Below are positions 1 to 64,000 of a DNA stretch of 64,000 bases, piece after piece (the first letter of the stretch is position 1; each line of letters starts with the position of its first letter). The DNA comes from Lentisphaerae bacterium GWF2_49_21 (GTDB lineage Bacteria; Verrucomicrobiota; Lentisphaeria; Victivallales; GWF2-50-93): NCBI GenBank assembly GCA_001804805.1, contig MHBH01000052.1:1-64000 (forward strand). Direction: 5' to 3'. A program made the position numbers and the translations under genes. Under the pieces are notes generated by a model that had not been told where the DNA came from, did not search any database, and was given only the letters and a program-made list of their open reading frames with translations.

Positions 1-80
1 CCCCCGAGCGGAGAAGCAATAATTTAGGATCGAAAAAGATCCATGGATTCATCTTTCGTCACCATCTATTTATGATTTTA

Positions 81-140
81 TGCCAACGCCTATGATCTCC
101 TACCCGCTTTGGCGGGTTAGGAGAATCTAAATGGTTAGAA
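81..140 (-). other. attC recombination site (cassette 0)
   Basis: Sixty-base imperfect palindrome. The outer boxes on the plus strand are TGCCAAC (81-87) and GTTAGAA (134-140). The inner arms are 96-107 and 112-124 with a TTTG loop; the right arm carries one unpaired T. An extra base on the L'' side of the plus strand is where attC bottom strands carry an extrahelical base, so the orientation agrees with minus-strand cassettes. The GTTAGAA box is the complement of the cassette's own start at 280-285. Confidence 0.85.
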
Positions 141-257
141 TTATCTTTCTCTCATTTCTTGAATTCTAATTCTGATTCCGGATCTAATATATCCTGTAAA
201 TCCTGTTATCCAGTCGGAAATAATTTTGAATTTCATTTCGCTTTCGACAGCCCCCAT
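141..257 (-). CDS. Possible 38-residue cassette-borne peptide
   Basis: A short minus-strand reading frame fills the smallest cassette. It starts at ATG 257, 28 bases inside the cassette start, and its TAA at 141-143 abuts the attC R'' box at 134-140. The placement mirrors the other cassette genes, which begin 14-31 bases inside their cassette and stop next to or inside attC. The predicted peptide (MGAVESEMKFKIISDW..., ending QEMRER) is basic and matches no family I recognise. Against it: no Shine-Dalgarno sequence is visible, and the middle contains a degenerate ACAGGATTTACAGGAT repeat that is common in non-coding bacterial DNA. The cassette may therefore be ORF-less. Confidence 0.3.
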   Translation of the reverse strand: MGAVESEMKFKIISDWITGFTGYIRSGIRIRIQEMRER

Positions 258-279
258 GCAAGATAATTTATTTTTCTGA

Positions 280-342
280 TTCTAACGCCTCTCTATCATC
301 CACCCCGCGGATGCGGGGTTGGATGCATGGAAATCGTTCTGC
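280..342 (-). other. attC recombination site (cassette A)
   Basis: Sixty-three-base site. Plus-strand outer boxes are TTCTAAC (280-286) and GTTCTGC (336-342). The inner arms are 297-308 and 313-325, closed by a GGAT loop, with a single unpaired T in the right arm. The GTTCTGC box is the complement of the GCAGAA at 1050-1055 that begins the same cassette. Confidence 0.87.
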
Positions 343-348
343 TTTTTA

Positions 349-1041
349 TTAATAACATTGCCATGAAAGTGCCCAGCTATCTTTTCCTTCTGATGTCGTT
401 CCTCTTCCAAAGTATCCAACTCCCCCATCGCCCCATGACCAATTCCCCTTCTCGGTCGAATCAATTTGGAAAACATAGTCAGGATTGAAAGGATGCTTGT
501 TCAAAGGTGCCCAAAATATCTCTGATTGTATTAGCGTGGGCCAACCGCCTATCTTGAAGCCAGAGTGATTTGCAAATAAATCAAAATAGTCATTTTCCAA
601 CTCTTCAGGACAACTATCGGCATCATCCCAACAAGGATAATCCTCCTCTAAAACCTCCGGTTTCATTTCAAAGCTTTTGATTGGAGAATCGATCTTGTCT
701 CCTGAAATAGGAACAAGATCTTTAATGTTTCGATATGCCCTTAGGCACCATCCCTCACCATTCTCTTTATGGTTGGGAAGTTGTTCGGGGCCAATAAACA
801 CGGTAATAAATTCGATGTCATCCAAGCGTGGTGGACGAAACGGAAATTCTGTTATGTTCAGTTGGCATAAAGGCCACATACTCTTTCCGTTCACTTTTGG
901 CCAAGGCTCTCCAGGAATACAGAAGTTTACTTTGCCAAAGCATGATGCTTTTGGACTTTGTGAAGGGCGAAAGCCACCAATCTGCATGCGAATGGCAGAG
1001 CGTTTAACTTTATCTCTGAATTGTTTTTCGATTTCTTTCAT
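349..1041 (-). CDS. Cassette-encoded DUF1963/YwqG-like protein
   Basis: Minus-strand gene of 230 codons filling cassette A (286-1055). The open frame continues upstream through attC2 into the next cassette, but the ATG at 1041 is the first start inside this cassette and is preferred; only a weak AAAGAA precedes it. The sequence has hallmarks of the DUF1963 (YwqG) group: an N-terminal KxSxFGGxP-like stretch modified to SCFGKVNFCIPGEPWP, LCQLNITEFPF, GGWPTLIQSEI in the second half, and a Trp/Gly-rich end (GNWSWGDGGVGYFGRG). The biochemical role of this family is not established as far as I know. It is probably a soluble cytoplasmic protein. Its stop lies seven bases from the attC R'' box, normal for a cassette gene. 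The family assignment is by motif recall only. Confidence 0.75.
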   Translation of the reverse strand: MKEIEKQFRDKVKRSAIRMQIGGFRPSQSPKASCFGKVNFCIPGEPWPKVNGKSMWPLCQLNITEFPFRPPRLDDIEFITVFIGPEQLPNHKENGEGWCLRAYRNIKDLVPISGDKIDSPIKSFEMKPEVLEEDYPCWDDADSCPEELENDYFDLFANHSGFKIGGWPTLIQSEIFWAPLNKHPFNPDYVFQIDSTEKGNWSWGDGGVGYFGRGTTSEGKDSWALSWQCY

Positions 1042-1049
1042 ATTCTTTT

Positions 1050-1111
1050 GCAGAACGCTCAATGGTCTGGCGACGAGCGGAGCGAAGTTGCCAGAACCAA
1101 TATGGTTGTGC
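1050..1111 (-). other. attC recombination site (cassette B)
   Basis: Sixty-two-base site. Plus-strand boxes are GCAGAAC (1050-1056) and GTTGTGC (1105-1111). The inner arms are GGTCTGGC (1064-1071) and GCCAGAACC (1090-1098), with one unpaired A in the right arm. The 18-base central spacer is CGAGCGGAG-rich. GTTGTGC is the complement of GCACAA (1623-1628) at the start of cassette B. Confidence 0.87.
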
Positions 1112-1123
1112 TTTATATTTATT

Positions 1124-1597
1124 TTATCTAGGAACAAGTTCAAGAAAAATAATTCCTGAAACTTTAAGATTGCTTTTATTTATATAAAGTATGTCTTTAA
1201 ATCCCGGTTGCATTCCATCCTTACCATTCTCAAAATTGCAAATTACTAAGATAGCAATGAAGTCTTTATCATTAAATTTTAAATCATTATTAGTATTTGC
1301 AATGATTTTTATTTCTAATTTGGAGATTTTAAGGTCTTTCCACAATTCTTTATGGATTTTAAGGTCTTTATCAAACTTCTCGATTGATATCGGTTCCATT
1401 TTGCATGTAGGTAGGACATCCGGAAGATTAAAAGGCAAATTTGAGTATTCACGAATTTTATCTGAGTCACCATGAATCAAAGCATCTACCCATATTGCGG
1501 CATTAATTATTGCTTTTGATTCAAGTTTAGATTCCTCTGCAGTTAAACTCAAGAAGGAATACACAAAGAACAAAATTATAATAATTGTCTTTTTCAA
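1124..1597 (-). CDS. Cassette-encoded secreted protein, unknown
   Basis: A 157-codon minus-strand gene occupying cassette B (1056-1628). The start is TTG at 1597, preceded by AGGTGATG at good Shine-Dalgarno distance; an ATG inside that sequence is out of frame. The product begins MKKTIIIILFFVYSFLSLTA, a clear Sec signal peptide probably cleaved after TAEES or SLTA, so the mature protein of about 137 residues should be periplasmic or extracellular. The rest is Lys/Asn/Ile rich (AT-rich codons, unlike the GC-richer intI next door), suggesting a foreign origin. I recognise no domain. The stop is 13 bases from the attC R'' box. Confidence 0.72.
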   Translation of the reverse strand: MKKTIIIILFFVYSFLSLTAEESKLESKAIINAAIWVDALIHGDSDKIREYSNLPFNLPDVLPTCKMEPISIEKFDKDLKIHKELWKDLKISKLEIKIIANTNNDLKFNDKDFIAILVICNFENGKDGMQPGFKDILYINKSNLKVSGIIFLELVPR

Positions 1598-1622
1598 TTC
1601 ATCACCTGTTTTATGATTTCGT

Positions 1623-1684
1623 GCACAACGTCTCGGCCTCAGGAAGACGGCGGACCCGGATTACCTGAAGGCTTTTGGTTAGGA
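1623..1684 (-). other. attC recombination site (cassette C)
   Basis: Sixty-two-base site. Plus-strand boxes are GCACAAC (1623-1629) and GTTAGGA (1678-1684). The inner arms are GCCTCAGG (1636-1643) and CCTGAAGGC (1664-1672), with an unpaired A in the right arm. The GTTAGGA box is complementary to TCCTAA (1956-1961), the start of the attI-proximal cassette. Confidence 0.87.
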
Positions 1685-1944
1685 TCTTTGATAATCTCTT
1701 TTCCGATAGACATTATTGCTATAAATTGTATTCCTGCTAGCACAGTAACAAAAAATAGTGGTATTGCAATACTTGACCTGTCAAATGGAATATATGCCGT
1801 CCCAACTGTTTTTCCGGTTTCATCTTGTATAAATCCCTTTTGTGGAGCGACACATACTAATAGCATTGATATAAAAGACAGGAATGTAAATACGAAGACA
1901 AGGAATGATACAGCCCTTAAATTTTTATATGTATTTATTTTCAT
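1639..1944 (-). CDS. Cassette-encoded small membrane protein, unknown
   Basis: A 101-codon gene in the attI-proximal cassette (1629-1961), so the one most likely to be expressed from an attI-region promoter. ATG at 1944 lies 17 bases inside the cassette start. Two hydrophobic segments are obvious: residues about 11-33 (VSFLVFVFTFLSFISMLLVC) and about 59-80 (IAIPLFFVTVLAGIQFIAI). They are separated by a polar loop with GFIQDETGKTVGT and followed by a charged, Pro-rich tail. The tail and stop codon lie inside the attC3 hairpin, so the last dozen residues are specified by the recombination site. This is common in cassettes and would change if the downstream sequence were reshuffled. No family recognised. 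Confidence 0.7.
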   Translation of the reverse strand: MKINTYKNLRAVSFLVFVFTFLSFISMLLVCVAPQKGFIQDETGKTVGTAYIPFDRSSIAIPLFFVTVLAGIQFIAIMSIGKEIIKDPNQKPSGNPGPPSS

Positions 1945-1955
1945 TTGGTCATGTA

Positions 1956-2442
1956 TCCTAACATAGTATTAGCATCAAGTCGGCGGCTAAACATCAAGTC
2001 ATGGATGATGGCCTGAAACGGTGTCTGCCTAGCCTGTGAACCGCCCCGCTTTAAGGTAATGTAGTATCAAATCGTTGGAAATCAAGAGGGTGTGGCGGGA
2101 AGAAAGTCGATTTATTTAAGCTTACCCATCAACGAGTTCAGGTGATGGGCGGGGCTGGAATATTAAGACACGCTTCCGCCGTCGCTAAGAAGTTTACCTG
2201 CCTATGGCAGCGCCTTCGGCGACCAGGGCTACGGCGGACAAGCCAGGTCGGCATCAAGAGCCGGTCTGAAGACCAGCGCTCCGTAAAGATTGAATAACGC
2301 GCAAACATGCGCTACTACAAGCTAAATACTTCCCTCGGGTTGCTTCAGTTATCCCGCTGCAAGGGGGCATGGTTTCATCATCAGTTTAAGGTACTTGGAG
2401 CTGACGGCTTGACTTGATGACTAATTGTGATATGCTTAAGTC
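1956..2442. other. attI crossover and integron control region (no gene)
   Basis: About 480 bases without a credible gene. The simple crossover site is TCCTAAC at 1956-1962 (minus strand GTTAGGA). Next to it two direct copies of CATCAAGTC lie 19 bases apart (1973-1981, 1992-2000), reminiscent of the extra integrase-binding repeats of attI1. An inverted copy (GACTTGATG, 2411-2419) overlaps the likely intI -35 box, and a partial copy lies just inside intI (2450-2457). Further hairpins are CCCATCA/TGATGGG (about 2126-2151) and a GC-rich CGCCGT/ACGGCGG palindrome (about 2166-2246). A cassette promoter (Pc) is expected here on the minus strand, but I could not identify a convincing one. Confidence 0.6.
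2409..2436 (+). promoter_or_regulatory. Candidate intI promoter
   Basis: TTGACT (2409-2414) and TATGCT (2431-2436) are separated by 16 bases. Transcription would begin at or next to the ATG at 2443 and no Shine-Dalgarno sequence precedes that ATG, so a leaderless transcript is possible. The -35 box overlaps an inverted copy of the attI-side repeat CATCAAGTC, hinting at integrase autoregulation (inference). Confidence 0.5.
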
Positions 2443-3753
2443 ATGAAAACATCAAGTGGAAGTCGCGTCTTCTGGTATCCGGAATGGGGCACCGAGCTCA
2501 AAGACGATCCCCTGCTCGGACATAATGAGAAGACCCATTTCCAGTCAGCCATCATCAAATATCTTGCATATCTCAAGAAAAACTCCCAGAAGGCGTGTTT
2601 CGATTCGGCCAAGGAATATCTTGCCGGACTCACGGGCGCGGGGGCGGGCGGCGGAGCCATGGAAAGACTGGCCCTGCGCTGGTTCTTCTCCAATGCCAGG
2701 AAGCATGATGATGAGGCGGTGTCAGCCCAGAAGTTCCGCAGCGTCGACCAGCCTGCCGGGCTCATCGAACCTGAAAAGGCGGACAAGGGAAGCACTGACT
2801 GGGAAAGGAAGCTTGTCGAGAAGCTGAGAGTCGGTCAATACAGATGGCGGACGGAGCAGACATACCGTGACTGGATATGGCGGTTCTGCGACTGGTACGG
2901 AAAGGATCCGCTGCTTGCCGGAGATGAGGACGTGAAGAAGTTCCTGACATGGCTGGCCGTGAAGAGGGATGCTGCGGCCTCGACCCAGAGCCAGGCCTTG
3001 AACGCGCTGGTGTTTTTCTTCCGGAAAGTGCTTGAACGGGAGCCGGGGGATCTGGCTGGCTACAGTCCGGCGAGGAGAGGCGCCAAGTTTCCGGCGGTAC
3101 TTACCAAGGAGGAATGCAGAAGGCTTTTCGCGGAGCTTGACGGGACTGCCGCGCTGATGGCGAAGCTGATGTACGGGGCCGGGTTGCGGGTAATGGAACT
3201 GATCAGGCTCAGGGTGCAGGACCTGGATTTTGCCAGGGGGATTGTGATTGTCCGGGAAGGCAAGGGTGGAAAGGACCGACCGACTGTCCTGCCGGAAGGT
3301 CTGCGGAAGGAACTGGCTGACCATATTACCAGGATCCGTTCCCTCTACGAGAGCGATCGTGCTGAAAATGTCGCAGGTGTCTGGCTGCCGCCTGCTGTTG
3401 AGCACAGGATACCGCATGCAGGGCTTGAGTGGGGCTGGCAATGGCTTTTCCCGTCGCGGCAGCTTTCAACCGATCCCCGGGCAGGGGTGACAAGGCGGCA
3501 TCATGTACTGGACGGGGCATTCCAGGAACAGATCCGCAAGGCCGCGGCCAAGGCGGGATTTACAATACGTGTGACTCCTCACACATTGCGCCATTCCTTT
3601 GCGACACATCTGCTCGAATCCGGCAGCGACATACGGACGGTGCAGGAACTGCTCGGCCATTCAAATGTTGAAACCACGATGATCTACACTCATATCATGA
3701 ACAAGCCGGGAGTGACCGTGAAGAGTCCGTTCGATGAGATGGGTGGGCCGTGA
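2443..3753 (+). CDS. intI: Integron integrase (tyrosine recombinase) with N-terminal extension
   Basis: IntI captures and excises gene cassettes by recombining attI with folded single-stranded attC sites. The core resembles other IntI proteins from residue about 120: an N-terminal SAM-like DNA-binding domain (WERKLVEKLR...RTEQTYRDWIWRF), then the catalytic domain with Arg in GAGLRVMELIRLRVQDLD, HTLRHSFATHLLESG, and GHSNVETTMIYTHI with the nucleophilic Tyr. The IntI-specific patch is present: LEWGWQWLFPSR followed by RRHHVLDGAFQ, which separates integron integrases from XerC/D. At 436 residues it is about 100 longer than typical. The first 120 residues (Trp-rich start, YLAYLKKNSQKACFDSAKEYL, LRWFFSNARKHDDE) are an added segment of unknown role; the start might instead lie further in. 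The gene is divergent from the cassettes. Confidence 0.96.
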   Translation: MKTSSGSRVFWYPEWGTELKDDPLLGHNEKTHFQSAIIKYLAYLKKNSQKACFDSAKEYLAGLTGAGAGGGAMERLALRWFFSNARKHDDEAVSAQKFRSVDQPAGLIEPEKADKGSTDWERKLVEKLRVGQYRWRTEQTYRDWIWRFCDWYGKDPLLAGDEDVKKFLTWLAVKRDAAASTQSQALNALVFFFRKVLEREPGDLAGYSPARRGAKFPAVLTKEECRRLFAELDGTAALMAKLMYGAGLRVMELIRLRVQDLDFARGIVIVREGKGGKDRPTVLPEGLRKELADHITRIRSLYESDRAENVAGVWLPPAVEHRIPHAGLEWGWQWLFPSRQLSTDPRAGVTRRHHVLDGAFQEQIRKAAAKAGFTIRVTPHTLRHSFATHLLESGSDIRTVQELLGHSNVETTMIYTHIMNKPGVTVKSPFDEMGGP

Positions 3754-4070
3754 CGGAGTGACGGCGTAAGGGCGTGACGGAGCGGGGAAGTAATCAGTGA
3801 CCAGTGAAAAGTGGATGGGGGAGGCTGAGTTGGTGAACGGAAGATGGAAAGTTGCCGGCGAGACGCCAGCGCTCCGTGAGATTAAGAATTGCCCCGAGCG
3901 CTCAGGCCTCGGGGCGCTCCGTGATTACAGGCGAGACGCCTGTTCTACATTGTTAAGAATTGCCCCGGGCGCTCGGGACGCCGCGGACGGCTACGGAGAG
4001 GCGTCCCTACCTTTAGAAATAAAAACTGACGCATTATCTTCTTTTTCCGGTGGAAATAAAAAACCTTGTT
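3754..4070. repeat. GC-rich intergenic repeat block after intI (no gene)
   Basis: About 400 bases between intI and prs hold no credible gene. A unit of roughly 72 bases is duplicated: GGCGAGACGCC at 3857-3867 and 3930-3940, and TTAAGAATTGCCCCG at 3882-3896 and 3953-3967, with GCGCTCCGTGA also repeated. Hairpins are GCCCCGAG/CTCGGGGC (3891-3898 with 3908-3915) and GGGACGCC/GGCGTCCC (3975-3982 with 4000-4007). CAGCGCTCCGT also occurs on the other side of intI near 2276. The following 60 bases are AT-rich and carry the prs promoter. Confidence 0.7.
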
Positions 4071-4077
4071 TTTTCTG

Positions 4078-4105
4078 TTGAATATGAAGCCAGTGCCTGT
4101 ATAGT
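4078..4105 (+). promoter_or_regulatory. Candidate prs operon promoter
   Basis: TTGAAT (4078-4083) and TATAGT (4100-4105) with a 16-base spacer lie about 50 bases before the prs start, in the first AT-rich stretch after the repeat block. No operator-like palindrome is evident. Confidence 0.45.
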
Positions 4106-4158
4106 ATGACCCTTTTCGAAAAAATTTACGTTTATAACCATATAAGGAATATGCAGAA

Positions 4159-5112
4159 ATGCTGGCCTGGGGCAAGAATATTTGTGTCTTTTCGGGAACC
4201 GCAAATCCCGGATTGTCCGCTGAGATAGCGAATGAAATGGGAAAACCTCTTGGCGATCTCGAGGTGAGCCGTTTTCCCGACGGGGAGATCTTTGTAAAGT
4301 ACAAGGAGAACATACGAGGCGCGGATGTCTTCATAATCCAGCCGACATGCTCTCCGCCGAGCGAAACTCTCATGGAACTCCTGATTCTCATTGACGCCGC
4401 CAAACGTGCGTCGGCCGCCAGGATAACAGCAGTCATCCCATTCTACGGATTTGCCCGTCAGGACAGGAAAGATCAGCCGAGGGTTCCGATCACAGCAAAG
4501 CTGGTGGCAAATCTGATTACCGTCTCCGGCGCATCCAGAATACTCGCAGTAGATCTTCATTCCCAGCAGATCCAGGGATTCTTCGACATACCGGTTGATC
4601 ATCTGAACGCAGCTCCTGTGCTTGTCCCATATCTCAGGGAACGCCTTGGCAAGGAAGGTGTCGTTGTAGCTCCTGATTCAGGAAGCGTAAAGATTGCACA
4701 GTCATATTCCGACATGCTAAATGCGGGACTCGCTGTCGTGGCAAAAAGGCGTATCGACGCCCTTTCAGTCGAGTCATCCCATCTCGTTGGAGATGTCGAT
4801 GGAAGGATATGTCTTCTCTCCGACGATCTCTGCACAACTGCCGGGACTCTCACCGCAGCCGCAGCCCTGCTCAAGAAGGAAGGCGCAAAGAAAGTATATG
4901 CGGCCGTCACCCACTGCCTGCTTGGAGATGTCGGAAGATCAAGGCTCATGGCTAGTTCCATAGACGAACTCGTAGTCACAAACAGCATACCGGTTACCAA
5001 CAACTGTAACGGCAAGATCAAGATATTCAGCATAGCCGGACTTCTCGCCGAAGGCATCAAAAGAATTCACGAGGGCGCTTCTGTGTCCTCACTTTTCAAA
5101 ATAGAAAAATAA
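4159..5112 (+). CDS. prs: Ribose-phosphate pyrophosphokinase
   Basis: Makes PRPP from ribose 5-phosphate and ATP for purine, pyrimidine, His and Trp synthesis; cytoplasmic. The 317 residues match the usual length. Visible signatures: FSGTANPGLSAEIA at the N-terminus, FYGFARQDRK, the family signature DLHSQQIQGFFDIPVDHL, and the catalytic-loop KRR (AKRRIDAL). The PRPP-binding loop is unusual: the family consensus DDIIDTAGT reads DDLCTTAGT, so the acidic residue at its fifth position is Thr, and the upstream SPDxGG motif reads APDSGS. This could be a divergent active enzyme or one with altered kinetics. Start at 4159, AAGGAA about 10 bases upstream. First gene of a run continuing through dnaB; rplY begins 18 bases after it. 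Confidence 0.93.
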   Translation: MLAWGKNICVFSGTANPGLSAEIANEMGKPLGDLEVSRFPDGEIFVKYKENIRGADVFIIQPTCSPPSETLMELLILIDAAKRASAARITAVIPFYGFARQDRKDQPRVPITAKLVANLITVSGASRILAVDLHSQQIQGFFDIPVDHLNAAPVLVPYLRERLGKEGVVVAPDSGSVKIAQSYSDMLNAGLAVVAKRRIDALSVESSHLVGDVDGRICLLSDDLCTTAGTLTAAAALLKKEGAKKVYAAVTHCLLGDVGRSRLMASSIDELVVTNSIPVTNNCNGKIKIFSIAGLLAEGIKRIHEGASVSSLFKIEK

Positions 5113-5130
5113 AATAAGGATACACATAAG

Positions 5131-5892
5131 ATGAGCAAAGCGAAAAATGTATTGTCGGTCCTGGACAGGGCCGATTTCGGTTCAGGTGCCTCCAGGAAAA
5201 TGCGCAGGGAAGGCAAGATCCCGGGAATATTGTACGGACGTGGGAAAAAAGCGACTCCGTTCGTCCTGGTAGAGAATGAATGGAAAAAGATCGTCCAGCA
5301 TGGAAATGTCCACCTTGTCGAGCTTAAATCGGAAAAGGGGGAACCTGTCAACGCTCTTGTAAAGGACGTGCAGTTCGACTATCTCAGCGGCAAGACACTC
5401 CACATAGATTTTCTTGAAGTCAAGATGGACGAACTCATCACGACGTTGATCGACGTTCTGGGCCATGGCACTCCTATTGGAATCACCCAGGGCGGAGTTC
5501 TCGAACAGCTCATACATAAGCTTGAGGTCAAATGTCTTCCCAAGGACATTCCTGAAAATATCGAAGTTGAGATCAGCGGCATAGAGCTGGACAAGGCGAT
5601 AGTTGTCAAGGATCTGAAGCTCCCTGCCGGCGTTACTGCTGTTCCGACTCCGGAAAGCATCGTGTTCCATGTCATCAGGCTGCGTATTGAGGAAGAACCT
5701 GTTGCTGCCGAGGCCGTTGAAGGTGCCGTTGTTGAAGGTGCCGAAGGCGCCGTCGAACCTGAAATTATCGGAGCCAAGGGCAAGAAGCTCGAGGAAGGTG
5801 AAGTCGAGGAAGGCGCCGCCGCTGCTCCTGGCAAGGAAAAAGCCGCCAAGGAACCTGCTGGCAAGGACAAGGAGAAAGAGAAGAAGAAGTAG
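5131..5892 (+). CDS. rplY: 50S ribosomal protein L25/general stress protein Ctc
   Basis: Binds 5S rRNA in the large ribosomal subunit. The long CTC form (253 residues): an N-terminal L25 beta-barrel (residues about 1-95, with GKIPGILYGRG and NALVKDVQFDYLSGKTLHIDFLEV) and a second beta domain (about 96-185, with VLGHGTPIGITQGGVLEQL and LPKDIPENIEVEISG). After these comes a low-complexity tail of about 65 residues rich in Ala, Glu, Gly and Lys ending EKEKKK, longer and more charged than usual. AAGGA lies 10 bases before the ATG. It sits between prs and pth, the classical prs-ctc-pth order. Confidence 0.93.
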   Translation: MSKAKNVLSVLDRADFGSGASRKMRREGKIPGILYGRGKKATPFVLVENEWKKIVQHGNVHLVELKSEKGEPVNALVKDVQFDYLSGKTLHIDFLEVKMDELITTLIDVLGHGTPIGITQGGVLEQLIHKLEVKCLPKDIPENIEVEISGIELDKAIVVKDLKLPAGVTAVPTPESIVFHVIRLRIEEEPVAAEAVEGAVVEGAEGAVEPEIIGAKGKKLEEGEVEEGAAAAPGKEKAAKEPAGKDKEKEKKK

Positions 5893-5915
5893 TTTCTCTT
5901 TCACAATAAGATCTT

Positions 5916-6545
5916 ATGGTATCCGGAGAAGAACAGCGCTTCCGTCTTATTGCAGGGCTTGGAAATCCCGGCGGTGAATATAGCCGGACCCGGCACAATG
6001 CAGGATTCATGGCTGCGGATGCAATAGAAAAGTCATTGTCAGGCAAGTTCGTTGAAAAGAAGATTAATGGTGGAATCCTGAAAGAGGGCAGGTGCAGAGG
6101 TGGCTATCTCTGGATAGCCAAGCCTATGACATTCATGAACCTCAGTGGCGAATGCATCTATTCATTCATGGTAAAGAAGGAATTGGAGGCGGGAAATCTG
6201 CTCCTGATCTACGACGACATGGATCTGCCTCTCGGCAGGATAAGGTTCTGCATGGGAGGAGGAAGTGCCGGACACAAGGGTGTCGAGTCAGTGATTGGAA
6301 GCCTTGGCTCTGCGGATTTCGCAAGGTTGAGGATAGGAATAGGGAGAAAGACGGACAATCCCGACAAGAAGGATTATGTTCTTTCCGAGTTTGACGAAAG
6401 GGAGTCTGAATTGTTCATAAAAGTGATTGATATGACGGCGGAAGCGGTTAAATTGTTGCTCCACCGTGGCATTGAGAAGACGATGAACGAGTACAACGGC
6501 CGCATGCTTGGCGATGAAGCCGGCGACGGTGGAGATGAAAAATAG
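5916..6545 (+). CDS. pth: Peptidyl-tRNA hydrolase
   Basis: Releases tRNA from prematurely dissociated peptidyl-tRNA. The 209-residue product has the family landmarks: AGLGNPGGEYSRTRHNAGF with the catalytic His, KPMTFMNLSGE, and the DDMDLPLGRIRF segment with the conserved Asp followed by GGGSAGHKGVESV. A C-terminal tail of about 20 residues (GDEAGDGGDEK) is extra. No good Shine-Dalgarno sequence precedes 5916; translation may be coupled to rplY, 23 bases upstream. It lies between ctc and rpsF, a conserved neighbourhood. Confidence 0.95.
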   Translation: MVSGEEQRFRLIAGLGNPGGEYSRTRHNAGFMAADAIEKSLSGKFVEKKINGGILKEGRCRGGYLWIAKPMTFMNLSGECIYSFMVKKELEAGNLLLIYDDMDLPLGRIRFCMGGGSAGHKGVESVIGSLGSADFARLRIGIGRKTDNPDKKDYVLSEFDERESELFIKVIDMTAEAVKLLLHRGIEKTMNEYNGRMLGDEAGDGGDEK

Positions 6546-6569
6546 GTAATTTTAACGGAGGTTCTTAAT

Positions 6570-6920
6570 TTGAAAAAGTACGAATCAATTTTTATCCTTG
6601 ATGAACGGCAGGTGGACGACCAGGGAAAGGCGTTCGCGGAGGAGATTTCTGAGCTCATCAAACGTATCGGTGGAAGCCTTGAAGAGACCGTCCCCATGGG
6701 CAGGAAGCAGTTCGCAAGGAAGATCGAGAAGAAGAAAAGCGGGATCTACTATGACTTTGTCTTTTCAGTGGACGAGGCGAAGGTGAAGGAAGTCAAGGAC
6801 AAGTACCGTCTTGACAAGAGAGTCCTCCGCATGCAGACATTTGATTATGATGAACGGGTGAAGAAAATTCCGGCAAACACAAAGAAGCTTGTGTCCGGAG
6901 AGCCCTACGAACAGAACTGA
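6570..6920 (+). CDS. rpsF: 30S ribosomal protein S6
   Basis: Small-subunit protein that pairs with S18 on the central domain of 16S rRNA. It has 116 residues, with the S6 opening KKYESIFILDERQVDD, the central MGRKQFARKIEKKKSGIYYDFVF, and the DKRVLRMQTF strand. The start is TTG at 6570, supported by GGAGG at 6558-6562 with a 7-base gap; no in-frame ATG fits the conserved N-terminus. It begins the rpsF-ssb-rpsR-rplI-dnaB block. Confidence 0.96.
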   Translation: MKKYESIFILDERQVDDQGKAFAEEISELIKRIGGSLEETVPMGRKQFARKIEKKKSGIYYDFVFSVDEAKVKEVKDKYRLDKRVLRMQTFDYDERVKKIPANTKKLVSGEPYEQN

Positions 6921-6955
6921 TTTCAAATAACCATAAATAAGAACCGGATCGGCAC

Positions 6956-7441
6956 ATGGCCAATTTAAACAAAGTTTTTCTGATGGGGAACCTGACGAGG
7001 GATCCAGAACTGAGATATACTCCGCAGGGATCGGCCATCTGCGAATTCGGAATTGCAATCAACAGGCAGTACACGACTTCAGACGGTCAGAAGAAGGAGG
7101 AAGTCACCTTTGTGGATGTTACTGCATGGGGAAGGCAGGCGGAGACATGCAACCGCTTCATCAAGAAGGGTTCCAGTGTTTTCGTGGAAGGCAGGCTGAA
7201 GCTGGATTCCTGGAAGGACAAGGAGACCGGGAAAAACAGATCACGTCTTTCTGTTGTTGTCGAAAGGATACAGTTCCTCAGCTACAGGCAGTCTGCCGAT
7301 GCTTCCGGACAGCAACAGGAACCTGCACAGAGAACCCCGCAGCCGCAGTCATCCCAGCCCCAGCAGAACCAGAATCCTCCAAAGGCTCCCGAGGAGATTT
7401 TTGAAGTAGACACTGAACCGTCAGACGATATTCCATTTTAA
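6956..7441 (+). CDS. ssb: Single-stranded DNA-binding protein
   Basis: Coats single-stranded DNA during replication and repair. It has 161 residues: an OB fold over about 1-110 (MANLNKVFLMGNLTRDPELR, VDVTAWGRQAETCNRFIKKG, FVEGRLKLDSW), a Gln/Pro-rich linker (QQQEPAQRTPQPQSSQPQQN), and the acidic tip DDIPF that docks replication and repair partners. It lies between the S6 and S18 genes, its usual place. Confidence 0.97.
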   Translation: MANLNKVFLMGNLTRDPELRYTPQGSAICEFGIAINRQYTTSDGQKKEEVTFVDVTAWGRQAETCNRFIKKGSSVFVEGRLKLDSWKDKETGKNRSRLSVVVERIQFLSYRQSADASGQQQEPAQRTPQPQSSQPQQNQNPPKAPEEIFEVDTEPSDDIPF

Positions 7442-7465
7442 AATAAAAAACAGGAGAAACATAAT

Positions 7466-7717
7466 ATGCCAGGAAGAACGACAAATACCACAAGACCGAG
7501 GATGAAGAGGAAAGCAAGGATCAACATCAAGAAGACATGCCGTCTTTGTGAGAACAACATTCCATATGTTGATTTCAAGGATGTTGAACTTCTCCGCAAA
7601 TACCAGACTGAAAAGGGCAAGATTCTTTCAAGAAGAATTACTGGCAACTGCTGCGTGCATCAGAAGATGTTTGCCTCTGCAATCAAAAAGGCCAGGAATA
7701 TGTCCTTGGTCATGTAA
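7466..7717 (+). CDS. rpsR: 30S ribosomal protein S18
   Basis: Partner of S6 in the 30S platform. The 83-residue product has the S18 core DFKDVELLRKYQTEKGKILSRRITG followed by a C-terminal basic helix. A CRLC pair near residue 25 and a CC pair near residue 62 form a probable zinc-binding set, the C+ version of S18. AGGAG precedes the ATG by about 10 bases. Confidence 0.95.
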   Translation: MPGRTTNTTRPRMKRKARINIKKTCRLCENNIPYVDFKDVELLRKYQTEKGKILSRRITGNCCVHQKMFASAIKKARNMSLVM

Positions 7718-7764
7718 CTATAACAATACGGTTCTTTCCGTATAATAAATCTTGGAGATCTGAC

Positions 7765-8214
7765 ATGAATGTGAAACTTATTCTGCTTGAAGATGTTGAA
7801 GACCTTGGAAACGCGGGCGATACCGTGAACGTCGCATCCGGGTTTGCCAGGAATTATTTGATCCCGAGGGGATATGCCGTAAAAGTATCTACCGCGGCGG
7901 TACGCCAGTTCGAATCGAGGAAGGGGAAAATCGAGGAGAACCGCAAAAAGGAACTTGAGAAGGCAAAGACAATTGCCACAAAAATCTCGGAACTGGAACT
8001 GACAATCCCCATGCAGGCCGGAGAAGACAACCAGCTTTTCGGCTCCGTCACTACTCATCTCATTTCCGAAGAGGCCGCCAAGCACGGAATCGAATTTGAA
8101 GCGAGGAGAGTCAAGCTTGAAAAGCCGATAAAGGAAATTGGAAACTACAGCGTAGAAATAAAACTTCATAACGAAATAACGGCCACTCTCAAAGTCTGGG
8201 TGGTTAAAGCCTGA
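7765..8214 (+). CDS. rplI: 50S ribosomal protein L9
   Basis: Binds 23S rRNA and projects from the base of the L1 stalk. The 149-residue protein has the N-terminal L9 domain (MNVKLILLEDVEDLGNAGD, VASGFARNYLIPRGYAVK), a long central helix (about 45-75, KGKIEENRKKELEKAKTIA) and the C-terminal domain (AGEDNQLFGSVTTHLISEEA). GGAG lies 8 bases before the ATG. The stop is two bases before the dnaB start, suggesting coupling. Confidence 0.96.
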   Translation: MNVKLILLEDVEDLGNAGDTVNVASGFARNYLIPRGYAVKVSTAAVRQFESRKGKIEENRKKELEKAKTIATKISELELTIPMQAGEDNQLFGSVTTHLISEEAAKHGIEFEARRVKLEKPIKEIGNYSVEIKLHNEITATLKVWVVKA

Positions 8215-8216
8215 AA

Positions 8217-9653
8217 ATGGCACAAAATGGAAGAGATCAAAAAGGGTTTGAAAGAAAAAGGCCTGCTGTCCTCCGTGAGGACAGGCCCAAACCCCACGAC
8301 CTGAACGCTGAAAAGGCGGTCCTCGGGGCGATGCTTATTGACTCTCCTGTGGCTACAGACACTGCCATTGAAAAAATAGGCATTTCTAAAGTCTTCTATT
8401 CGGACGCCCATCAGAAAATCTATGACACTATCATCGAACTTCGCCAGAAAAATGATGGCATAGACATCATTTCTGTTTCAAAGTCTCTTTCCGACAAAGG
8501 TTTCCTTGAGCAGATCGGTGGAGAAAACTACCTGATGGAGATGCAGAATCTCATCGCCACTACTGCAAATCTGGAAACCTGGTGCCAGATGGTCCACGAC
8601 AGGGCTGTACTCAGAAGAATAATAGACGCCTGTTCAATCGCCACTGAAAAATGTTTTGATTCAGAAAAAGAGGTAAGCTATATCCTTGATGAAGTCGAGA
8701 GATCGGTACTTGAAGCAAGAACTCTCGGTGAAAGACAGAATATCTTTGAAATCAAGGATTTGATATTCAATCATGCCATACCTTACCTTGAAAAGCTTTC
8801 CAAGAAGGACGAGTCGGTTGCCGGGATTCCGACGGGCTTTCCCGACATTGACGACAAAATAACGGGAATGAAAGCGGGCGAGATGTTTGTAATAGCTGCA
8901 AGACCTTCTGTTGGAAAGACTTCTCTTGCTATCAGCATTGTCAGGAATGTCGCCTTAAATCTGACAAATCCCAAGTCTGTACTTATCTTCACAATGGAAA
9001 TGACGGCTGAACAGATAGCAAGGAGAATTCTCTGTGCAGAAGCTGGCGTATCTGAAAAAAGCTTCCGTGACAAACAACAGGGCAAGGGAGAATGGAACAG
9101 GATAACTGGTGCTGCAACAAATCTCAACAAGGCAAAGATATTCATAGATCCAACCCCTGCTCTCAGAGTCATGGAAATGAGGGCAAGGGCTAGACGTGTT
9201 AAATCACAACAAAAGATAGATCTTATAGTGATAGACTACCTTCAGCTGATGAGGGCTGATGTCGACAGGAAGAATGACAATAGGCAGCAGGAGGTGTCTC
9301 TGATATCCGCAGGGATCAAATCTCTGGCGAAGGAACTCAATATTCCGGTACTCGTGCTTGCCCAGCTCAACCGCGCCACTGAAATGCAAAAGGGCGGACC
9401 TAAGCTAAGCAATCTCAGGGAATCAGGATCTATTGAGCAGGATGCCGACATTGTCGGATTCATACATAGGGATACGGAAAAACAAAAAGAGGCTTCGGAA
9501 GAAGAAAAAATCAAGGGCCTTGAATCTGAATTCATAATTGAGAAGAACAGGAATGGCGAACCTGGCAAAATGGTATTATCATTCTTTCCTCTTACCGCTT
9601 CATTCGGCAGCAGATCCCGATATGATGACGGTGATATTCCTCACAGGGAATAA
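8217..9653 (+). CDS. dnaB: Replicative DNA helicase
   Basis: Hexameric 5'-3' helicase of the replication fork. It has 478 residues: an N-terminal helical domain (about 20-120, HDLNAEKAVLGAMLIDS) and a RecA-like C-terminal domain from about 195. Visible motifs are Walker A ARPSVGKTSLA, Walker B DLIVIDYLQLM, LAQLNRATEM and the arginine-finger region ESGSIEQDADIV. No intein interrupts it. A DciA-like (DUF721) gene at 22386 may encode its loader, though it is not adjacent. Confidence 0.97.
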   Translation: MAQNGRDQKGFERKRPAVLREDRPKPHDLNAEKAVLGAMLIDSPVATDTAIEKIGISKVFYSDAHQKIYDTIIELRQKNDGIDIISVSKSLSDKGFLEQIGGENYLMEMQNLIATTANLETWCQMVHDRAVLRRIIDACSIATEKCFDSEKEVSYILDEVERSVLEARTLGERQNIFEIKDLIFNHAIPYLEKLSKKDESVAGIPTGFPDIDDKITGMKAGEMFVIAARPSVGKTSLAISIVRNVALNLTNPKSVLIFTMEMTAEQIARRILCAEAGVSEKSFRDKQQGKGEWNRITGAATNLNKAKIFIDPTPALRVMEMRARARRVKSQQKIDLIVIDYLQLMRADVDRKNDNRQQEVSLISAGIKSLAKELNIPVLVLAQLNRATEMQKGGPKLSNLRESGSIEQDADIVGFIHRDTEKQKEASEEEKIKGLESEFIIEKNRNGEPGKMVLSFFPLTASFGSRSRYDDGDIPHRE

Positions 9654-9701
9654 TATTTCATTCTGAACTTAAATGTCCTATCAAGAAACGACAGGTCTGA
9701 C

Positions 9702-10919
9702 GTGAACTTGTTAAAAAATTTGTCCATCAAGAAACTCCTCGTACATGTTCTTGTTCTTATCATAGCTTCCTCCATATGGCTTCCTTCCATTCATTTTTTC
9801 TTCAAGGAGGATATCGGAAACTATCTGGACGATAAAGGAATATCTCCAAAGGCAAAGATGCTTGCCGGAAGACAACTGCAAATCTGGAGAGATCCTGAAC
9901 TCAGGAAAATTGAGCTTCAGAAAATGCAGAATAGAAATCCTGAATGGGACTTCATGAGCCGGACATTTTTTGTACTGTCCCTGGCTAACATGGCGATCCG
10001 CGAACCTGGATTCAAGGACGAAGCATGCGAGATAATGGACTGCATAATAGACACCACCCTTGAAGCTGAAAGGCTCAACGGCATGTATCATTTTCTTATG
10101 GGATATGCAAATCATTCAGGACCATGGAAAATAGATCCTCCGAGAAGCATATTCATCGACGGTGAAATAGCACTTATGCTCGGAGCCAGAAGGCTGGTCA
10201 TGGAAAAACCTGAATATGCGATCCTCCACAGGGAACGCATCTCTTTGATTCTTGAAAGGATGAGCAAAAGTCCTGTCATGAGTTCTGAAAGCTATCCAGA
10301 TGAATGCTGGATTTTCTGCAACACGATAGCCCTTGCATCGATAAAGATGTCCGATGTACTGGATAAGACGGACAATTCCGGATTCCTGAAAAAATGGATT
10401 GATACAGCTAAAAGGTCTTTAACAGAGAGAAAGACAGGTCTCTTAATTTCAACCTTTACCGTTGATGGATCTCCTATCGAATGTGGTTTCGGCCCAGAAG
10501 GTACGAGCATATGGCTTACCTGCCATATGCTGCAAATCATAGATCAGGACTATGCGGAAGACCAGTACCTAAGGGCCCGTAAAGAACTGTCTGGGAATCT
10601 TCTTGGTTTCGGATATTCCCGCGAATGGCCAGTTTCCTGCAAGGGATATATGGACATAGATTCAGGACCGGTGGTTCCGATTCTTGGAACCTCTGTCAGC
10701 GCCAGCGGCCTAGCTTTCATTGCAGCTTCATCATTCCATGACAAGGAATATTTTTCTAGCCTCATCACTTCCCTGAATTGCGGGGGATTCCCTCTGGAAA
10801 AGGATGGAATGCTTTATTATCAGGCAGGCAATCCTGTAGGAGACTCAGTGCTTCTTTATGCGTTCGTGGAAGGGCCTCTTTGGGAAAGAATTGGAGGAAA
10901 GGGGATTCCACATGATTAA
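9702..10919 (+). CDS. Membrane-anchored protein, possibly alpha/alpha-barrel (linalool dehydratase-like)
   Basis: 405 residues starting at GTG 9702 with AGG seven bases upstream. One hydrophobic N-terminal segment (residues about 10-32, KLLVHVLVLIIASSIWLPSI) suggests a membrane anchor or uncleaved signal; the rest is soluble and mostly helical. Recurrent stretches such as FFVLSLANMAIREPGF, DGEIALMLGARRLVMEK, SYPDECWIFCNTIALASI, GFGPEGTSIWLTCHMLQII and SCKGYMDIDSGPVVPILG recall helical-toroid enzymes, and the spacing of the Cys/Tyr/Asp-containing blocks loosely recalls the linalool dehydratase-isomerase fold. That is memory-based and weak. The downstream membrane-protein gene overlaps its stop (ATGATTAA), so the two are probably co-translated and may act together. 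Confidence 0.55.
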   Translation: MNLLKNLSIKKLLVHVLVLIIASSIWLPSIHFFFKEDIGNYLDDKGISPKAKMLAGRQLQIWRDPELRKIELQKMQNRNPEWDFMSRTFFVLSLANMAIREPGFKDEACEIMDCIIDTTLEAERLNGMYHFLMGYANHSGPWKIDPPRSIFIDGEIALMLGARRLVMEKPEYAILHRERISLILERMSKSPVMSSESYPDECWIFCNTIALASIKMSDVLDKTDNSGFLKKWIDTAKRSLTERKTGLLISTFTVDGSPIECGFGPEGTSIWLTCHMLQIIDQDYAEDQYLRARKELSGNLLGFGYSREWPVSCKGYMDIDSGPVVPILGTSVSASGLAFIAASSFHDKEYFSSLITSLNCGGFPLEKDGMLYYQAGNPVGDSVLLYAFVEGPLWERIGGKGIPHD

Positions 10920-11196
10920 AGCCCACAAAAGGACTCTCTCGGTCAGGAGGTACATGGGATATGCAGTTTTTATTACTGTATTCTTCCTTCTGCTCCATGT
11001 CCTTGGATTCCGTGAATATACCTCGGCAATTTCAGGAATACTTCCAGGATACAAGGAGACAGTTTTCGGTCTCATCTATGTATTCATGTATTTTGCCTTT
11101 ATTGGATTTGTCCCGATACTGCTGATCTCAGCGGTCATTTTGACTATATGGGAACGAGCATTATCAGGCAAAATAAATAGACCTTCCGATAATTAA
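10912..11196 (+). CDS. Small membrane protein, unknown
   Basis: 94 residues from ATG 10912, which overlaps the stop of the preceding gene by 8 bases; an earlier in-frame ATG lies inside that gene and is not favoured. Two strong hydrophobic segments are visible: residues about 14-30 (MGYAVFITVFFLLLHVLGF) and about 55-84 (FGLIYVFMYFAFIGFVPILLISAVIL). The N-terminus is basic, so it probably faces the cytoplasm. No family recognised; the overlap suggests a partner for the anchored protein upstream. Confidence 0.65.
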   Translation: MIKAHKRTLSVRRYMGYAVFITVFFLLLHVLGFREYTSAISGILPGYKETVFGLIYVFMYFAFIGFVPILLISAVILTIWERALSGKINRPSDN

Positions 11197-11284
11197 TGTT
11201 TTTTCCACATCTTCTTTGAAATTAGCATGATATATAATATCTTATGAGTTTTCAACTTTATTGGAATTCGGGGACTCCAAAAAC

Positions 11285-13606
11285 ATGTCGTTTACTGTCA
11301 AAACCTTATGCATAATAGGTGCATTCCTTATTTTTCCGTTCATACTGATGTCGGCAGATATAAACGATGTCAAATTTGAACAGAAGGGCTATGCGTATCC
11401 CGAGGAGATGCTCAAATACAATATGCAGAGCAAGAAGGGCGAAACCTTCGATCAGAAGATTCTTGATGATGACATTAAACGTCTTTTCTCCACTGGAAAC
11501 TTCCTTGATGTCCTTGCTGAAACATCAGATACCGCTGATGGAAAAGTAAACATTGTCATGAAGATTGTCTCAAAGCCGAAAGTAAAGGCTGTCACCCTGA
11601 AAGGCAACAAGAAATATACTGACGAGGACTTGAAGGATAAGATAACCGTGAAGACCAATGAGGCATTGAACGACCAGGAACTCCAGAAAACTCTTTCAGG
11701 CATAAGAAAATACTACATTGAGAAAGGATATAATTCAGCGATAATCACTCATGCGACTGAAGATGCCGGAGAAGGCTTTATCAGCCTTGTCATCAACATA
11801 TCTGAAAATCTCAGGCTGAAGGTCAATAATGTCTTATTCACTGGAAATACCGTCTATTCCACCTGGAAGCTGAAGAACAACATCGCCACCCAGCATTCAT
11901 ACTTGAGCTGGCTTTTGAACATGGGTCTATACGATAAAAACGAGGTGGAAATAGACAAGGAGAGGCTGAAGGATCTTTATTGGAACGAGGGATATCTTGA
12001 TTTCAAAGTTATGGGTGTCGATGTCAAGGAGGATGCAAATCCCGAGTATGTGAACATAACATTCAATCTTGAAGAAGGTACTCCTTACAAGGTCTCCGAA
12101 GTCTCAGTTTCAGGCAACAAGCAGTTTACAAATGATGAGCTCATTCCTCTTATCACACTTAAAACAGATGACATCTATGACAATCGTGTGGAGAAGAAGG
12201 ACATAGAAGCCATCGGTTCAATGTATTATCCTCTGGGATATGCTGATTTCCAGTGCAGACCTGTCAGGATGCCGGACTTCAATACTCACACCGTAAGCAT
12301 TGACTACAGGATAATCGAAGGTGAGAAATTCACGGTCAGACATGTACAGATATCCGGAAACCACAATACAAAGGACAAGGTCATCCGCCGTGAACTTGCA
12401 ATACAGGACGGGGATCCGGTGGACAACAACAGGATTGAAGCCAGCAAATCCCGTCTCATTGGAATGGATTACTTCGAAAAGGTCAATATCGTCTCAGTAA
12501 ATACCGAGGAGCCGGGAAAGAAGGATGTGGACATAAATGTACAGGAAAAAGATACCGGCAAATTTTCCATAGGAGCCGGTTATTCGGACAGCGACAATGT
12601 TTCAGGAATCGTTGAACTGTCCCAGTCCAATTTCGACCTGCTGGATCCATGGAACTATTTTGTCGGCGGTGGCCAAAGGTTGAAACTACATGCAGAATAC
12701 GGTGTGGATCTGAGCAATTTCTATCTGTCGTTCACCGAACCCTGGCTTTTTGACATCCCCCTGAGGCTTGACATGACCGGATTCTACCATACGAAAACTT
12801 ATGAATACTGGGATGAAAGATACATGGGTGGTCAGTTCAGCCTCACAAAGAACTTCTCAATGCCATGGATCAATGTGAACGACGATTTCAACAGCGTCAA
12901 ACTCGGATACACGATAGAACAGGTCAAGGTATACCACATGGATGATGATCTCTCAGATATCTTCCAGAAGGAAAAGGGAACTTCTATCGTCAGCAAATGG
13001 TCATTGACCCTCGCCCGTGACACCAGGAACAGCCTGACTAATCCAACCTCGGGATACTTGCTGAGCGCACTTGGTGAAATAAACTCCAAGGCATTCGGAG
13101 GAAGTGAAAATTATTACAAGGTAGAACTCGTGGGAAGCAATTACTACTCGTTCATAAATGATTGGTTTGTCCTGCATACAGGCATCAAGCTGGGCCAGGT
13201 AGACACATTCAGTGGCGGAAATCTTGCTCCAATATATGAGCGTTATTTCCTCGGCGGCGGTGACACTGTGAGAGGTTTTTCCTACCGCAAGATTTCTCCT
13301 GTGGACAGCGATAACAAGGCCTATGGGGGTGAATCAATGGTACTTGGCAGCGTCGAAGTAACCCATCCTATTTACGAGTTCATACGCGGTGCGGTCTTCT
13401 GCGACATAGGACAGGTCAAGGAGAACGCATGGAATTTCAGCATGGACGATTTCAACATAGGCGCAGGTTATGGATTACGCATAAAACTTCCCTATTTCAA
13501 CGCACCCGTAAAGCTTGATCTCGCCTATCCTATCCTGAACAACCAGGACGGTGAAAGCAGCAAGCTTCGCTTCCATTTCAATCTCGGATTCACCTGGAGT
13601 CCGTAA
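11285..13606 (+). CDS. bamA: Outer membrane protein assembly factor BamA
   Basis: Omp85-family insertase that folds beta-barrel proteins into the outer membrane. 773 residues from ATG 11285; an in-frame TTG at 11261 is less likely because the signal peptide begins at the ATG (SFTVKTLCIIGAFLIFPFILMSA). Five POTRA repeats occupy about 25-420, marked by ...VKAVTLKGNKKYTDEDL, VNNVLFTGNTVYS, VSEVSVSGNKQFTNDEL and VRHVQISGNHNTKDKVI. The 16-strand barrel follows from about 430 (GKFSIGAGYSDSDNVSG). The conserved loop-6 motif VRGFSY and an aromatic C-terminal strand (FHFNLGFTWSP) are present. This is direct evidence for a two-membrane cell envelope. A TATAAT lies about 50 bases upstream without a clear -35. 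Confidence 0.95.
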   Translation: MSFTVKTLCIIGAFLIFPFILMSADINDVKFEQKGYAYPEEMLKYNMQSKKGETFDQKILDDDIKRLFSTGNFLDVLAETSDTADGKVNIVMKIVSKPKVKAVTLKGNKKYTDEDLKDKITVKTNEALNDQELQKTLSGIRKYYIEKGYNSAIITHATEDAGEGFISLVINISENLRLKVNNVLFTGNTVYSTWKLKNNIATQHSYLSWLLNMGLYDKNEVEIDKERLKDLYWNEGYLDFKVMGVDVKEDANPEYVNITFNLEEGTPYKVSEVSVSGNKQFTNDELIPLITLKTDDIYDNRVEKKDIEAIGSMYYPLGYADFQCRPVRMPDFNTHTVSIDYRIIEGEKFTVRHVQISGNHNTKDKVIRRELAIQDGDPVDNNRIEASKSRLIGMDYFEKVNIVSVNTEEPGKKDVDINVQEKDTGKFSIGAGYSDSDNVSGIVELSQSNFDLLDPWNYFVGGGQRLKLHAEYGVDLSNFYLSFTEPWLFDIPLRLDMTGFYHTKTYEYWDERYMGGQFSLTKNFSMPWINVNDDFNSVKLGYTIEQVKVYHMDDDLSDIFQKEKGTSIVSKWSLTLARDTRNSLTNPTSGYLLSALGEINSKAFGGSENYYKVELVGSNYYSFINDWFVLHTGIKLGQVDTFSGGNLAPIYERYFLGGGDTVRGFSYRKISPVDSDNKAYGGESMVLGSVEVTHPIYEFIRGAVFCDIGQVKENAWNFSMDDFNIGAGYGLRIKLPYFNAPVKLDLAYPILNNQDGESSKLRFHFNLGFTWSP

Positions 13607-13621
13607 ATCCATCGTCATTTG

Positions 13622-14977
13622 TCAAGAAAGTATAGCCCCATTTTCCTTCAGTGTGGACACAAGTTTCACTGTATCAAGCCCATATGCGCTTTCGCCTGAC
13701 CTGACAGCCTGTATGGCGGCAGTTCCTGCAGCCTGTCCCATCATTGCTGCAGCCGGCATCACCCTTATGGATCCATGTACTTGTTCATCGCTTGAATTGC
13801 ATCTTCCTGCGACCCATAGATTAATCCATCCCTTTGGGACAAGTATTCTGTAGGGAATTCCAAAGCATTCTCCTTTGCCAAGCCTGCCGCTCTTCCATGC
13901 TTCATTACAGAATCGTTTATATTCCTTCACGGAATCGTTTTTAACATGTATATCTACGAACTTGTTAAATATCCCGATTTGGTCCGGAAACTGTCTCCTT
14001 GCAAGATAATCTTTGATATTTAACTCATATTCTCCAACTATGCGTCTCGACTCCCTTACTCCCATCAGGGTCGCTGTAGTAAGGTGTTCCATTTTTTCGA
14101 AACCAGGAACATATTTCCTGTAGAATGACATATATTCCTGGGCAAGCTGTCTTCCTTTAACCATTCCTGCGCTCAAGCTCTTGTTGTTCAAGGCATCCAT
14201 TCCAAAGACATGTCCTCCATTCAACATTGCCGAATGGACTCCTGTCCGGAACATTCCTGGCAGATGTCTGTCCTTGTGTGAGAAATGGTCTTCTAAAATG
14301 GCCTTTTCAATCATCTTCTTCTGGTTTTTCTCCTTGTCCAAATAGTATTTGTCCCAATCGATGCAGGAACATAATGAACACAGAGTTGGAGGCATTGGGT
14401 CGTGTTCTCCACCATGCCCCGCCTCCCTGCACCTTGCACCGCATATTTTTGCGAAAACCGCATCTCCTGTAGCATCTATGAAGGTCTTCGCCGGAATATA
14501 GCTGTAACCTTCGATATTGTGGATTAGAGCCCCCTTGACGGACTTATCTGAACTATCTGAGTCAGCGTCTATCACCTTGGTGAAAAATCTGACTTCCACA
14601 CCTGCATCGGCCACAAATTCATCAAGAATCAATTTAAATCCTTCAGCGCTGTATGGTGTCCAACAATGATATTTCTTCCTCCAGTATTCAGGCGTCACCT
14701 GAGGAGCTAGAAATCCACGCTTGTACATGGTCTCAACAATCTCCTGCATAATCCCCCCTACAAGAGCCCTTTCTCCATTTGCCATTGGATCAAAGGCCGT
14801 TACAAGACCAGATGTACCCATTCCTCCAAGACATCCAGTCCCCTCCACCAGAAGAACCCTTGCACCAAGACGTGCCGCGCATATCGCGGCTGCCGATCCT
14901 GCCGGACCTCCTCCGGCCACAAATACATCATATTCTGATTCCTTTTTCACTTTTCTTGTCATTACATACGTCTTCAT
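13622..14977 (-). CDS. FAD-dependent oxidoreductase (PF12831-type)
   Basis: 451 residues from ATG 14977, preceded by AGGAGGAAAC; the open frame upstream of this lacks ribosome-binding support. The N-terminus carries the FAD-binding GxGxxG motif (DVFVAGGGPAGSAAAICAARLG) and LLVEGTGCLGGMGTSG, followed by FIDATGDAVFAKICGA and a C-terminal GRCNSSDEQVHGSIRVMPA closing the FAD site. This matches the FAD_oxidored family, which is common near carbohydrate-catabolism genes but of poorly known substrate. No signal peptide is seen, so it is probably cytoplasmic. It is transcribed divergently from an AraC-family gene across a 134-base gap with palindromes, suggesting that regulator controls it. Confidence 0.82.
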   Translation of the reverse strand: MKTYVMTRKVKKESEYDVFVAGGGPAGSAAAICAARLGARVLLVEGTGCLGGMGTSGLVTAFDPMANGERALVGGIMQEIVETMYKRGFLAPQVTPEYWRKKYHCWTPYSAEGFKLILDEFVADAGVEVRFFTKVIDADSDSSDKSVKGALIHNIEGYSYIPAKTFIDATGDAVFAKICGARCREAGHGGEHDPMPPTLCSLCSCIDWDKYYLDKEKNQKKMIEKAILEDHFSHKDRHLPGMFRTGVHSAMLNGGHVFGMDALNNKSLSAGMVKGRQLAQEYMSFYRKYVPGFEKMEHLTTATLMGVRESRRIVGEYELNIKDYLARRQFPDQIGIFNKFVDIHVKNDSVKEYKRFCNEAWKSGRLGKGECFGIPYRILVPKGWINLWVAGRCNSSDEQVHGSIRVMPAAAMMGQAAGTAAIQAVRSGESAYGLDTVKLVSTLKENGAILS

Positions 14978-15059
14978 GTTTCCTCCTGAATATTGATTCT
15001 TTTTATTGCATGCTTTCCTCTTAAATGTTAGATTATAGCAGTTAAAAGCTGGCATAGCT

Positions 15060-15088
15060 CGTATTAATACGCTGATTATCTGGATAAT
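15060..15088. promoter_or_regulatory. Palindromes between FAD oxidoreductase and AraC/PocR regulator
   Basis: CGTATTAATACG (15060-15071) is a perfect 12-base palindrome. It is followed at once by ATTATC-TG-GATAAT (15075-15088). Both sit in the divergent intergenic region, about 25-50 bases before the regulator start. A regulator-binding site controlling both genes is a reasonable inference. Confidence 0.45.
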
Positions 15089-15111
15089 TACGCTATAAAC
15101 AGGTTATAATA

Positions 15112-15915
15112 ATGAAAGAAATATTTTCAACCAATACTACTGACAAACTAATAGACCTGCTGGAAAGCGCTTCAAGGCTTTCAGCCCTTCATGTATGCTT
15201 CCATGACAGGATGAATATTATAAAACTTCCACAGAACCTTAGAACACATGCCCATCCCTCATGTCAGAAAATAAAGAGGACATATGATGGCACGTGTCTC
15301 CAATTCGACTGGTTCCAGACACATGGGGATCTCGCAAATATGCCTCAGGGAAGAATTCATGAATGCCCTTTCGGATTCACTGAGATTGCTGTTCCGGTTT
15401 TTGTAAATGGAATGTTTGAAGGAGTCGTATTTGCCGGACCGTGTCTAAGGAAAATTGGAAATATTCCCAATGAACCGGAACTTAAAGTTGTACCTGATCC
15501 TCAATGGTTGAACGATCGTCTGTCAATGATGCAGGCCTTTTCAGAAAAAATATCATCACTGCTTGAAGGACGCTGGGAAACAGAATCCGGTGGCCGTCGA
15601 GCCGCAATATTGTCATTTATCAATAAGAATTCTGGACGAATCTTTCAGATTGAGGATCTTGCCGGACATCTTTGTCTTTCAGCTTCACGCACAGGCCATT
15701 TGGTAAAGGAAATCTTTGGAATTCCATTTCCTAAACTTGTCCAGTCATATAAGATGAGAAAGGCAGCCCGGATGCTTATCTCAGATGATCTTCCAATAGG
15801 AGAGATTGCACGCCGTCTTGGATATGAAGATCAAAATTACTTCACTAGGATTTTTACTGCTTACTACGGTGAAAGTCCTCGGATATGCCGGAAAAAAGGC
15901 GGTCTAAAGGCATGA
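15112..15915 (+). CDS. AraC-family regulator with PocR-like sensor domain
   Basis: 267 residues. The N-terminal half (about 10-150) looks like a PocR/AdoCbl-type sensor: HVCFHDRMNIIKLP, then Cys/His positions in THAHPSCQKIKRTYDGTC, ECPFGFTEIAVPVFVNG and GVVFAGPC. The C-terminal half (about 165-265) is a double helix-turn-helix: IEDLAGHLCLSASRTGHLVKEIFG and IGEIARRLGYEDQNYFTRIF, ending YGESPRICRKK. AGG lies 8 bases before the ATG. It is divergent from the FAD oxidoreductase and is probably its local activator. The ligand is unknown; known PocR domains sense small organic molecules. Confidence 0.85.
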   Translation: MKEIFSTNTTDKLIDLLESASRLSALHVCFHDRMNIIKLPQNLRTHAHPSCQKIKRTYDGTCLQFDWFQTHGDLANMPQGRIHECPFGFTEIAVPVFVNGMFEGVVFAGPCLRKIGNIPNEPELKVVPDPQWLNDRLSMMQAFSEKISSLLEGRWETESGGRRAAILSFINKNSGRIFQIEDLAGHLCLSASRTGHLVKEIFGIPFPKLVQSYKMRKAARMLISDDLPIGEIARRLGYEDQNYFTRIFTAYYGESPRICRKKGGLKA

Positions 15916-18399
15916 TTAAATGAAAAGGGTGGCGCTTGAGTTGTCAGATTCCTGAAGAAATGTTGCAACTCCTCCAACCTCTATACCATCAAGGAGTTCC
16001 TCTTTTTCAATACCCATTATATCCATGGACATTGAACAGACGACAAGCCTAGCCCCGTTCTTTCTGGCTATATCCATAAGAGTCGGCAAATCATCGACAT
16101 TTTTATTCTTCATAACCATTTTCATCATTGAGGTGCCCATTCCCATCATGTTCATTTTTGAAAGCTTAAGCTTAGTAGCACCCCGGGGCATCATCATTCC
16201 GAACATCTTATCCATTAGGCTCTTACCTGATGACTGTGAAGAATTCTTACGCAACGCATTTATTCCCCAGAATGTAAAGAACATGGTGACTTCACTACCC
16301 ATCGCAATTGCACCATTGGCAATGACAAATGCTGCAAGAACCTTATCAAGATCTCCTGAAAATACCACTATTGTCTTTTTGGTTTTCTGAGGATCCTGCA
16401 TTTGTGGATTTCGCAGTTCCGTCAGATTTCCCTTCCTTATTTTAGCCTCAATTCTAGGTATATTTCCAGAAATGCCGATTAATTGATGACCGTTTTGCAC
16501 ACACCATGATTTCACATCATTGACAAAACCCGGATCACTTGCAAGTATTGTCAAATCATCTCCAGGAGACATTTTTTCAATCTCAGTCTTCATTTTCATT
16601 ATCGGTCCTGGACATTGAAGTCCGCAAGTATCGAGAATGATCTCGCGTTTGGAAACATTTTCTGTTGAAGGTGTAAATTTCTCCGCTTTAACAGGTTCTA
16701 TTGAATAAGGCACAAATGGAACTTTCCTTTCAGAAGAGCAGATTCCTGGTCCGTGACGACAACAGAAGGTCATTATGCCTCCGGAAAGAGTCTTCAAGTC
16801 CTTTTTCTCCCCAAAACCCTTTTGTTTCATGATCCTGTAGGCCAGATAGCTGGTAAAACCGACCTTGCAGTAAAGGTATATATTCTTGTCCTTTGGAAGT
16901 TTATCATATTCTTTCCTGAGTTTACCAAGAGGTATGTTTATGGCACCTGGAACATGCCATATATTGAACATATCTTCAGGTCTTACATCAATTATCATAC
17001 CCCCGTTTGTCTTATCAGGAAAATCTTCAGGGAACCAGCAGTCAACATCACCTCTTAAATAATTGGCCGCCACAAAACCAGCCATATTCACAGCATCCTT
17101 TGCAGAACCATATGGAGGGGCGTATGAGAGCTCAAGATTTTCAAGATCATAAACTGTCATACCGGAACTTATGGCTGTCGCAAATATGTCAATACGCTTG
17201 TCAACGCCCTCAAAACCTACTGCCTGGGCACCCAGAATTTTTCCGTCAGAAGGTGAAAACATCATCTTAAGATGAATAGGAGTAGCACCCGGATAATATC
17301 CGGCATGATTTGACGGATGCAGATAAATCTTCTTATATGGAATATTATATTTTTTAAGCGTCCTTTCAGAGGCTCCTGTACAGGCTCCAGCCATTTGAAA
17401 GACCTTAAGAATCGCTGTTCCTAAAGTTGATTTATATGAACTTTTCCTCCCAAAAATATTATCGGCTGCAATTCGTCCCTGCCGGTTTGCAGGTCCGGCA
17501 AGAGGAATCATAGATGGCTGTCCAGTAACAACATCTTTTACTTCTACAGCATCTCCCGCTGCATAGATGTCAGGATCTGATGTCTGCATTCTTTCATTCA
17601 CAACAATTCCACCTCTTTCATTGAGTTTAAGCCCGGCCTTCTGGGCAAGTGTTGAATCAGACCTAACTCCAATTGAGAGGATAACCATTTCAGCTTCAAT
17701 AACTTTTGAATTCTGCAATTCTATTGAAACAGCGTTGGGTATTTCCCTGAAAGCGGCAACGGCGGATCCAAGATGAAGTTTGACTCCATTGGCGACAAGA
17801 TGATTCTGAAGATCCTTCGCCATCTCAAAATCAAATGGAGGCAGAATTTGGTCAAGCATTTCAACAACATGTACCTTGATCTCTCTCATGATGAGATTTT
17901 CCGCCATTTCAATTCCTATATATCCACCCCCTACAATAATTGCAGTTTTAACCTTACTTCCATCTATTTCAGCCTTGATACTGTCCATATCATCAACATT
18001 CCTCAGGACAAATATCCGCGGATTGTCTATTCCGGGAAGATTAGGCCTTACAGGAACTGCCCCCGGACAGAGGATGAGCTTATCGTAGTTTTCATCATAT
18101 TTGATGCCTTTAACCGTGTTTTTAATGGTTATTTTCTTAGCTGCAGGATCTATATTTATGACTTCCTGGTTTATCCTGACATCAATATTGAGAATTTTTT
18201 TAAGAGATTCCGGTGTCTGAAGAAGAAGTGATTCCCTGTCTTTGATCTCTCCTCCAATATGATAAGGAAGCCCGCAGTTTGCAAAGGAGACATGGTTCCC
18301 CTTCTCAAAAACTATGATATCCGAATCTTCGCTTAGCCTTCTGGCCCTCGCTGCAGCTGACATTCCGCCGGCAACTCCACCTATCACAAGAATTTTCAT
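15916..18399 (-). CDS. CoA-disulfide reductase-like/rhodanese/TusA/DsrE fusion
   Basis: 827 residues carrying four sulfur-handling modules in one chain. (1) Residues about 1-445: flavin pyridine-nucleotide disulfide oxidoreductase of the CoA-disulfide reductase/NADH oxidase group (VIGGVAGGMSAAARARRL), with the single active Cys in SFANCGLPYHIGG. (2) About 455-550: rhodanese domain with the persulfide Cys in LYCKVGFTSYLAYR. (3) About 585-655: TusA/SirA domain with CGLQCPGPIMKMK. (4) About 660-827: DsrE/DsrF-like domain (VVFSGDLDKVLAAFVIANGA). A linker holds FCCRHGPGIC. Such fusions are thought to reduce and relay persulfide or polysulfide sulfur. The start overlaps the radC stop (ATGA), so the two genes are co-transcribed. 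Confidence 0.9.
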   Translation of the reverse strand: MKILVIGGVAGGMSAAARARRLSEDSDIIVFEKGNHVSFANCGLPYHIGGEIKDRESLLLQTPESLKKILNIDVRINQEVINIDPAAKKITIKNTVKGIKYDENYDKLILCPGAVPVRPNLPGIDNPRIFVLRNVDDMDSIKAEIDGSKVKTAIIVGGGYIGIEMAENLIMREIKVHVVEMLDQILPPFDFEMAKDLQNHLVANGVKLHLGSAVAAFREIPNAVSIELQNSKVIEAEMVILSIGVRSDSTLAQKAGLKLNERGGIVVNERMQTSDPDIYAAGDAVEVKDVVTGQPSMIPLAGPANRQGRIAADNIFGRKSSYKSTLGTAILKVFQMAGACTGASERTLKKYNIPYKKIYLHPSNHAGYYPGATPIHLKMMFSPSDGKILGAQAVGFEGVDKRIDIFATAISSGMTVYDLENLELSYAPPYGSAKDAVNMAGFVAANYLRGDVDCWFPEDFPDKTNGGMIIDVRPEDMFNIWHVPGAINIPLGKLRKEYDKLPKDKNIYLYCKVGFTSYLAYRIMKQKGFGEKKDLKTLSGGIMTFCCRHGPGICSSERKVPFVPYSIEPVKAEKFTPSTENVSKREIILDTCGLQCPGPIMKMKTEIEKMSPGDDLTILASDPGFVNDVKSWCVQNGHQLIGISGNIPRIEAKIRKGNLTELRNPQMQDPQKTKKTIVVFSGDLDKVLAAFVIANGAIAMGSEVTMFFTFWGINALRKNSSQSSGKSLMDKMFGMMMPRGATKLKLSKMNMMGMGTSMMKMVMKNKNVDDLPTLMDIARKNGARLVVCSMSMDIMGIEKEELLDGIEVGGVATFLQESDNSSATLFI

Positions 18400-19097
18400 A
18401 ACAGATTTTTCTCCCTGAAGCTGAAATATCCCGTTTTCCCGGCAATTATATGATCAAGTACTTTGACATCAACAGGTTTGACTGCATCCCTTACAGCGGA
18501 AGTGAGCCTGATATCATCGTTGGAAGGATTACATACTCCACTGGGATGATTGTGGACAAGTATAACCGAACTGGCATTCTTTTCAATAACTTCCCTGACA
18601 ATCTTTCTCGGATAGACTATTGCGGAATCAACGGTGCCTTCATCAAGCACGGTAAAATCTATTACATGGTTTTTCGGATTAAGAAGTATCACCATGAACA
18701 CTTCATCCTTAAGATGGGAAAGTTTGATCCTGGCAAAATCATAGACTGAACCTGGTTCTGCGATCACATCTCTTGAATAGATCTTATCTTCGAAATATTT
18801 AGCCGCCATTTCCCTGCAGAGGGATATGAGAATAGCCGAATTTTCGGAAATTCCCTCAACTTCACAGAGCTCCTTCATGTCCGCATTTAAGACTCCCGAA
18901 AGTGAATTGAACTTGGAAACAAGGGCCTTTGCCTGTTCTTTCACATCCCTGCGAGGGATTGAATATGTCAGAAGAAGCTCAAGCAGTTCATATTCTCTGA
19001 AACTCTCACTGCCATAATTAGAAAATCTCTCTCTAAGTCTTTCCCTATGTCCATGGTAATGAGGATGTTCTTCCATGATTTCATGTGATTTGCTCAT
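18396..19097 (-). CDS. radC: RadC family protein (JAB/MPN domain)
   Basis: 233 residues. Helix-hairpin-helix-like N-terminal part (ELLELLLTYSIPRRDVKEQAK, LCEVEGISENSAILISL) followed by the JAB metal-binding motif in ILVHNHPSGVCNPSNDDI, the HxHPSG...D signature of RadC. Its historical DNA-repair label is doubtful; the biochemical role is not established. AAGGA lies upstream of the ATG at 19097. Its stop overlaps the start of the following fusion gene by four bases. Confidence 0.93.
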   Translation of the reverse strand: MSKSHEIMEEHPHYHGHRERLRERFSNYGSESFREYELLELLLTYSIPRRDVKEQAKALVSKFNSLSGVLNADMKELCEVEGISENSAILISLCREMAAKYFEDKIYSRDVIAEPGSVYDFARIKLSHLKDEVFMVILLNPKNHVIDFTVLDEGTVDSAIVYPRKIVREVIEKNASSVILVHNHPSGVCNPSNDDIRLTSAVRDAVKPVDVKVLDHIIAGKTGYFSFREKNLL

Positions 19098-19167
19098 AGT
19101 TTATCCTTATTATTTTCACTTCTATCCAGAGGAATTTTAATAATATCTGGAAGTTTTCCAAACCTGA

Positions 19168-20055
19168 TCAGACATAGACAGGAATTTTTGAAGATATTCC
19201 ATATTCAACAGTCTTTATTTTTTTCCAGCCGTCATCGGTGAGATAAACGAGGGATCCCATCTCATCTTGTGCAAATTTTCCAGAGGCAAAATCCTTTACC
19301 GCAGGAGGAAAGACAGTCCAGTCTCCGTTTATTTTTAAGTTTTCCTGGTTCTTTTTCGCCAAATCTACAAGAATATCCTTGTATCCTCCCGGAGGCTTTT
19401 GGATAGATCTGTTCTTATACGCTAATTCCAATTCTTCAATACTCTTACCCTGAAGATCAATCTTGACAGGTGTGGATATGCCAAGTATCGGACCGCTGTC
19501 CATTTCCCCTCCCTTACCAGTATAAGTCTGGGCGATTATCACACTTGATCTCAGGAAAGAACATCCCCTCATTATTGCTGTTTCGACAGGAATCGTATGG
19601 AGTCCCACATAAATCCTCCTGCCCCCGTCTTCGACGGTAAGATCTCCCGGATGAACGTTCAGGCATGGAAAGTCCGAAGTTATATTCGTAAGAGGTACAA
19701 ATCCAGCGAGAATTCCGAAATCAACTTTGAAGGGACCAATGATCTTTCTCATTTCCTGGGTCCATTCCTCCCTGATCCTTCTCCCATTTTCAGTTGCAAG
19801 TGAAACTTTAGTCTCACCCCTTTGGCGATAAAATTCGAGTATATCTAGTTCGACAAGAGGTATTCTGTAATTCCGTGCAATTTCGGCAGCTCGGCTCTTG
19901 AGGGATGCATCAGTGAAGATAAGAGCCGCCTTCCAGGGGGCAATCTCTTCATCTCTAATGCTATCGAGAAGCTTTTCAGCATTACTGCCGCTACCGCTCA
20001 TGAAGATGGCTGCGGAAGGCTTTTTTGAGCCTATATTGAGAAAGTTCTTAATCAC
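19168..20055 (-). CDS. PurN-like formyltransferase
   Basis: 295 residues from GTG 20055, with GGGG a few bases upstream. The Rossmann-type formyltransferase core is visible: FMSGSGSNAEKLLDSI (the PurN GSGSN loop), VDFGILAGFVPL, and FPCLNVHPGDLTVEDGGRRIYVG, which gives the conserved N-x-H...D set. Formyl-THF-dependent transfer to a purine intermediate (GAR) is the nearest known reaction. The protein is about 90 residues longer than PurN, with inserts and an extra C-terminal region from about 215, so the substrate may differ. No purine genes are adjacent. Confidence 0.75.
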   Translation of the reverse strand: MIKNFLNIGSKKPSAAIFMSGSGSNAEKLLDSIRDEEIAPWKAALIFTDASLKSRAAEIARNYRIPLVELDILEFYRQRGETKVSLATENGRRIREEWTQEMRKIIGPFKVDFGILAGFVPLTNITSDFPCLNVHPGDLTVEDGGRRIYVGLHTIPVETAIMRGCSFLRSSVIIAQTYTGKGGEMDSGPILGISTPVKIDLQGKSIEELELAYKNRSIQKPPGGYKDILVDLAKKNQENLKINGDWTVFPPAVKDFASGKFAQDEMGSLVYLTDDGWKKIKTVEYGISSKIPVYV

Positions 20056-20204
20056 TTGACCCCGTTCTTGCGCTTCTTACGCACAATTTCATTAAAATAT
20101 TCAACTCATAAAATTTTACGGTTTGAATTTTCAAATTACAAGTATAATATTAACTAATCAGTCATTTTCTTATAAATCAATATAATCAAGGGAGGAATAT
20201 ATAA

Positions 20205-20840
20205 ATGAAAACTGCAGTCAAATTGATGTCTGGATTAGCAATTGTATTTTCGATGATAGCCGTGGCAAATGCCGGGTTCTGGGACTGGTCAAGACCCTAT
20301 CAGGGGCCTTCAAAGGATGTGGGTACTCTGGTAATTTCAGGAAATTATCTGAAGGCGCGTGTCCTTGCTGAACTTATCCAATACCAAACAAACCAGCCGA
20401 TCCTCCTCATTACAAGCGAAGGAGGCAAGCTTTTCTTCATGCCTGCAAGCGGACCGTGTCTTGAAGTCCAGGATGCTGATTTCACAAACTTTGTGAAGTT
20501 TACCAATCCGAAACAGATACTCATTCTCGGAGATACCTCTTTTGTACCGGAATCATATGCAAAGAGAATTGATTCAAAGCAGACTATCATCAGGGTCGAC
20601 AACAAGAACTGGCATCAGGTAGCTGTGACTGTTGGAAAGATACTTGACAAGACCTATCTTGCATCTGAATTCAAGAAACTAAGCGATGAAATAGACAGTG
20701 GCAGGCTTTACACGTCGAAGAAAGGCCAGACCCCTACTTCATCCGGAAATCCTGTTCCCAATCCTCTTGATTCAGTTGTAAAACCTGAGGCCTCGAAGGA
20801 ACCCGTTCTTATCAAGGCTACTGATGTTGTCCCGAAATAA
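20205..20840 (+). CDS. Secreted protein of unknown function
   Basis: 211 residues with a clear signal peptide (KTAVKLMSGLAIVFSMIAVANA, probable cleavage after ANA) and a strong GGGAGG before the ATG. The mature part has two alternating beta/alpha units: VGTLVISGNYLKARVLAELI...PILLITSEGG and PKQILILGDTSFVPESYAKRI. These loosely recall cell-wall-binding repeat 2 proteins, where LVxASG and xIxLVGG motifs recur. The C-terminal 45 residues are Pro/Lys/Ser-rich and likely disordered. Two bases separate it from the following permease gene, so they form a pair. Confidence 0.65.
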   Translation: MKTAVKLMSGLAIVFSMIAVANAGFWDWSRPYQGPSKDVGTLVISGNYLKARVLAELIQYQTNQPILLITSEGGKLFFMPASGPCLEVQDADFTNFVKFTNPKQILILGDTSFVPESYAKRIDSKQTIIRVDNKNWHQVAVTVGKILDKTYLASEFKKLSDEIDSGRLYTSKKGQTPTSSGNPVPNPLDSVVKPEASKEPVLIKATDVVPK

Positions 20841-20842
20841 AA

Positions 20843-21802
20843 GTGCTTAACTTTTATCACGTTGCCAGGAATGCTTTTAGAGAGTCGCTTAGGGAGCCTA
20901 TCTTCTTCCTGCTGCTCTGTACGGCTTCTATCCTTATCGGACTGTTTCCCACCCTCTCCCTGTTTGTCTTCAGGGAGCAGATAAAACTTGTCATGGACAG
21001 TTCCATGGCAACAACCATGGTTTTCGGTCTTATAGCTGCTGTACTTTGTGCGAGCCATACCGTTTCACGGGAAATGAGGAATGGAACAGTTCTCCTTCTG
21101 CTATCAAAACCTGTCCCGAGAAAAAACTTCATCCTCGCAAAAATAGCTGGAACAATTGGGGCCCTTACGGTTTTTGTTTTCATATGCAATATTTCATCCC
21201 TGATCTCCTTGCGTGTAGCATGCGATCAGTTCAGGCTTGATTTTACAACAATGTATATTTATTATGGGCTGATAGCCGTTTCATGTATCTTTGGGGCTGT
21301 CAGAAATTACATTCTAAGAAGATCTTTTGCATCTTCGGCAGTTTTTGGAATGCTGGTGTCAATAACTATTTTCGCCATAATTCTCATGTTCATCCCGCCA
21401 AGCGGAGAATCCGTTCCTGAATATAGGGATGTCCTTCCAGCATTTGTCCTGCTGTTTTTTTCAGTTTGGATGATGGGCGTTATAACCGTCACTCTATCAA
21501 CAAGGCTTGATGTGATTGCAAACCTGACAGTCTGTTCCATTCTTTTCTTCTCGGGTCTTGTATCTGATTATTTTTTTGGAAAAGCCGCCGAGGAATCTGT
21601 TCTTAGCGCTTCTTCATTTCTATATGCCTTAATTCCAAACTGGCAGTTCTTCTGGCTTGCAGACGCCCTTGCAAGCAAGCGTCATATTCCCATGGAATAC
21701 ATACTATGGTCTGGAGTCTATTGCATCCTTTATATGTCGTTCTGCAGCTTTATCGCAGTAATCCTCTTCAGGGACAGGGAAGTTGCCGGAACTATCACTT
21801 GA
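20843..21802 (+). CDS. ABC-2 type transporter permease
   Basis: 319 residues from GTG 20843, two bases after the preceding stop. At least six hydrophobic segments (residues about 20-45, 54-75, 98-125, 138-155, 166-185, 195-220, 225-245 and 290-310). The cytoplasmic loop has SHTVSREMRNGTVLLLLSKPVPR, typical of ABC-2 family permeases (the E...G...LL..P motif). No ATP-binding subunit lies in the window next to it. The only close partner is the secreted protein upstream. Substrate unknown. Confidence 0.8.
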   Translation: MLNFYHVARNAFRESLREPIFFLLLCTASILIGLFPTLSLFVFREQIKLVMDSSMATTMVFGLIAAVLCASHTVSREMRNGTVLLLLSKPVPRKNFILAKIAGTIGALTVFVFICNISSLISLRVACDQFRLDFTTMYIYYGLIAVSCIFGAVRNYILRRSFASSAVFGMLVSITIFAIILMFIPPSGESVPEYRDVLPAFVLLFFSVWMMGVITVTLSTRLDVIANLTVCSILFFSGLVSDYFFGKAAEESVLSASSFLYALIPNWQFFWLADALASKRHIPMEYILWSGVYCILYMSFCSFIAVILFRDREVAGTIT

Positions 21803-21816
21803 TATGATTTCCAAAT

Positions 21817-22380
21817 TCAATCATCAAGCTGCACATCTTCTATGTCTATTTCAGTTGAAACTGACTGCCCAAGCATTTCCACGTTGATTGTAATCATGGT
21901 CTTTGCTTTTCTCTTTTCAACTATTCCGCTCATCCCCCTAAGAGGACCTGATTTTACCGATATCCTGCTGCCGGTCACAAGTTCCGGCCTGACAATTATT
22001 TCCGATTCCAAGGCAAGTTTCTCAAACATCTGAATGCCGAGAAGTTCCTTTATCAGATCCCTTTCACTTTTCTCATTCATCTGCAACCTATACACAATCC
22101 TGTTTGAAAGAAGAACCTTCTGGTACAGTTCATGATTAAGCAGGCAGAAAACATATCCAGAAAACATAGGAATATAGAATTCAACTGTTCTCCTCTGGTA
22201 CCTTTTGACATTTTTTCTCAGAGGAAGATAATATTTCATCGAATTTGAGGAGCAGTATTCAACAAATTTCTTTTCCTGGCGTGGCTTGGTGCGGACAGGA
22301 GTCCATAGAAAACCTGGAATGTTTTCTATTATCAGACCATTGTTCTCCTGCAGGAGATTCTTGAAAAAATCATCTTTCAT
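21817..22380 (-). CDS. NusG-family transcription elongation factor paralogue
   Basis: 187 residues. An N-terminal NGN domain (WTPVRTKPRQEKKFVEYCSSN, YYLPLRKNVKRYQRRTVEFYIPMFSGYVF) and a C-terminal KOW domain (GSRISVKSGPLRGMSGIVEKRK, ITINVEMLGQSVSTEID). Lone specialised NusG proteins of the RfaH/UpxY/LoaP type usually modify elongation over long operons such as polysaccharide clusters. No housekeeping partners (secE, rplK) are nearby, which favours a specialised paralogue. It starts five bases after the DciA-like gene ends. Confidence 0.85.
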   Translation of the reverse strand: MKDDFFKNLLQENNGLIIENIPGFLWTPVRTKPRQEKKFVEYCSSNSMKYYLPLRKNVKRYQRRTVEFYIPMFSGYVFCLLNHELYQKVLLSNRIVYRLQMNEKSERDLIKELLGIQMFEKLALESEIIVRPELVTGSRISVKSGPLRGMSGIVEKRKAKTMITINVEMLGQSVSTEIDIEDVQLDD

Positions 22381-22385
22381 GGAAA

Positions 22386-22805
22386 TTACCCGGACGGAAT
22401 GAAATTAATGTCCTTAATTGAATTTTTGCCGTAAATCCCGGAGATTTTGTCTATGATGAACTTTTTACCGCTGTTCCTCAACTCCATCATCCACGCGCTG
22501 TTTTCAACGCAAACATAGAGGATGCCGTTCCTGAGGGACCTTGGTAAGGCTATGCAGGAGATATCTTTGCCAACTATCCCTTCCCATTCATCCCTAATCC
22601 TGGTAAATATTTCGTTTTCCGCACTGTCTGAACTCGACATTACTCCTTTAATTGCATCCTGAATTGAAACAGCGTCTGGAAGATGTGATGCTACTTCGGA
22701 AAATCCTTCCTCTTCCCCATACCATTCCTCAAGAATAGATGGCAAAGGATCTTTTTTTCTCCATCCCCTGTCGGATATTGAAATTAATTTTTTCTTGCGG
22801 GCCAT
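22386..22805 (-). CDS. DUF721/DciA-like protein
   Basis: 139 residues with the DUF721 pattern in the second half: IRDEWEGIVGKDIS...ALPRSLRNGILYVCVENSAWMMELR, then helices ending in INFIPSG. DciA loads or helps the DnaB helicase in bacteria that lack DnaC or DnaI. The N-terminal part is basic (MARKKKLISISDRGWRKK). The start is immediately after the upstream stop (TAGATG). Named a DciA homologue by motif only. Confidence 0.75.
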   Translation of the reverse strand: MARKKKLISISDRGWRKKDPLPSILEEWYGEEEGFSEVASHLPDAVSIQDAIKGVMSSSDSAENEIFTRIRDEWEGIVGKDISCIALPRSLRNGILYVCVENSAWMMELRNSGKKFIIDKISGIYGKNSIKDINFIPSG

Positions 22806-23174
22806 CTATTGACACATGCCTACAATGAAGAGAGGAAATAGCATCACCGTCGAATAGCATAACTTGAATGGGGCAATCACACCCTTTCCTACATTTTCAC
22901 ATCCATTCCCAAAAAGACCGAATGGGGCTCCAAGAGTGGCCTCTAAGAATCCTACCGGAAGCATGAAAATAGCAACCATGTCATAGAAAATGTCAGGAAT
23001 TCCAGTAGCCGCCTTGCAAAACCCCTTGAGTGCAAATGCTCCAGCCATTTCAGCGACTGGAATAGCATATGGGGCTAGAACGGAGATTGTAATGGGATCC
23101 ATAGCCTTCGCCTTTGGAACAGCTATACCTGAAAAAACAGCCATAACAACAAGAATTATAAGAAATTTTCTCAT
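22806..23174 (-). CDS. Small secreted or membrane protein, unknown
   Basis: 122 residues with an N-terminal signal sequence (MRKFLIILVVMAVFSGIAVPKAKA, likely cleaved after AKA). The rest is hydrophobic and Gly/Pro/Phe rich, with possible membrane segments at about 33-55, 62-85 and 100-120 and four Cys residues. No domain recognised. Its stop is directly adjacent to the start of the DciA-like gene, so they share a transcript. Confidence 0.6.
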   Translation of the reverse strand: MRKFLIILVVMAVFSGIAVPKAKAMDPITISVLAPYAIPVAEMAGAFALKGFCKAATGIPDIFYDMVAIFMLPVGFLEATLGAPFGLFGNGCENVGKGVIAPFKLCYSTVMLFPLFIVGMCQ

Positions 23175-23236
23175 TTGTCACTATTTCCCGATTAACCCGT
23201 TACCATAGACCTGAAAATGATTTTTTGCCAGCATTT

Positions 23237-24859
23237 TCAGGACTTATCAGGCTTTTTATGCCTTATCTGCTTCCCTTTCTTCAAAAGAATATATTCAACT
23301 GAATCAACAAGGGCCTCCCATGAGGCTTCAATCATATTTTCACTTACTCCTACGGTACCCCATGTTTCATTGCTGTCGCCAGATTCAATCAAAACCCTGG
23401 TTTTAGCAGCAGTCCCATCCTTACTGTCCAATATTCTGACTTTGAAATCTTTCAGGTGCACATCCCCGATTTCAGGGAAAAATCTCAAAAGCGCCTTTCT
23501 CAAGGCAAGATCCAGGGCATTTATAGGACCATCTCCTTCGGCAGCAGTAAGTTCCTGCTGGCCAAGGACTTCAAGTTTCACTGTAGCCTCAGAAAAACAT
23601 GGCTCGTCTTTTCCTCTTTTCTCGACTATAACACGGAATCCGTTGAGTTTGAAGAAAGGAGTATATGATTTAAGTACCTTCTTTGCAAGAAGATGGAATG
23701 AAGCATCAGCAGCCTCAAATTCATATCCTTCGTTCTCCATTCTCTTCAGTGTTTGAAGTATTTCCTTGACTTCATTTCCCTTTTCATCAACATTGATATT
23801 GTGTTCTGCTATTTTCATCATAATGTTGCTTCTGCCGGAAAGATCAGAAACAAGCACTCTTCTTTTATTACCTATTGACTCGGGATGTACATGTTCGAAT
23901 GTCGCAGGATTTTTGCTAACCGCATTGACATGCATTCCACCTTTGTGGGCAAATGCGCTTTCTCCAACGTATGGTAATCGCTTATTTGGATTAAGATTGG
24001 CCAAATCGTCGACAAAATGACTGATCTCCCTTAAGTGCTTAAGCTGTGTCTTTTCTATTGCTGAAACTCCCATCTTCAACTCCAATGCCGGTATTATGGA
24101 ACATATGTTGGCATTTCCACAACGTTCCCCAAATCCATTGATTGTTCCTTGGACATGCCTTGCTCCACTTTCAACCGCCACAATAGAATTTGCAACCGCC
24201 ATATCACCGTCATTATGGCAATGTATTCCCAATGTAATATGTTCAGGAATAACACTTTTCACTTTCCGGCATATTTCCGATATTTCTGATGGAATAGTTC
24301 CGCCATTTGTGTCACAAAGGACTATTGAAGATGCGCCATTTTTACACGCTGCCAAAAGCACATCAAGTGCATATTTTGAATTATCCTTATATCCGTCAAA
24401 AAAATGTTCCGCATCAAAAATAACTTCCTTATGATGTCCTTTGATATAGGCACAAGAATCGGAAACTATTTGAATATTCAAATCAGGCTTTATCTTGAGT
24501 ACTTCATTCACATGAAGAAGCCAGCTTTTTCCAAATATGGTGACAACAGGCGTATTTGCCTCAAGCAACTTCCTTATATTGTCATCGTCTTCAACATTGA
24601 CGCTTGCCCTTCTTGTACTTCCGAATGCGGCAATTTTGGCATTTTTCAACTTTTTCCCTTTTACTTCCTCAAAAAAAGCCATATCCTTTGGATTCGAACC
24701 TGGCCAACCTCCTTCAATATAGCTTACACCAAGGATATCCAGTCTTTCCGCTATTCGGATCTTGTCGTAGACTGAAAATGATACTCCTTCAGCCTGAGTT
24801 CCATCCCTGAGCGTAGTGTCATATATGCTCACTTTAAATCTGTAGTCTTTGTTCGTCAT
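23237..24859 (-). CDS. cimA: Citramalate synthase
   Basis: Condenses acetyl-CoA and pyruvate to (R)-citramalate, the threonine-independent entry to isoleucine. 540 residues from ATG 24859 (an upstream in-frame TTG has no ribosome-binding site). It has the HMGL-like TIM barrel with [38 protein letters not shown] and [16 protein letters not shown] (metal-binding HxH), and [19 protein letters not shown] LeuA-type C-terminal allosteric domain occupies about 410-515 ([31 protein letters not shown]). The YIEGGWPG substrate-specificity region is of the second (CimA/NifV-like) type rather than LeuA. Confidence 0.92.
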
Positions 24860-24937
24860 TGATATTATTTCCAGTTGTTTCAATTTTTAGGAAAGATAAA
24901 TATACCTTTAAAGAGAATTTTTATCAAGTTTCCTGTC

Positions 24938-25732
24938 TCATAGCCCCTTTTTCTTTGCTTCGATCCACAACTTCTCCATTTCATCAAGAGAACTGGATTC
25001 GGGATTTTTATTTATTTTTGCAAGCTTTTTCTCTATATACCTGAATCTCCTCTCGAATTTTTGTATGGTCCTTGTCATAATATCCTCAGCCGACTCAGTG
25101 TTTCTGTACCGAGCCAGGTTCACCACTGAAAAAAGAAGGTCCCCTATCTCTTCATTTATTTCAGCATCATCACCTTTCCTGACCGCGTTCTTGAGTTCAG
25201 ATATCTCCTCCTCTATCTTCTCTATTATCTGCCGGGAATTGTTCCAGTCAAATCCAACCTTGGCGGCTTTTCTCTGTATTTCATGCGCCCTTAGAAGGGA
25301 TGGAAGATGCCTTGGAACTCCATCTAAAAGGGATTTCCTTTTCTTCTTTTCATCCTTCTTAATCTCATCCCACATTTTTATGACAGCCTCGGAATTCCCA
25401 ACCTTTTTGCCTGCAAAGACATGTGGATGTCTCCTGATCATCTTTCTGGTGATCTTTTCAGCGACATCTTCAAAATCGAAATCCCTGTTTTCAGAAGCTA
25501 TTTGTGAATGGAAGACAATATGCATTAGAAGATCGCCCAGTTCCTCGCATATTCCTTCCTTGTCATTATCATCGATGGCATCCATCAATTCGGCGCTTTC
25601 CTCAACAAGATACTTCTTCAGTGTTTTGTGCGTCTGCTCACGATCCCAGGGGCATCCCTTGTCCGAACGAAGTTTTTTCATTACGGAGACTAGATCTCCA
25701 ACTGGATTTGTGTTTTTAAAAGGTTTTGCCAT
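24938..25732 (-). CDS. mazG: Nucleoside triphosphate pyrophosphohydrolase MazG
   Basis: Hydrolyses NTPs to NMP and pyrophosphate, a housecleaning enzyme. 264 residues from ATG 25732, which matches the conserved MazG start; the longer frame upstream overlaps the preceding gene and is rejected. Two tandem MazG domains are visible: first LRSDKGCPWDREQTHKTLKKYLVEE and EELGDLLMHIVFHSQIA; second AAKVGFDWNN, IEEEISELKNAV and EEIGDLLFSVVNLARY, giving the ExxE...ExxD metal sites twice. No Shine-Dalgarno sequence is seen; translation may be coupled to the gene 41 bases upstream. Confidence 0.94.
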   Translation of the reverse strand: MAKPFKNTNPVGDLVSVMKKLRSDKGCPWDREQTHKTLKKYLVEESAELMDAIDDNDKEGICEELGDLLMHIVFHSQIASENRDFDFEDVAEKITRKMIRRHPHVFAGKKVGNSEAVIKMWDEIKKDEKKKRKSLLDGVPRHLPSLLRAHEIQRKAAKVGFDWNNSRQIIEKIEEEISELKNAVRKGDDAEINEEIGDLLFSVVNLARYRNTESAEDIMTRTIQKFERRFRYIEKKLAKINKNPESSSLDEMEKLWIEAKKKGL

Positions 25733-25772
25733 GGAAGGAACCGTTTTCTCGAAAGGATGATTACAGGAGGAT

Positions 25773-26123
25773 TCAGCCTTGTTTCTTTTTTGTAATGGCT
25801 TCGCGAATACCGTCCGGAATATCGTTGAAATGGGTGTAGATGGTGCGTTTGCCGTCGACAAACACCGTATATATGCTCTTCATTTCGTCTATCTTTTCAC
25901 TGCTTTCTATCTGTTTCCGGAGTTCTTCATCCATCTCGTTCAGTGAATCGTAGATGAAATATTTCCCCTCGCTTTTGATTATGTAGTGCTGCCGGGGATG
26001 AGTAACGGCTATTGGCAGCGTCTTGACTGACTTCGATACTTCCTCCTCCAGAAATATAACTCCCTCTGTGGAGACTTTCTCTTCTGTCTTCTTCTTGCCA
26101 AAAAATATATCCAGGAAACCCAT
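25773..26123 (-). CDS. Hypothetical protein, 116 residues
   Basis: Start ATG 26123 with a strong GGAGGATCACC immediately upstream; a further in-frame start at 26144 lacks this. The N-terminus MGFLDIFFGKKKTEEK is followed by a compact mixed alpha/beta segment (THPRQHYIIKSEGKYFIYDSL, SIYTVFVDGKRTIYTHFNDIP). No transmembrane part. I recognise no family. It reads into mazG, 41 bases downstream, and probably shares its transcript. Confidence 0.65.
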   Translation of the reverse strand: MGFLDIFFGKKKTEEKVSTEGVIFLEEEVSKSVKTLPIAVTHPRQHYIIKSEGKYFIYDSLNEMDEELRKQIESSEKIDEMKSIYTVFVDGKRTIYTHFNDIPDGIREAITKKKQG

Positions 26124-26240
26124 GGTGATCCTCCGGTAATTCAAAGGTCAATTATATAACAAAATTGGCTCCAATGCAATAAAATTCTTCTGAAAAGTTG
26201 AAGTAAAGTGTTTAGCCTCACAACAGTAATGAAGAAAAAG

Positions 26241-26316
<76 letters not shown>

Positions 26317-26445
26317 ACTTTTTGCAAGGAGCACTAATAGACAACCACTTTCATATTTTTCAACACGGTATACGGAAAATCCCATATCCTCCCATTTTAC
26401 AGGAAGATCGGGGATGATTCCTCAGAGATTTAATTACGTGCTTTA

Positions 26446-27216
26446 TTACTTAACGAAGCTTTCAAACAAGTCTTTTGCATCGGCAAGTTCCTTCATAGGA
26501 TTCCCGAAAGGCATGAATTCCATGCCCCAGTATCCATCATATCCGGCCGCCATAGTCTTCTTCACAATGTTCCCGTAGTTGATGGCTCCGTTCTTCTTGG
26601 GCCTGTCCCTCTTTGGAATGTCGGCAACATGCAAATGCCCTGTGTATGGGATGTTGAATGGAAGGATTTCAGCAGAATTCTCACTCATCATCTCCATATG
26701 GTAGATATCATAGAGGACTTTCAAATATGGAGATCCTATCGCCCTGGCAATACTGAATCCATATCGAGAATTGTCCGCCTGGTAATCCTCGTGGTTGAAG
26801 ATGTTAAATACTTCGAACAGCAGTGTGACTTTCCTCTTTTCTGCATCTGGTACTACCTGTTCAATGGCATTCTTGCAATTCTTAATCCCTTCGCAGTCAG
26901 GTTGCCCCATTCTGTTGCCACTAAAGATTATAACCGCTTTAATCCCGGCTTCAGCCGCAGACTCTATGCTGTCCCTGATACAGGGTATCAGCCTGCCATG
27001 ATTTTCCTTACGGTTGAGTCCATGGGGGATGCAATCAGGAAAAATGCTCTCATTTAATATTTCAAAACCTGCAGATTTCGCATCCTTCAATCTTTCCCTT
27101 GGTACCATTTCCAGCCCGGTAAAACCCATTTTCCTTAGTTTTTCATAATATTCCCGGGGTTCAAGTCCGGCTTTTCCAAAAAACGCCCAATCAGCCACGC
27201 TTAATTTTAATTTCAT
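26446..27216 (-). CDS. Sugar phosphate isomerase/epimerase (xylose isomerase-like TIM barrel)
   Basis: 256 residues from ATG 27216, with GGAG six bases before it; the upstream frame extension has no such signal. AP endonuclease 2-type barrel: FTGLEMVPRERL, IESAAEAGIKAVIIFSGN, TLLFEVFNIFNHEDY, YLKVLYDIYHMEMM, YTGHLHVADIPKRDRPKKNG, GYWGMEFMPFG. The Glu, Asp-x-x-His, His and terminal Glu positions fit the metal site of hydroxypyruvate isomerase/tagatose epimerase relatives. Substrate cannot be deduced. It is followed, in operon order, after the dehydrogenase gene (27323-28306), which suggests a sugar or polyol catabolic pair under the divergent AraC gene. Confidence 0.82.
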   Translation of the reverse strand: MKLKLSVADWAFFGKAGLEPREYYEKLRKMGFTGLEMVPRERLKDAKSAGFEILNESIFPDCIPHGLNRKENHGRLIPCIRDSIESAAEAGIKAVIIFSGNRMGQPDCEGIKNCKNAIEQVVPDAEKRKVTLLFEVFNIFNHEDYQADNSRYGFSIARAIGSPYLKVLYDIYHMEMMSENSAEILPFNIPYTGHLHVADIPKRDRPKKNGAINYGNIVKKTMAAGYDGYWGMEFMPFGNPMKELADAKDLFESFVK

Positions 27217-27322
27217 GTTTTCTCCAATAAGATTTTTTATGAACATTTCTGACAATTCCGCCCAAATTGACATTCATAATGGACAGGGAATACCCTTGAT
27301 AATATAATTCCAAAATAATGAA

Positions 27323-28306
27323 TTATCTCCAATCGAACAGAATTCCCATGGTCTCTCCACGTTTTTCATTCGCTATTCGGTATGCTTCCACACACTGTTC
27401 TGGTCTAAACTTATGGGTGTTCAGTCCCTCAAGACCAAATCTTCCTGATCTAACCATCTCAAAAAAAAGATTTGAAATCAATCTGAAATCCCAATCTGGC
27501 GTCTCATGGCAATCATGTGCTGCCACAATATGAAGTCCCTTTGACATCACATCAGAACTCAAATGCTGGCTTGCCGGACTCCCTGTATCTCCAAGTATGA
27601 CCACCTTGCCAAACTTGCGGGCAGTCTTAAGGGCATCGCTGAACACCTGATGATGTCCGGTGCTGTCTATGACTGTTGCCGGACCTTCCCCATTGCAAAT
27701 TTCATTGATTTCATTTATTGCATTTCCTAGGGATTTGACAATGCCATGGGTAGCCCCTCCTCTTTTTGCCATTTCAATCCTCATCAGAACAGAATCTATG
27801 GCTATGATAGGATATGATCCTGCCGCAACGCACCACCTTATGGCCATCTGTCCAATTGGCCCAGCACCGACTACCACTACCGATTTCCCAAGGGAAAGAT
27901 CTGCAACTTTAGCACCCATTGCACTAATCTTTGCCAGCTTAAACCACGGAACCTCTTCATCGGAAATCTGCTTTGGGACCGGAATACATTCACCTTCAGG
28001 CAGAATGTGCCCTGATGCATGCCCTTTTCTTACTGCCACACGGTCTCCCTTTTTGATGTTCTTGACTCCTTCACCTGTCTTTTCAACTATTGCACAAGAC
28101 GTATATCCAGGATAGAACGGGTATTTTACCCAGTTGTCCCAATGTGTGCCCTGATCGAAATTTCTGTTGAATACGATGTTCTCGGTGCCTGTACTCATCA
28201 GGCTTGTAAGAGTTCTTACCTTAACTTCTCCTGCCCCGGGATCAAGAAGATCGAATTTTTCCATTCCAACTTGGCATTTGCCAGTAAAAACAAGTCTTCT
28301 TTCCAT
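27323..28306 (-). CDS. Medium-chain dehydrogenase/reductase, apparently zinc-free
   Basis: 327 residues from ATG 28306, with AAGGA seven bases upstream. MDR fold: a GroES-like half (LLDPGAGEVKVRTLTS, FYPGYTSCAIVEKTGEGV, GDRVAVRKGHASGH) and a Rossmann half with VVVVGAGPIGQMAIRWCVAAG. The catalytic zinc Cys of classic alcohol dehydrogenases (usually CGTD) is replaced in SLMSTGTENIVF, and the four-Cys structural zinc lobe is missing. It may therefore work without zinc, like some BchC- or quinone-reductase-related members. It is upstream of the sugar isomerase on the same strand and 128 bases from a divergent AraC regulator. Confidence 0.8.
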   Translation of the reverse strand: MERRLVFTGKCQVGMEKFDLLDPGAGEVKVRTLTSLMSTGTENIVFNRNFDQGTHWDNWVKYPFYPGYTSCAIVEKTGEGVKNIKKGDRVAVRKGHASGHILPEGECIPVPKQISDEEVPWFKLAKISAMGAKVADLSLGKSVVVVGAGPIGQMAIRWCVAAGSYPIIAIDSVLMRIEMAKRGGATHGIVKSLGNAINEINEICNGEGPATVIDSTGHHQVFSDALKTARKFGKVVILGDTGSPASQHLSSDVMSKGLHIVAAHDCHETPDWDFRLISNLFFEMVRSGRFGLEGLNTHKFRPEQCVEAYRIANEKRGETMGILFDWR

Positions 28307-28434
28307 TTTCAATTCCTTCCTTAACTAATTTTCATTATCGGCTTTATAAGTCATATACTACACAGTAACTTTTTAACTTGCAATTCCCAATTTCGGCTAT
28401 ATATTCCATCAAACGGTCAAAGCAGGAGCAGAAT

Positions 28435-29196
28435 ATGAGATCACCAGTTGAATATGTCCTTATATACCCCCACAAATTGAAGGCAGGTTATTATTGCCCC
28501 ATGCATTTCCATGATCGATTTGAAATTGTATTCCATCCTTCCGGAAAAGGGACAAGCAGATTGAAAAGCGGAAAGATCATAGAGTTCGGTCCTGGTGACG
28601 CCGTAATATACGGCAAGGGCGAGTATCATGACCAAAGAATGGAATCCGATGGCATTGATAACTGCATCCAATTCTATGTTCATGATAATGATCTCATGGA
28701 AAAGATAAATCAATGTGATGTCATCAGGAACATCCGTTCCAGATCAATACTCAGGGATCTAGAGGAAATGTCCCATTGGCAGGATGAGGATTCACAGGAT
28801 GCAAGGAACTTCAGGATATCCTCTCTGATCCTTTCACTTCTCTGGGAATTAGAAAATAACAAGGGGGGATGGCCGGAACCGGGATACCACTTTGCAGTTG
28901 AAGCCAGAAAAATATTATCCTCGGAAATCAGCCTGCCCCCGTCGGTGAAAGAAATTGCCAGGAGGATAGGAATAAGTGGAGAATATCTAAGACATCTTTT
29001 CAAGAAGCAGTTCAAGATTGGCATAAAGGAATTTTCCTTGGAGAAACGTCTTGAAAGGGCAAGGGAACTGTTGTTGCATTCCCCTATGAGGCTTAAAGAA
29101 ATCTCAGAATCCTGTGGATTTGCCAACGAACGGGCATTCTGTACATCATTCAAGGCACGTACTGGAACAACTCCTGGAAATTTCAGGAAAAGATGA
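28435..29196 (+). CDS. AraC-family regulator with cupin sensor domain
   Basis: 253 residues from ATG 28435, AGGAG six bases before. The N-terminal cupin has CPMHFHDRFEIVFHPSGKG and FGPGDAVIYGKGEYHDQRM, with His/Glu positions of a ligand pocket. The C-terminal double helix-turn-helix has VKEIARRIGISGEYLRHLFKK and LKEISESCGFANERAFCTSFK, ending RTGTTPGNFRKR. Such proteins sense sugars or their derivatives. It is divergent from the dehydrogenase/isomerase pair, its likely target. Confidence 0.87.
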   Translation: MRSPVEYVLIYPHKLKAGYYCPMHFHDRFEIVFHPSGKGTSRLKSGKIIEFGPGDAVIYGKGEYHDQRMESDGIDNCIQFYVHDNDLMEKINQCDVIRNIRSRSILRDLEEMSHWQDEDSQDARNFRISSLILSLLWELENNKGGWPEPGYHFAVEARKILSSEISLPPSVKEIARRIGISGEYLRHLFKKQFKIGIKEFSLEKRLERARELLLHSPMRLKEISESCGFANERAFCTSFKARTGTTPGNFRKR

Positions 29197-29417
29197 TCAT
29201 ATGAATTCCTTATGGTTTTAGGTAAAATAACGACTGGAATAAAACACTTTTGCATGCTATTAAATACAAAATGAATTACTATGCTATGGATACTCCTTTG
29301 TGTTTGCTATCCTTTTGAGCACAATTAAAACAGTACAGGATTCTTTTGCCTTTATTTCATTTATGTAATTTATAACTCTTTAATTGCAAATGTATTAAAA
29401 GTTAGAAATGGAAGATT

Positions 29418-30176
29418 GTGAACAGTAATAATGACAGAATAATTGATGTTTCAATTATCATCCCTTTAAAGAATGAAGGCGACAATGTCCAATTTCTTGC
29501 CACGGAAATATCAAGGGTAATGAAGGATTTTGGATGGAGCTGGGAATGCCTATGGATCGACGATGATTCAACGGACAACACTCGTGATGAACTGATAAGA
29601 CTATGCAAGGATTGCAAGACCCACTCATATGTTTTTCATCTCCATAATTATGGCCAATCCGCCGCCCTGGTCACAGGATTCCGCCATGCAAAAGGTAAAA
29701 TATTCGTAACTCTTGACGGCGATGGTCAGAATGATCCTGCTGATATGCCAACTCTTATCAGTACGCTTATTGACAAAAATGCGGATATGGTCAATGGATG
29801 GAGAACCAAGAGGAAAGACAGTCTCATCCGCAGGATTAGTTCAAGGATTGCAAACCGATTTAGAAACATCCTGACAGGGGAAAACGTCCGTGATGTCGGC
29901 TGTTCGCTGAGGGCGTTTCGCCGGGAGTGCGTTGATGAAATTGTATTGTTCAAAGGGATGCACCGCTTCTTCCCGACCATGCTGAAGATGTCGGGCCATT
30001 ATAAGATAATAGAGATTCCCGTCAATCATCGTCCGCGACATTCTGGAAAAACCAAATACGGAATTAATAATCGGCTTTGGGTTGGGATACTCGATATATT
30101 GGCGGTCTGCTGGATGCGTAAAAGGCTTGTGTTCCCAAAAGTGGTGGACAAAGAAAACGGGAAAGATCATGTTTAA
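29418..30176 (+). CDS. Glycosyltransferase family 2, DPM1/ArnC-like
   Basis: 252 residues from GTG 29418. GT-A fold motifs: VSIIIPLKNEGDNVQF, CLWIDDDSTDNTRDEL, and FVTLDGDGQNDPADMP with the metal-binding DGD, then RISSRIANRFRNIL, DVGCSLRAFRREC and HRPRHSGKTKYG. These match soluble polyprenyl-phosphate glycosyltransferases (ArnC/DPM1 type), which load a sugar on undecaprenyl phosphate; the two C-terminal membrane helices of ArnC are absent. It overlaps the next gene and heads the GT2 - LpxB-N-like - ArnT-like set, suggesting it makes the lipid-linked sugar donor for the ArnT-like enzyme. Confidence 0.87.
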   Translation: MNSNNDRIIDVSIIIPLKNEGDNVQFLATEISRVMKDFGWSWECLWIDDDSTDNTRDELIRLCKDCKTHSYVFHLHNYGQSAALVTGFRHAKGKIFVTLDGDGQNDPADMPTLISTLIDKNADMVNGWRTKRKDSLIRRISSRIANRFRNILTGENVRDVGCSLRAFRRECVDEIVLFKGMHRFFPTMLKMSGHYKIIEIPVNHRPRHSGKTKYGINNRLWVGILDILAVCWMRKRLVFPKVVDKENGKDHV

Positions 30177-30498
30177 TCAATTATTTTCTGCTGTTTCCAT
30201 GCCAGCCCTTCAATCAAACTACTGGGATACAATCTGGCTATGCTTCGGTTTCCTGGCACAGTTTATGTTTGCGGCAAGATTCATAGTACAATGGATCGCC
30301 AGTGAAAGACATGGAAAGAGCACAATCCCTATCATGTTCTGGTATTTAAGCCTTATTGGAGGAGGCATGCTCCTGACGTATGCCATTTATCGAAAAGATC
30401 CGGTATTCATCATCGGACAAGCAACAGGTTTTATGATTTATGCCAGAAATCTCTATCTGATTAAAAGAGAGAAGGAAAATGTCATACAAGTTCAGTGA
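30169..30498 (+). CDS. Lipid-A-disaccharide synthase N-terminal-like membrane protein
   Basis: 109 residues from ATG 30169, overlapping the GT2 stop by eight bases. Three hydrophobic segments are visible: about 20-42, 50-70 and 76-95. The motif FAARFIVQWIASERHGKSTIP with WYLSLIGGGMLLTYAIYRKDPVFIIGQATGF is characteristic of the small LAB_N family, named for its presence at the N-terminus of some LpxB proteins. Such stand-alone proteins commonly accompany ArnT- and DPM1-like genes; a flippase or accessory role for lipid-linked sugars is inference. It overlaps the downstream gene by 20 bases. Confidence 0.82.
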   Translation: MFNQLFSAVSMPALQSNYWDTIWLCFGFLAQFMFAARFIVQWIASERHGKSTIPIMFWYLSLIGGGMLLTYAIYRKDPVFIIGQATGFMIYARNLYLIKREKENVIQVQ

Positions 30499-32161
30499 TT
30501 CCCCCCCTTTACACAATTTTTTCTTGACTTCCATAGTGATTTTTATCTGGACGATGATCTATCTGCCCGAATTGGGGATGCTTGAATTTCAAGGGACAGA
30601 GAACAAACGGGCGGAACCAGCGATGAGAATGCTTGAAACTGGTGATTTCATCATCCCTACTCTATCCGGAGATACATACTTGTCAAAACCGCCTTTAATA
30701 TACTGGCTTATCTCATTGTCTTATTTCACAACTGGAAATCATTCTGAATGGGCGTCAAGATTTCCTTCTACTCTAGCCATTCTGGCATTTGTCCTGATTA
30801 TAATGTCTTCAAAAAAGTCGTTTATTCCCATAGACGGCCGTTTTTTCATATCAGTCATTTTCCTGACAACCTTTGGAATAGCCTCAAAGGGAAGGGAATG
30901 TGAAATCGAAGCGCTCTATACAGCAATTAACGGGATATCTTTCTGGCTTTGGATAAATTACGAGGATGCTCTCCCTGCTTCCTGGAAGACAGGCCTGCTG
31001 ATTGGCATATTTCTCGGATTGGGCCTTTTGTCAAAAGGTCCCCTTATATTGCTTTTCTTCTATCTTCCGGTCGTCATCTATCTTTTCAAAACAAAAAGAA
31101 ATCGTGAATTATGGAGTCCCGGCTATATCGTCCTTATTATAAGTGCAGTTGTTATATTCATGTTTTGGGCTGTCCAGGTTTATCAAAAGATACCGGTCAG
31201 CGCTGACATGGAAGTGTCTGTTGGATGGTTCGATCAAATGATAAGCCGTTTAAATATTTCCGAATTTCGTCTCGGCAGATGGGCAGGGGAAATAGGAGCG
31301 TCCATTCTGAACGCATTACCATGGATAATACTGCTCCCGTTCATGCTTTTTAACAGGACAACGGCGAATCTTGAAAATCTTTCCAAGTTCAGAGCTTGCC
31401 TGGTCGGTATCTTAGTGTCATTTATCATTGTCAGCCTGATGCCAGATGTCCGTTCGAGATATTCCCTTCCATTGGCAGCGAATTTCTGCATTTTAAGCGG
31501 CTGGTTCCTGATTAATCAGCCTGAAGAAGGCCTGTTCTTTAAAATATTAAGAAAGTGCAATATGGTTTTAGCCTTTTTTATGGTCTTCGCCATTCTTCTT
31601 TCCGTTGCTATAATTCATTCTGGACTAGTATTCAAAATCATATCCTTATTTGACATGAATTATTCCCAATCAATTGCTCCGCCGGGAATGAAATTCTTAA
31701 TCATCATGACATTTGCCGCAGCTGGAGTCATTTTTTTCTATCTTCTTTCAGCCAAATGGGTTGCCCCACGTACTAAGCACATATTAATGAGCGGTTCCAT
31801 AGTTGGATTATTTTTTGTTTCCCTTGCCATTTATATTCCCCCCTTTTTGAAGCCTTTTGAAAATAAACGTGAATTTGGACGTATTGTCAACGAGTCTGTC
31901 CCTCCAAATGCCATCATATATCAATATTGCCCCGAAGAAGGAGTTGGGTATCAGCCTTTCAGTATCTATATAAGAAAACCGGTAAAGCATATTGAAACCG
32001 AAGACGAAGTCTTTTCTTCCCCTGCGGATTCCTATATACTTATGAGGGAGAACTTCTATGTAAGATTATTACCTTTTAAGAAATTCACTGAAAGGCAGCC
32101 AATAATTATTAAGACTCTTGTTTTCAAGAAAAATACTTATCACTTGATTAAGTTGAAATAA
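30479..32161 (+). CDS. ArnT-like lipid-linked glycosyltransferase (GT83/PMT superfamily)
   Basis: 560 residues and about a dozen hydrophobic segments. The first periplasmic loop holds LEFQGTENKRAEPAMRMLETGDFIIPTLSGDTYLSKPPLIYW, with the conserved acidic residues and the KPPL motif of 4-amino-4-deoxy-arabinose transferase and related inner-membrane enzymes. The C-terminal periplasmic domain starts near residue 450. It probably moves a sugar from undecaprenyl phosphate onto lipid A or another envelope acceptor. It overlaps the LAB_N-like gene by 20 bases, forming a translationally coupled trio. Confidence 0.88.
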   Translation: MSYKFSDSPPLHNFFLTSIVIFIWTMIYLPELGMLEFQGTENKRAEPAMRMLETGDFIIPTLSGDTYLSKPPLIYWLISLSYFTTGNHSEWASRFPSTLAILAFVLIIMSSKKSFIPIDGRFFISVIFLTTFGIASKGRECEIEALYTAINGISFWLWINYEDALPASWKTGLLIGIFLGLGLLSKGPLILLFFYLPVVIYLFKTKRNRELWSPGYIVLIISAVVIFMFWAVQVYQKIPVSADMEVSVGWFDQMISRLNISEFRLGRWAGEIGASILNALPWIILLPFMLFNRTTANLENLSKFRACLVGILVSFIIVSLMPDVRSRYSLPLAANFCILSGWFLINQPEEGLFFKILRKCNMVLAFFMVFAILLSVAIIHSGLVFKIISLFDMNYSQSIAPPGMKFLIIMTFAAAGVIFFYLLSAKWVAPRTKHILMSGSIVGLFFVSLAIYIPPFLKPFENKREFGRIVNESVPPNAIIYQYCPEEGVGYQPFSIYIRKPVKHIETEDEVFSSPADSYILMRENFYVRLLPFKKFTERQPIIIKTLVFKKNTYHLIKLK

Positions 32162-32227
32162 TATTCATTCTTGAATGGAAGTTGAAGGATTAGGATGATT
32201 ATTGTATGACATTCCCAGGAGAATAAT

Positions 32228-33652
32228 CTACTTTTCAAGATATTTGCCTATTTTCATGGCAAGTTCCCGGCCAGCGGCGATTGCCCTGACAACGAGGGAG
32301 GCTCCGGCAACAGAATCACCGGCGGCAAAAACACCTTTTATATTTGTCATACCGTTTTCATCTACGGCGATAGTACCATTCTTGGCAAGCTTTATGCCTA
32401 TGTCTGAAATCATTCCTTTTTTCTCGACGCCGCTGAATCCCATTGCGATGAGTGAGAGATCCGCAGGAATATAAAATTCTGACTTTGGAATTTCCTTAAA
32501 AGCCTTTGGACGTCCCATAAGATCAGTCTCCCATTCAACTTTTATGCAGTTAAGACGCTTAAGCTTGTTTCCTTCACCCTCGAAAGACTTGGTCATTATG
32601 TTCCACATCCTCTCACAGCCTTCCTTGTGACTGCTGGAAGCTCTGATTACATACGGCCATTCGGGCCAAGGTGTTGATTTGGAACGTGTTTCAGGAGGTT
32701 TAGGCATGATTTCGATCTGAACAACGGACAACGCACCTTGACGGATGGAAGTTCCTACGCAGTCGGAGCCCGTGTCACCTCCACCTATTACAACGACCTT
32801 CTTCCCCTTTGCTGTAATTTCCTTGCAGGAATAGCTTTCCCTGCCAATACGCTTATTCTGCTGGGTAAGAAAGTCCATCGCCATATGAACACCATCTAAT
32901 TCGCGGCCGGGAACCTTTAAATCACGTGGTTCCCTGGCTCCACAAGTAAGACAAACAGCATCAAAACGACTCAAAAGGTAGTTTGCGGATATGTCCCTTC
33001 CTATTGTAACTCCAGTTTCAAAAACGACACCCTCTTCAGACATAAGATCAATTCTTCTTCTTATGATTTTCTTGTCCAACTTGAAATCAGGAATACCATA
33101 TCTGAGTATGCCACCTATCTTTTGGTATTGTTCATATACAGTGACACTATGTCCCATATGGTTTAACTGATCAGCAACAGCAAGACCGGCCGGTCCGGAA
33201 CCAACTACAGCTATCTTTTTATCACTTCTTTTTTCAGGAATATATGGTTTTATATATCCTTCATTATATCCTTTTTCTATCAAACTAATTTCAATTTGAC
33301 GGATTAATACCGGCTCACTGTTTAGCCCCACTGTACAGGCTGCTTCACAAAGTGCCGGACATATTCTGCCAGTAAATTCCGGAAAATTGTTGGTTGAATA
33401 AAGCAGTTCAAGAGCCTCTTTCCAGTGACCATGGTAAACAAGGTCATTCCATTCAGGTATAAGATTGCCAAGAGGACATCCGCAACCGTGACAAAAGGGA
33501 ATGCCACAGTCCATGCAACGTGCTGCTTGTTCCCGTAGTTCTTCGTCTTTAAGCCTTTTCTCGACTTCGTTATAATCGAGAATACGCTCCTCCTCGGGCC
33601 TATACCCGGGTTCTTTTCTCGGTATTTCTATGAAACCTCTCGGTTTACCCAT
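32228..33652 (-). CDS. gltD: Glutamate synthase, small subunit
   Basis: Passes NADPH electrons to the large subunit for glutamate formation from glutamine and 2-oxoglutarate. 474 residues, GGAG eight bases before the ATG. N-terminal two-cluster Fe-S domain (AARCMDCGIPFCHGCGCPLGN, CPALCEAACTV), FAD site VVGSGPAGLAVADQL, NAD(P) site VVIGGGDTGSDCVG, and final FAAGDSVAGASLVVRAIAAG. It follows gltB by 18 bases. Confidence 0.96.
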   Translation of the reverse strand: MGKPRGFIEIPRKEPGYRPEEERILDYNEVEKRLKDEELREQAARCMDCGIPFCHGCGCPLGNLIPEWNDLVYHGHWKEALELLYSTNNFPEFTGRICPALCEAACTVGLNSEPVLIRQIEISLIEKGYNEGYIKPYIPEKRSDKKIAVVGSGPAGLAVADQLNHMGHSVTVYEQYQKIGGILRYGIPDFKLDKKIIRRRIDLMSEEGVVFETGVTIGRDISANYLLSRFDAVCLTCGAREPRDLKVPGRELDGVHMAMDFLTQQNKRIGRESYSCKEITAKGKKVVVIGGGDTGSDCVGTSIRQGALSVVQIEIMPKPPETRSKSTPWPEWPYVIRASSSHKEGCERMWNIMTKSFEGEGNKLKRLNCIKVEWETDLMGRPKAFKEIPKSEFYIPADLSLIAMGFSGVEKKGMISDIGIKLAKNGTIAVDENGMTNIKGVFAAGDSVAGASLVVRAIAAGRELAMKIGKYLEK

Positions 33653-33670
33653 GGGATTTACTCCGGAAAT

Positions 33671-36600
33671 TTATTCCTGCTTCACAATTCTATGGATTTC
33701 TTCATCTTCCTTCATCATCTGTCCCAGAACTTTCCTATATTCCATCGGAAAGACTTTTACAAACAAAGGCAGAGAATTTTCCCAGTCGTTTAAAATCTGT
33801 TCAGCCTTTCTGCTGCCGGTAATCTTATAATGGTTTTCTATCATCTTCTTAAGCTCATAAATATCTTCAGAAAGCACAACTTGCTCAAGATCTACCATGT
33901 CAAGATTGCAGAACTCATCGAAAGTGTTATCCTTGTCAAAAACATAGGCAAGTCCACCGCTCATTCCAGCTGCAAAATTCACGCCAACTTCCCCTAGGAC
34001 TACTACACGTCCGCCTGTCATATATTCACAGCAATGGTCTCCAGCTCCTTCAATGACAGCACATGCTCCACTATTTCTAATCGCAAAACGTTCTCCTACC
34101 TGCCCGTTGATATAGACCTCTCCGCTTGTGGCTCCATAGAGAAGCACATTGCCTGCAATTGTATTTTCTGACGGATCGTAGGTTATTTTTTCAGGCGGTT
34201 TTACAATTATCCTTCCACCTGACAACCCTTTGCCTAGATAGTCATTGGATTCCCCTATGAGAGTAAATGTTACACCGTGGGAGAGGAAGGCTCCGAAACT
34301 CTGTCCAGCACAACCTTTAAATGTCAGATTAATTGTTTCATCAGGAAGTCCAGCATTCCCATATCGTTTTGCAATCTCATGGGAAATCATTGTCCCAACA
34401 GTCCTATCAACATTGCAAATCGGAAGATCAAGCTCAATTGGCTTTCTGGTTTCAATAGCCTTTTTGACCTTTTCTATGATCTTCAGGTCGTAAGCCTTTT
34501 CGAGATCATGATCCTGTCTTGCAAGACAGCGAACGGGCATTTTACTGTCATATTGTCTTGCAAATATCGCAGAGAAATCAAGATTTCTTGTCTTCCAGAA
34601 ATCAATCGCCTCGTTCATTTCAAGCAAATCGCTCCTGCCTATGATATCATCAAATTTCCTATACCCAAGTTCCGCAAGATATTCACGTATCTCCTCTGCT
34701 ATCATCATGAAGAAATTTATTACATGCTCAGGCTTTCCAGTATAGCGTTTGCGAAGTTCGGGATCCTGGGTGGCTATTCCAACCGGACATGTGTTCATAT
34801 GACATTTACGCATCATGACGCATCCGCAGACGACAAGAGCACCAGTGGCAAATCCAAATTCCTCTGCTCCAAGCATGGCCCCTATGACAACATCCCGTCC
34901 TGTTTTCATCTGACCATCAGCTTGTACTCTTATCTTGTCCCTAAGATGATTAAGGACAAGGGTTTGCTGAGTTTCAGCAAGCCCGAGCTCCCATGGAAGT
35001 CCGGCATGTTTGATTGAAGAAAGAGGAGAAGCTCCGGTACCTCCGTCATGACCGCTGATTAATACCATGTCAGCATGAGCCTTGGCAACACCTGCCGCTA
35101 TTGTCCCCACTCCCACTTCTGACACTAGTTTCACAGAAATCCTGGCTGAAGGATTGGCGTTTTTAAGGTCATATATGAGCTGCTTGAGATCTTCAATCGA
35201 ATAAATATCATGATGAGGAGGAGGAGAGATTAGCGTAACACCTGGTGTCGAATGTCTGACCCTTGCTATCACTTTGTTGACTTTGTGCCCGGGAAGCTGT
35301 CCTCCTTCACCTGGTTTTGCACCTTGTGCAATCTTGATCTGAAGTTCCTTTGCATTTGAAAGATATTCAATTGTAACACCAAATCTTCCGCTGGCAACCT
35401 GTTTAATAGCACTGCACAGGCTGTCTCCGTTTGGCAGCAGTTTATATCTGGCCGGATCTTCCCCCCCCTCCCCGCTGTTACTCATCCCGCCGAGCCTGTT
35501 CATGGCAATTGCAAGGGTTTCATGGGCATCCTTGCTGATAGATCCGAAAGACATCGCTCCAGTGACAAATCTTTTCACGATTTCTGAAGCTGGTTCTACC
35601 TCGCTGACCGATATTGTTTTACCTTTTTTGAATTTAAAAAGACCCCTAAGAGTGCAAAGATGTTTTTCCTGATTGTTTATAAGGGCTGCATATTTCTTAT
35701 AGAGTTGATAATCATTTGCTTTCGTAGCTTGCTGAAGTTTTGTGATAGTATCTGGAGTCCAGAGATGCTTTTCCTCACCTTGCCTGAACTGATATTGTCC
35801 TCCGGCATCAAGGATTCTCATGGAACCATGAGCTGTATGATAAGCTTTTTCATACCTTGAGTTCGCTTCTTTGGCAATGGCATCAAGACCAATCCCGCTT
35901 ATTCTTGAAGATGTCGCAGTAAAATATTTGTCTATGACAATCCTATTGAGGCCGACAGCCTCAAATATCTGGGCTCCTCTATAACTTCTAAGTGTTGAAA
36001 TTCCCATTTTGGACATGACCTTGAGGAGTCCCGTGCAGATGGAATTAATATAATTCTCCATCGCTGTCGTCACATCAACTTTTTCAACATGTCCCCTGTA
36101 TACCATGTTAGCTACTACTTCCAGGGCAAGATACGGATTTACTGCAGTTGCTCCATAGCCTAGCAGAAGGGCGAAATGCATTATCTCCCTCGCCTCGCCG
36201 GTTTCAATCACAATGCTTGTGTTAGTGCGAAGTCCACAGCGGATAAGATGATGATTTACGGCGGATACGGCAAGGAGGGACGGTATGGGGCATTTGTCCT
36301 TTGGAAGATCCTTGTCGCTAAGGACAATCAAAGCCTTCCCCTTTTTGACGAATTCCTGTGTCTCAGTACAGAGACTGTCAATAGCCTTTTCAAGATCATC
36401 TTCGTTCCCACCGGCTGGAAATGATATCTTGAGTGTAACCGATTGAAATGAAGGCTGATGTGAAACCCTCAGACGCTCAAGATCCTCGTTTGTGAGAATT
36501 GGATTTTTAAGTTTCACAAGATTAGCATGTTGCGGAGTTTCCTTCAAGATATTTCCGCAGTTCCCGAGGAACGTTGTAAGGCTCATCACAAGCTCCTCAC

Positions 36601-38233
36601 GGATTGAATCAATGGGAGGATTTGTAACTTGGGCAAATAGCTGCTTGAAATAGGCGAAAAGAAGCTGTGGTTTCTCCGACAGAACGGCAAGAGCCGCGTC
36701 ATTCCCCATGGATCCAATTGGTTCGTGCCCGGTTTCAGCCATTTCCTTCAGGATTATATTTACATCTTCCCGGGTGTATCCAAAAAGCATCTCACGTTCA
36801 AGAATCGTATTTTCGTCTACTTTGACAGGGACAATTGAATCGAAAAGTCCCTGCAGGAGTATTTTATTCTCCTCAACCCAGCGGCGGTATGGTTGTTGTC
36901 TTGCTACATGGGCTTTGATTTCAGAATCAAACATCACCCTTTTCTTTTCGAGGTCGACAAAGATCATCTGTCCTGGACGTAGGCGACCTTTTTTCCGGAT
37001 CTTGCTTATAGGAAATTCCAGCACACCGGTTTCTGAGGCTAAAACAATGAAATTATCAGTTGTAATGGTATATCTTGCTGGACGCAGCCCATTTCTGTCA
37101 AGCATGGCTCCAATTGATTTTCCATTTGAAAAAGTGACTGCAGCAGGACCATCCCAAGGTTCCATCAATCCGGCATGGAATTCATAGAATCCCTTGAGAT
37201 CGTGACTCAGCCTGTATTTTTCCCCCCACGCCTGTGGTATCAGCATCATCATGGAATGCGGCAGAGATCTTCCGCAGGAATAGAAGAGTTCAAGAGCGTT
37301 GTCGAGGCAAGCCGAATCGCTCTGGTTTTCCTGGATGACAGGAATCAGTTTTTTAATGCCCTCTCCGAAAAGGTCAGACTCAAAATTGTTCTCCCTTGCC
37401 CTCATCTGGTTGATATTTCCGCGCAATGTATTTATTTCCCCGTTGTGGGCCAGATAGCGGAATGGCTGCGCAAGAGGCCATGTAGGGAATGTATTTGTAC
37501 TATATCGCTGGTGGATAAGGGCAAGTGCGCTTTTGAAATCCTTGTCTGTAAGATCCGGATAATATTTTGGAAGCTGAGTTCCTATGAGAAGCCCCTTATA
37601 GACAATCGTCCTGCAGGACATGCTTGATATATAGAATGACTCACCGGAACCTGTAATTTCCGAATCAATTTTCCCCGCAAGACGGCGTATTATATAAAGC
37701 TTCCTTTCAAATTCATCTATATCAAGACCTTCTTTTTCCCTTCCTATAAATACCTGTTTGACAATGGGTTGAGTATCCCTGGCAAGCTTTCCCAGGGAAC
37801 TGTCGTCAGTAGGCACGTTTCTCCAGCCAAGAACCTCAAATCCTTCCGACTCTATGCTTTTATTTATTGCAGCAATGCATTTTTTTGAAACTTTCTGGTC
37901 GACTGGCAGAAAGATCATTCCAACACCATACTGGCCTTCAGAAGGAAGATCTACGCCCTGGGAACGCATGACCTTTCTGAAGAATTCATCTGGTACCTGG
38001 GTAAGGATTCCTGCTCCGTCCCCTGTATTCGCATCACCTCCCACCGCCCCGCGATGCAGCAACTTGACAAGAACTTCAATACCCTGCTCTATAATCTTGT
38101 GGGTGAAAGAACCATCTATGTTCGCTACAAAACCTACTCCGCAGGAATCATGCTCGTTGGCAAAATCATAGAGTCCCTTTTTCTCAGGATAAAAAGTATT
38201 TATGTTGCTTTTCAGAGGCATTGGATAATCCAT
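33671..38233 (-). CDS. gltB: Glutamate synthase, large subunit
   Basis: 1520 residues if started at ATG 38233; ATG 38221 is equally possible because neither has a Shine-Dalgarno sequence. The glutaminase Cys follows in EHDSCGVGFVANIDG, so about 30 residues would be removed in maturation. Order: class-II amidotransferase (about 30-430), central domain, FMN/2-oxoglutarate barrel (RVQADGQMKTGRDV, ISGHDGGTGASPLSSIKHAG), 3Fe-4S cysteines in CVMMRKCHMNTCPVG, and the GXGXG beta-helix at the C-terminus. Cytoplasmic ammonia assimilation with gltD. A TATAAT on the minus strand (38246-38241) lies seven bases before the first ATG, so the message might be leaderless. Confidence 0.95.
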   Translation of the reverse strand: MDYPMPLKSNINTFYPEKKGLYDFANEHDSCGVGFVANIDGSFTHKIIEQGIEVLVKLLHRGAVGGDANTGDGAGILTQVPDEFFRKVMRSQGVDLPSEGQYGVGMIFLPVDQKVSKKCIAAINKSIESEGFEVLGWRNVPTDDSSLGKLARDTQPIVKQVFIGREKEGLDIDEFERKLYIIRRLAGKIDSEITGSGESFYISSMSCRTIVYKGLLIGTQLPKYYPDLTDKDFKSALALIHQRYSTNTFPTWPLAQPFRYLAHNGEINTLRGNINQMRARENNFESDLFGEGIKKLIPVIQENQSDSACLDNALELFYSCGRSLPHSMMMLIPQAWGEKYRLSHDLKGFYEFHAGLMEPWDGPAAVTFSNGKSIGAMLDRNGLRPARYTITTDNFIVLASETGVLEFPISKIRKKGRLRPGQMIFVDLEKKRVMFDSEIKAHVARQQPYRRWVEENKILLQGLFDSIVPVKVDENTILEREMLFGYTREDVNIILKEMAETGHEPIGSMGNDAALAVLSEKPQLLFAYFKQLFAQVTNPPIDSIREELVMSLTTFLGNCGNILKETPQHANLVKLKNPILTNEDLERLRVSHQPSFQSVTLKISFPAGGNEDDLEKAIDSLCTETQEFVKKGKALIVLSDKDLPKDKCPIPSLLAVSAVNHHLIRCGLRTNTSIVIETGEAREIMHFALLLGYGATAVNPYLALEVVANMVYRGHVEKVDVTTAMENYINSICTGLLKVMSKMGISTLRSYRGAQIFEAVGLNRIVIDKYFTATSSRISGIGLDAIAKEANSRYEKAYHTAHGSMRILDAGGQYQFRQGEEKHLWTPDTITKLQQATKANDYQLYKKYAALINNQEKHLCTLRGLFKFKKGKTISVSEVEPASEIVKRFVTGAMSFGSISKDAHETLAIAMNRLGGMSNSGEGGEDPARYKLLPNGDSLCSAIKQVASGRFGVTIEYLSNAKELQIKIAQGAKPGEGGQLPGHKVNKVIARVRHSTPGVTLISPPPHHDIYSIEDLKQLIYDLKNANPSARISVKLVSEVGVGTIAAGVAKAHADMVLISGHDGGTGASPLSSIKHAGLPWELGLAETQQTLVLNHLRDKIRVQADGQMKTGRDVVIGAMLGAEEFGFATGALVVCGCVMMRKCHMNTCPVGIATQDPELRKRYTGKPEHVINFFMMIAEEIREYLAELGYRKFDDIIGRSDLLEMNEAIDFWKTRNLDFSAIFARQYDSKMPVRCLARQDHDLEKAYDLKIIEKVKKAIETRKPIELDLPICNVDRTVGTMISHEIAKRYGNAGLPDETINLTFKGCAGQSFGAFLSHGVTFTLIGESNDYLGKGLSGGRIIVKPPEKITYDPSENTIAGNVLLYGATSGEVYINGQVGERFAIRNSGACAVIEGAGDHCCEYMTGGRVVVLGEVGVNFAAGMSGGLAYVFDKDNTFDEFCNLDMVDLEQVVLSEDIYELKKMIENHYKITGSRKAEQILNDWENSLPLFVKVFPMEYRKVLGQMMKEDEEIHRIVKQE

Positions 38234-38417
38234 ATAGAAAATTATAAAAAGGTATTTTACCGAAGTCCGATAGATTACATGAAAGAGCGATATAATCAAG
38301 TATTCTACATCAATAAATTACATCAATAATCATGATTGTTCCCCCCATTGAATAATTGCCTTTTACAAGGTAATTTTCAAACTTAATTCTATTACACAAT
38401 CTATTTGGAGATATTGA

Positions 38418-41042
38418 ATGCATAAGCCCGCCTTGAAATTCAGTTCAGGCCTTCCTTCCCTTGACAATACCCTACAAGGCATTCTTGAAGGCGACAACGT
38501 TGTCTGGCAGGCCGATTCCATTGATGATTATATTTCTTTTGTCCTTCCTTTCTGCAGGATCTCAATCGCGGAAGGCAAAGACCTGGTCTACTTGAGATTC
38601 GCCCAGCATAAGCGTCTCCTGCCCAAGGAAATGAAAGCCACCTGCTATGAACTTGATCCTCGCCATGGATTTGAACAGTTCATATTGGAAATTTTCAGGA
38701 TCATAGAAAAACATGGCGTTGGTGCATGCTATGTCTTTGATTGTCTTTCAGATCTTGCAGTCGACTGGTACAGCGACCGGATGCTGGGGAATTTCTTCAT
38801 GCTGACATGTCCGTATCTGTTTGATCTGAAAACAGTTGCATATTTCCTATTACTAAGGAACCATCAGACGCCTGTAGCCATTGAAGCAATACATAAGACA
38901 GCACAAGTAGTCCTTGATGTATTCAGGAACGACAATAAGCTTTATATCCTCCCCATAAAGGTATGGCACCGCTATTCCCCTACTTTGTATATGCTTCACG
39001 GAATGGAAGGAGAATCCTTCAAACCTGTCAATAAAAGCTTCATAGTCTCTCATATTTTGACAAAGGTCCCCCAGCCTTGGCTTGATGCAAATATAGACCG
39101 TCAGGATGTCTGGACAAACACCCTGATCCAGGCAAGGAAAATACAGAAGAAAATCGAACATAGCCGGGAAATGCCGGCTGAAGTGGAATCCTTCAAGAAG
39201 CAGCTTATAAAAATGATAATCACCAGGGATGAGTCATTGTCTGAACTCTGCAAGGAATATTTCAACATTTCAGATCTAATCTCAATTTCCAAGCGTATGA
39301 TAGGTACGGGACTTATAGGAGGCAAATCCGTTGGAATGCTGCTCGCACAGTCAATTCTCATGAAAACCAGTAGAAAATGGGAGAAAAGGCTCGAACCCCA
39401 TGATTCATTCTTCATTGGTTCGGATCTTTTCTACACGTATGTAATTGAAAACGATTGCTGGTGGCAGAGAAGACAGATCCAGTTAAATCCATCTGACCAC
39501 ATGTTTGAAAAAGCCGAGGAAATACAGTCCAAGCTGCTTAAGGGCAGATTTCCCTCGAATATCATCGACCAGTTCAGGGAAATTCTAAATTATTTTGGAC
39601 AGTCCCCTATAATTGTCCGTTCAAGCAGTCTTCTCGAAGACGCCTATGGGAACGCTTTTTCAGGCAAATATGAGAGTATTTTTTGTGCAAACCACGGCAC
39701 TCCCGAACAAAGACTCAAGGATTTCATCGATGCCGTAAGGAAAGTCTACGCGAGCACCATGAGCAAAGATGCTCTTTCCTACAGGCTCCACAGGGGGCTC
39801 CTCAATAAGGATGAACAGATGGCCCTTCTTATCCAAAGAGTTTCGGGAGAATATTATGGTGACTATTATTTTCCCCAGATCGCAGGGGTAGGATATTCCT
39901 TCAACCCATTTGTCTGGAACAGCAAAATAGACCCTTCTGAAGGAGTATTGAGACTTGTGTTCGGTCTTGGTACCAGGGCTGTCGAACAGCATGGAAACGA
40001 CTATACGAGGATTGTTTCGATAAACGCCCCCCTTCTCCGTCCTGAAGCCACATTCGAAGAAGTAAGAAAACACACTCAGAAAATTGTGGATGTGCTTGAT
40101 CTGAAAGACAATGTCCATACATCAATAAACTTCGAAGATCTTGCAAAATCCGCATCCATCCTTCCAATGAAAATCTTTGCGTCTAACGATACGGAGACAG
40201 AAGAGAGGGCAAAATCCATGAACCTTAAGAATGTCTTCACATGGATTCTGACTTTTGACAAACTTCTTTCCAGTACAAAGTTCATTGATGATATGAGTAA
40301 GATAATGAAGACCCTTGAAAATGCATATCGGCATCCTGTCGACATTGAATTCACCGGTAACTTCGTGGATGACAACAATTACAGGATCAATGTCGTCCAA
40401 TGCAGACCATTCCAGTTCACCAGGGAGGTCCGGGAAATACAGAGCCCGAAAAATGTCAAGAAGGAGAATATTGTAATCAAGACATGCGGCCCGATAATCG
40501 GACAGAGCGTATCAAAGAAGATAGACAGGATCATATATATTCTACCTTCAAAATACGGCCTGATGTCAATGCAGGACCGTTATTCTGTAGCCCGTATAAT
40601 AGGAGACATAACAAACCTGGAAAATTCAAAAGGGGAGAAGCTGAGCATTCTTCTCATAGGTCCCGGAAGGTGGGGGACAAAGATGCCGTCATTAGGAATA
40701 CCGGTTTCATTCGCACAGATAAAAAACGCCTCGGTCCTCTGTGAGATTGTAACAATGCATGAGGGACTCACCCCTGATATCTCCCTTGGAACCCATTTCT
40801 TCAACGATCTTGTTGAAATGGAAATCCTATATATGGCGATATATCCGAAGAACAAGGACTATGTCCTTAATGAAAATCTCATCATGTCAACTCCAAATAA
40901 GCTTGCATCATTGCTTCCGGGCTCAAAGAGATGGACCGATTCCATCTACGTCTCCGATACAGCTGATATGAAAAAAGGATATTCGGTCTTCATGCACGTT
41001 AACGCCTTGATACAGAAGGGGATTGTTTTGTGTTCAAAATAG
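38418..41042 (+). CDS. Degenerate KaiC/RecA-like domain fused to PEP synthase/PPDK N-terminal domain
   Basis: 874 residues. The first 240 resemble a KaiC/GvpD-like RecA fold (SSGLPSLDNTLQGILEGDNVVWQ) in which the Walker A Gly-Lys-Thr is replaced by ADSIDDYIS, so nucleotide binding is probably lost. Residues about 290-700 form the pyruvate/PEP-binding ATP-grasp domain of PEP synthase/PPDK: GGKSVGMLLA, IIVRSSSLLEDAYGNAFSGKYESIF, VFGLGTRAVE and VDIEFTG...VVQCRPFQ. The phosphohistidine and PEP-utiliser domains are absent. The C-terminal 170 residues (LLIGPGRWGTKMPSLGIPVSFA, DISLGTHFFNDLVEM) are typical of this uncharacterised family. Possibly regulatory rather than a full PEP enzyme. Confidence 0.82.
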   Translation: MHKPALKFSSGLPSLDNTLQGILEGDNVVWQADSIDDYISFVLPFCRISIAEGKDLVYLRFAQHKRLLPKEMKATCYELDPRHGFEQFILEIFRIIEKHGVGACYVFDCLSDLAVDWYSDRMLGNFFMLTCPYLFDLKTVAYFLLLRNHQTPVAIEAIHKTAQVVLDVFRNDNKLYILPIKVWHRYSPTLYMLHGMEGESFKPVNKSFIVSHILTKVPQPWLDANIDRQDVWTNTLIQARKIQKKIEHSREMPAEVESFKKQLIKMIITRDESLSELCKEYFNISDLISISKRMIGTGLIGGKSVGMLLAQSILMKTSRKWEKRLEPHDSFFIGSDLFYTYVIENDCWWQRRQIQLNPSDHMFEKAEEIQSKLLKGRFPSNIIDQFREILNYFGQSPIIVRSSSLLEDAYGNAFSGKYESIFCANHGTPEQRLKDFIDAVRKVYASTMSKDALSYRLHRGLLNKDEQMALLIQRVSGEYYGDYYFPQIAGVGYSFNPFVWNSKIDPSEGVLRLVFGLGTRAVEQHGNDYTRIVSINAPLLRPEATFEEVRKHTQKIVDVLDLKDNVHTSINFEDLAKSASILPMKIFASNDTETEERAKSMNLKNVFTWILTFDKLLSSTKFIDDMSKIMKTLENAYRHPVDIEFTGNFVDDNNYRINVVQCRPFQFTREVREIQSPKNVKKENIVIKTCGPIIGQSVSKKIDRIIYILPSKYGLMSMQDRYSVARIIGDITNLENSKGEKLSILLIGPGRWGTKMPSLGIPVSFAQIKNASVLCEIVTMHEGLTPDISLGTHFFNDLVEMEILYMAIYPKNKDYVLNENLIMSTPNKLASLLPGSKRWTDSIYVSDTADMKKGYSVFMHVNALIQKGIVLCSK

Positions 41043-41053
41043 GGGAGCCCCCC

Positions 41054-41920
41054 TTATTTCATCATTGAAAGAAGGAAGATATAATATATTGGGGCGTTAA
41101 GTATCAAGCTGTCAACCAGATCAAGCATTCCCCCAATACCGGGAATAACTACTCCGGAATCTTTGACCCCTGCAATTCTTTTCAAGGATGATTCAGCAAG
41201 ATCACCAATAAATCCACATATGAAAAGGACTGTTCCAATAATTACGGCAGTAGATATCCCCGCCTTATATGGAGCTGGGAGTATTTTGGCAAGATATATT
41301 GCTACGGCAATACTAAAAACAAGCCCCCCAATAGTACCTTCCCAGGATTTCTTCGGGCTTATGGAAGGTACTATCTTATGGTTTCCTTTTGGCATAAGCT
41401 TAGAACTGGTGACACCCACCAGATAAGCTCCAATATCCCCTGACTTGGTAACTGCAAGAAGATAAAGTAAAAGTTTCCTGCCTGCGGGATCTTTGGCACC
41501 ATCGTCTATGAGATAGATGATGACCATGAAACTCAACGGCAAAGTGATAAGGAAAAAAGCTGATGTGGAGTTAAGCGCCTTGTCCAGGGTATCTTCCCTG
41601 TTCCTTGAAAAGAGAAGGGATATCCAGCAAAGAATGGCAAAAACAATCATTATTTTAATTTCAAAAACCAAGAGGCTTGGCACACGAGAATTCATGATAA
41701 CAAGCAAAAGAACCGTCAAAGCGCTGAAAAGGGACGTGAAAAATATATATGATCTTCTTCCAGACTTGGATATGACATCCAAAAATTCCAATACGGCGAA
41801 GAACGCAAAAATCATGGCGGTGACGGTAAAGATGATCTTGCCGGTTAATCCTTGCACATAGATACCGGAGAGAATAAGGAGAGTCAGGACAATTGCACTT
41901 GGCAGCCTGAGAATAAACAT
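41054..41920 (-). CDS. cdsA: Phosphatidate cytidylyltransferase
   Basis: Makes CDP-diacylglycerol for phospholipid synthesis at the inner membrane. 288 residues and about eight hydrophobic segments. The CDS signature near the C-terminus reads KRIAGVKDSGVVIPGIGGMLDLVDS, with SPKKSWEGTIGGLVFSI earlier. Its ATG overlaps the uppS stop by one base (TAATG). Confidence 0.94.
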   Translation of the reverse strand: MFILRLPSAIVLTLLILSGIYVQGLTGKIIFTVTAMIFAFFAVLEFLDVISKSGRRSYIFFTSLFSALTVLLLVIMNSRVPSLLVFEIKIMIVFAILCWISLLFSRNREDTLDKALNSTSAFFLITLPLSFMVIIYLIDDGAKDPAGRKLLLYLLAVTKSGDIGAYLVGVTSSKLMPKGNHKIVPSISPKKSWEGTIGGLVFSIAVAIYLAKILPAPYKAGISTAVIIGTVLFICGFIGDLAESSLKRIAGVKDSGVVIPGIGGMLDLVDSLILNAPIYYIFLLSMMK

Positions 41921-42639
41921 TATCTTCCTCCATATCGTCTTTTACGGGAACAGAATTCCTCTACCATTTTCCTGAACTCATCTTTGGAAAAATCCGGCCA
42001 TAGGGTGTCTGTTATCAAAATTTCCGAATATGATATCTGCCAAAGCAGGAAATTGCTTATCCTGAACTCACCACTTGTCCTTATTAATAAATCTGGATCA
42101 GGAACGTCAGGAGCATACAGATACCCTCTGAAGAGCTCCTCGTCAATTTCCCCGGTCTTTATCTTCCCGTCAAGCACATCAACAGCAATCTTTCTGGCTG
42201 CATCCGCTATTTCAGCCCTTCCTCCATAGCTTAATGCAAGAATAAGATTTCCTTGGCTGTTCCCTGAGGTCTTTTCAATTGCATCCATGAGAATTTTCCT
42301 GGTCTTGGAAGGAACCATTTCGAGCCTGCCAATCGCCCTGAACCTTATTCCTTCCCTGTGTATCTTATCAAGGTTTTCCCTTATGAACGTCTCGAGAAGC
42401 AACATGAGTCCATCGACTTCATATTTTGACCTTTTCCAGTTTTCAGTGCTGAAAGCGTAGAGAGTCAGATATTCTATGCCTAGATCTTTTGAGGCCTTGA
42501 TGATTTCCTGGGCTGTTTCGGCTCCCTTCCTATGTCCTTCCAGGACCGTTAAACCTTCCTTTTCAGCCCATCTCTTGTTCCCATCCATTATTATTGCCAC
42601 ATGCCTGGGCTTTTTTCGGGGATTATTTTCACGACCCAT
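41920..42639 (-). CDS. uppS: Undecaprenyl diphosphate synthase
   Basis: Cis-prenyltransferase that makes the C55 carrier for peptidoglycan and LPS. 239 residues from ATG 42639, with GGAGG about 12 bases upstream. HVAIIMDGNKRWAEKEG (catalytic Asp and diphosphate site), LTLYAFSTENWKRSKYEV and DLLIRTSGEFRISNFLLWQ are all conserved. It overlaps the gmhA end by 11 bases and cdsA by one, giving a tightly coupled gmhA-uppS-cdsA unit. Confidence 0.96.
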   Translation of the reverse strand: MGRENNPRKKPRHVAIIMDGNKRWAEKEGLTVLEGHRKGAETAQEIIKASKDLGIEYLTLYAFSTENWKRSKYEVDGLMLLLETFIRENLDKIHREGIRFRAIGRLEMVPSKTRKILMDAIEKTSGNSQGNLILALSYGGRAEIADAARKIAVDVLDGKIKTGEIDEELFRGYLYAPDVPDPDLLIRTSGEFRISNFLLWQISYSEILITDTLWPDFSKDEFRKMVEEFCSRKRRYGGR

Positions 42640-43267
42640 AAAATTCCCCCTCCAGCATGGCGCATAGGGCGTGGTATATTGGAAGATGATACTCCTGTAT
42701 CTTATAGGTTTCATTGGCTGGAGCTTTTATACAAAGGTCTGCTTTTTTTGCACATTCCCCTCCCAAGGCGCCCGTAAGGAGAATACTTGTAATTCCTTTT
42801 ATCCTGGCAACTTTGATTGCGTTGAGGACATTGTCAGCATTTCCTGAAGTTGAAATTGCAATTAGGACGTCTCCTTTTCTGCCGAGTACGTGGAGTTGCT
42901 GGGCAAATACCATGCTTGGAGATGAATCATTGGCAAATGCGGTTGCAAATGAAGGATGACCATTGAGAGAGATGGCCCTTATTCCATCCTCAAGTCCGTC
43001 ACATATCATTCTTCCTTCTTTTTCTCCGAATACCTTGATTGCTGTCTTTCTGACTTTTCCAGAGGCTTTTCTCCTGATAAGAAAACTTTTTAACAGCTCA
43101 CCTGCGATGTGCTCTGAGTCGGATGCACTTCCTCCATTACCACATATAAAAATAATGCCGTCTTTTGAAACTGTCCTTTTAAGGATTGAAAAAGCATCAG
43201 TTATGCTATAACCTATTTTTTTCAGTTCCGGATATCTTTTATAGAGATCGGATATATCGTATGCCAT
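42629..43267 (-). CDS. gmhA: SIS-domain phosphoheptose isomerase
   Basis: Converts sedoheptulose 7-phosphate to D-glycero-heptose 7-phosphate for LPS inner core. 212 residues with IFICGNGGSASDSEHIAGELLKSF, SLNGHPSFATAFANDSS, LIAISTSGNADNVLNAI and TYKIQEYHLPIYHALCAMLE, the GmhA active-site segments. It is first in the minus-strand unit with uppS and cdsA. The 235-base AT-rich gap before it faces dnaN. Confidence 0.9.
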   Translation of the reverse strand: MAYDISDLYKRYPELKKIGYSITDAFSILKRTVSKDGIIFICGNGGSASDSEHIAGELLKSFLIRRKASGKVRKTAIKVFGEKEGRMICDGLEDGIRAISLNGHPSFATAFANDSSPSMVFAQQLHVLGRKGDVLIAISTSGNADNVLNAIKVARIKGITSILLTGALGGECAKKADLCIKAPANETYKIQEYHLPIYHALCAMLEGEFYGS

Positions 43268-43502
43268 TTTGTGCTCCGAAATTTAATTTGTTTATTAATA
43301 ACGTGTGGACAATTGTTAAAATTCCTGTTTAATTTACATTAATTCAATTAATAAACACAAGTTGTTAATATATAATTTTTAAGAATTTTCACCCTATTTC
43401 CGATTTTATTAACAAAATTAACAGGATATAATAAGAATCTTATATAAGTTCTACAATATATTAAATATAAGAAATTACTTTTAATGGAAAGGAAGTTTAT
43501 TA
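43268..43502. other. AT-rich divergent intergenic region (gmhA/dnaN)
   Basis: 235 bases, very AT-rich, between divergent gmhA and dnaN. It contains one DnaA-box-like TGTGGACAA (43304-43312; one mismatch to TGTGGATAA), repeated GTTAA/TTAACA motifs (about 43315, 43363, and twice near 43408-43423), and a TATAAT at 43427-43432 that could serve dnaN. Position next to dnaN-recF fits an origin-type region, but a single weak box is thin evidence. Confidence 0.3.
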
Positions 43503-44597
43503 ATGAAAATTAGCATCTCAAGAGAAAAATTTCTTGACGCCCTGCAAAAAGTTGTAAGCATAATCGGCTCAAGATCGACTCTTCCTGTCCTTGCAAACGT
43601 TCTCATAGAGGCAGGAAAGGATAAGATTATTCTGACGACTACTGATTTGGAGATAAGAATTACTACCGAAATTGAATGTAAGGTGGAGGAAACTGGAAAG
43701 ACTACTCTGCCAGCGAAGAAACTCCTGTCTGTCATAAAGGAGCTTCCCGGAGGAGATCTTGACCTCAAAGGTGATGAGAACCACCATATTTCAATTCAAT
43801 GTGGAAAATCACTCTTCAAACTTCTTGGACTTGCACCTGATGATTTTCCACAACCTGTCTCTATAATCCCTGTTAGGACTATCAGATTGACTCAGTTGGA
43901 ACTTGCAAGAATTTTCGGTCAGATATCATATGCCGTCAGCATAGATGACTCTAGAAAAGTGTTGAATGGGATACTGTTAAGCATAAAGGAAAATACATTT
44001 ACAGTTGTTGCAACCGATGGAAAGAGGCTTGCACTGGTTGAAAAAGTAATGGAAAAATATGAGGGTGAAGAAGGAGATTCCATAGTTCCTTCAAGAAGTG
44101 CCAATGAAATAGCAAGGATAATCCAGAAGGAGGGGGAAGTTATAATTGAAATTGGTGAGAACCAGGCTTCCTTCAAGGCTGGAAATACGGTCATGACTAC
44201 AAAACTTGTAGAGGGGAATTATCCCAACTACAGGCAGGTAATACCTACTTCTTTCAGTAAAAAAGTACAAATACCGTCTGCCGAGTTCTCCTCGGCCCTG
44301 CGACGTGTGTCACTCGTCGTTTCCGAAAGCAGTTCCTTTGTAAAAATGACTTTCAACAAGACTTCTCTTCTTCTTCATGCATCAAGTTCTGAATTTGGGG
44401 AAAGCAAGGAATCAATAGACATTGAATATGGAGGTCCGGAACTCAATATATCCTTCAATCCCATATTCCTGTCGGACCCTTTCAGGAACATTGATGCTGA
44501 CAAGGTGACCCTCCAGATGAACGATGGATATAGTCCGGTTGCGATTTCAGGAGGAGAAGGATTCCTCTATGTGATCATGCCGGTCCGCAGCAAATAA
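43503..44597 (+). CDS. dnaN: DNA polymerase III beta subunit (sliding clamp)
   Basis: Ring clamp that tethers the replicative polymerase. 364 residues, the usual length. Three clamp domains: the start MKISISREKFLDALQKV, SRSTLPVLANVLIEA; VATDGKRLALVEK in the middle domain; and the C-terminal GGEGFLYVIMPVR. GGAAAGGAAG lies about 8 bases before the ATG. recF follows by 23 bases, the conserved dnaN-recF order; dnaA is not in the window. Confidence 0.97.
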   Translation: MKISISREKFLDALQKVVSIIGSRSTLPVLANVLIEAGKDKIILTTTDLEIRITTEIECKVEETGKTTLPAKKLLSVIKELPGGDLDLKGDENHHISIQCGKSLFKLLGLAPDDFPQPVSIIPVRTIRLTQLELARIFGQISYAVSIDDSRKVLNGILLSIKENTFTVVATDGKRLALVEKVMEKYEGEEGDSIVPSRSANEIARIIQKEGEVIIEIGENQASFKAGNTVMTTKLVEGNYPNYRQVIPTSFSKKVQIPSAEFSSALRRVSLVVSESSSFVKMTFNKTSLLLHASSSEFGESKESIDIEYGGPELNISFNPIFLSDPFRNIDADKVTLQMNDGYSPVAISGGEGFLYVIMPVRSK

Positions 44598-44620
44598 GGG
44601 TACGTCATGGGGAAAATCTC

Positions 44621-45721
44621 ATGATAAGGGGGATTTACCTAAGAAATTTCCGTAATTACGGAGAACTCCATCTCAAGACTCTGGGGAAGATAAATATCTT
44701 CATAGGCAGAAATGGACATGGAAAGACAAACCTTCTCGAGGGGCTTTTTTTCCTGAGCCTCCTAAGATCCTTCAGAACCAGCCAGATAGACGATCTCAGG
44801 AAGATAGGAACCGGAGGATTCTATCTTGGTTCGGAGATAATATCAGAATCAGGAATATCAAAATATATTGAAGCGGAGTATTACGACAGGAGAAATCTTA
44901 AGATAGACAAGAATCCTGTCAGCCGCGCAAGCGAGTTCATCCATAACTTCAGAACCGTTGTTTTCTCGCCCCATGACATATTGATTGTGTCCGGAAGTTC
45001 CTCTATCAGAAGGAAATTCCTTGACATGCATATTTCTTCAGTCATTCCTGAATACATGCCTTTGCTTCAGGAATACTTGGTCGCCCTGCAGAAGCGAAAC
45101 GCATATCTGAGGATGGGACAAGGAAGGGACACATCAAAGGAAGTAAGGGCATTTGAACCAATTTTGGCGGATAAAGGTTCTTCCATAGTAAAGTTCAGAT
45201 CTGAATCCCTTTTCAAAATTTCAGGGCATATTTCCATGCTCATACATGAAATTACAGGAACAAGGAGGAATTTTTCACTTAAATATTCCATACAGAAGGG
45301 GACGGGGAACAGGGAAGAATATCTTTCAAGGTTTGATCAGGAGAGGAGCAGGGATTTTTCAAGGCAATACTCGACATTTGGCCCACACCTTGATGATTTT
45401 GAATTCATTTATGATGATAAATCCCTTAAAAGCCATGGCTCGACAGGACAGTGCAGGCTTGCTTCACTTTGTCTCAAACTCGCTTCAATGAGGATTATGG
45501 GTGAATTTGGAATGAATGGTTCTGAAATAGTGGCCCTTGTCGATGATGTCACAGGTGAACTTGACATTGGTACGAAGAAAGCATTCTACAGTGTTTTAAA
45601 GAATGCAAATCAGGTGTTCTTCACTTTTACAGAAAAACCTTTCATGGATGATTTTCTAAAGGGTTCTAAAATCTTTGAAGTGGCAGATGGGCAAGTAGTT
45701 GAAATCAAAGGGGACGTCTAA
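44621..45721 (+). CDS. recF: DNA replication/repair protein RecF
   Basis: SMC-like ATPase that helps load RecA at gaps. 366 residues: MIRGIYLRNFRNYGELHL, Walker A IGRNGHGKTNLLEGLFFLS, SSIRRKFLDMHIS, signature STGQCRLASLCLKLA and Walker B VALVDDVTGELD. The Walker B usually reads DDxxSELD; here Thr-Gly replace Ser. Directly behind dnaN. Confidence 0.95.
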   Translation: MIRGIYLRNFRNYGELHLKTLGKINIFIGRNGHGKTNLLEGLFFLSLLRSFRTSQIDDLRKIGTGGFYLGSEIISESGISKYIEAEYYDRRNLKIDKNPVSRASEFIHNFRTVVFSPHDILIVSGSSSIRRKFLDMHISSVIPEYMPLLQEYLVALQKRNAYLRMGQGRDTSKEVRAFEPILADKGSSIVKFRSESLFKISGHISMLIHEITGTRRNFSLKYSIQKGTGNREEYLSRFDQERSRDFSRQYSTFGPHLDDFEFIYDDKSLKSHGSTGQCRLASLCLKLASMRIMGEFGMNGSEIVALVDDVTGELDIGTKKAFYSVLKNANQVFFTFTEKPFMDDFLKGSKIFEVADGQVVEIKGDV

Positions 45722-45894
45722 TTATTTGGGATTCCAGCGGTTTAATCCGTTGAATATGAATTCCCGGTAATAGTTAGATTTTTAGGAAGGATTGGAAAGA
45801 TATAATAAAAAGCCTTTCATTCAATGAATTTTTCGGGAAATGAATTATCTTATGCTGATTTTACAGCTGAAATTGGACAGGATGAGGTGTTTTG

Positions 45895-46776
45895 ATGGAC
45901 AAACGGGTCATAATGATAATGGTTGATGGATTCGGAATACCCGAAAAGGGATGGAGAAATTCCATATATTCTGAATTCTGTGGCTCCAGGTTTGTAGGGC
46001 TTCTTTCGGATTTTTCCATTCCTGTCAGAACAGATATGGGGATCGAAGGCATACCACAGAGCGCCACCGGGCAGACAGCTTTATTCACAGGATTCAACGC
46101 TGCAAAGATCATGGGAATGCACATGCAAGGATTTCCTGGCCCTAAGCTCAGGGAGATCATATGCAGGAGGAACCTGTTTTCAAACCTTATGGAAAAAGGG
46201 AAGAAGGTGGCGTTTGCGAACGCATATGTCCAATATACCCTTGAAGAACTTGCCAGCATGCGTCTTAAATCGGTTACAACTACCATGGTGGAGTCTTCCA
46301 TAGGGTGGGTGAGAAATATTGAGGATCTCCTTTCTGGAAAGGCCGTATACCACGATCTGACAAGAAAGACCATCAAGAGTAACATCTCTATCCAGGAGAT
46401 ATCTCCGAAACAGGCTGCAAGGGATCTTTTGAGCATATCGAATGAACATGATTTTACTCTTTTTGAATATTTCCTAACGGACAGGGCTGGACACAAGCCC
46501 AATTCCGGAGTTTTGAAAGAAGTTCTTGGAGATTTGAGCGTATTCGTATGTGAACTTGTTGATTCTGCTACCGAAAACACTCTAATTATTCTAACTGGAG
46601 ATCATGGAAACTGTGAGGATATTTCAACGAAAAGACACACAAAAAATCCGGTCCCTCTCTTTGTCTACGGCCATCCCCTTCCCCGTGACAATGAAATAGC
46701 ATCAATAGAGGAAATTTATTATTTCATACTTGAGGATATTTTTAAAATACCAAAATCCAGCTCAGGAGTTGTTTGA
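45895..46776 (+). CDS. Alkaline phosphatase/phosphoglyceromutase superfamily metalloenzyme
   Basis: 293 residues from ATG 45895 with GAGGT about 7 bases upstream; the adjoining TTG is not needed. Metal-site motifs: VIMIMVDGFGIPEKGW (first Asp), GIPQSATGQTALFTGFNAA (nucleophile Ser/Thr region), FEYFLTDRAGHKPNSG (Asp..His) and LIILTGDHGNCEDI (Asp-His). It lacks the large insertion domain of phosphopentomutase or iPGM. Substrate unknown. Its stop overlaps the next ATG by one base. Confidence 0.8.
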   Translation: MDKRVIMIMVDGFGIPEKGWRNSIYSEFCGSRFVGLLSDFSIPVRTDMGIEGIPQSATGQTALFTGFNAAKIMGMHMQGFPGPKLREIICRRNLFSNLMEKGKKVAFANAYVQYTLEELASMRLKSVTTTMVESSIGWVRNIEDLLSGKAVYHDLTRKTIKSNISIQEISPKQAARDLLSISNEHDFTLFEYFLTDRAGHKPNSGVLKEVLGDLSVFVCELVDSATENTLIILTGDHGNCEDISTKRHTKNPVPLFVYGHPLPRDNEIASIEEIYYFILEDIFKIPKSSSGVV

Positions 46777-48005
46777 TGGCTAAAGTAATCCCCTTCAACG
46801 GATTGATACCAAGTCCGGACAAAGTTTCAAAAGTCGCAGCAGTTCCCTATGATGTAGTGAATTCCGAAGAGGCTGCAAAACTTGCAGAGGGAAATCCACT
46901 AAGTTTCCTTAGGGTTTCCAAACCTGAAATTGAATTGGATAAGGGACTAGACCATTACGATGATAAGGTTTATATCAAGGCTGTTGAGAATTTTAGAAGA
47001 TTATGTAAAACTGCTCCTCTCCTGCTCGATAAGCAAAAGCATCTTTATATATATTCCCTTAAAATGGGAGAGCATGTCCAAACTGGTATAGTTGCTGCTG
47101 TTTCTGTCGAAGATTATGATGGAAATATAATAAAGAAGCATGAAAAAACACGAAAAGACAAGGAAGATGACCGGACGAAACACATATATTTGACGAGATC
47201 TCATTCTGGTCCGGTATTCCTTACTTATAAAGATGTTGCAAATATTGACGGGATAGTGACGAGTGCCATGACGGTGGGTCCATTATTTAATTTTACGGCT
47301 TCGGATGGAATTTCTCATAAACTTTGGAGATTGTCTGATGAACAAAGCGGAAAATTATCGGAATTATTTGATAAAATTCCATTTCTTTATATTGCTGATG
47401 GACACCACAGGGCGGCATCAGCAGCCAGGGTAGGAGCAAGGTGCAAGAATGAAAATCCGAATCATACTGGAAAAGAGGATTATAATTATTTCCTTGCAGT
47501 TATTTTTCCATCTTCTCAGCTGAGAATTCTTCCATATAACCGTGTGGCTAAAGACCTGAATGGATTGTCTTCGGATGAATTCATGAAAAAGGTTTCTGCG
47601 AAATTCGCGGTTTCACCATCAAAATCCCCCTCCCCTGACAAACAGGGTGAATTCTGCATGCTTCTTGAAGGTAATTGGTATAATCTCAAGCCCCTTTTCG
47701 ACACATCCAAGTTCAATGTCATAGACTGCCTCGATGTGAGTGTGCTTCAGAATTATATACTGAATCCGATTCTTGGGATAGAAGATCCGAGAACCAGCAA
47801 AAGGATTGATTTTGTAGGTGGAATAAGAGGGACCGGAGAACTTGAGAAACTGTTGAAGGAAGACAAGGCAAAAGTTGCATTCTCCATGTACCCGACAACT
47901 GTCAAACAGATGATGGACATAGCAGATGCAGGTGAAATAATGCCCCCTAAATCCACATGGTTTGAGCCAAAACTCCGAGACGGACTTGTCTGCCATAATT
48001 TTTAA
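46776..48005 (+). CDS. DUF1015 family protein
   Basis: 409 residues from ATG 46776 (TGATG overlap; GGAG nine bases upstream). The family landmarks are FNGLIPSPDKVSKVAAVPYDVV, NPLSFLRVSKPEIEL, HEKTRKDKEDDRTKH, FLYIADGHHRAASAARVG and a C-terminal MYPTTVKQMMDIADAGEIMPPKSTWFEPKLRDGL. DUF1015 proteins resemble SerK-type ADP-dependent serine kinases in the kinase fold, so phosphorylation of a small molecule is possible, but this is inference. Likely co-transcribed with the metalloenzyme upstream and the monooxygenase downstream. Confidence 0.85.
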   Translation: MAKVIPFNGLIPSPDKVSKVAAVPYDVVNSEEAAKLAEGNPLSFLRVSKPEIELDKGLDHYDDKVYIKAVENFRRLCKTAPLLLDKQKHLYIYSLKMGEHVQTGIVAAVSVEDYDGNIIKKHEKTRKDKEDDRTKHIYLTRSHSGPVFLTYKDVANIDGIVTSAMTVGPLFNFTASDGISHKLWRLSDEQSGKLSELFDKIPFLYIADGHHRAASAARVGARCKNENPNHTGKEDYNYFLAVIFPSSQLRILPYNRVAKDLNGLSSDEFMKKVSAKFAVSPSKSPSPDKQGEFCMLLEGNWYNLKPLFDTSKFNVIDCLDVSVLQNYILNPILGIEDPRTSKRIDFVGGIRGTGELEKLLKEDKAKVAFSMYPTTVKQMMDIADAGEIMPPKSTWFEPKLRDGLVCHNF

Positions 48006-48016
48006 GGATATATAAA

Positions 48017-48322
48017 ATGATAAGTGTGATAGCCTCAATAAAAGTCAAGTCCGGGCATGTACCTGAATTCATAGCTATTTTCAAGGCGAATGTGGAGGAA
48101 GTCAGGAGAGAAAAAGGATGTATTGAGTATATGCCGGCAATTGATATTGATTCGGGAATACCTGTACAGAGTAAAGACAGTAGTATTGTCACCATAATCG
48201 AAAAGTGGGAAAGTCTTGACGCTCTTAAAGCCCATCTTAAGGCACCCCATATGGGCGCATACAGGGAAAAGGTCAAGGACATGGTGGAATCAGTTTCTCT
48301 CAAAGTTCTCCAGGAAGCATAA
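48017..48322 (+). CDS. Antibiotic biosynthesis monooxygenase-like (YgiN type)
   Basis: 101 residues of the ABM ferredoxin-like fold: MISVIASIKVKSGHVPEFI, KANVEEVRREKGCIEYMPAI, TIIEKWESLDALKAHLKAPH. Such small dimeric proteins act as quinol monooxygenases, heme-degrading enzymes or similar; substrate unknown. 11 bases after the DUF1015 gene. Confidence 0.85.
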   Translation: MISVIASIKVKSGHVPEFIAIFKANVEEVRREKGCIEYMPAIDIDSGIPVQSKDSSIVTIIEKWESLDALKAHLKAPHMGAYREKVKDMVESVSLKVLQEA

Positions 48323-48503
48323 TTAACTTTTCATTTGAAGCTATAAAATATTGCTCCAGCTTGAGATTTCGGTTCCTCATGATATATTTAGAGAAGATAA
48401 GCACTTTATTATGAAGTGAATATAAATATTAGACATGACAGCGTTGATCTTGCCAATAAAACCGATGTCTGCCGATGCCTACAAAGAAAACAGAAAAGGG
48501 AAT

Positions 48504-49763
48504 ATGGGTTTTACTAATTTCAAACTGGATCCGCGCTTGATGAGATCAATTCAGGAAGCCAATTATACGATTCCTACTGCTATTCAGAAGCAGGCAATTC
48601 CGATATGCATGGAAGGTTCAGACGTCATAGGGACCGCCGCTACTGGCACTGGAAAAACCGCTGCTTTTGTGTTGCCAATACTAAATCATCTGCTGAATAC
48701 TCCAGCACACGGAAAACATACGAGAGTGCTGATAGTTGCTCCAACCAGGGAACTCGCAGAGCAAAATCGAGAAGTGATAAAGACTTTTGCCCGTCATACC
48801 AATATCCGTTCAGCAGTAGTTTATGGAGGAGTAGGATTCCATTCACAAAAACAGGCGTTGACTGATGGAACTGAAATTATCGTATGCTGCCCTGGACGCA
48901 TACTAGATCATATGGGGCAGGGGAATGCCAACCTGAAGAAAATTGAAATCGCTGTCCTTGATGAGGCTGACAGGATGCTCGACATGGGATTTCTCCCTGA
49001 CATAAAGAGAATATTGGCTGCCCTTCCACATGAACGCCAGACAATGCTGTTTTCTGCAACATTCGCACCAGAACTGCTTGATTTGATAAATCACAACCTT
49101 CGCAATCCTAAACGTATAAGTGTCAGCACTGAAGCTCCTGCGGAAACTGTAGACCATTGTTTCTATCCAGTGCCGGAGAGTCAGAAAACAGATCTTTTGC
49201 TCGCTTTGCTGAAGAAAATCAATGACCATAAGTCAATATTGATTTTCACCCGAACAAAACGCAGGGCGGACCGTGTCATGGAACACCTTACAAAAGCCGG
49301 ATATGTAACAGGCATATTGCATGCTGACAGGTCTCAGAACGAGCGTAAAAGGGAGCTTGACGGATTCCGTTCAGGAAGACTTAAGATAATGGTGGCTACC
49401 GACATAGCTGCAAGAGGGCTTGACATTGAAACTATCTCCCATGTAATCAATTACGATATTCCTGATACGGCAATAAACTATATACATCGTATCGGAAGGA
49501 CTGGGCGTGCTGAGCGGTCCGGTGATGCGATAACATTCATTTCTGCAGATGACGAATCGGAAGTCCGCGATATAGAGCGCCGCCTGGGCACAGCGGTTGA
49601 AAAAAAGCGTCTTGAAGGTTTTGAATACAGCAAATATGACATACCGTCAGGACGAAAATTCGCCCAAGGGGCAGGGGGATCCAGCCCACGAGTCCATAAA
49701 GGACCAATGTGCGGATCCTGGGGCGGAAAAAGACGCGGCGGTGGTGGACGTCGCCGTAGATAA
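48504..49763 (+). CDS. DEAD-box RNA helicase (RhlE-like)
   Basis: 419 residues from ATG 48504 (AAGGGA just before); an in-frame ATG at 48435 would add 23 residues unlike the family. Motifs: Q-motif FTNFKLDPRLMRSIQEANY...PTAIQKQAIP, Walker A AATGTGKTAA, PTRELAEQ, GG, DEAD box LDEADRML, SAT, then ILIFTRTKRRADRV, ATDIAARGLDI and HRIGRTGR. It ends in a Gly/Arg-rich tail (GGKRRGGGGRRRR). Roles in ribosome assembly or RNA decay are typical. Confidence 0.93.
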   Translation: MGFTNFKLDPRLMRSIQEANYTIPTAIQKQAIPICMEGSDVIGTAATGTGKTAAFVLPILNHLLNTPAHGKHTRVLIVAPTRELAEQNREVIKTFARHTNIRSAVVYGGVGFHSQKQALTDGTEIIVCCPGRILDHMGQGNANLKKIEIAVLDEADRMLDMGFLPDIKRILAALPHERQTMLFSATFAPELLDLINHNLRNPKRISVSTEAPAETVDHCFYPVPESQKTDLLLALLKKINDHKSILIFTRTKRRADRVMEHLTKAGYVTGILHADRSQNERKRELDGFRSGRLKIMVATDIAARGLDIETISHVINYDIPDTAINYIHRIGRTGRAERSGDAITFISADDESEVRDIERRLGTAVEKKRLEGFEYSKYDIPSGRKFAQGAGGSSPRVHKGPMCGSWGGKRRGGGGRRRR

Positions 49764-49789
49764 TTTTACTCAGACCTTACCTTGATAGC

Positions 49790-50275
49790 ATGTTCATAAA
49801 AGTAAAAGATAAGAATCAGATTGAAACAGTTGAAAAGCTCGCCAAAGACATCTGGATAGAGCATTATACTCCTATCATCGGCAAATCCCAAATCTCCTAC
49901 ATGCTGGACAAGTTCCAGTCGGCCGCCGCCATTTCCTCCCAGATAGACAAGGATATGGAATATTTCTTGATTCTTGATGAAGGCAAGGAAATTGGTTATA
50001 TGGCAGTAGAACAGAGGAAAGATGAACTTTTCTTGAGCAAAATCTACATCATGGCATCCATGCGCGGCAGAGGACTCGGGAAAAAAGCCGTGGATTTCAC
50101 TGTGAAAATCGCAAGGAAAAGGAAACTTGGCAAGATTATCCTTACCGTGAACAAGAATAACCTGAGTTCGGTAAAAGCCTATGAGAAAATGGGTTTTGTC
50201 AAAAGAGGAACCGTTATACAGGATATTGGCAACGGTTTCGTCATGGATGACTATAGAATGGAGAAAGTTATCTGA
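49790..50275 (+). CDS. GNAT family N-acetyltransferase
   Basis: 161 residues with the GNAT core: YFLILDEGKEIGYMAVEQR, LFLSKIYIMASMRGRGLGKKAVDF (acetyl-CoA loop RGRGLG), LTVNKNNLSSVKAYEKMGFVKRG. It begins with a LAKDIWIEHYTPIIGKSQISYML segment typical of a GNAT subgroup. Substrate unknown. A terminator follows at 50291. Confidence 0.88.
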   Translation: MFIKVKDKNQIETVEKLAKDIWIEHYTPIIGKSQISYMLDKFQSAAAISSQIDKDMEYFLILDEGKEIGYMAVEQRKDELFLSKIYIMASMRGRGLGKKAVDFTVKIARKRKLGKIILTVNKNNLSSVKAYEKMGFVKRGTVIQDIGNGFVMDDYRMEKVI

Positions 50276-50290
50276 ATTTCATGGTAAAAT

Positions 50291-50330
50291 AAAAGGCAGG
50301 CTTTTCGGCCTGCCTTTTATCGTTTTTACA
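50291..50330 (+). terminator. Rho-independent terminator after GNAT gene
   Basis: Perfect 11-base stem AAAAGGCAGGC (50291-50301) and GCCTGCCTTTT (50308-50318), loop TTTTCG, followed by ATCGTTTTT. It could serve both the GNAT gene and, in reverse, the hcp remnant on the other strand. Confidence 0.85.
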
Positions 50331-50336
50331 TGAATT

Positions 50337-51415
50337 TTACTTTAAAATAGCCTTCAGGTCGGCTTCTGGAGTTGTCACCGGCATGATGTTAAAGTTCTGT
50401 ACCAGGACGTTCAGAACTGCAGGTGTTACGAAGGCCGGCAGGCTCGGTCCAAGCCTGATGTTCTTGATTCCAAGGCTGAGGAGGGTCAGCAGGATCACTA
50501 CCGCTTTCTGCTCATACCAGGACAGAATCATCGAAAGGGGCAGATCGTTCACTTCGCAGTTGAACGCCTTCGACAGGGCTATCGCGATTTGTATCGCTGA
50601 ATAGGCGTCGTTGCACTGTCCGACATCGAGAAGTCTGGGAATTCCACCGATGGCGCCGAAATCAAGCTTGTTGAAGCGGTATTTTCCGCATGCAAGCGTG
50701 AGTATGACGCAGTTCTGTGGAACTTTTTGGGCGAAATCGGTGTAATAATTTCTTCCGGGCTTGGCTCCATCGCATCCGCCTATGAGGAAGAAATGCTTCA
50801 CAGCACCGGACTTCACCGCATCAATTACGGCGCCGGCAACATTCATTACGGCGTTGTGTCCGAATCCGACCATGATGGTCTTTTCAGGTTCGTCCGCCTT
50901 GAATCCTTCAGCATCGAGGGCAGCCTTGATCACCGGACCGAAATCCTTGTTCGTAACATGAGTGACCCCGGGGAACGCCACAAGACCTGTCGTAAATATC
51001 CTTTTGATGTATCCTTCTGCAGGTTTCTGTATGCAGTTGGTTGTCATGAGGATGGAGCCAGGAAACGCATCAAATTCCTTCTTCTGATCCTGCCAAGCAC
51101 CGCCGTAGTTCCCTACAAGGTGCTTATATTTCTTGAGCTCTGGATATCCATGGCATGGAAGCATTTCGCCATGGGTATAGATGTTTATCCCCTTGCCTTC
51201 AGTCTGCTTGAGAAGGGCATCGAGATCCTTCATCATGTCCGGAAACAAGTATAGCCTTGCCCTTGACCGGAGTGATTCTCACCTTCGTAGGTACCGGATG
51301 TCCGTAGGTCCCGGTATTTGCCTGGTCGAGAAGTTCCATCACCCTGAGATTGACCTTGCCGCATTCCAGGTTCATTCCCGTAAGCGCCCCGATGTCGGTC
51401 GGATTGTCGGCCAGA
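50337..51415 (-). pseudogene. hcp: Truncated, frameshifted second copy of hybrid cluster protein gene
   Basis: This stretch aligns with the C-terminal two thirds (residues about 189-549) of the intact hcp at 58404-60053. The N-terminal part with the CxxC Fe-S ligands is missing: similarity stops abruptly at 51415. A two-base deletion near 51236 (CTTCATCATG against CTTCAGATCATG) shifts the frame, so only 303 codons downstream remain open. By eye about 19 residues differ over nearly 300, while many more silent base changes are visible, so this copy was under purifying selection before decay. The 95 bases next to the break are nearly identical (two differences), unlike the rest, hinting at recombination there. 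Confidence 0.92.
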
Positions 51416-51442
51416 GCAGACAGGCTTTCTGGAAAAATTTCG

Positions 51443-51814
51443 GTGATAAATGAATTTCTACCTATCAGGGAGGGAATTTATGACTGCACGGATGTTGACA
51501 TTGGGCCATCCATAGTAAAGGCATTGGAGCGTTTTCCAGCGAGCACGACTAAGGTTGTAATCTCTAATGAAATTGAGACCGATATCAGTAAAATCCCCGA
51601 AGAACTGGAAAACTTTACAGATAGAGGCGGAAAATTTATTTTTCTCGGAACCGTCTTTGAAGACTCCATTCTAATGGACATGGCGCAAAGAGGGGATGCA
51701 GTTATCATCGCACAGATTTCCGGTTGGCGAATGGATCCTTCTTCGAAGATAGCCGCGGATGAGAATCCGGCTGTGAAGGTTTTTAAAAACAATTTTGAAC
51801 TGATAAAAAAATAA
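51443..51814 (+). CDS. Hypothetical ORF at the hcp-remnant junction (possibly a fragment)
   Basis: Open frame of 123 codons from GTG 51443; the frame continues back into the antisense of the hcp remnant, which is not coding there. The product (VINEFLPIREGIYDCTD..., VVISNEIETDISKIPEELE, GDAVIIAQISGWRMDPS, ending FKNNFELIKK) has protein-like composition but no domain I recognise. No Shine-Dalgarno sequence is visible. It may be the 3' part of a gene broken by the same rearrangement that cut hcp. Confidence 0.35.
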   Translation: MINEFLPIREGIYDCTDVDIGPSIVKALERFPASTTKVVISNEIETDISKIPEELENFTDRGGKFIFLGTVFEDSILMDMAQRGDAVIIAQISGWRMDPSSKIAADENPAVKVFKNNFELIKK

Positions 51815-51842
51815 AGTCGCTTATAGCGGCGTGCCTTATAGT

Positions 51843-51943
51843 GGTCGTTGCAATTTGTAATATTGATAATTAACATGTAACGAATAAACTACATTTAATA
51901 TGACATAATATGCTTGTAATCAATAAGATAAATTGCAACGACC
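51843..51943. repeat. 101-bp imperfect inverted-repeat element
   Basis: GGTCGTTGCAATTT (51843-51856) is repeated inverted as AAATTGCAACGACC (51930-51943). Similarity extends inward through a second TATTGAT block on each side, leaving an AT-rich centre of about 40 bases. No reading frame. The form suggests a miniature inverted-repeat element or solo insertion-sequence ends. The rest of 51815-52133 holds one copy of a direct repeat (51954-52002) and the ArsR promoter. Confidence 0.5.
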
Positions 51944-51953
51944 GCATAAGCCC

Positions 51954-52002
51954 ACTATCTTACCCTCATCATGAAATCAAAATTCCTATTAGCAGGAGAC
52001 AT
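51954..52002 (+). repeat. Direct repeat, left copy
   Basis: ACTATCTTACC... continuing into CATCATGAAATCAAAATTCC and AGCAGGAGACAT. It recurs in the same orientation at 54656-54710 with a 23-base perfect core (51967-51989 = 54669-54691). The two copies bracket the ArsR-rhodanese cluster. Confidence 0.75.
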
Positions 52003-52080
52003 CGTGTATTGTTTCAACACTTCGCCCTTAATCTTGCGCTGTGCCAATTGGATCCAATGTGAAACTCCGCAAAACAGGAG

Positions 52081-52124
52081 TTGACATTTTATCATAATAT
52101 ACTATTCTATTGAATAATTGAATA
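52081..52124 (+). promoter_or_regulatory. Promoter and tandem operator of the ArsR-rhodanese cluster
   Basis: Consensus -35 TTGACA (52081-52086) and -10 TATTCT (52103-52108) with a 16-base spacer. Immediately after come two perfect head-to-tail copies of ATTGAATA (52109-52116, 52117-52124), ten bases before the regulator start. A site between -10 and start fits autorepression by the encoded ArsR-type protein (inference). Confidence 0.6.
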
Positions 52125-52133
52125 AGAGTGTCA

Positions 52134-52811
52134 ATGAACGATAGACAATTCAAAAGCGCAATATTCGAGCATTTGTCCCGCATCGGCAAGGCAGTCTCCA
52201 GTCCAAAGCGGCTGGAGCTTCTGGACGTGCTGGCCCAGGGGCCGCGCACCGTTGAGGTACTGGCCGATGAAACTGCTCTGACCGTTGCAAATACATCCCG
52301 GCATCTGCGTGCTCTGCATGCAGCGCGTCTGGTTGATACTGAAAAACGCGGACTTTTTGTCACATACCGGATTTCTGATGAAAAAGTAAATGTATTCCTC
52401 CGCAACATGCGTCTGCTGGCGGAGAACCGCCTTTCCGATATCGAAAGGGTGACGAAGGAGTTTTTTTCAAACCGCCCCGGCATGGATAAGGTTGGCTCCG
52501 AGATCCTGTTGCAACGTGTCCGGGACGGATTGGTGACTGTTCTAGATGTTCGGCCTGCTGAAGAATTCAGGGCGGGACACATTCCTGGAGCCGTTTCCGT
52601 GCCCTTGACAGAGCTCAGGAAGAGATTAAAAACTCTTCCCCGTAACCAGGAGATTGTCGCATATTGCAGGGGGCCTTACTGTGTTCTTGCCATTAAGGCA
52701 GTCGAACTATTGCGTAAGGAAGGATACCGTGCACTCCGTCTTGAATCCAGTGTGCTTGATTGGCGGATTCGCGGGTTCAAGGTCGCATATGGAGATGAAG
52801 AAGGAGAATGA
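52134..52811 (+). CDS. ArsR-type regulator fused to rhodanese domain
   Basis: 225 residues from ATG 52134 (GTG 52128 also possible). Residues about 5-95 are a winged helix: AVSSPKRLELLDVLAQGPRTVEVLADETALTVANTSRHLRALHAARLV. Residues about 115-215 are a rhodanese: VTVLDVRPAEEFRAGHIPGAVSVPL and the active loop AYCRGPYCVLAIKAVELL with the persulfide Cys. This architecture (as in some sulfide- or persulfide-responsive regulators) suggests sensing of sulfane sulfur, with no metal-binding CxC of arsenic sensors in the helix. It is first of a four-gene unit and probably autoregulates through the tandem 8-mers upstream. Confidence 0.9.
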   Translation: MNDRQFKSAIFEHLSRIGKAVSSPKRLELLDVLAQGPRTVEVLADETALTVANTSRHLRALHAARLVDTEKRGLFVTYRISDEKVNVFLRNMRLLAENRLSDIERVTKEFFSNRPGMDKVGSEILLQRVRDGLVTVLDVRPAEEFRAGHIPGAVSVPLTELRKRLKTLPRNQEIVAYCRGPYCVLAIKAVELLRKEGYRALRLESSVLDWRIRGFKVAYGDEEGE

Positions 52812-52812
52812 T

Positions 52813-53592
52813 ATGATACCTATTATTGAACATAAACGGCATGACATGCCTTCTATTTTCACTCCGGCCAGCCTTCTGAGGGAAGCGCAGCGTCAAAAGT
52901 CCATGTCTTCCGGCAGCATACCTGAATTCTGCGTCCTTGATCCGGACGGGGATCTTTCCCGCCGCCTCAAAAGCTCAGGCGCAAAGTGCAATCAGAACTG
53001 GGCCTGCTATCACACGGAACTCTTCAACCTTGAATTGCAGGATATGACTGTCGGAGTCCTCGGTTGCGCCGTCGGGGCATCATTTGCAGTGCTTGTAGCT
53101 GAGGAGATGTTTGCATCTGGCTGCCGTATCCTGATGAGCGTAACTTCCTCAGGACAGGTCGTCCCATCCTGCAGACCGCCTTGTTTTGTTCTCATTGATA
53201 GGGCGCTCCGCGATGAGGGGACGAGCTATCACTATATGCCTCCCTCCCCGTATTCAATGATTCGCGGCGAGGTTTTGAATATTGCAAAGCTCATAATGAC
53301 AGATTCTACTTCCATTGTGCAGGGCGGCGTGTGGACTACAGATGCTCCCTTCCGCGAGACGGAGGAGGCTTTTTCATTCGCTCGTGATCAAAATCTTCTG
53401 GCAGTCGAAATGGAAGCGGCAGCTCTCTATGCCTATGCGGAGGCGACTGCCAATCCAGTTATTTGTTTTGCGCGCATCACCAACCAGATGGGAACGATTG
53501 AGAATGATTTTGAAAAAGGAAAGGATAACGGCAATGAGGACTTCATTGATCTAATATCCAAAGTTGCACATGCGTGGAGGGATGGAAGATGA
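52813..53592 (+). CDS. Nucleoside phosphorylase (uridine phosphorylase-like)
   Basis: 259 residues from ATG 52813 with AAGGAG seven bases before. Family motifs: MTVGVLGCAVGASFAVLVAEEMFASG (phosphate/base region), GTSYHYMPPSP, WTTDAPFRETEEAFSFARDQNLLAVEMEAAALYAYA with the ribose-binding ME(A) motif, and a C-terminal Asp-rich end. It cleaves a nucleoside with phosphate; the base is unknown. The usual GTGGxA motif reads GCAVGAS, and several Cys are present near it (C in FCVLD, KCNQNWACYH). The next gene overlaps its stop. Confidence 0.85.
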   Translation: MIPIIEHKRHDMPSIFTPASLLREAQRQKSMSSGSIPEFCVLDPDGDLSRRLKSSGAKCNQNWACYHTELFNLELQDMTVGVLGCAVGASFAVLVAEEMFASGCRILMSVTSSGQVVPSCRPPCFVLIDRALRDEGTSYHYMPPSPYSMIRGEVLNIAKLIMTDSTSIVQGGVWTTDAPFRETEEAFSFARDQNLLAVEMEAAALYAYAEATANPVICFARITNQMGTIENDFEKGKDNGNEDFIDLISKVAHAWRDGR

Positions 53593-54167
53593 AAGTCCGG
53601 GAAAGCGATATGCCGGAAGAGGGATTGTGGAAATCATTCTTCAGTCCCGATGTCATTCTCAAAAAGCTTGGACTGACCGGTAAAATGCATGATGCCGTAG
53701 ATTTCGGATGTGGCTACGGGACGTTTACCATACCGGCTGCGAAGCGGATCCAAGGAACACTCCACGGATTTGATGTGGAACCAGACATGATTGAAGCGAG
53801 CCAGCGGTTTGTCGAACTGCAGGATCTTGGAAATGTGCGGCTGTATCTGCGCGATTTCATGGCGGATGGCACTGGACTGCCTGATGCATCCGTAGATTAC
53901 GCAATGCTCTTCAACATTCTTCATGCAGAAGATCCAGTCGGTCTTCTTTCTGAGGCGTTCAGGATACTGCATGATGGTGGTACCGCCGGCATTATGCATT
54001 GGAACTATGATCCCGAAACACCAAGAGGTCCGCCGATGAACATCCGCCCCAGGCCGGAACAATGCGCGCACTGGGCTGAATCAGCAGGATTCATCATTTC
54101 AAGGAGGCATATCAAACTGCCACCTTATCACTACGGAATCGTAGCAAGGAAAGGGAAAAGACAATGA
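53589..54167 (+). CDS. Class I SAM-dependent methyltransferase
   Basis: 192 residues from ATG 53589, overlapping the previous stop (ATGA). Motif I DAVDFGCGYGTFTIPAAKRI binds SAM, then GFDVEPDMIEASQ, DGTGLPDASVDYAMLFNILH and LLSEAFRILHDGGTAGIMHW. A Met/Pro-rich NIRPRPEQCAHWAE segment follows. Target unknown; the neighbours suggest a nucleoside or sulfur-containing compound. It overlaps the following DsrE gene by four bases. Confidence 0.88.
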   Translation: MKVRESDMPEEGLWKSFFSPDVILKKLGLTGKMHDAVDFGCGYGTFTIPAAKRIQGTLHGFDVEPDMIEASQRFVELQDLGNVRLYLRDFMADGTGLPDASVDYAMLFNILHAEDPVGLLSEAFRILHDGGTAGIMHWNYDPETPRGPPMNIRPRPEQCAHWAESAGFIISRRHIKLPPYHYGIVARKGKRQ

Positions 54168-54484
54168 AGATGGGAATTGTGATTTACTCGACAGATTCAG
54201 AGACAGTCTGGAACGGCTTCCGGTTTGGTGTTTTTTCACTGAAACAGGGGGACCAGGCCAAAGTATTTCTATTGGCAAAGGGAGTAGAGTGCGAAAAATT
54301 GGACACAGAACAGTTCAAGGTCACTGAGCAGATGCAGGCTTTTGTGGACAATGGCGGCAAGATTCTTGCATGCGGCACATGCTTGAAATTGCGCCATTCT
54401 GAAGGAACAGAACTTTGCCCTCTTTCAACGATGAAAGATCTCTACGCAATCGTAAAGGAGTCGGACAAGGTAGTTTCATTCTGA
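54164..54484 (+). CDS. DsrE family protein
   Basis: 106 residues with the DsrE/F fold: MGIVIYSTDSETVWNGFRFGVFSLKQGDQ, VFLLAKGVECEKL, MQAFVDNGGKILACGTCLKLR. The Cys pair in LACGTC is at the position where DsrE-like proteins carry persulfide-accepting cysteines. It probably takes sulfur from the rhodanese-bearing partner or senses it. Last of the translationally coupled four-gene unit (ATGA overlaps). Confidence 0.88.
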   Translation: MKMGIVIYSTDSETVWNGFRFGVFSLKQGDQAKVFLLAKGVECEKLDTEQFKVTEQMQAFVDNGGKILACGTCLKLRHSEGTELCPLSTMKDLYAIVKESDKVVSF

Positions 54485-54618
54485 AAAATGTTATTCCGAA
54501 TGCAGGCGAGTACACAGTACGGTACTATGGATGGTATTCGAACAAGAGCCGGGGCATGAGGGCTAAACAAGTGACTGTGAAGAACATTAAGGCGGTTGTG
54601 GGTGAGGAAAAGAGGTGA
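54484..54618 (+). mobile_element. IS91-family transposase remnant
   Basis: Directly after the DsrE stop, one frame reads VIPNAGEYTVRYYGWYSNKS then RGMRAKQ, ending at a TGA. VRYYGWYSNxSRGxR is a hallmark near the C-terminus of Y2-type IS91/IS801 transposases. The catalytic HUH and Tyr region is absent, so only a scar of about 45 codons remains. It lies next to the right copy of the 50-base direct repeat. Confidence 0.75.
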
Positions 54619-54655
54619 AGCCAACCTGAATGTCTTGATTCATCTGAGATTCCAG

Positions 54656-54710
54656 ACTACCTTGCCGCCATCATGAAATCAAAATTCCTATCAGCAAGCG
54701 CAGGAGACAT
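54656..54710 (+). repeat. Direct repeat, right copy (with remnant ORF end)
   Basis: Second copy of the repeat at 51954-52002, with about six extra bases (AGCGCA). The bases following it can be read as the end of a lost gene, QETYRRLGMDETHYRMFEEI... to a TAA near 54781, which has coding character but no start. The rest of 54711-54854 shows no gene. Confidence 0.7.
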
Positions 54711-54854
54711 ACCGCAGACTGGGCATGGACGAAACACACTACAGGATGTTCGAAGAGATCTTCTGCAATATTTCCCCTTAACATCGGGTGCGATATTCGT
54801 GCTACGCAATCTTTGACAGATAATCTCGTGCGGAAGTCCTTCCGCCGAGAGTAT

Positions 54855-57512
54855 CTAGTCCATCCTTATCTTCAGATTATCGCCATCGATCTTGGTTTCA
54901 TAGATTTTCAGGCTACCTACGTCTTCTGAATTTGATTTGCCGGTTTTAATGTCGAATGAATAGTTGTGTATCGGGCAATGCAGCCTTCCACCCCCGTAAA
55001 TACTGTCAACAATTGGTCCTTTTTCATGGGGGCAGAGAGGATCGGTTACAATCCATTTCCCGTCACGGGTATGGAACACGGCAAACTCACCCTTCGAAGT
55101 TTTGACAAGCCGTGATTCGCCAGGAGAAAGATCGTTCAGCACGGAAACCGTGAACCAATCATCCTTTGAGGCTGCATTCTCATCTGTCTCCTCCTCATTC
55201 AGCAGTTCGCGATGCTTTTTCCATGGATTTCGTATGCTTGCAAGCGCAAGCGCAAAATTGTCTTCCAGTTTCTTCAATTTATCAGGTGTGTCATAGAGGA
55301 TTGCGTCGGCAATTTTCTCAGTACCAATCCTTTCGACAAAATGGGAAGTCCTTTCCAGATATTTTCCATGGAGACGGTAATATTCATAGAAGCGGTCGGC
55401 TATCTTCATCACTTCCTCATGGATCTTTACACGGGCTATTTTCTTTGCTACCATGACTTGTGCGCCGCCATTTCCCCCTATTGAAATATCCCAACCCCCT
55501 TCGACGGCAACTACCCCGAAATCCTTTATCGTTGCTTCAGCGCAGTTGCGGGGGCAGCCGGATATGCCCATCTTGAACTTGGCAGGACCTGTCATTCCGT
55601 GATAACGGTCGCACATTTTCCTACCGAGAGTCATGGAGTCGCCTAATCCAAATCTGCAGAATTCAGTTCCGACACATGATTTTGCGGCACGGAATGTTTT
55701 TGCGTATGCATAACCGCATTCGCAGTCCAGTTTCTTCCAAATATCGTCAAGATCCTCTTTTTTTACCGAATACAGGCCTATCCTGTCGGCACCTGTAATC
55801 TTCACAGTGAGAGCGTATTCCTTTGCGACTTTCGCAATCCTTGACAGGGAGTCAGGATCTGCAACGCCGCCATGTATTCGCGGTATGATGCTGAATGTCC
55901 CGTCCTTCTGGATATTTCCGTGATAGCGGTCGTTTGCGGACTTGGAATCATATTCAATGTCATAAACGCCTTTCCATATGAAGTTTAGAAGATAATCCAA
56001 ACCCATGCGTGTTTTGGGGTCGTCAACGGACTTACCTTCCAGGGAACTCAGGATGGAGGAAACGGAACGATATCCGTTTGTCAAAATATATTCATTCAAT
56101 TCTTCACGGGTAAAAAACACTCCAGGAACATAGTATTTGTCAGCTGGATCTTCTTTCAGTTCTCCTGTTTCCGATATAAGAAGAGCCCTGAGCTTGTTCT
56201 TGCAGTTTCCGCATCCTGTACCTGCACGTGTCGCACCCATTACCTTGGAAACCGTGTCTGAACCGTTCTTTATTGATTTCCGTATTTTTCCGGCGTTGAC
56301 ACCGTTACAGTCGCAGATTGGCGCATCATCGGGCCAAGAGCTAGCATCCATGATTGTTTCGGCTGAAGATGCTCCGGGAAACAGAATATCAGCCCTCCTG
56401 GAAGGAATATTTAGCTTTGCGGTATATGATAGGGATATGCCGTCGGCGTTGAGATCTTCGCCAATAAGGTTTGCGCCGATGATTTTATTGTCACGGATGA
56501 TAAGTTTCTTGTAGATAAGGGAATTCTTGTCTTCAAAAATGGAGACTTCATCCCCTATGTGTTCATTGAACTTGCCCATTGTTATGACAGGGAAATCGCT
56601 TTTGAGCCTAGTTGGAGGTATTTCCGAGCCCGCATAGAAAACATCATCTCCAAGGAGGATTGAGGCCAGGAAACGAGACTGGTCCCATACGGGAGCGACA
56701 AGTCCGTAAATGCGTCCGCGATGTTCGCAGCATTCTCCTATCGCATAAATGTCATTGTCGGATGTTTTCAACATGTCATCAACCATTATGCCGCAGTTGA
56801 AGAACACGGCATCTACAGGGATCTCAATGCCGTTTTTCAATACGGCCTTTTTTACGCCAGTTTCGTCGCCAACCAGCTCGGCAACGGGATTTTCCAAGAA
56901 AAACTGGAGACCTTTCTCCTCCATCTTCCTCTGCAAGTAGGACGCGGCATCCTTGCAAAGCTGGAATTCCATAATCGAATCGACGAGATGGGCTATCATG
57001 ATATGCTTTCCCATCTTCTTCAGGCCAAGGGCAAGTTCAAGGCCAAGCAGACCTCCGCCGACAACAAGCACTTCCGTCCTGTCCTTAAGATAAAGTTTCG
57101 CCTTTTCAACGTCATCCATGGTGCGGATGGTCATTACTCCTGGAAGATCGGTCCCGTCAACTTTCGGGATGAATGGATTTGAACCGGTTGCGATAACGAG
57201 CTTGTCATAAGGGATTAAGGAATTGTTTTCAAGCGATATTATCTTATTCTCACGGTCAATGGACACGACCTTCGCGCCAAGTATTGCGTTTACATGGTTG
57301 TCCTTGAAATATTCAGGGCTCTGGATGAAGACGTCGTCCACCGAATCGGAATAAAGCATATTGACAAGCTTGATCCTGTTATAATTGCCATGTTCCTCAT
57401 CACCGATGACGGTGATGTCGAAACTATCACGGTCACGGTTTATAAGTTCCTCAATGAATTTTCCGGAGGCCATCCCGCATCCGATTACGACAAGATTTTG
57501 TTTTTTATTCAT
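54855..57512 (-). CDS. nirB: NAD(P)H-nitrite reductase, NirB-Rieske (NirD) fusion
   Basis: Reduces nitrite to ammonia in the cytoplasm. 885 residues: FAD/NAD disulfide oxidoreductase (about 1-395, VVIGCGMASGKFIEEL, VLVVGGGLLGLELALGLKK), a BFD-type [2Fe-2S] domain (about 405-455, ICDCNGVN...GTGCGNCKNKL), the NiR/SiR catalytic part (about 510-750) with siroheme/4Fe-4S Cys in SCVGTEFCRFG and GISGCPRNCAEA, then a C-terminal Rieske domain (about 780-885, LCPHEKGPI...LHCPIHNYSFDI) equivalent to the separate NirD. Fusing the small subunit to the large one is unusual. Last gene of the minus-strand nitrosative cluster, just after the HPP membrane protein. Confidence 0.94.
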   Translation of the reverse strand: MNKKQNLVVIGCGMASGKFIEELINRDRDSFDITVIGDEEHGNYNRIKLVNMLYSDSVDDVFIQSPEYFKDNHVNAILGAKVVSIDRENKIISLENNSLIPYDKLVIATGSNPFIPKVDGTDLPGVMTIRTMDDVEKAKLYLKDRTEVLVVGGGLLGLELALGLKKMGKHIMIAHLVDSIMEFQLCKDAASYLQRKMEEKGLQFFLENPVAELVGDETGVKKAVLKNGIEIPVDAVFFNCGIMVDDMLKTSDNDIYAIGECCEHRGRIYGLVAPVWDQSRFLASILLGDDVFYAGSEIPPTRLKSDFPVITMGKFNEHIGDEVSIFEDKNSLIYKKLIIRDNKIIGANLIGEDLNADGISLSYTAKLNIPSRRADILFPGASSAETIMDASSWPDDAPICDCNGVNAGKIRKSIKNGSDTVSKVMGATRAGTGCGNCKNKLRALLISETGELKEDPADKYYVPGVFFTREELNEYILTNGYRSVSSILSSLEGKSVDDPKTRMGLDYLLNFIWKGVYDIEYDSKSANDRYHGNIQKDGTFSIIPRIHGGVADPDSLSRIAKVAKEYALTVKITGADRIGLYSVKKEDLDDIWKKLDCECGYAYAKTFRAAKSCVGTEFCRFGLGDSMTLGRKMCDRYHGMTGPAKFKMGISGCPRNCAEATIKDFGVVAVEGGWDISIGGNGGAQVMVAKKIARVKIHEEVMKIADRFYEYYRLHGKYLERTSHFVERIGTEKIADAILYDTPDKLKKLEDNFALALASIRNPWKKHRELLNEEETDENAASKDDWFTVSVLNDLSPGESRLVKTSKGEFAVFHTRDGKWIVTDPLCPHEKGPIVDSIYGGGRLHCPIHNYSFDIKTGKSNSEDVGSLKIYETKIDGDNLKIRMD

Positions 57513-57527
57513 GTAATTCCTTTCCTA

Positions 57528-58238
57528 TCAGAACCAGTATTCAGGATATTGTCTGTCTGCAGAAATCTTATTGACAGCCAAAGCCACAAGGAGAAGAATA
57601 ACGGCTCCGGCAGCAACTGGAAACAAAACGTAAAGAAATCCAAGCTTATTGATCCCTGCGCCCCCGGTAACGGCTATAAGTGCCGTGGCGCCGCCGGGAG
57701 GATGAAGAGTCTTGGTGACAAGCATTGCAATTATCGCAAGCGACACGGCCATGGCGGATGCAATCCATATGGTTGAACTGAATATCTGATAGCAGGCAAC
57801 CCCGACAAGAGCTGAAACTATATGGCCCCCAATAAGATTTCGCGGCTGAGCTAAAGGGCTTTTAACGGCTGCATAGACAAGAACTGCAGATGCCCCAAAT
57901 GAACCTATAAGCAATGTGAACCCGATAGGTTCAAAGAAATATGATGAAAGGAAGGCGCAAATTCCGATACCTGCAATTGATCCAAATCCGGAAAGAGCAA
58001 TCTCTCTTGCACTCACTCTGGGAGGGCTTTTAGGTATGTTTGCCCCGTGCGATATCCTGAGCTTTTTATGAAGATGCGTGAAAACGATTTTAAAGATATT
58101 CTCAAGATCGGTTTCACTGATGTCAATATATGTCCCCATTTCCCTTAAAGCATCTCTAAGCTCTTCATCGGAAATCGTCAGAATTTTTTGATCCTTATTC
58201 TTATTTTCCAATTTTCCACTTCCATTTTCATTGAACAT
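57528..58238 (-). CDS. HPP family membrane protein (possible nitrite transporter)
   Basis: 236 residues. The first 85 are soluble and helical (ILTISDEELRDALREMGTYIDISETDLENIF). From about 90 there are four to five membrane segments with the family motif LHPPGGATALIAV (HPP) and FGASAVLVYAAVKSPLAQPRNLIGGH. HPP proteins in cyanobacteria and plant plastids have been reported to transport nitrite. The gene ends 16 bases before nirB begins, so a role supplying nitrite is a good inference. Confidence 0.87.
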   Translation of the reverse strand: MFNENGSGKLENKNKDQKILTISDEELRDALREMGTYIDISETDLENIFKIVFTHLHKKLRISHGANIPKSPPRVSAREIALSGFGSIAGIGICAFLSSYFFEPIGFTLLIGSFGASAVLVYAAVKSPLAQPRNLIGGHIVSALVGVACYQIFSSTIWIASAMAVSLAIIAMLVTKTLHPPGGATALIAVTGGAGINKLGFLYVLFPVAAGAVILLLVALAVNKISADRQYPEYWF

Positions 58239-58403
58239 CTAGCATGATCTGAAGAATTAATCGGGATGAGGTGTCAAATATTCAGATCCGATTGCCGGAT
58301 GGCCGGTTGAAGGAAAATTGAAGGTTTAATATTCAAAATAATGTATATTTTAAACATTCATCCAATAATCCATTCATCCAGCCATCCAGCGTGGATTTTT
58401 CAG

Positions 58404-60053
58404 TTACTTCTTCAATATCGCCTTGAGATCGGCTTCCGGCGTCGTTACCGGCATGATGTTGAAGTTCTTCACCAGCACGTCCAGCACCGCAGGCGTCACG
58501 AAGGCAGGCAGGCTGGGTCCGAGCCTGATATCCTTGATCCCCAGGCTGAGAAGCGTCAGGAGAATCACTACCGCCTTCTGCTCGTACCATGACAGGATCA
58601 TGGAGAGGGGCAGCTCGTTCACCCCGCATTTGAATGCACCGGCAAGAGCTATCGCGATCTGGATCGCGGAATATGCATCATTGCACTGTCCAACATCGAG
58701 AAGCCTCGGAATTCCGCCGATGGCACCGAACTCAAGCTTGTTGAAACGGTATTTGCCGCAGGCAAGTGTCAGGATTACGCAGTCTTTCGGAACCTGGATC
58801 GCAAGATCAGTGTAATAATTTCTTCCCGGCTTTGCGCCGTCGCAGCCTCCGATGAGAAAGAAATGCTTCACCGCGCCTGATTTGACGGCATCAATGACGG
58901 CTCCGGCTACGCCCATGACGGCATTGTGTCCGAATCCGACCATGATGGTCTTCACAGGCTCATCTGCCTTGAATCCCTCAGCATCAAGGGCAGCCTTGAT
59001 GACAGGACCGAAGTCCTTGTTCGTCACATGCGTGACTCCAGGGAATGCTACGAGTCCTGTAGTGAATATCCTCTTGATGTAGGTTTCAGCAGGCTTCTGT
59101 ATGCAGTTGGTGGTCATAAGGATCGAGCCTGGGAATTCATTGAACTCCTTCTTCTGGTCCTGCCATGCACCACCATAGTTTCCGACAAGATGCTTGTATT
59201 TCTTGAGTTCGGGATATCCGTGGCAGGGAAGCATTTCACCATGGGTATAGATGTTAATCCCCTTGCCTTCCGTCTGTTTGAGAAGGGCGTCGAGATCCTT
59301 CAGATCATGTCCGGAAACAAGTATCGCCTTGCCTTTGACAGGAGTGATCCTGACATTTGTAGGCACAGGATGTCCATAAGTTCCGGTATTGGCCTGGTCG
59401 AGGAGTTCCATCACCCTGAGATTGACCTTGCCGCATTCCAGATTCATTCCCGTAAGCGCCCCGATGTCGGTCGGATTGTCGGCCAGATAGCTGAGAGCCT
59501 TGTGGAAGAAGGCATATACTGCAGGATCTTCCTTTCCGAGGATCTGGGCATGATCTGCATATGCCGCCATGCCCTTCAGCCCCAGAATGAGAAGATACTG
59601 GAGTCCTGTGACATCATTGCCGTTCTTCTTCTGGTTCTCCTGAACGCCTACCGTAGCCGCCTGCTTGACCATTTCATCCTGTGAAGTGGCAAAATTGAAG
59701 GAGGCAGGACCGTTTATAGTCTCAGGGGATTTCCCCTGCGCCTTGCAGGCATTCTCATAGAGTTTCTTCGCCTTTTCGCGAATGGAGATGCCCTTGTTTA
59801 TCAGACCTGATATGCTGGCAGGATCGAAATTAACGTTTGTGACGGTCGTGAAAAGGGCCTCTATCACATAGAGATCAATTTCCTTGTCGGTCTTCCCGAG
59901 ATCCACAGCCCTTTGCGCGTACTGGGAGATTCCCTCGGACAGATACACCAGCAGATCCTGCAGATCTGAAGTCTGTGAATCCTTGCCGCATACGCCCATC
60001 GCCATGTTGCATCCCGTTCCCTTTGCCGTCTGTTCGCACTGGTAGCAGAACAT
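58404..60053 (-). CDS. hcp: Hybrid cluster protein (hydroxylamine reductase-type)
   Basis: 549 residues from ATG 60053 with GAGGAGG six bases before. N-terminal cluster ligands MFCYQCEQTAKGTGCNMAMG (CxxC, then C and C). Hybrid-cluster ligands lie in the C-terminal half: [52 protein letters not shown] and [11 protein letters not shown]. Hcp detoxifies nitric oxide (NO reductase, also S-nitrosylase in E. coli) and is typically induced by nitrite or NO under anaerobic conditions. It lies 19 bases after the HD gene in the Rrf2-led cluster. A decayed paralogue is at 50337-51415. Confidence 0.97.
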   Translation of the reverse strand: MFCYQCEQTAKGTGCNMAMGVCGKDSQTSDLQDLLVYLSEGISQYAQRAVDLGKTDKEIDLYVIEALFTTVTNVNFDPASISGLINKGISIREKAKKLYENACKAQGKSPETINGPASFNFATSQDEMVKQAATVGVQENQKKNGNDVTGLQYLLILGLKGMAAYADHAQILGKEDPAVYAFFHKALSYLADNPTDIGALTGMNLECGKVNLRVMELLDQANTGTYGHPVPTNVRITPVKGKAILVSGHDLKDLDALLKQTEGKGINIYTHGEMLPCHGYPELKKYKHLVGNYGGAWQDQKKEFNEFPGSILMTTNCIQKPAETYIKRIFTTGLVAFPGVTHVTNKDFGPVIKAALDAEGFKADEPVKTIMVGFGHNAVMGVAGAVIDAVKSGAVKHFFLIGGCDGAKPGRNYYTDLAIQVPKDCVILTLACGKYRFNKLEFGAIGGIPRLLDVGQCNDAYSAIQIAIALAGAFKCGVNELPLSMILSWYEQKAVVILLTLLSLGIKDIRLGPSLPAFVTPAVLDVLVKNFNIMPVTTPEADLKAILKK

Positions 60054-60072
60054 AATCGCCTCCTCTTTTGGT

Positions 60073-60558
60073 TTAGTTAAAACTGTTTCTTGCAATATTC
60101 TTGCCGGTTTTTGTCCTAAATACATTGTCTACAAAAGCTTTGATGGAATTCTTGTCACTCAGATCCATCTCCTCCGGGATGTTGACCAGAAGATCCGCAT
60201 CCCATATTATCCTGAATTCAGGTGTATCTATATTTTTGCCACTGTGATGGTTGGCAATTATCCTGCATACATGATCCGAAACTTTCGATTGGATTTCGAG
60301 CTGATCCATGATCCTCCTCGCAACCGGAGGTCCTTCAATTTCCTGGTACTTGCCTGACGCCGAATTGTATTTCTTCTCCGCATTCGGAATTCCAATGTCA
60401 TGGAGAATCGCGGCCGCTATGACAATATCCCTATCAGCTTTTTCCTTTTTTAGAATTTCCTCGGAATATTCCAGCACTTTAAGGGCATGATTGATCCGTC
60501 TCAGATCAGTACCAAAATATGCTTTCATGGAATCTGAAATGGAATTCCTTATGCTCAT
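60073..60558 (-). CDS. HD-domain phosphohydrolase
   Basis: 161 residues. HD superfamily metal ligands are spread as INHALKVLEYSEEIL (first His), AAAILHDIGIPNAE (HD pair), IIANHHSGKN and FRIIWDADLLVNIPEEM (final Asp). Soluble. Substrate unknown; nucleotide or signalling phosphates are typical. Placed between the cupin and hcp genes in the Rrf2-led cluster; a link with NO defence is contextual only. Confidence 0.83.
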   Translation of the reverse strand: MSIRNSISDSMKAYFGTDLRRINHALKVLEYSEEILKKEKADRDIVIAAAILHDIGIPNAEKKYNSASGKYQEIEGPPVARRIMDQLEIQSKVSDHVCRIIANHHSGKNIDTPEFRIIWDADLLVNIPEEMDLSDKNSIKAFVDNVFRTKTGKNIARNSFN

Positions 60559-60562
60559 GCGT

Positions 60563-60907
60563 TCAAATATTCTCGCTCCTTATCATGGTCAAAAGCATCT
60601 TGAATTTCTTGACCGCCTTGACTGCATGGGGAACTTTCGCCGGCATTATCAGAATCTGTCCGCTTGATGCCTTTAATGGCTTTCCGCCTATGATAAATTC
60701 ACCCGTTCCGTCAATTACCTGCACAATGGCGTCAAATGGAGCTGAATGTTCGCTAAGTCCTTGATCCTTATCGAATGCGAACACCGTCAATGTACCGGTT
60801 TTTCTTTCGGCAACAGTCCGGCTTACTATTGAATTTTTGGCATAGCTGATAAGCTCTTTTAATTCAAATGATTTAGAGGTTTCAAGCAGTTTTCTTGTGT
60901 TTTTCAT
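60563..60907 (-). CDS. Cupin domain protein
   Basis: 114 residues, single beta-barrel: LTVFAFDKDQGLSEHSAPFDAIVQVIDGTGEFIIGG then GQILIMPAKVPHAVKAVKKFKMLL. The first metal His is in SEHSAP and the second in VPHAV, giving a probable iron or manganese site. Small stand-alone cupins of this form are common beside hcp and Rrf2-type regulator genes. Five bases before the HD gene. Confidence 0.85.
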   Translation of the reverse strand: MKNTRKLLETSKSFELKELISYAKNSIVSRTVAERKTGTLTVFAFDKDQGLSEHSAPFDAIVQVIDGTGEFIIGGKPLKASSGQILIMPAKVPHAVKAVKKFKMLLTMIRSENI

Positions 60908-60929
60908 TCCATCTAACTCCTTATTTCAA

Positions 60930-61640
60930 TTATTTATCTAAAACTTCTCCATGTATGCTTATTACAATTGTCTTAAAAGGGATATTTTTTCCTGATTCCT
61001 GAACTGCCCTCTGGGCTATCATTGTGATTCCTCCGCAACATGGGACCTCCATCCTTACAGCTGTCACACTTTTGATATTATTGTCTTTAATGATTGAAGT
61101 CAGTTTTTCAAGATACGGTTCTGTATTATCAAGTTTCGGACAGGCTATGATAAGTTTTCTACCTTTAAGCAATTCTGAATGGAAATTTGCATATGCAAAA
61201 GGAACGCAATCGGCTGAAATAAGAAGATCTGCTCCATCCCAATATGGAGCCACCGGCGGCACAAGATGCAGCTGCAGGGGCCACTGGGTAAGTTCTGAGT
61301 CTATTTTTACTGATTCAGAATTTGATGGTTTCTTTGTAAAAGAAATTGCGGCCATGCCAGGACATCCTATATGCTGATGGGAAGATATTGGTTTTGAACT
61401 TGTCTTTGAAAGATGTTTTTTAACAGCTTCCTCGTCAAATGAAGATGCTTCCCTTTCCTCTATGTCTATTGCCCCCTGGGGACATTCACCGAGACAGGCC
61501 CCCAGCCCATCGCAGTAGATGTCACTGACAAGCTTTGCCTTGCCGTTGACAAGCTGTATGGCGCTTTCAGCACATGCGCTAACGCATAGTCCACATCCGT
61601 TGCATTTGCTTTCATCTATTTTGATAATTTTTCTTTTCAT
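60930..61640 (-). CDS. 4Fe-4S ferredoxin-type protein
   Basis: 236 residues from ATG 61640 (GGGGA upstream). Residues about 1-60 hold two [4Fe-4S] motifs: KCNGCGLCVSACAESAI and YCDGLGACLGECPQGAI. A C-terminal domain (about 120-236) has LHLVPPVAPYWDGADLLISADCVPFAY, LIIACPKLDNTEPYLEKL and VRMEVPCCGGI, the Cys-containing pattern seen in a known but poorly studied family of ferredoxins in hcp clusters. It may donate electrons to Hcp (inference by neighbourhood). Confidence 0.88.
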   Translation of the reverse strand: MKRKIIKIDESKCNGCGLCVSACAESAIQLVNGKAKLVSDIYCDGLGACLGECPQGAIDIEEREASSFDEEAVKKHLSKTSSKPISSHQHIGCPGMAAISFTKKPSNSESVKIDSELTQWPLQLHLVPPVAPYWDGADLLISADCVPFAYANFHSELLKGRKLIIACPKLDNTEPYLEKLTSIIKDNNIKSVTAVRMEVPCCGGITMIAQRAVQESGKNIPFKTIVISIHGEVLDK

Positions 61641-61664
61641 GATAGAATTTCCCCTTTTCAAGTT

Positions 61665-62066
61665 TTACAGGAGATCTGCTACAGTTGTATTGAGAAAATA
61701 ATCAGAAACTTCCTTGTTTATCTTTTCGCTTAGATTTCCGAGTACACATTTACTTGCCATGCAGACATTTTTGCCAAGCAGGCAGTTCTGATAGTTGAAA
61801 CGTCCTTCTATGGATTCATAAATCTCCATAAGCTTGATTTCAGAAGGATTTTTAGAGAGGGAAAATCCACCATCAGGCCCCCTCAGTGATTTGACAACAC
61901 CTGATTTTGCAAGCCGCTGCAGGACTTTTGACAAGTGATCGCATGATACGTTCAACTCCTTTGAAATTTCCTTTGCAGATACCATTCTCCCCTTTTCCCT
62001 TGCAATGATGACAGAGGAATGTAGGGCAAGAGAGGATGCTTCAGTTATTCTCAATATGTTGCTCAT
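61665..62066 (-). CDS. Rrf2-family regulator (NsrR/IscR-like)
   Basis: 133 residues. Winged helix (about 1-75): RITEASSLALHSSVIIAREKG, SAKEISKELNVSCDHLSKVLQRLAKSGVVKSLRGPDGGFSL. A Cys cluster at about 93-107 (NCLLGKNVCMASKCVLG) fits an Fe-S ligand set. Rrf2 proteins of this form (NsrR) sense nitric oxide. Its ATG follows AGGAG. A 26-base palindrome overlaps its promoter and it leads the cluster down to nirB, so it probably autoregulates and controls it. Confidence 0.9.
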   Translation of the reverse strand: MSNILRITEASSLALHSSVIIAREKGRMVSAKEISKELNVSCDHLSKVLQRLAKSGVVKSLRGPDGGFSLSKNPSEIKLMEIYESIEGRFNYQNCLLGKNVCMASKCVLGNLSEKINKEVSDYFLNTTVADLL

Positions 62067-62083
62067 ATAAACTCCTATTTTAG

Positions 62084-62109
62084 TATAATGGTACTATAAT
62101 ACCATTATA
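62084..62109. promoter_or_regulatory. 26-base palindromic operator of the Rrf2 cluster
   Basis: TATAATGGTA (62084-62093), CTATAA spacer, TACCATTATA (62100-62109): perfect ten-base arms, centred about 31 bases before the Rrf2 start. It overlaps minus-strand -10-like hexamers (TATACT, TATAGT). Shape and place fit binding of a dimeric Rrf2-type regulator. Confidence 0.72.
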
Positions 62110-62178
62110 TTAATATAAAACAAACTAAAAAAGAAAAATAATTAGGATATATATATCATGTATCTGAATATCAAGTAG

Positions 62179-62490
62179 TTATAATAGGGAATCTTTTGCT
62201 CTATTGGATCCTATGTCTGAATCTTCATCATTACTTTTCTTGTCATCGGATTTGAATTCCTTCCATTTACCCTCATGTCCATCCTTGACGAGAACTTCAA
62301 TTTTCTTTTCAAGTTCTTTAAGTTTTTTTTCACAGAGTGAGGAAAGTGCAGTTCCTTCTTCAAAATATTTGACCATTTCATCGAGCTGTAGATTACCGCT
62401 TTCCATTTTATCAATTATGGTTTCAAGCCGTTCAAGAGCCTTTTCAAATGGAAGATTTTCCGGTTCTTTTGCCTTTTTGTCGTTCTTCAT
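62179..62490 (-). CDS. xseB: Exodeoxyribonuclease VII small subunit
   Basis: 103 residues from ATG 62490; a longer frame from 62547 is not conserved with the family. XseB helical pattern: LPFEKALERLETIIDKMESGNLQLDEMVKYFEEGTALSSLCEKKLKELEKKIEVL. It partners XseA (not in the window) to degrade single-stranded DNA. The acidic, Lys-rich tail is longer than usual. No Shine-Dalgarno sequence is visible. Confidence 0.88.
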   Translation of the reverse strand: MKNDKKAKEPENLPFEKALERLETIIDKMESGNLQLDEMVKYFEEGTALSSLCEKKLKELEKKIEVLVKDGHEGKWKEFKSDDKKSNDEDSDIGSNRAKDSLL

Positions 62491-62577
62491 GGCGGATGAA
62501 ATTTTGATTAATATTATTTGTTGTGTTAATATAAGCCGATAAATCAATTATTCTATAATAAGAATTAAGGAAAACAC

Positions 62578-63951
62578 ATGATCAGAAATCTATTATTGAT
62601 AGCAATCATCTTGGCAATTGCTGCCGGCTGCGGAAAGAAAAGTGATTCAAAGAGTTCGTCAAAGGATAATATTGGAGCAGATGGCAAAACCGGTAACAAG
62701 ACATCGGATAAAGGTTCATCTGATGGAAAATCTGATATTTCAAAACTGGACAATACAAAAAAGAAGGAAGAGGATCCAAAGTTCCAAAAACCGGTTTTCC
62801 AACTCAAAGATTGGAAAAGCGACGTTAAAAAACCTGAAGTTTCAGACGACGCATCTAATGTCTCCGTTGAAAAGTTGGATCCTGAAGATGGAGAAGATGG
62901 TGACAAGGAAATAAAAGTTCCTGAAAACTGTATTGCAGCAAGGCTGACAAATAAAAATGAGAAGATAATGTGGACTCCGAAATGGTATTTTGAAGGAGTA
63001 GGGGGGATCAAACTTCCTGGAATAGCAGTTTCCCCTGATTCAAGCGTCCTTGCCATTATCGAAACGACTGGTACTGACAATGGACCGAATGGAAGCAGGA
63101 TAGTGCTTTTCAATACCTATAACTGGCAAATTCTTAAAATTCATGAGTATGAGGAGAATAAGATTACTAAGTTAAGCTTTTTGCCTAATGGAAGCAAAAT
63201 TGCGTTATGGTCTGAAAAGCAAAGTTCTATAAAAAAACCATATGAACTTCTCCTGGTTGGAATTGAAAAGGGTGATGTTCAATCAGCATCCAGAGAAATT
63301 AAGGCGGATGTCTCCGATATTGTTGCAAATGAAAATTATATTCTGGTGAAGGGTGCTGATGAGAATTACATATATTGTTTTGACTCTGCCAATCTTTCCA
63401 AGTCCGCAAAAAAGATAAAGAGTTTGAACATGCAGGGTGTGTTTGCACTTTCCCCTGACAAGGAGCGTGTCGTCTTGGCTGGAGAGAAATACTTGGAAAT
63501 ATTCGAATGTTCAGGCATGGATCTGATCAGCAAGATCAGCTTTGATGCCAGCTATGCACCTGAAAATGCCATATTTGCAGGCAAAAATGACAGTATTGCA
63601 GTATCTGCATACAACAAGCCCGGTTTTCTTTTCAAAGACGGCCAGAAGAAGCAGTTCTGTGATATTTCAGGGCATGCATTGTCATATAATGGAGATGAAA
63701 AAGCTTTGATATTCGAAAAATATCTTAATAACGAAATATGGCTTGCAGAAGTGCCGGATTTGAGCGATAAGGGACATTTCGTGCCAGCGAAAATAAATCC
63801 ACGGACACAGGGGACAGCTCTCTTTGCAGCATATTTGAAGGACAACAGCAGATATGTACTTTTGGACAACTATGGCAATCTTTCCATATATACAAAATAC
63901 ATGAAATCAAACAAGTGGAAGAAGAAGATAATCTTCAGTTCGAAAAAATAA
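62578..63951 (+). CDS. Lipoprotein with probable beta-propeller domain
   Basis: 457 residues. The lipobox is AIAAGC with cysteine at residue 19 (LLIAIILAIAAGCGKK), so the mature protein is lipid-anchored at the envelope. A Ser/Lys/Asp-rich linker extends to about 110. The rest has repeating four-strand patterns (AVSPDSSVLAIIETT, LSFLPNGSKIALWSE, ALSPDKERVVLAGEKYLEIFE) typical of WD40/PD40-like propellers. No catalytic motif. AAGGAA lies nine bases before the ATG. It is divergent from xseB. Confidence 0.75.
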   Translation: MIRNLLLIAIILAIAAGCGKKSDSKSSSKDNIGADGKTGNKTSDKGSSDGKSDISKLDNTKKKEEDPKFQKPVFQLKDWKSDVKKPEVSDDASNVSVEKLDPEDGEDGDKEIKVPENCIAARLTNKNEKIMWTPKWYFEGVGGIKLPGIAVSPDSSVLAIIETTGTDNGPNGSRIVLFNTYNWQILKIHEYEENKITKLSFLPNGSKIALWSEKQSSIKKPYELLLVGIEKGDVQSASREIKADVSDIVANENYILVKGADENYIYCFDSANLSKSAKKIKSLNMQGVFALSPDKERVVLAGEKYLEIFECSGMDLISKISFDASYAPENAIFAGKNDSIAVSAYNKPGFLFKDGQKKQFCDISGHALSYNGDEKALIFEKYLNNEIWLAEVPDLSDKGHFVPAKINPRTQGTALFAAYLKDNSRYVLLDNYGNLSIYTKYMKSNKWKKKIIFSSKK

Positions 63952-64000
63952 TGGGTTTATTTTAAATTCGAAAGATATTCAAATATTATCTTAGGATCTG

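Follow-up and report, generated by a model that had tools for sequence, protein, structure and literature searches.

Single gene cassettes are known to enter chromosomes by insertion at attG sites, a route that is cited as established in PMC11023631 and PMC12901181, and the attG sites diverge strongly from the classical att sites (PMC12901181). Another departure from the usual arrangement is that of the delta-attI type, in which a piece of attI, once a whole attI, replaces the attC behind a gene within an array (PMC12901181). The term CALIN denotes clusters of attC sites lacking an integrase, in a definition of which attI is not part, and IntegronFinder 2 by default does not report single attC sites (PMC9024848). 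We found no description of solo or orphan attI modules in the open-access literature.

The stretch of DNA analysed here, which we call the window, comprises bases 1-64000 of contig C52 from a genome of 5.9 Mb in 91 contigs with an estimated contamination of 2.5%. The original prediction dealt with a cassette array alone; the integrase, as well as the attI and attC sites found genome-wide, lie outside its finding. The reading we favour, to which we give a probability of roughly 0.78, is that this segment is the end, next to attI, of a chromosomal integron that forms part of a distributed system, in which stand-alone attI modules, here called docks, would be served in trans by IntI.

The cassette array and its integrase

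The array, its attI and the integrase gene are directly legible in the sequence, and comprise the following features:

1..86, minus strand: cassette 5, incomplete, starting TTGGCA... and truncated at the contig end
81..140, minus strand: attC of cassette 4, R'' box TTCTAAC, covariance model 53.9 bits
87..285, minus strand: cassette 4, starting TTAGAA, 199 bp, with no convincing ORF
280..342, minus strand: attC of cassette 3, R'' box GCAGAAC, covariance model 66.7 bits
286..1055, minus strand: cassette 3, starting TTCTGC, ORF at about 349-1041, DUF1963 (PF09234, E 5.9e-10)
1050..1111, minus strand: attC of cassette 2, R'' box GCACAAC, covariance model 55.2 bits
1056..1628, minus strand: cassette 2, starting TTGTGC, ORF 1124-1597 of 157 aa
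1623..1684, minus strand: attC of cassette 1, R'' box TCCTAAC, covariance model 62.8 bits
1629..1961, minus strand: cassette 1, starting TTAGGA, ORF 1639-1944 of 101 aa
1962..2104, minus strand: attI, a family A module, with the crossover between 1962 (G) and 1961 (TTAGGA)
2443..3753, plus strand: intI, integron integrase of 436 aa, TIGR02249 381 bits (cut-off 265)

The four attC sites announced in the original prediction, at 81-140, 280-342, 1050-1111 and 1623-1684, are present at exactly these coordinates. The accompanying claim, that each cassette starts with bases complementary to its own R'' box, is exact in 4/4 cassettes, and extends to 7/7 bases counting the G; with four variable letters in each of the four cassettes, chance would produce such agreement at a probability of about 2e-10. 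The base said to remain unpaired on one side of the hairpin is invariant, being an A at column 24 in 20/20 sites. Folding of the plus-strand DNA, instead, bore out the predicted hairpins only in part: those at 81-140 (z -4.6) and 280-342 (z -4.5) are clear, whereas 1050-1111 is borderline (z -1.9) and 1623-1684 shows nothing beyond chance (z -0.6). Free energy alone does not support the last two, and the statement that all four are hairpins draws on comparison as well. In this respect, the alignment of the attC sites shows covariation: both sides have changed in 40 cells, compared to 17 for shuffled data (0/500). From 20 attC sites of the same genome we built a covariance model, which in the 64-kb window matched only the four sites (53.9-66.7 bits, E ≤ 1.5e-11); given that these four were among the training sites, the independent evidence consists of the R'' rule and of the sites found elsewhere.

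It could be argued that the four hairpins are not attC sites but common repeated palindromes, as two of them are not clearly better folded than shuffles and other short dispersed repeats exist in the genome, but this explanation is contradicted by the rule that links each R'' box to its cassette start, exact in every case, by the covariation and by the linked intI, and we regard it as scarcely credible. In its attC sites, cassette starts, attI and IntI, the array has the make-up of an ordinary integron.

The product of cassette 1 has two putative membrane helices and that of cassette 2 a putative signal peptide, and neither could be assigned to a family. The inner sequence of the cassette 3 attC is identical to an attC on contig C17. 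The contig end truncates the array, which is left with four attC sites, while that at the end of C17 has about ten; as the array runs off the contig start, we take the segment to contain the attI-proximal part of a chromosomal integron. The housekeeping genes prs, rplY, pth, rpsF and ssb, downstream of intI, point to a chromosomal location.

The cassette-array reading is supported by the presence of an intact IntI gene, divergent beside the array, and by a crossover point, G|TTAGGA, at 1962/1961. Residues 128-431 of IntI align with the solved structure of IntI4 (2A3V), the catalytic R, HxxR and Y included, and the best match outside the genus is an uncultured Lentisphaerae IntI, 72% identical over the full length, from which the host is probably a member of the Lentisphaerota. 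The N-terminal extension of about 115 aa had no Pfam match; in the IntI relatives on C21 and C35 the equivalent part weakly matches Phage_int_SAM_4, under the curated cut-off. The attI contains two ACTTGATG direct repeats and has homologues in relatives, and a generic promoter scan flagged no cassette promoter (Pc) in it; a conserved promoter-like pair was seen only in the family-B docks described below. IntI would act on circular cassettes, recombining their folded attC hairpins with attI at 1962/1961. The four cassettes of the array follow one another in head-to-tail order, all on the minus strand. When the window was compared to Rfam, the single match was a tRNA. Short dispersed repeats were observed at 2160-2330, in the gap between attI and intI, and at 3840-4040, after intI, with dozens of copies in the genome itself and in its congeners.

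Comparison with related genomes, which had been put forward as a check on the capture of the cassettes, went the way of the original prediction: window 1-5200, searched at the DNA level against seven relatives, returned prs, intI and pieces of attC, and zero cassette genes. Upstream of prs, the congener G001 carries other genes and a single attC element, unrelated and oppositely oriented, and in the same region of the congener G002 no attC was found. The absence of the cassette genes and the differing regions upstream of prs indicate that the four segments are not fixed, vertically inherited sequence. In G001 (C106; L102 3560-4582), a gene resembling a REP-associated Y1 transposase adjoins the single attC upstream of prs.

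attC sites and stand-alone attI modules in the genome

The genome encodes intact integron-type IntI of different clades on C21, C52 and C78, and a truncated one on C35, where the break is followed by a PD-(D/E)XK/GxxExxY-type gene (PF13366). In the intI genes of two genomes (L042 2070-2490; L117 4790-4900), the breaks lie at TCTCGCA..GGCACGGAGG sequences that resemble each other; their similarity, and the PD-(D/E)XK/GxxExxY-type gene that follows one of them, suggest a small mobile unit.

Genome-wide, the attC model gave about 50 matches at E < 0.01, many of them isolated, with arrays at the contig ends of C17, C80 and C77. For isolated attC sites the cassette start was located by the R'' rule, and eleven exact starts were examined: an attI-like end (ATAATAA..AG|TT or TAATAAACTG|TT) precedes 8/11, one of the other three is the second cassette behind an attI-like start, and two (C40, C18) are without such an end. 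Some further observations were made at the contig ends. At those of C17 and C18 (L046 12262-12503, L048 9412-9497), two different attC sites are bordered at R'' by a common sequence, GTGTACGCCCGGCATGGGCGCG..., whose similarity to a group II intron 5' end we report as a lead only; Rfam gave no match. The cassettes at the starts of C80 (L050 1-1020) and C77 (L049 1-770) look like toxin-antitoxin pairs (putative RHH/RelE-like). Two contigs that start within arrays have in common a near-identical stretch at the cut cassette (L041 1-75, L042 22-95), so that two integrons of the genome may contain one and the same cassette.

At least 18 attI modules stand alone in the genome, without a nearby integrase, and most are followed by a single cassette; about 16 belong to what we named family B and to related types, and two to family A. 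Family A is that of the window: its attI recurs on C5 and C89, with 90-92% identity over about 125-138 bp and without intI. The dock on C89 has a 120-bp cassette with an R'' match of 7/7, while in the cassette of the dock on C5 the site has decayed and shows one mismatch. Family-A attI sites without an adjacent intI are also found in G001, G004, G006 and G030, and G007 has sequence matches to the family at which no crossover point was located.

Family B counts 13 copies in the genome itself, 6 in G001 and 2 in G003, for a total of 21 distinct docks; by sequence, none was found in the 57 other relatives searched, G002 included, nor outside the genus. The module spans about 160 bp, with a promoter-like pair at one end and the crossover point at the other, and is shorter where an internal deletion occurred. 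The copies share their 5' end, just upstream of the TTGAC-like/TATTTT pair, which as TTGA(C/A/T)-N18-TATTTT is found in 18/21 docks, with a spacing of 18 in 17 of those 18; in the one copy submitted to a generic promoter scan, the pair was not flagged. As far as G|TT, each position of the alignment carries 0.7-2.0 bits, a value that drops to about 0.3 past the TTRRRY box. Similarity between copies ends precisely at G|TT, and the cassettes that the docks hold beyond it are unrelated. The cassette rule is here too apparent from the sequences: an exact R'' match was found in 12 of the 18 testable family-B docks, compared to 4.3% in cross-pair controls (P 5e-13), and related modules on C71, C23 and C28, plus one in G001 (C98), also obey it. 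Downstream of most family-B docks the covariance model locates an attC, and most docks hold a single one. The ORFs that follow are mutually dissimilar, mostly start 10-60 bp past the crossover, and include a BrnT-type toxin (dock on C61) and a DUF6882 protein. Several docks, for instance those on C22, C43 and C58, have a degenerate R' box, which indicates that some cassettes may now be fixed. At the docks tested, Rfam matched nothing. Contigs longer than 100 kb carry several of the family-B docks, with flanks that are also found in relatives.

Docks in related species and the origin of their cassettes

The dock on C26 (L165) and its counterpart in G001 (C10:60k, L159) have homologous sequences on both flanks and carry the module in both genomes, followed by different cassettes: the two sequences become unrelated exactly at G|TT. 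Likewise, the dock on C58 and that at G001 C10:26k have upstream flanks about 90% identical and cassettes that differ. The occurrence of different cassettes in orthologous docks argues that exchange continued after the species split. Moreover, the C17:68k dock and its cassette are absent from G001 (C59) and G003 (C330), where 28 bp separate the flanking genes; since the locus is conserved, docks do arrive at new places.

We suggest, with a little better than an even chance of being right, that the solo promoter-attI docks are separate expression sites, each usually with one exchangeable cassette loaded by IntI in trans, in place of one array behind one promoter. The resident IntI enzymes would load and replace the cassettes, and each dock would drive its own from its putative promoter, a function to which the conservation of the pair points. 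Recombination in trans, the activity of the promoters and the pairing of IntI enzymes with docks are thus proposed from comparisons of sequences. An intact C78-type IntI is found in the genome itself (G000) and in G001, and a remnant of it in G003, which are the three genomes with family B; in so small a sample, this co-occurrence is only suggestive of a link between the two. No similarity was found between a family-B dock and an intI-linked attI, nor was any IntI gene found with an adjoining family-B attI.

The docks might be relics of full integrons that lost intI, with no enzyme acting on them now. The attI at C17:1-1900 would fit, as it keeps an intI promoter and a start-like stretch while intI itself is gone, and it is the exception among the modules; intI is also broken on C35 and at the C79 locus of G002, and some attC sites of the docks have decayed. 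Loss of intI, however, would leave ragged ends and remnants, whereas the many family-B copies have a common 5' end, and a tblastn search for IntI in 243 kb around the docks examined revealed no IntI-like sequence or remnant. Integron decay explains the docks only partly because of these shared ends and missing remnants, and the different cassettes in orthologous docks speak against it as well; we consider it unlikely as a general explanation. Somewhat less probable still is that module and cassette move as one unit by another mobile element, IntI being idle after the first insertion: such a move would account for the C17:68k dock, which with its cassette is missing from the conserved locus in G001 and G003, but the C26/C10 pair keeps the dock while its cassettes differ from exactly G|TT, and module homology always ends at the crossover point.

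Off-target insertion of the isolated cassettes at attG sites would appeal to the established route introduced above (PMC11023631, PMC12901181). Given the long module conserved before the cassettes, of 125-165 bp and unlike the strongly divergent attG sites (PMC12901181), attG insertion does not explain the docks, and we judge it very improbable. It was rejected for the dock cassettes, as contradicted by the conserved module, and could hold for isolated attC sites without a dock.

Comparison with known integron systems

If the distributed system is real, solo docks with their own promoter-like pairs would let the genome express many captured genes at once. They would also change how cassette dispersal is searched for, since docks would be overlooked where single attC sites are by default unreported, as in IntegronFinder 2 (PMC9024848), and they make it testable which part of attI suffices for cassette capture away from intI.

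The locus in the window resembles the sedentary chromosomal integron of Vibrio cholerae (IntIA/IntI4) in an IntI that aligns to 2A3V, in its divergent attI, in the head-to-tail cassettes and in attC sites with R''/R' boxes and an extrahelical base. Unlike that integron, it belongs to a genome with three intact IntI of different clades and many attI sites away from any intI, and its IntI has an N-terminal extension. Insertion of cassettes at attG sites, reportedly described by Loot et al. 2024 (cited in PMC11023631), likewise yields single chromosomal cassettes away from an integron; there the genomic site is unrelated, whereas here the cassette sits behind a conserved attI module. The docks share with the delta-attI-type cassettes of mobile integrons (PMC12901181) an attI away from its usual place beside intI, but in the docks the attI module is complete and lies in front of the cassette, at other places in the chromosome. 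Finally, they are similar to CALIN in having attC without a linked intI, and the array at the end of C17 looks like a CALIN; unlike CALIN, which are clusters of at least two attC sites, the docks have an attI and mostly a single attC.
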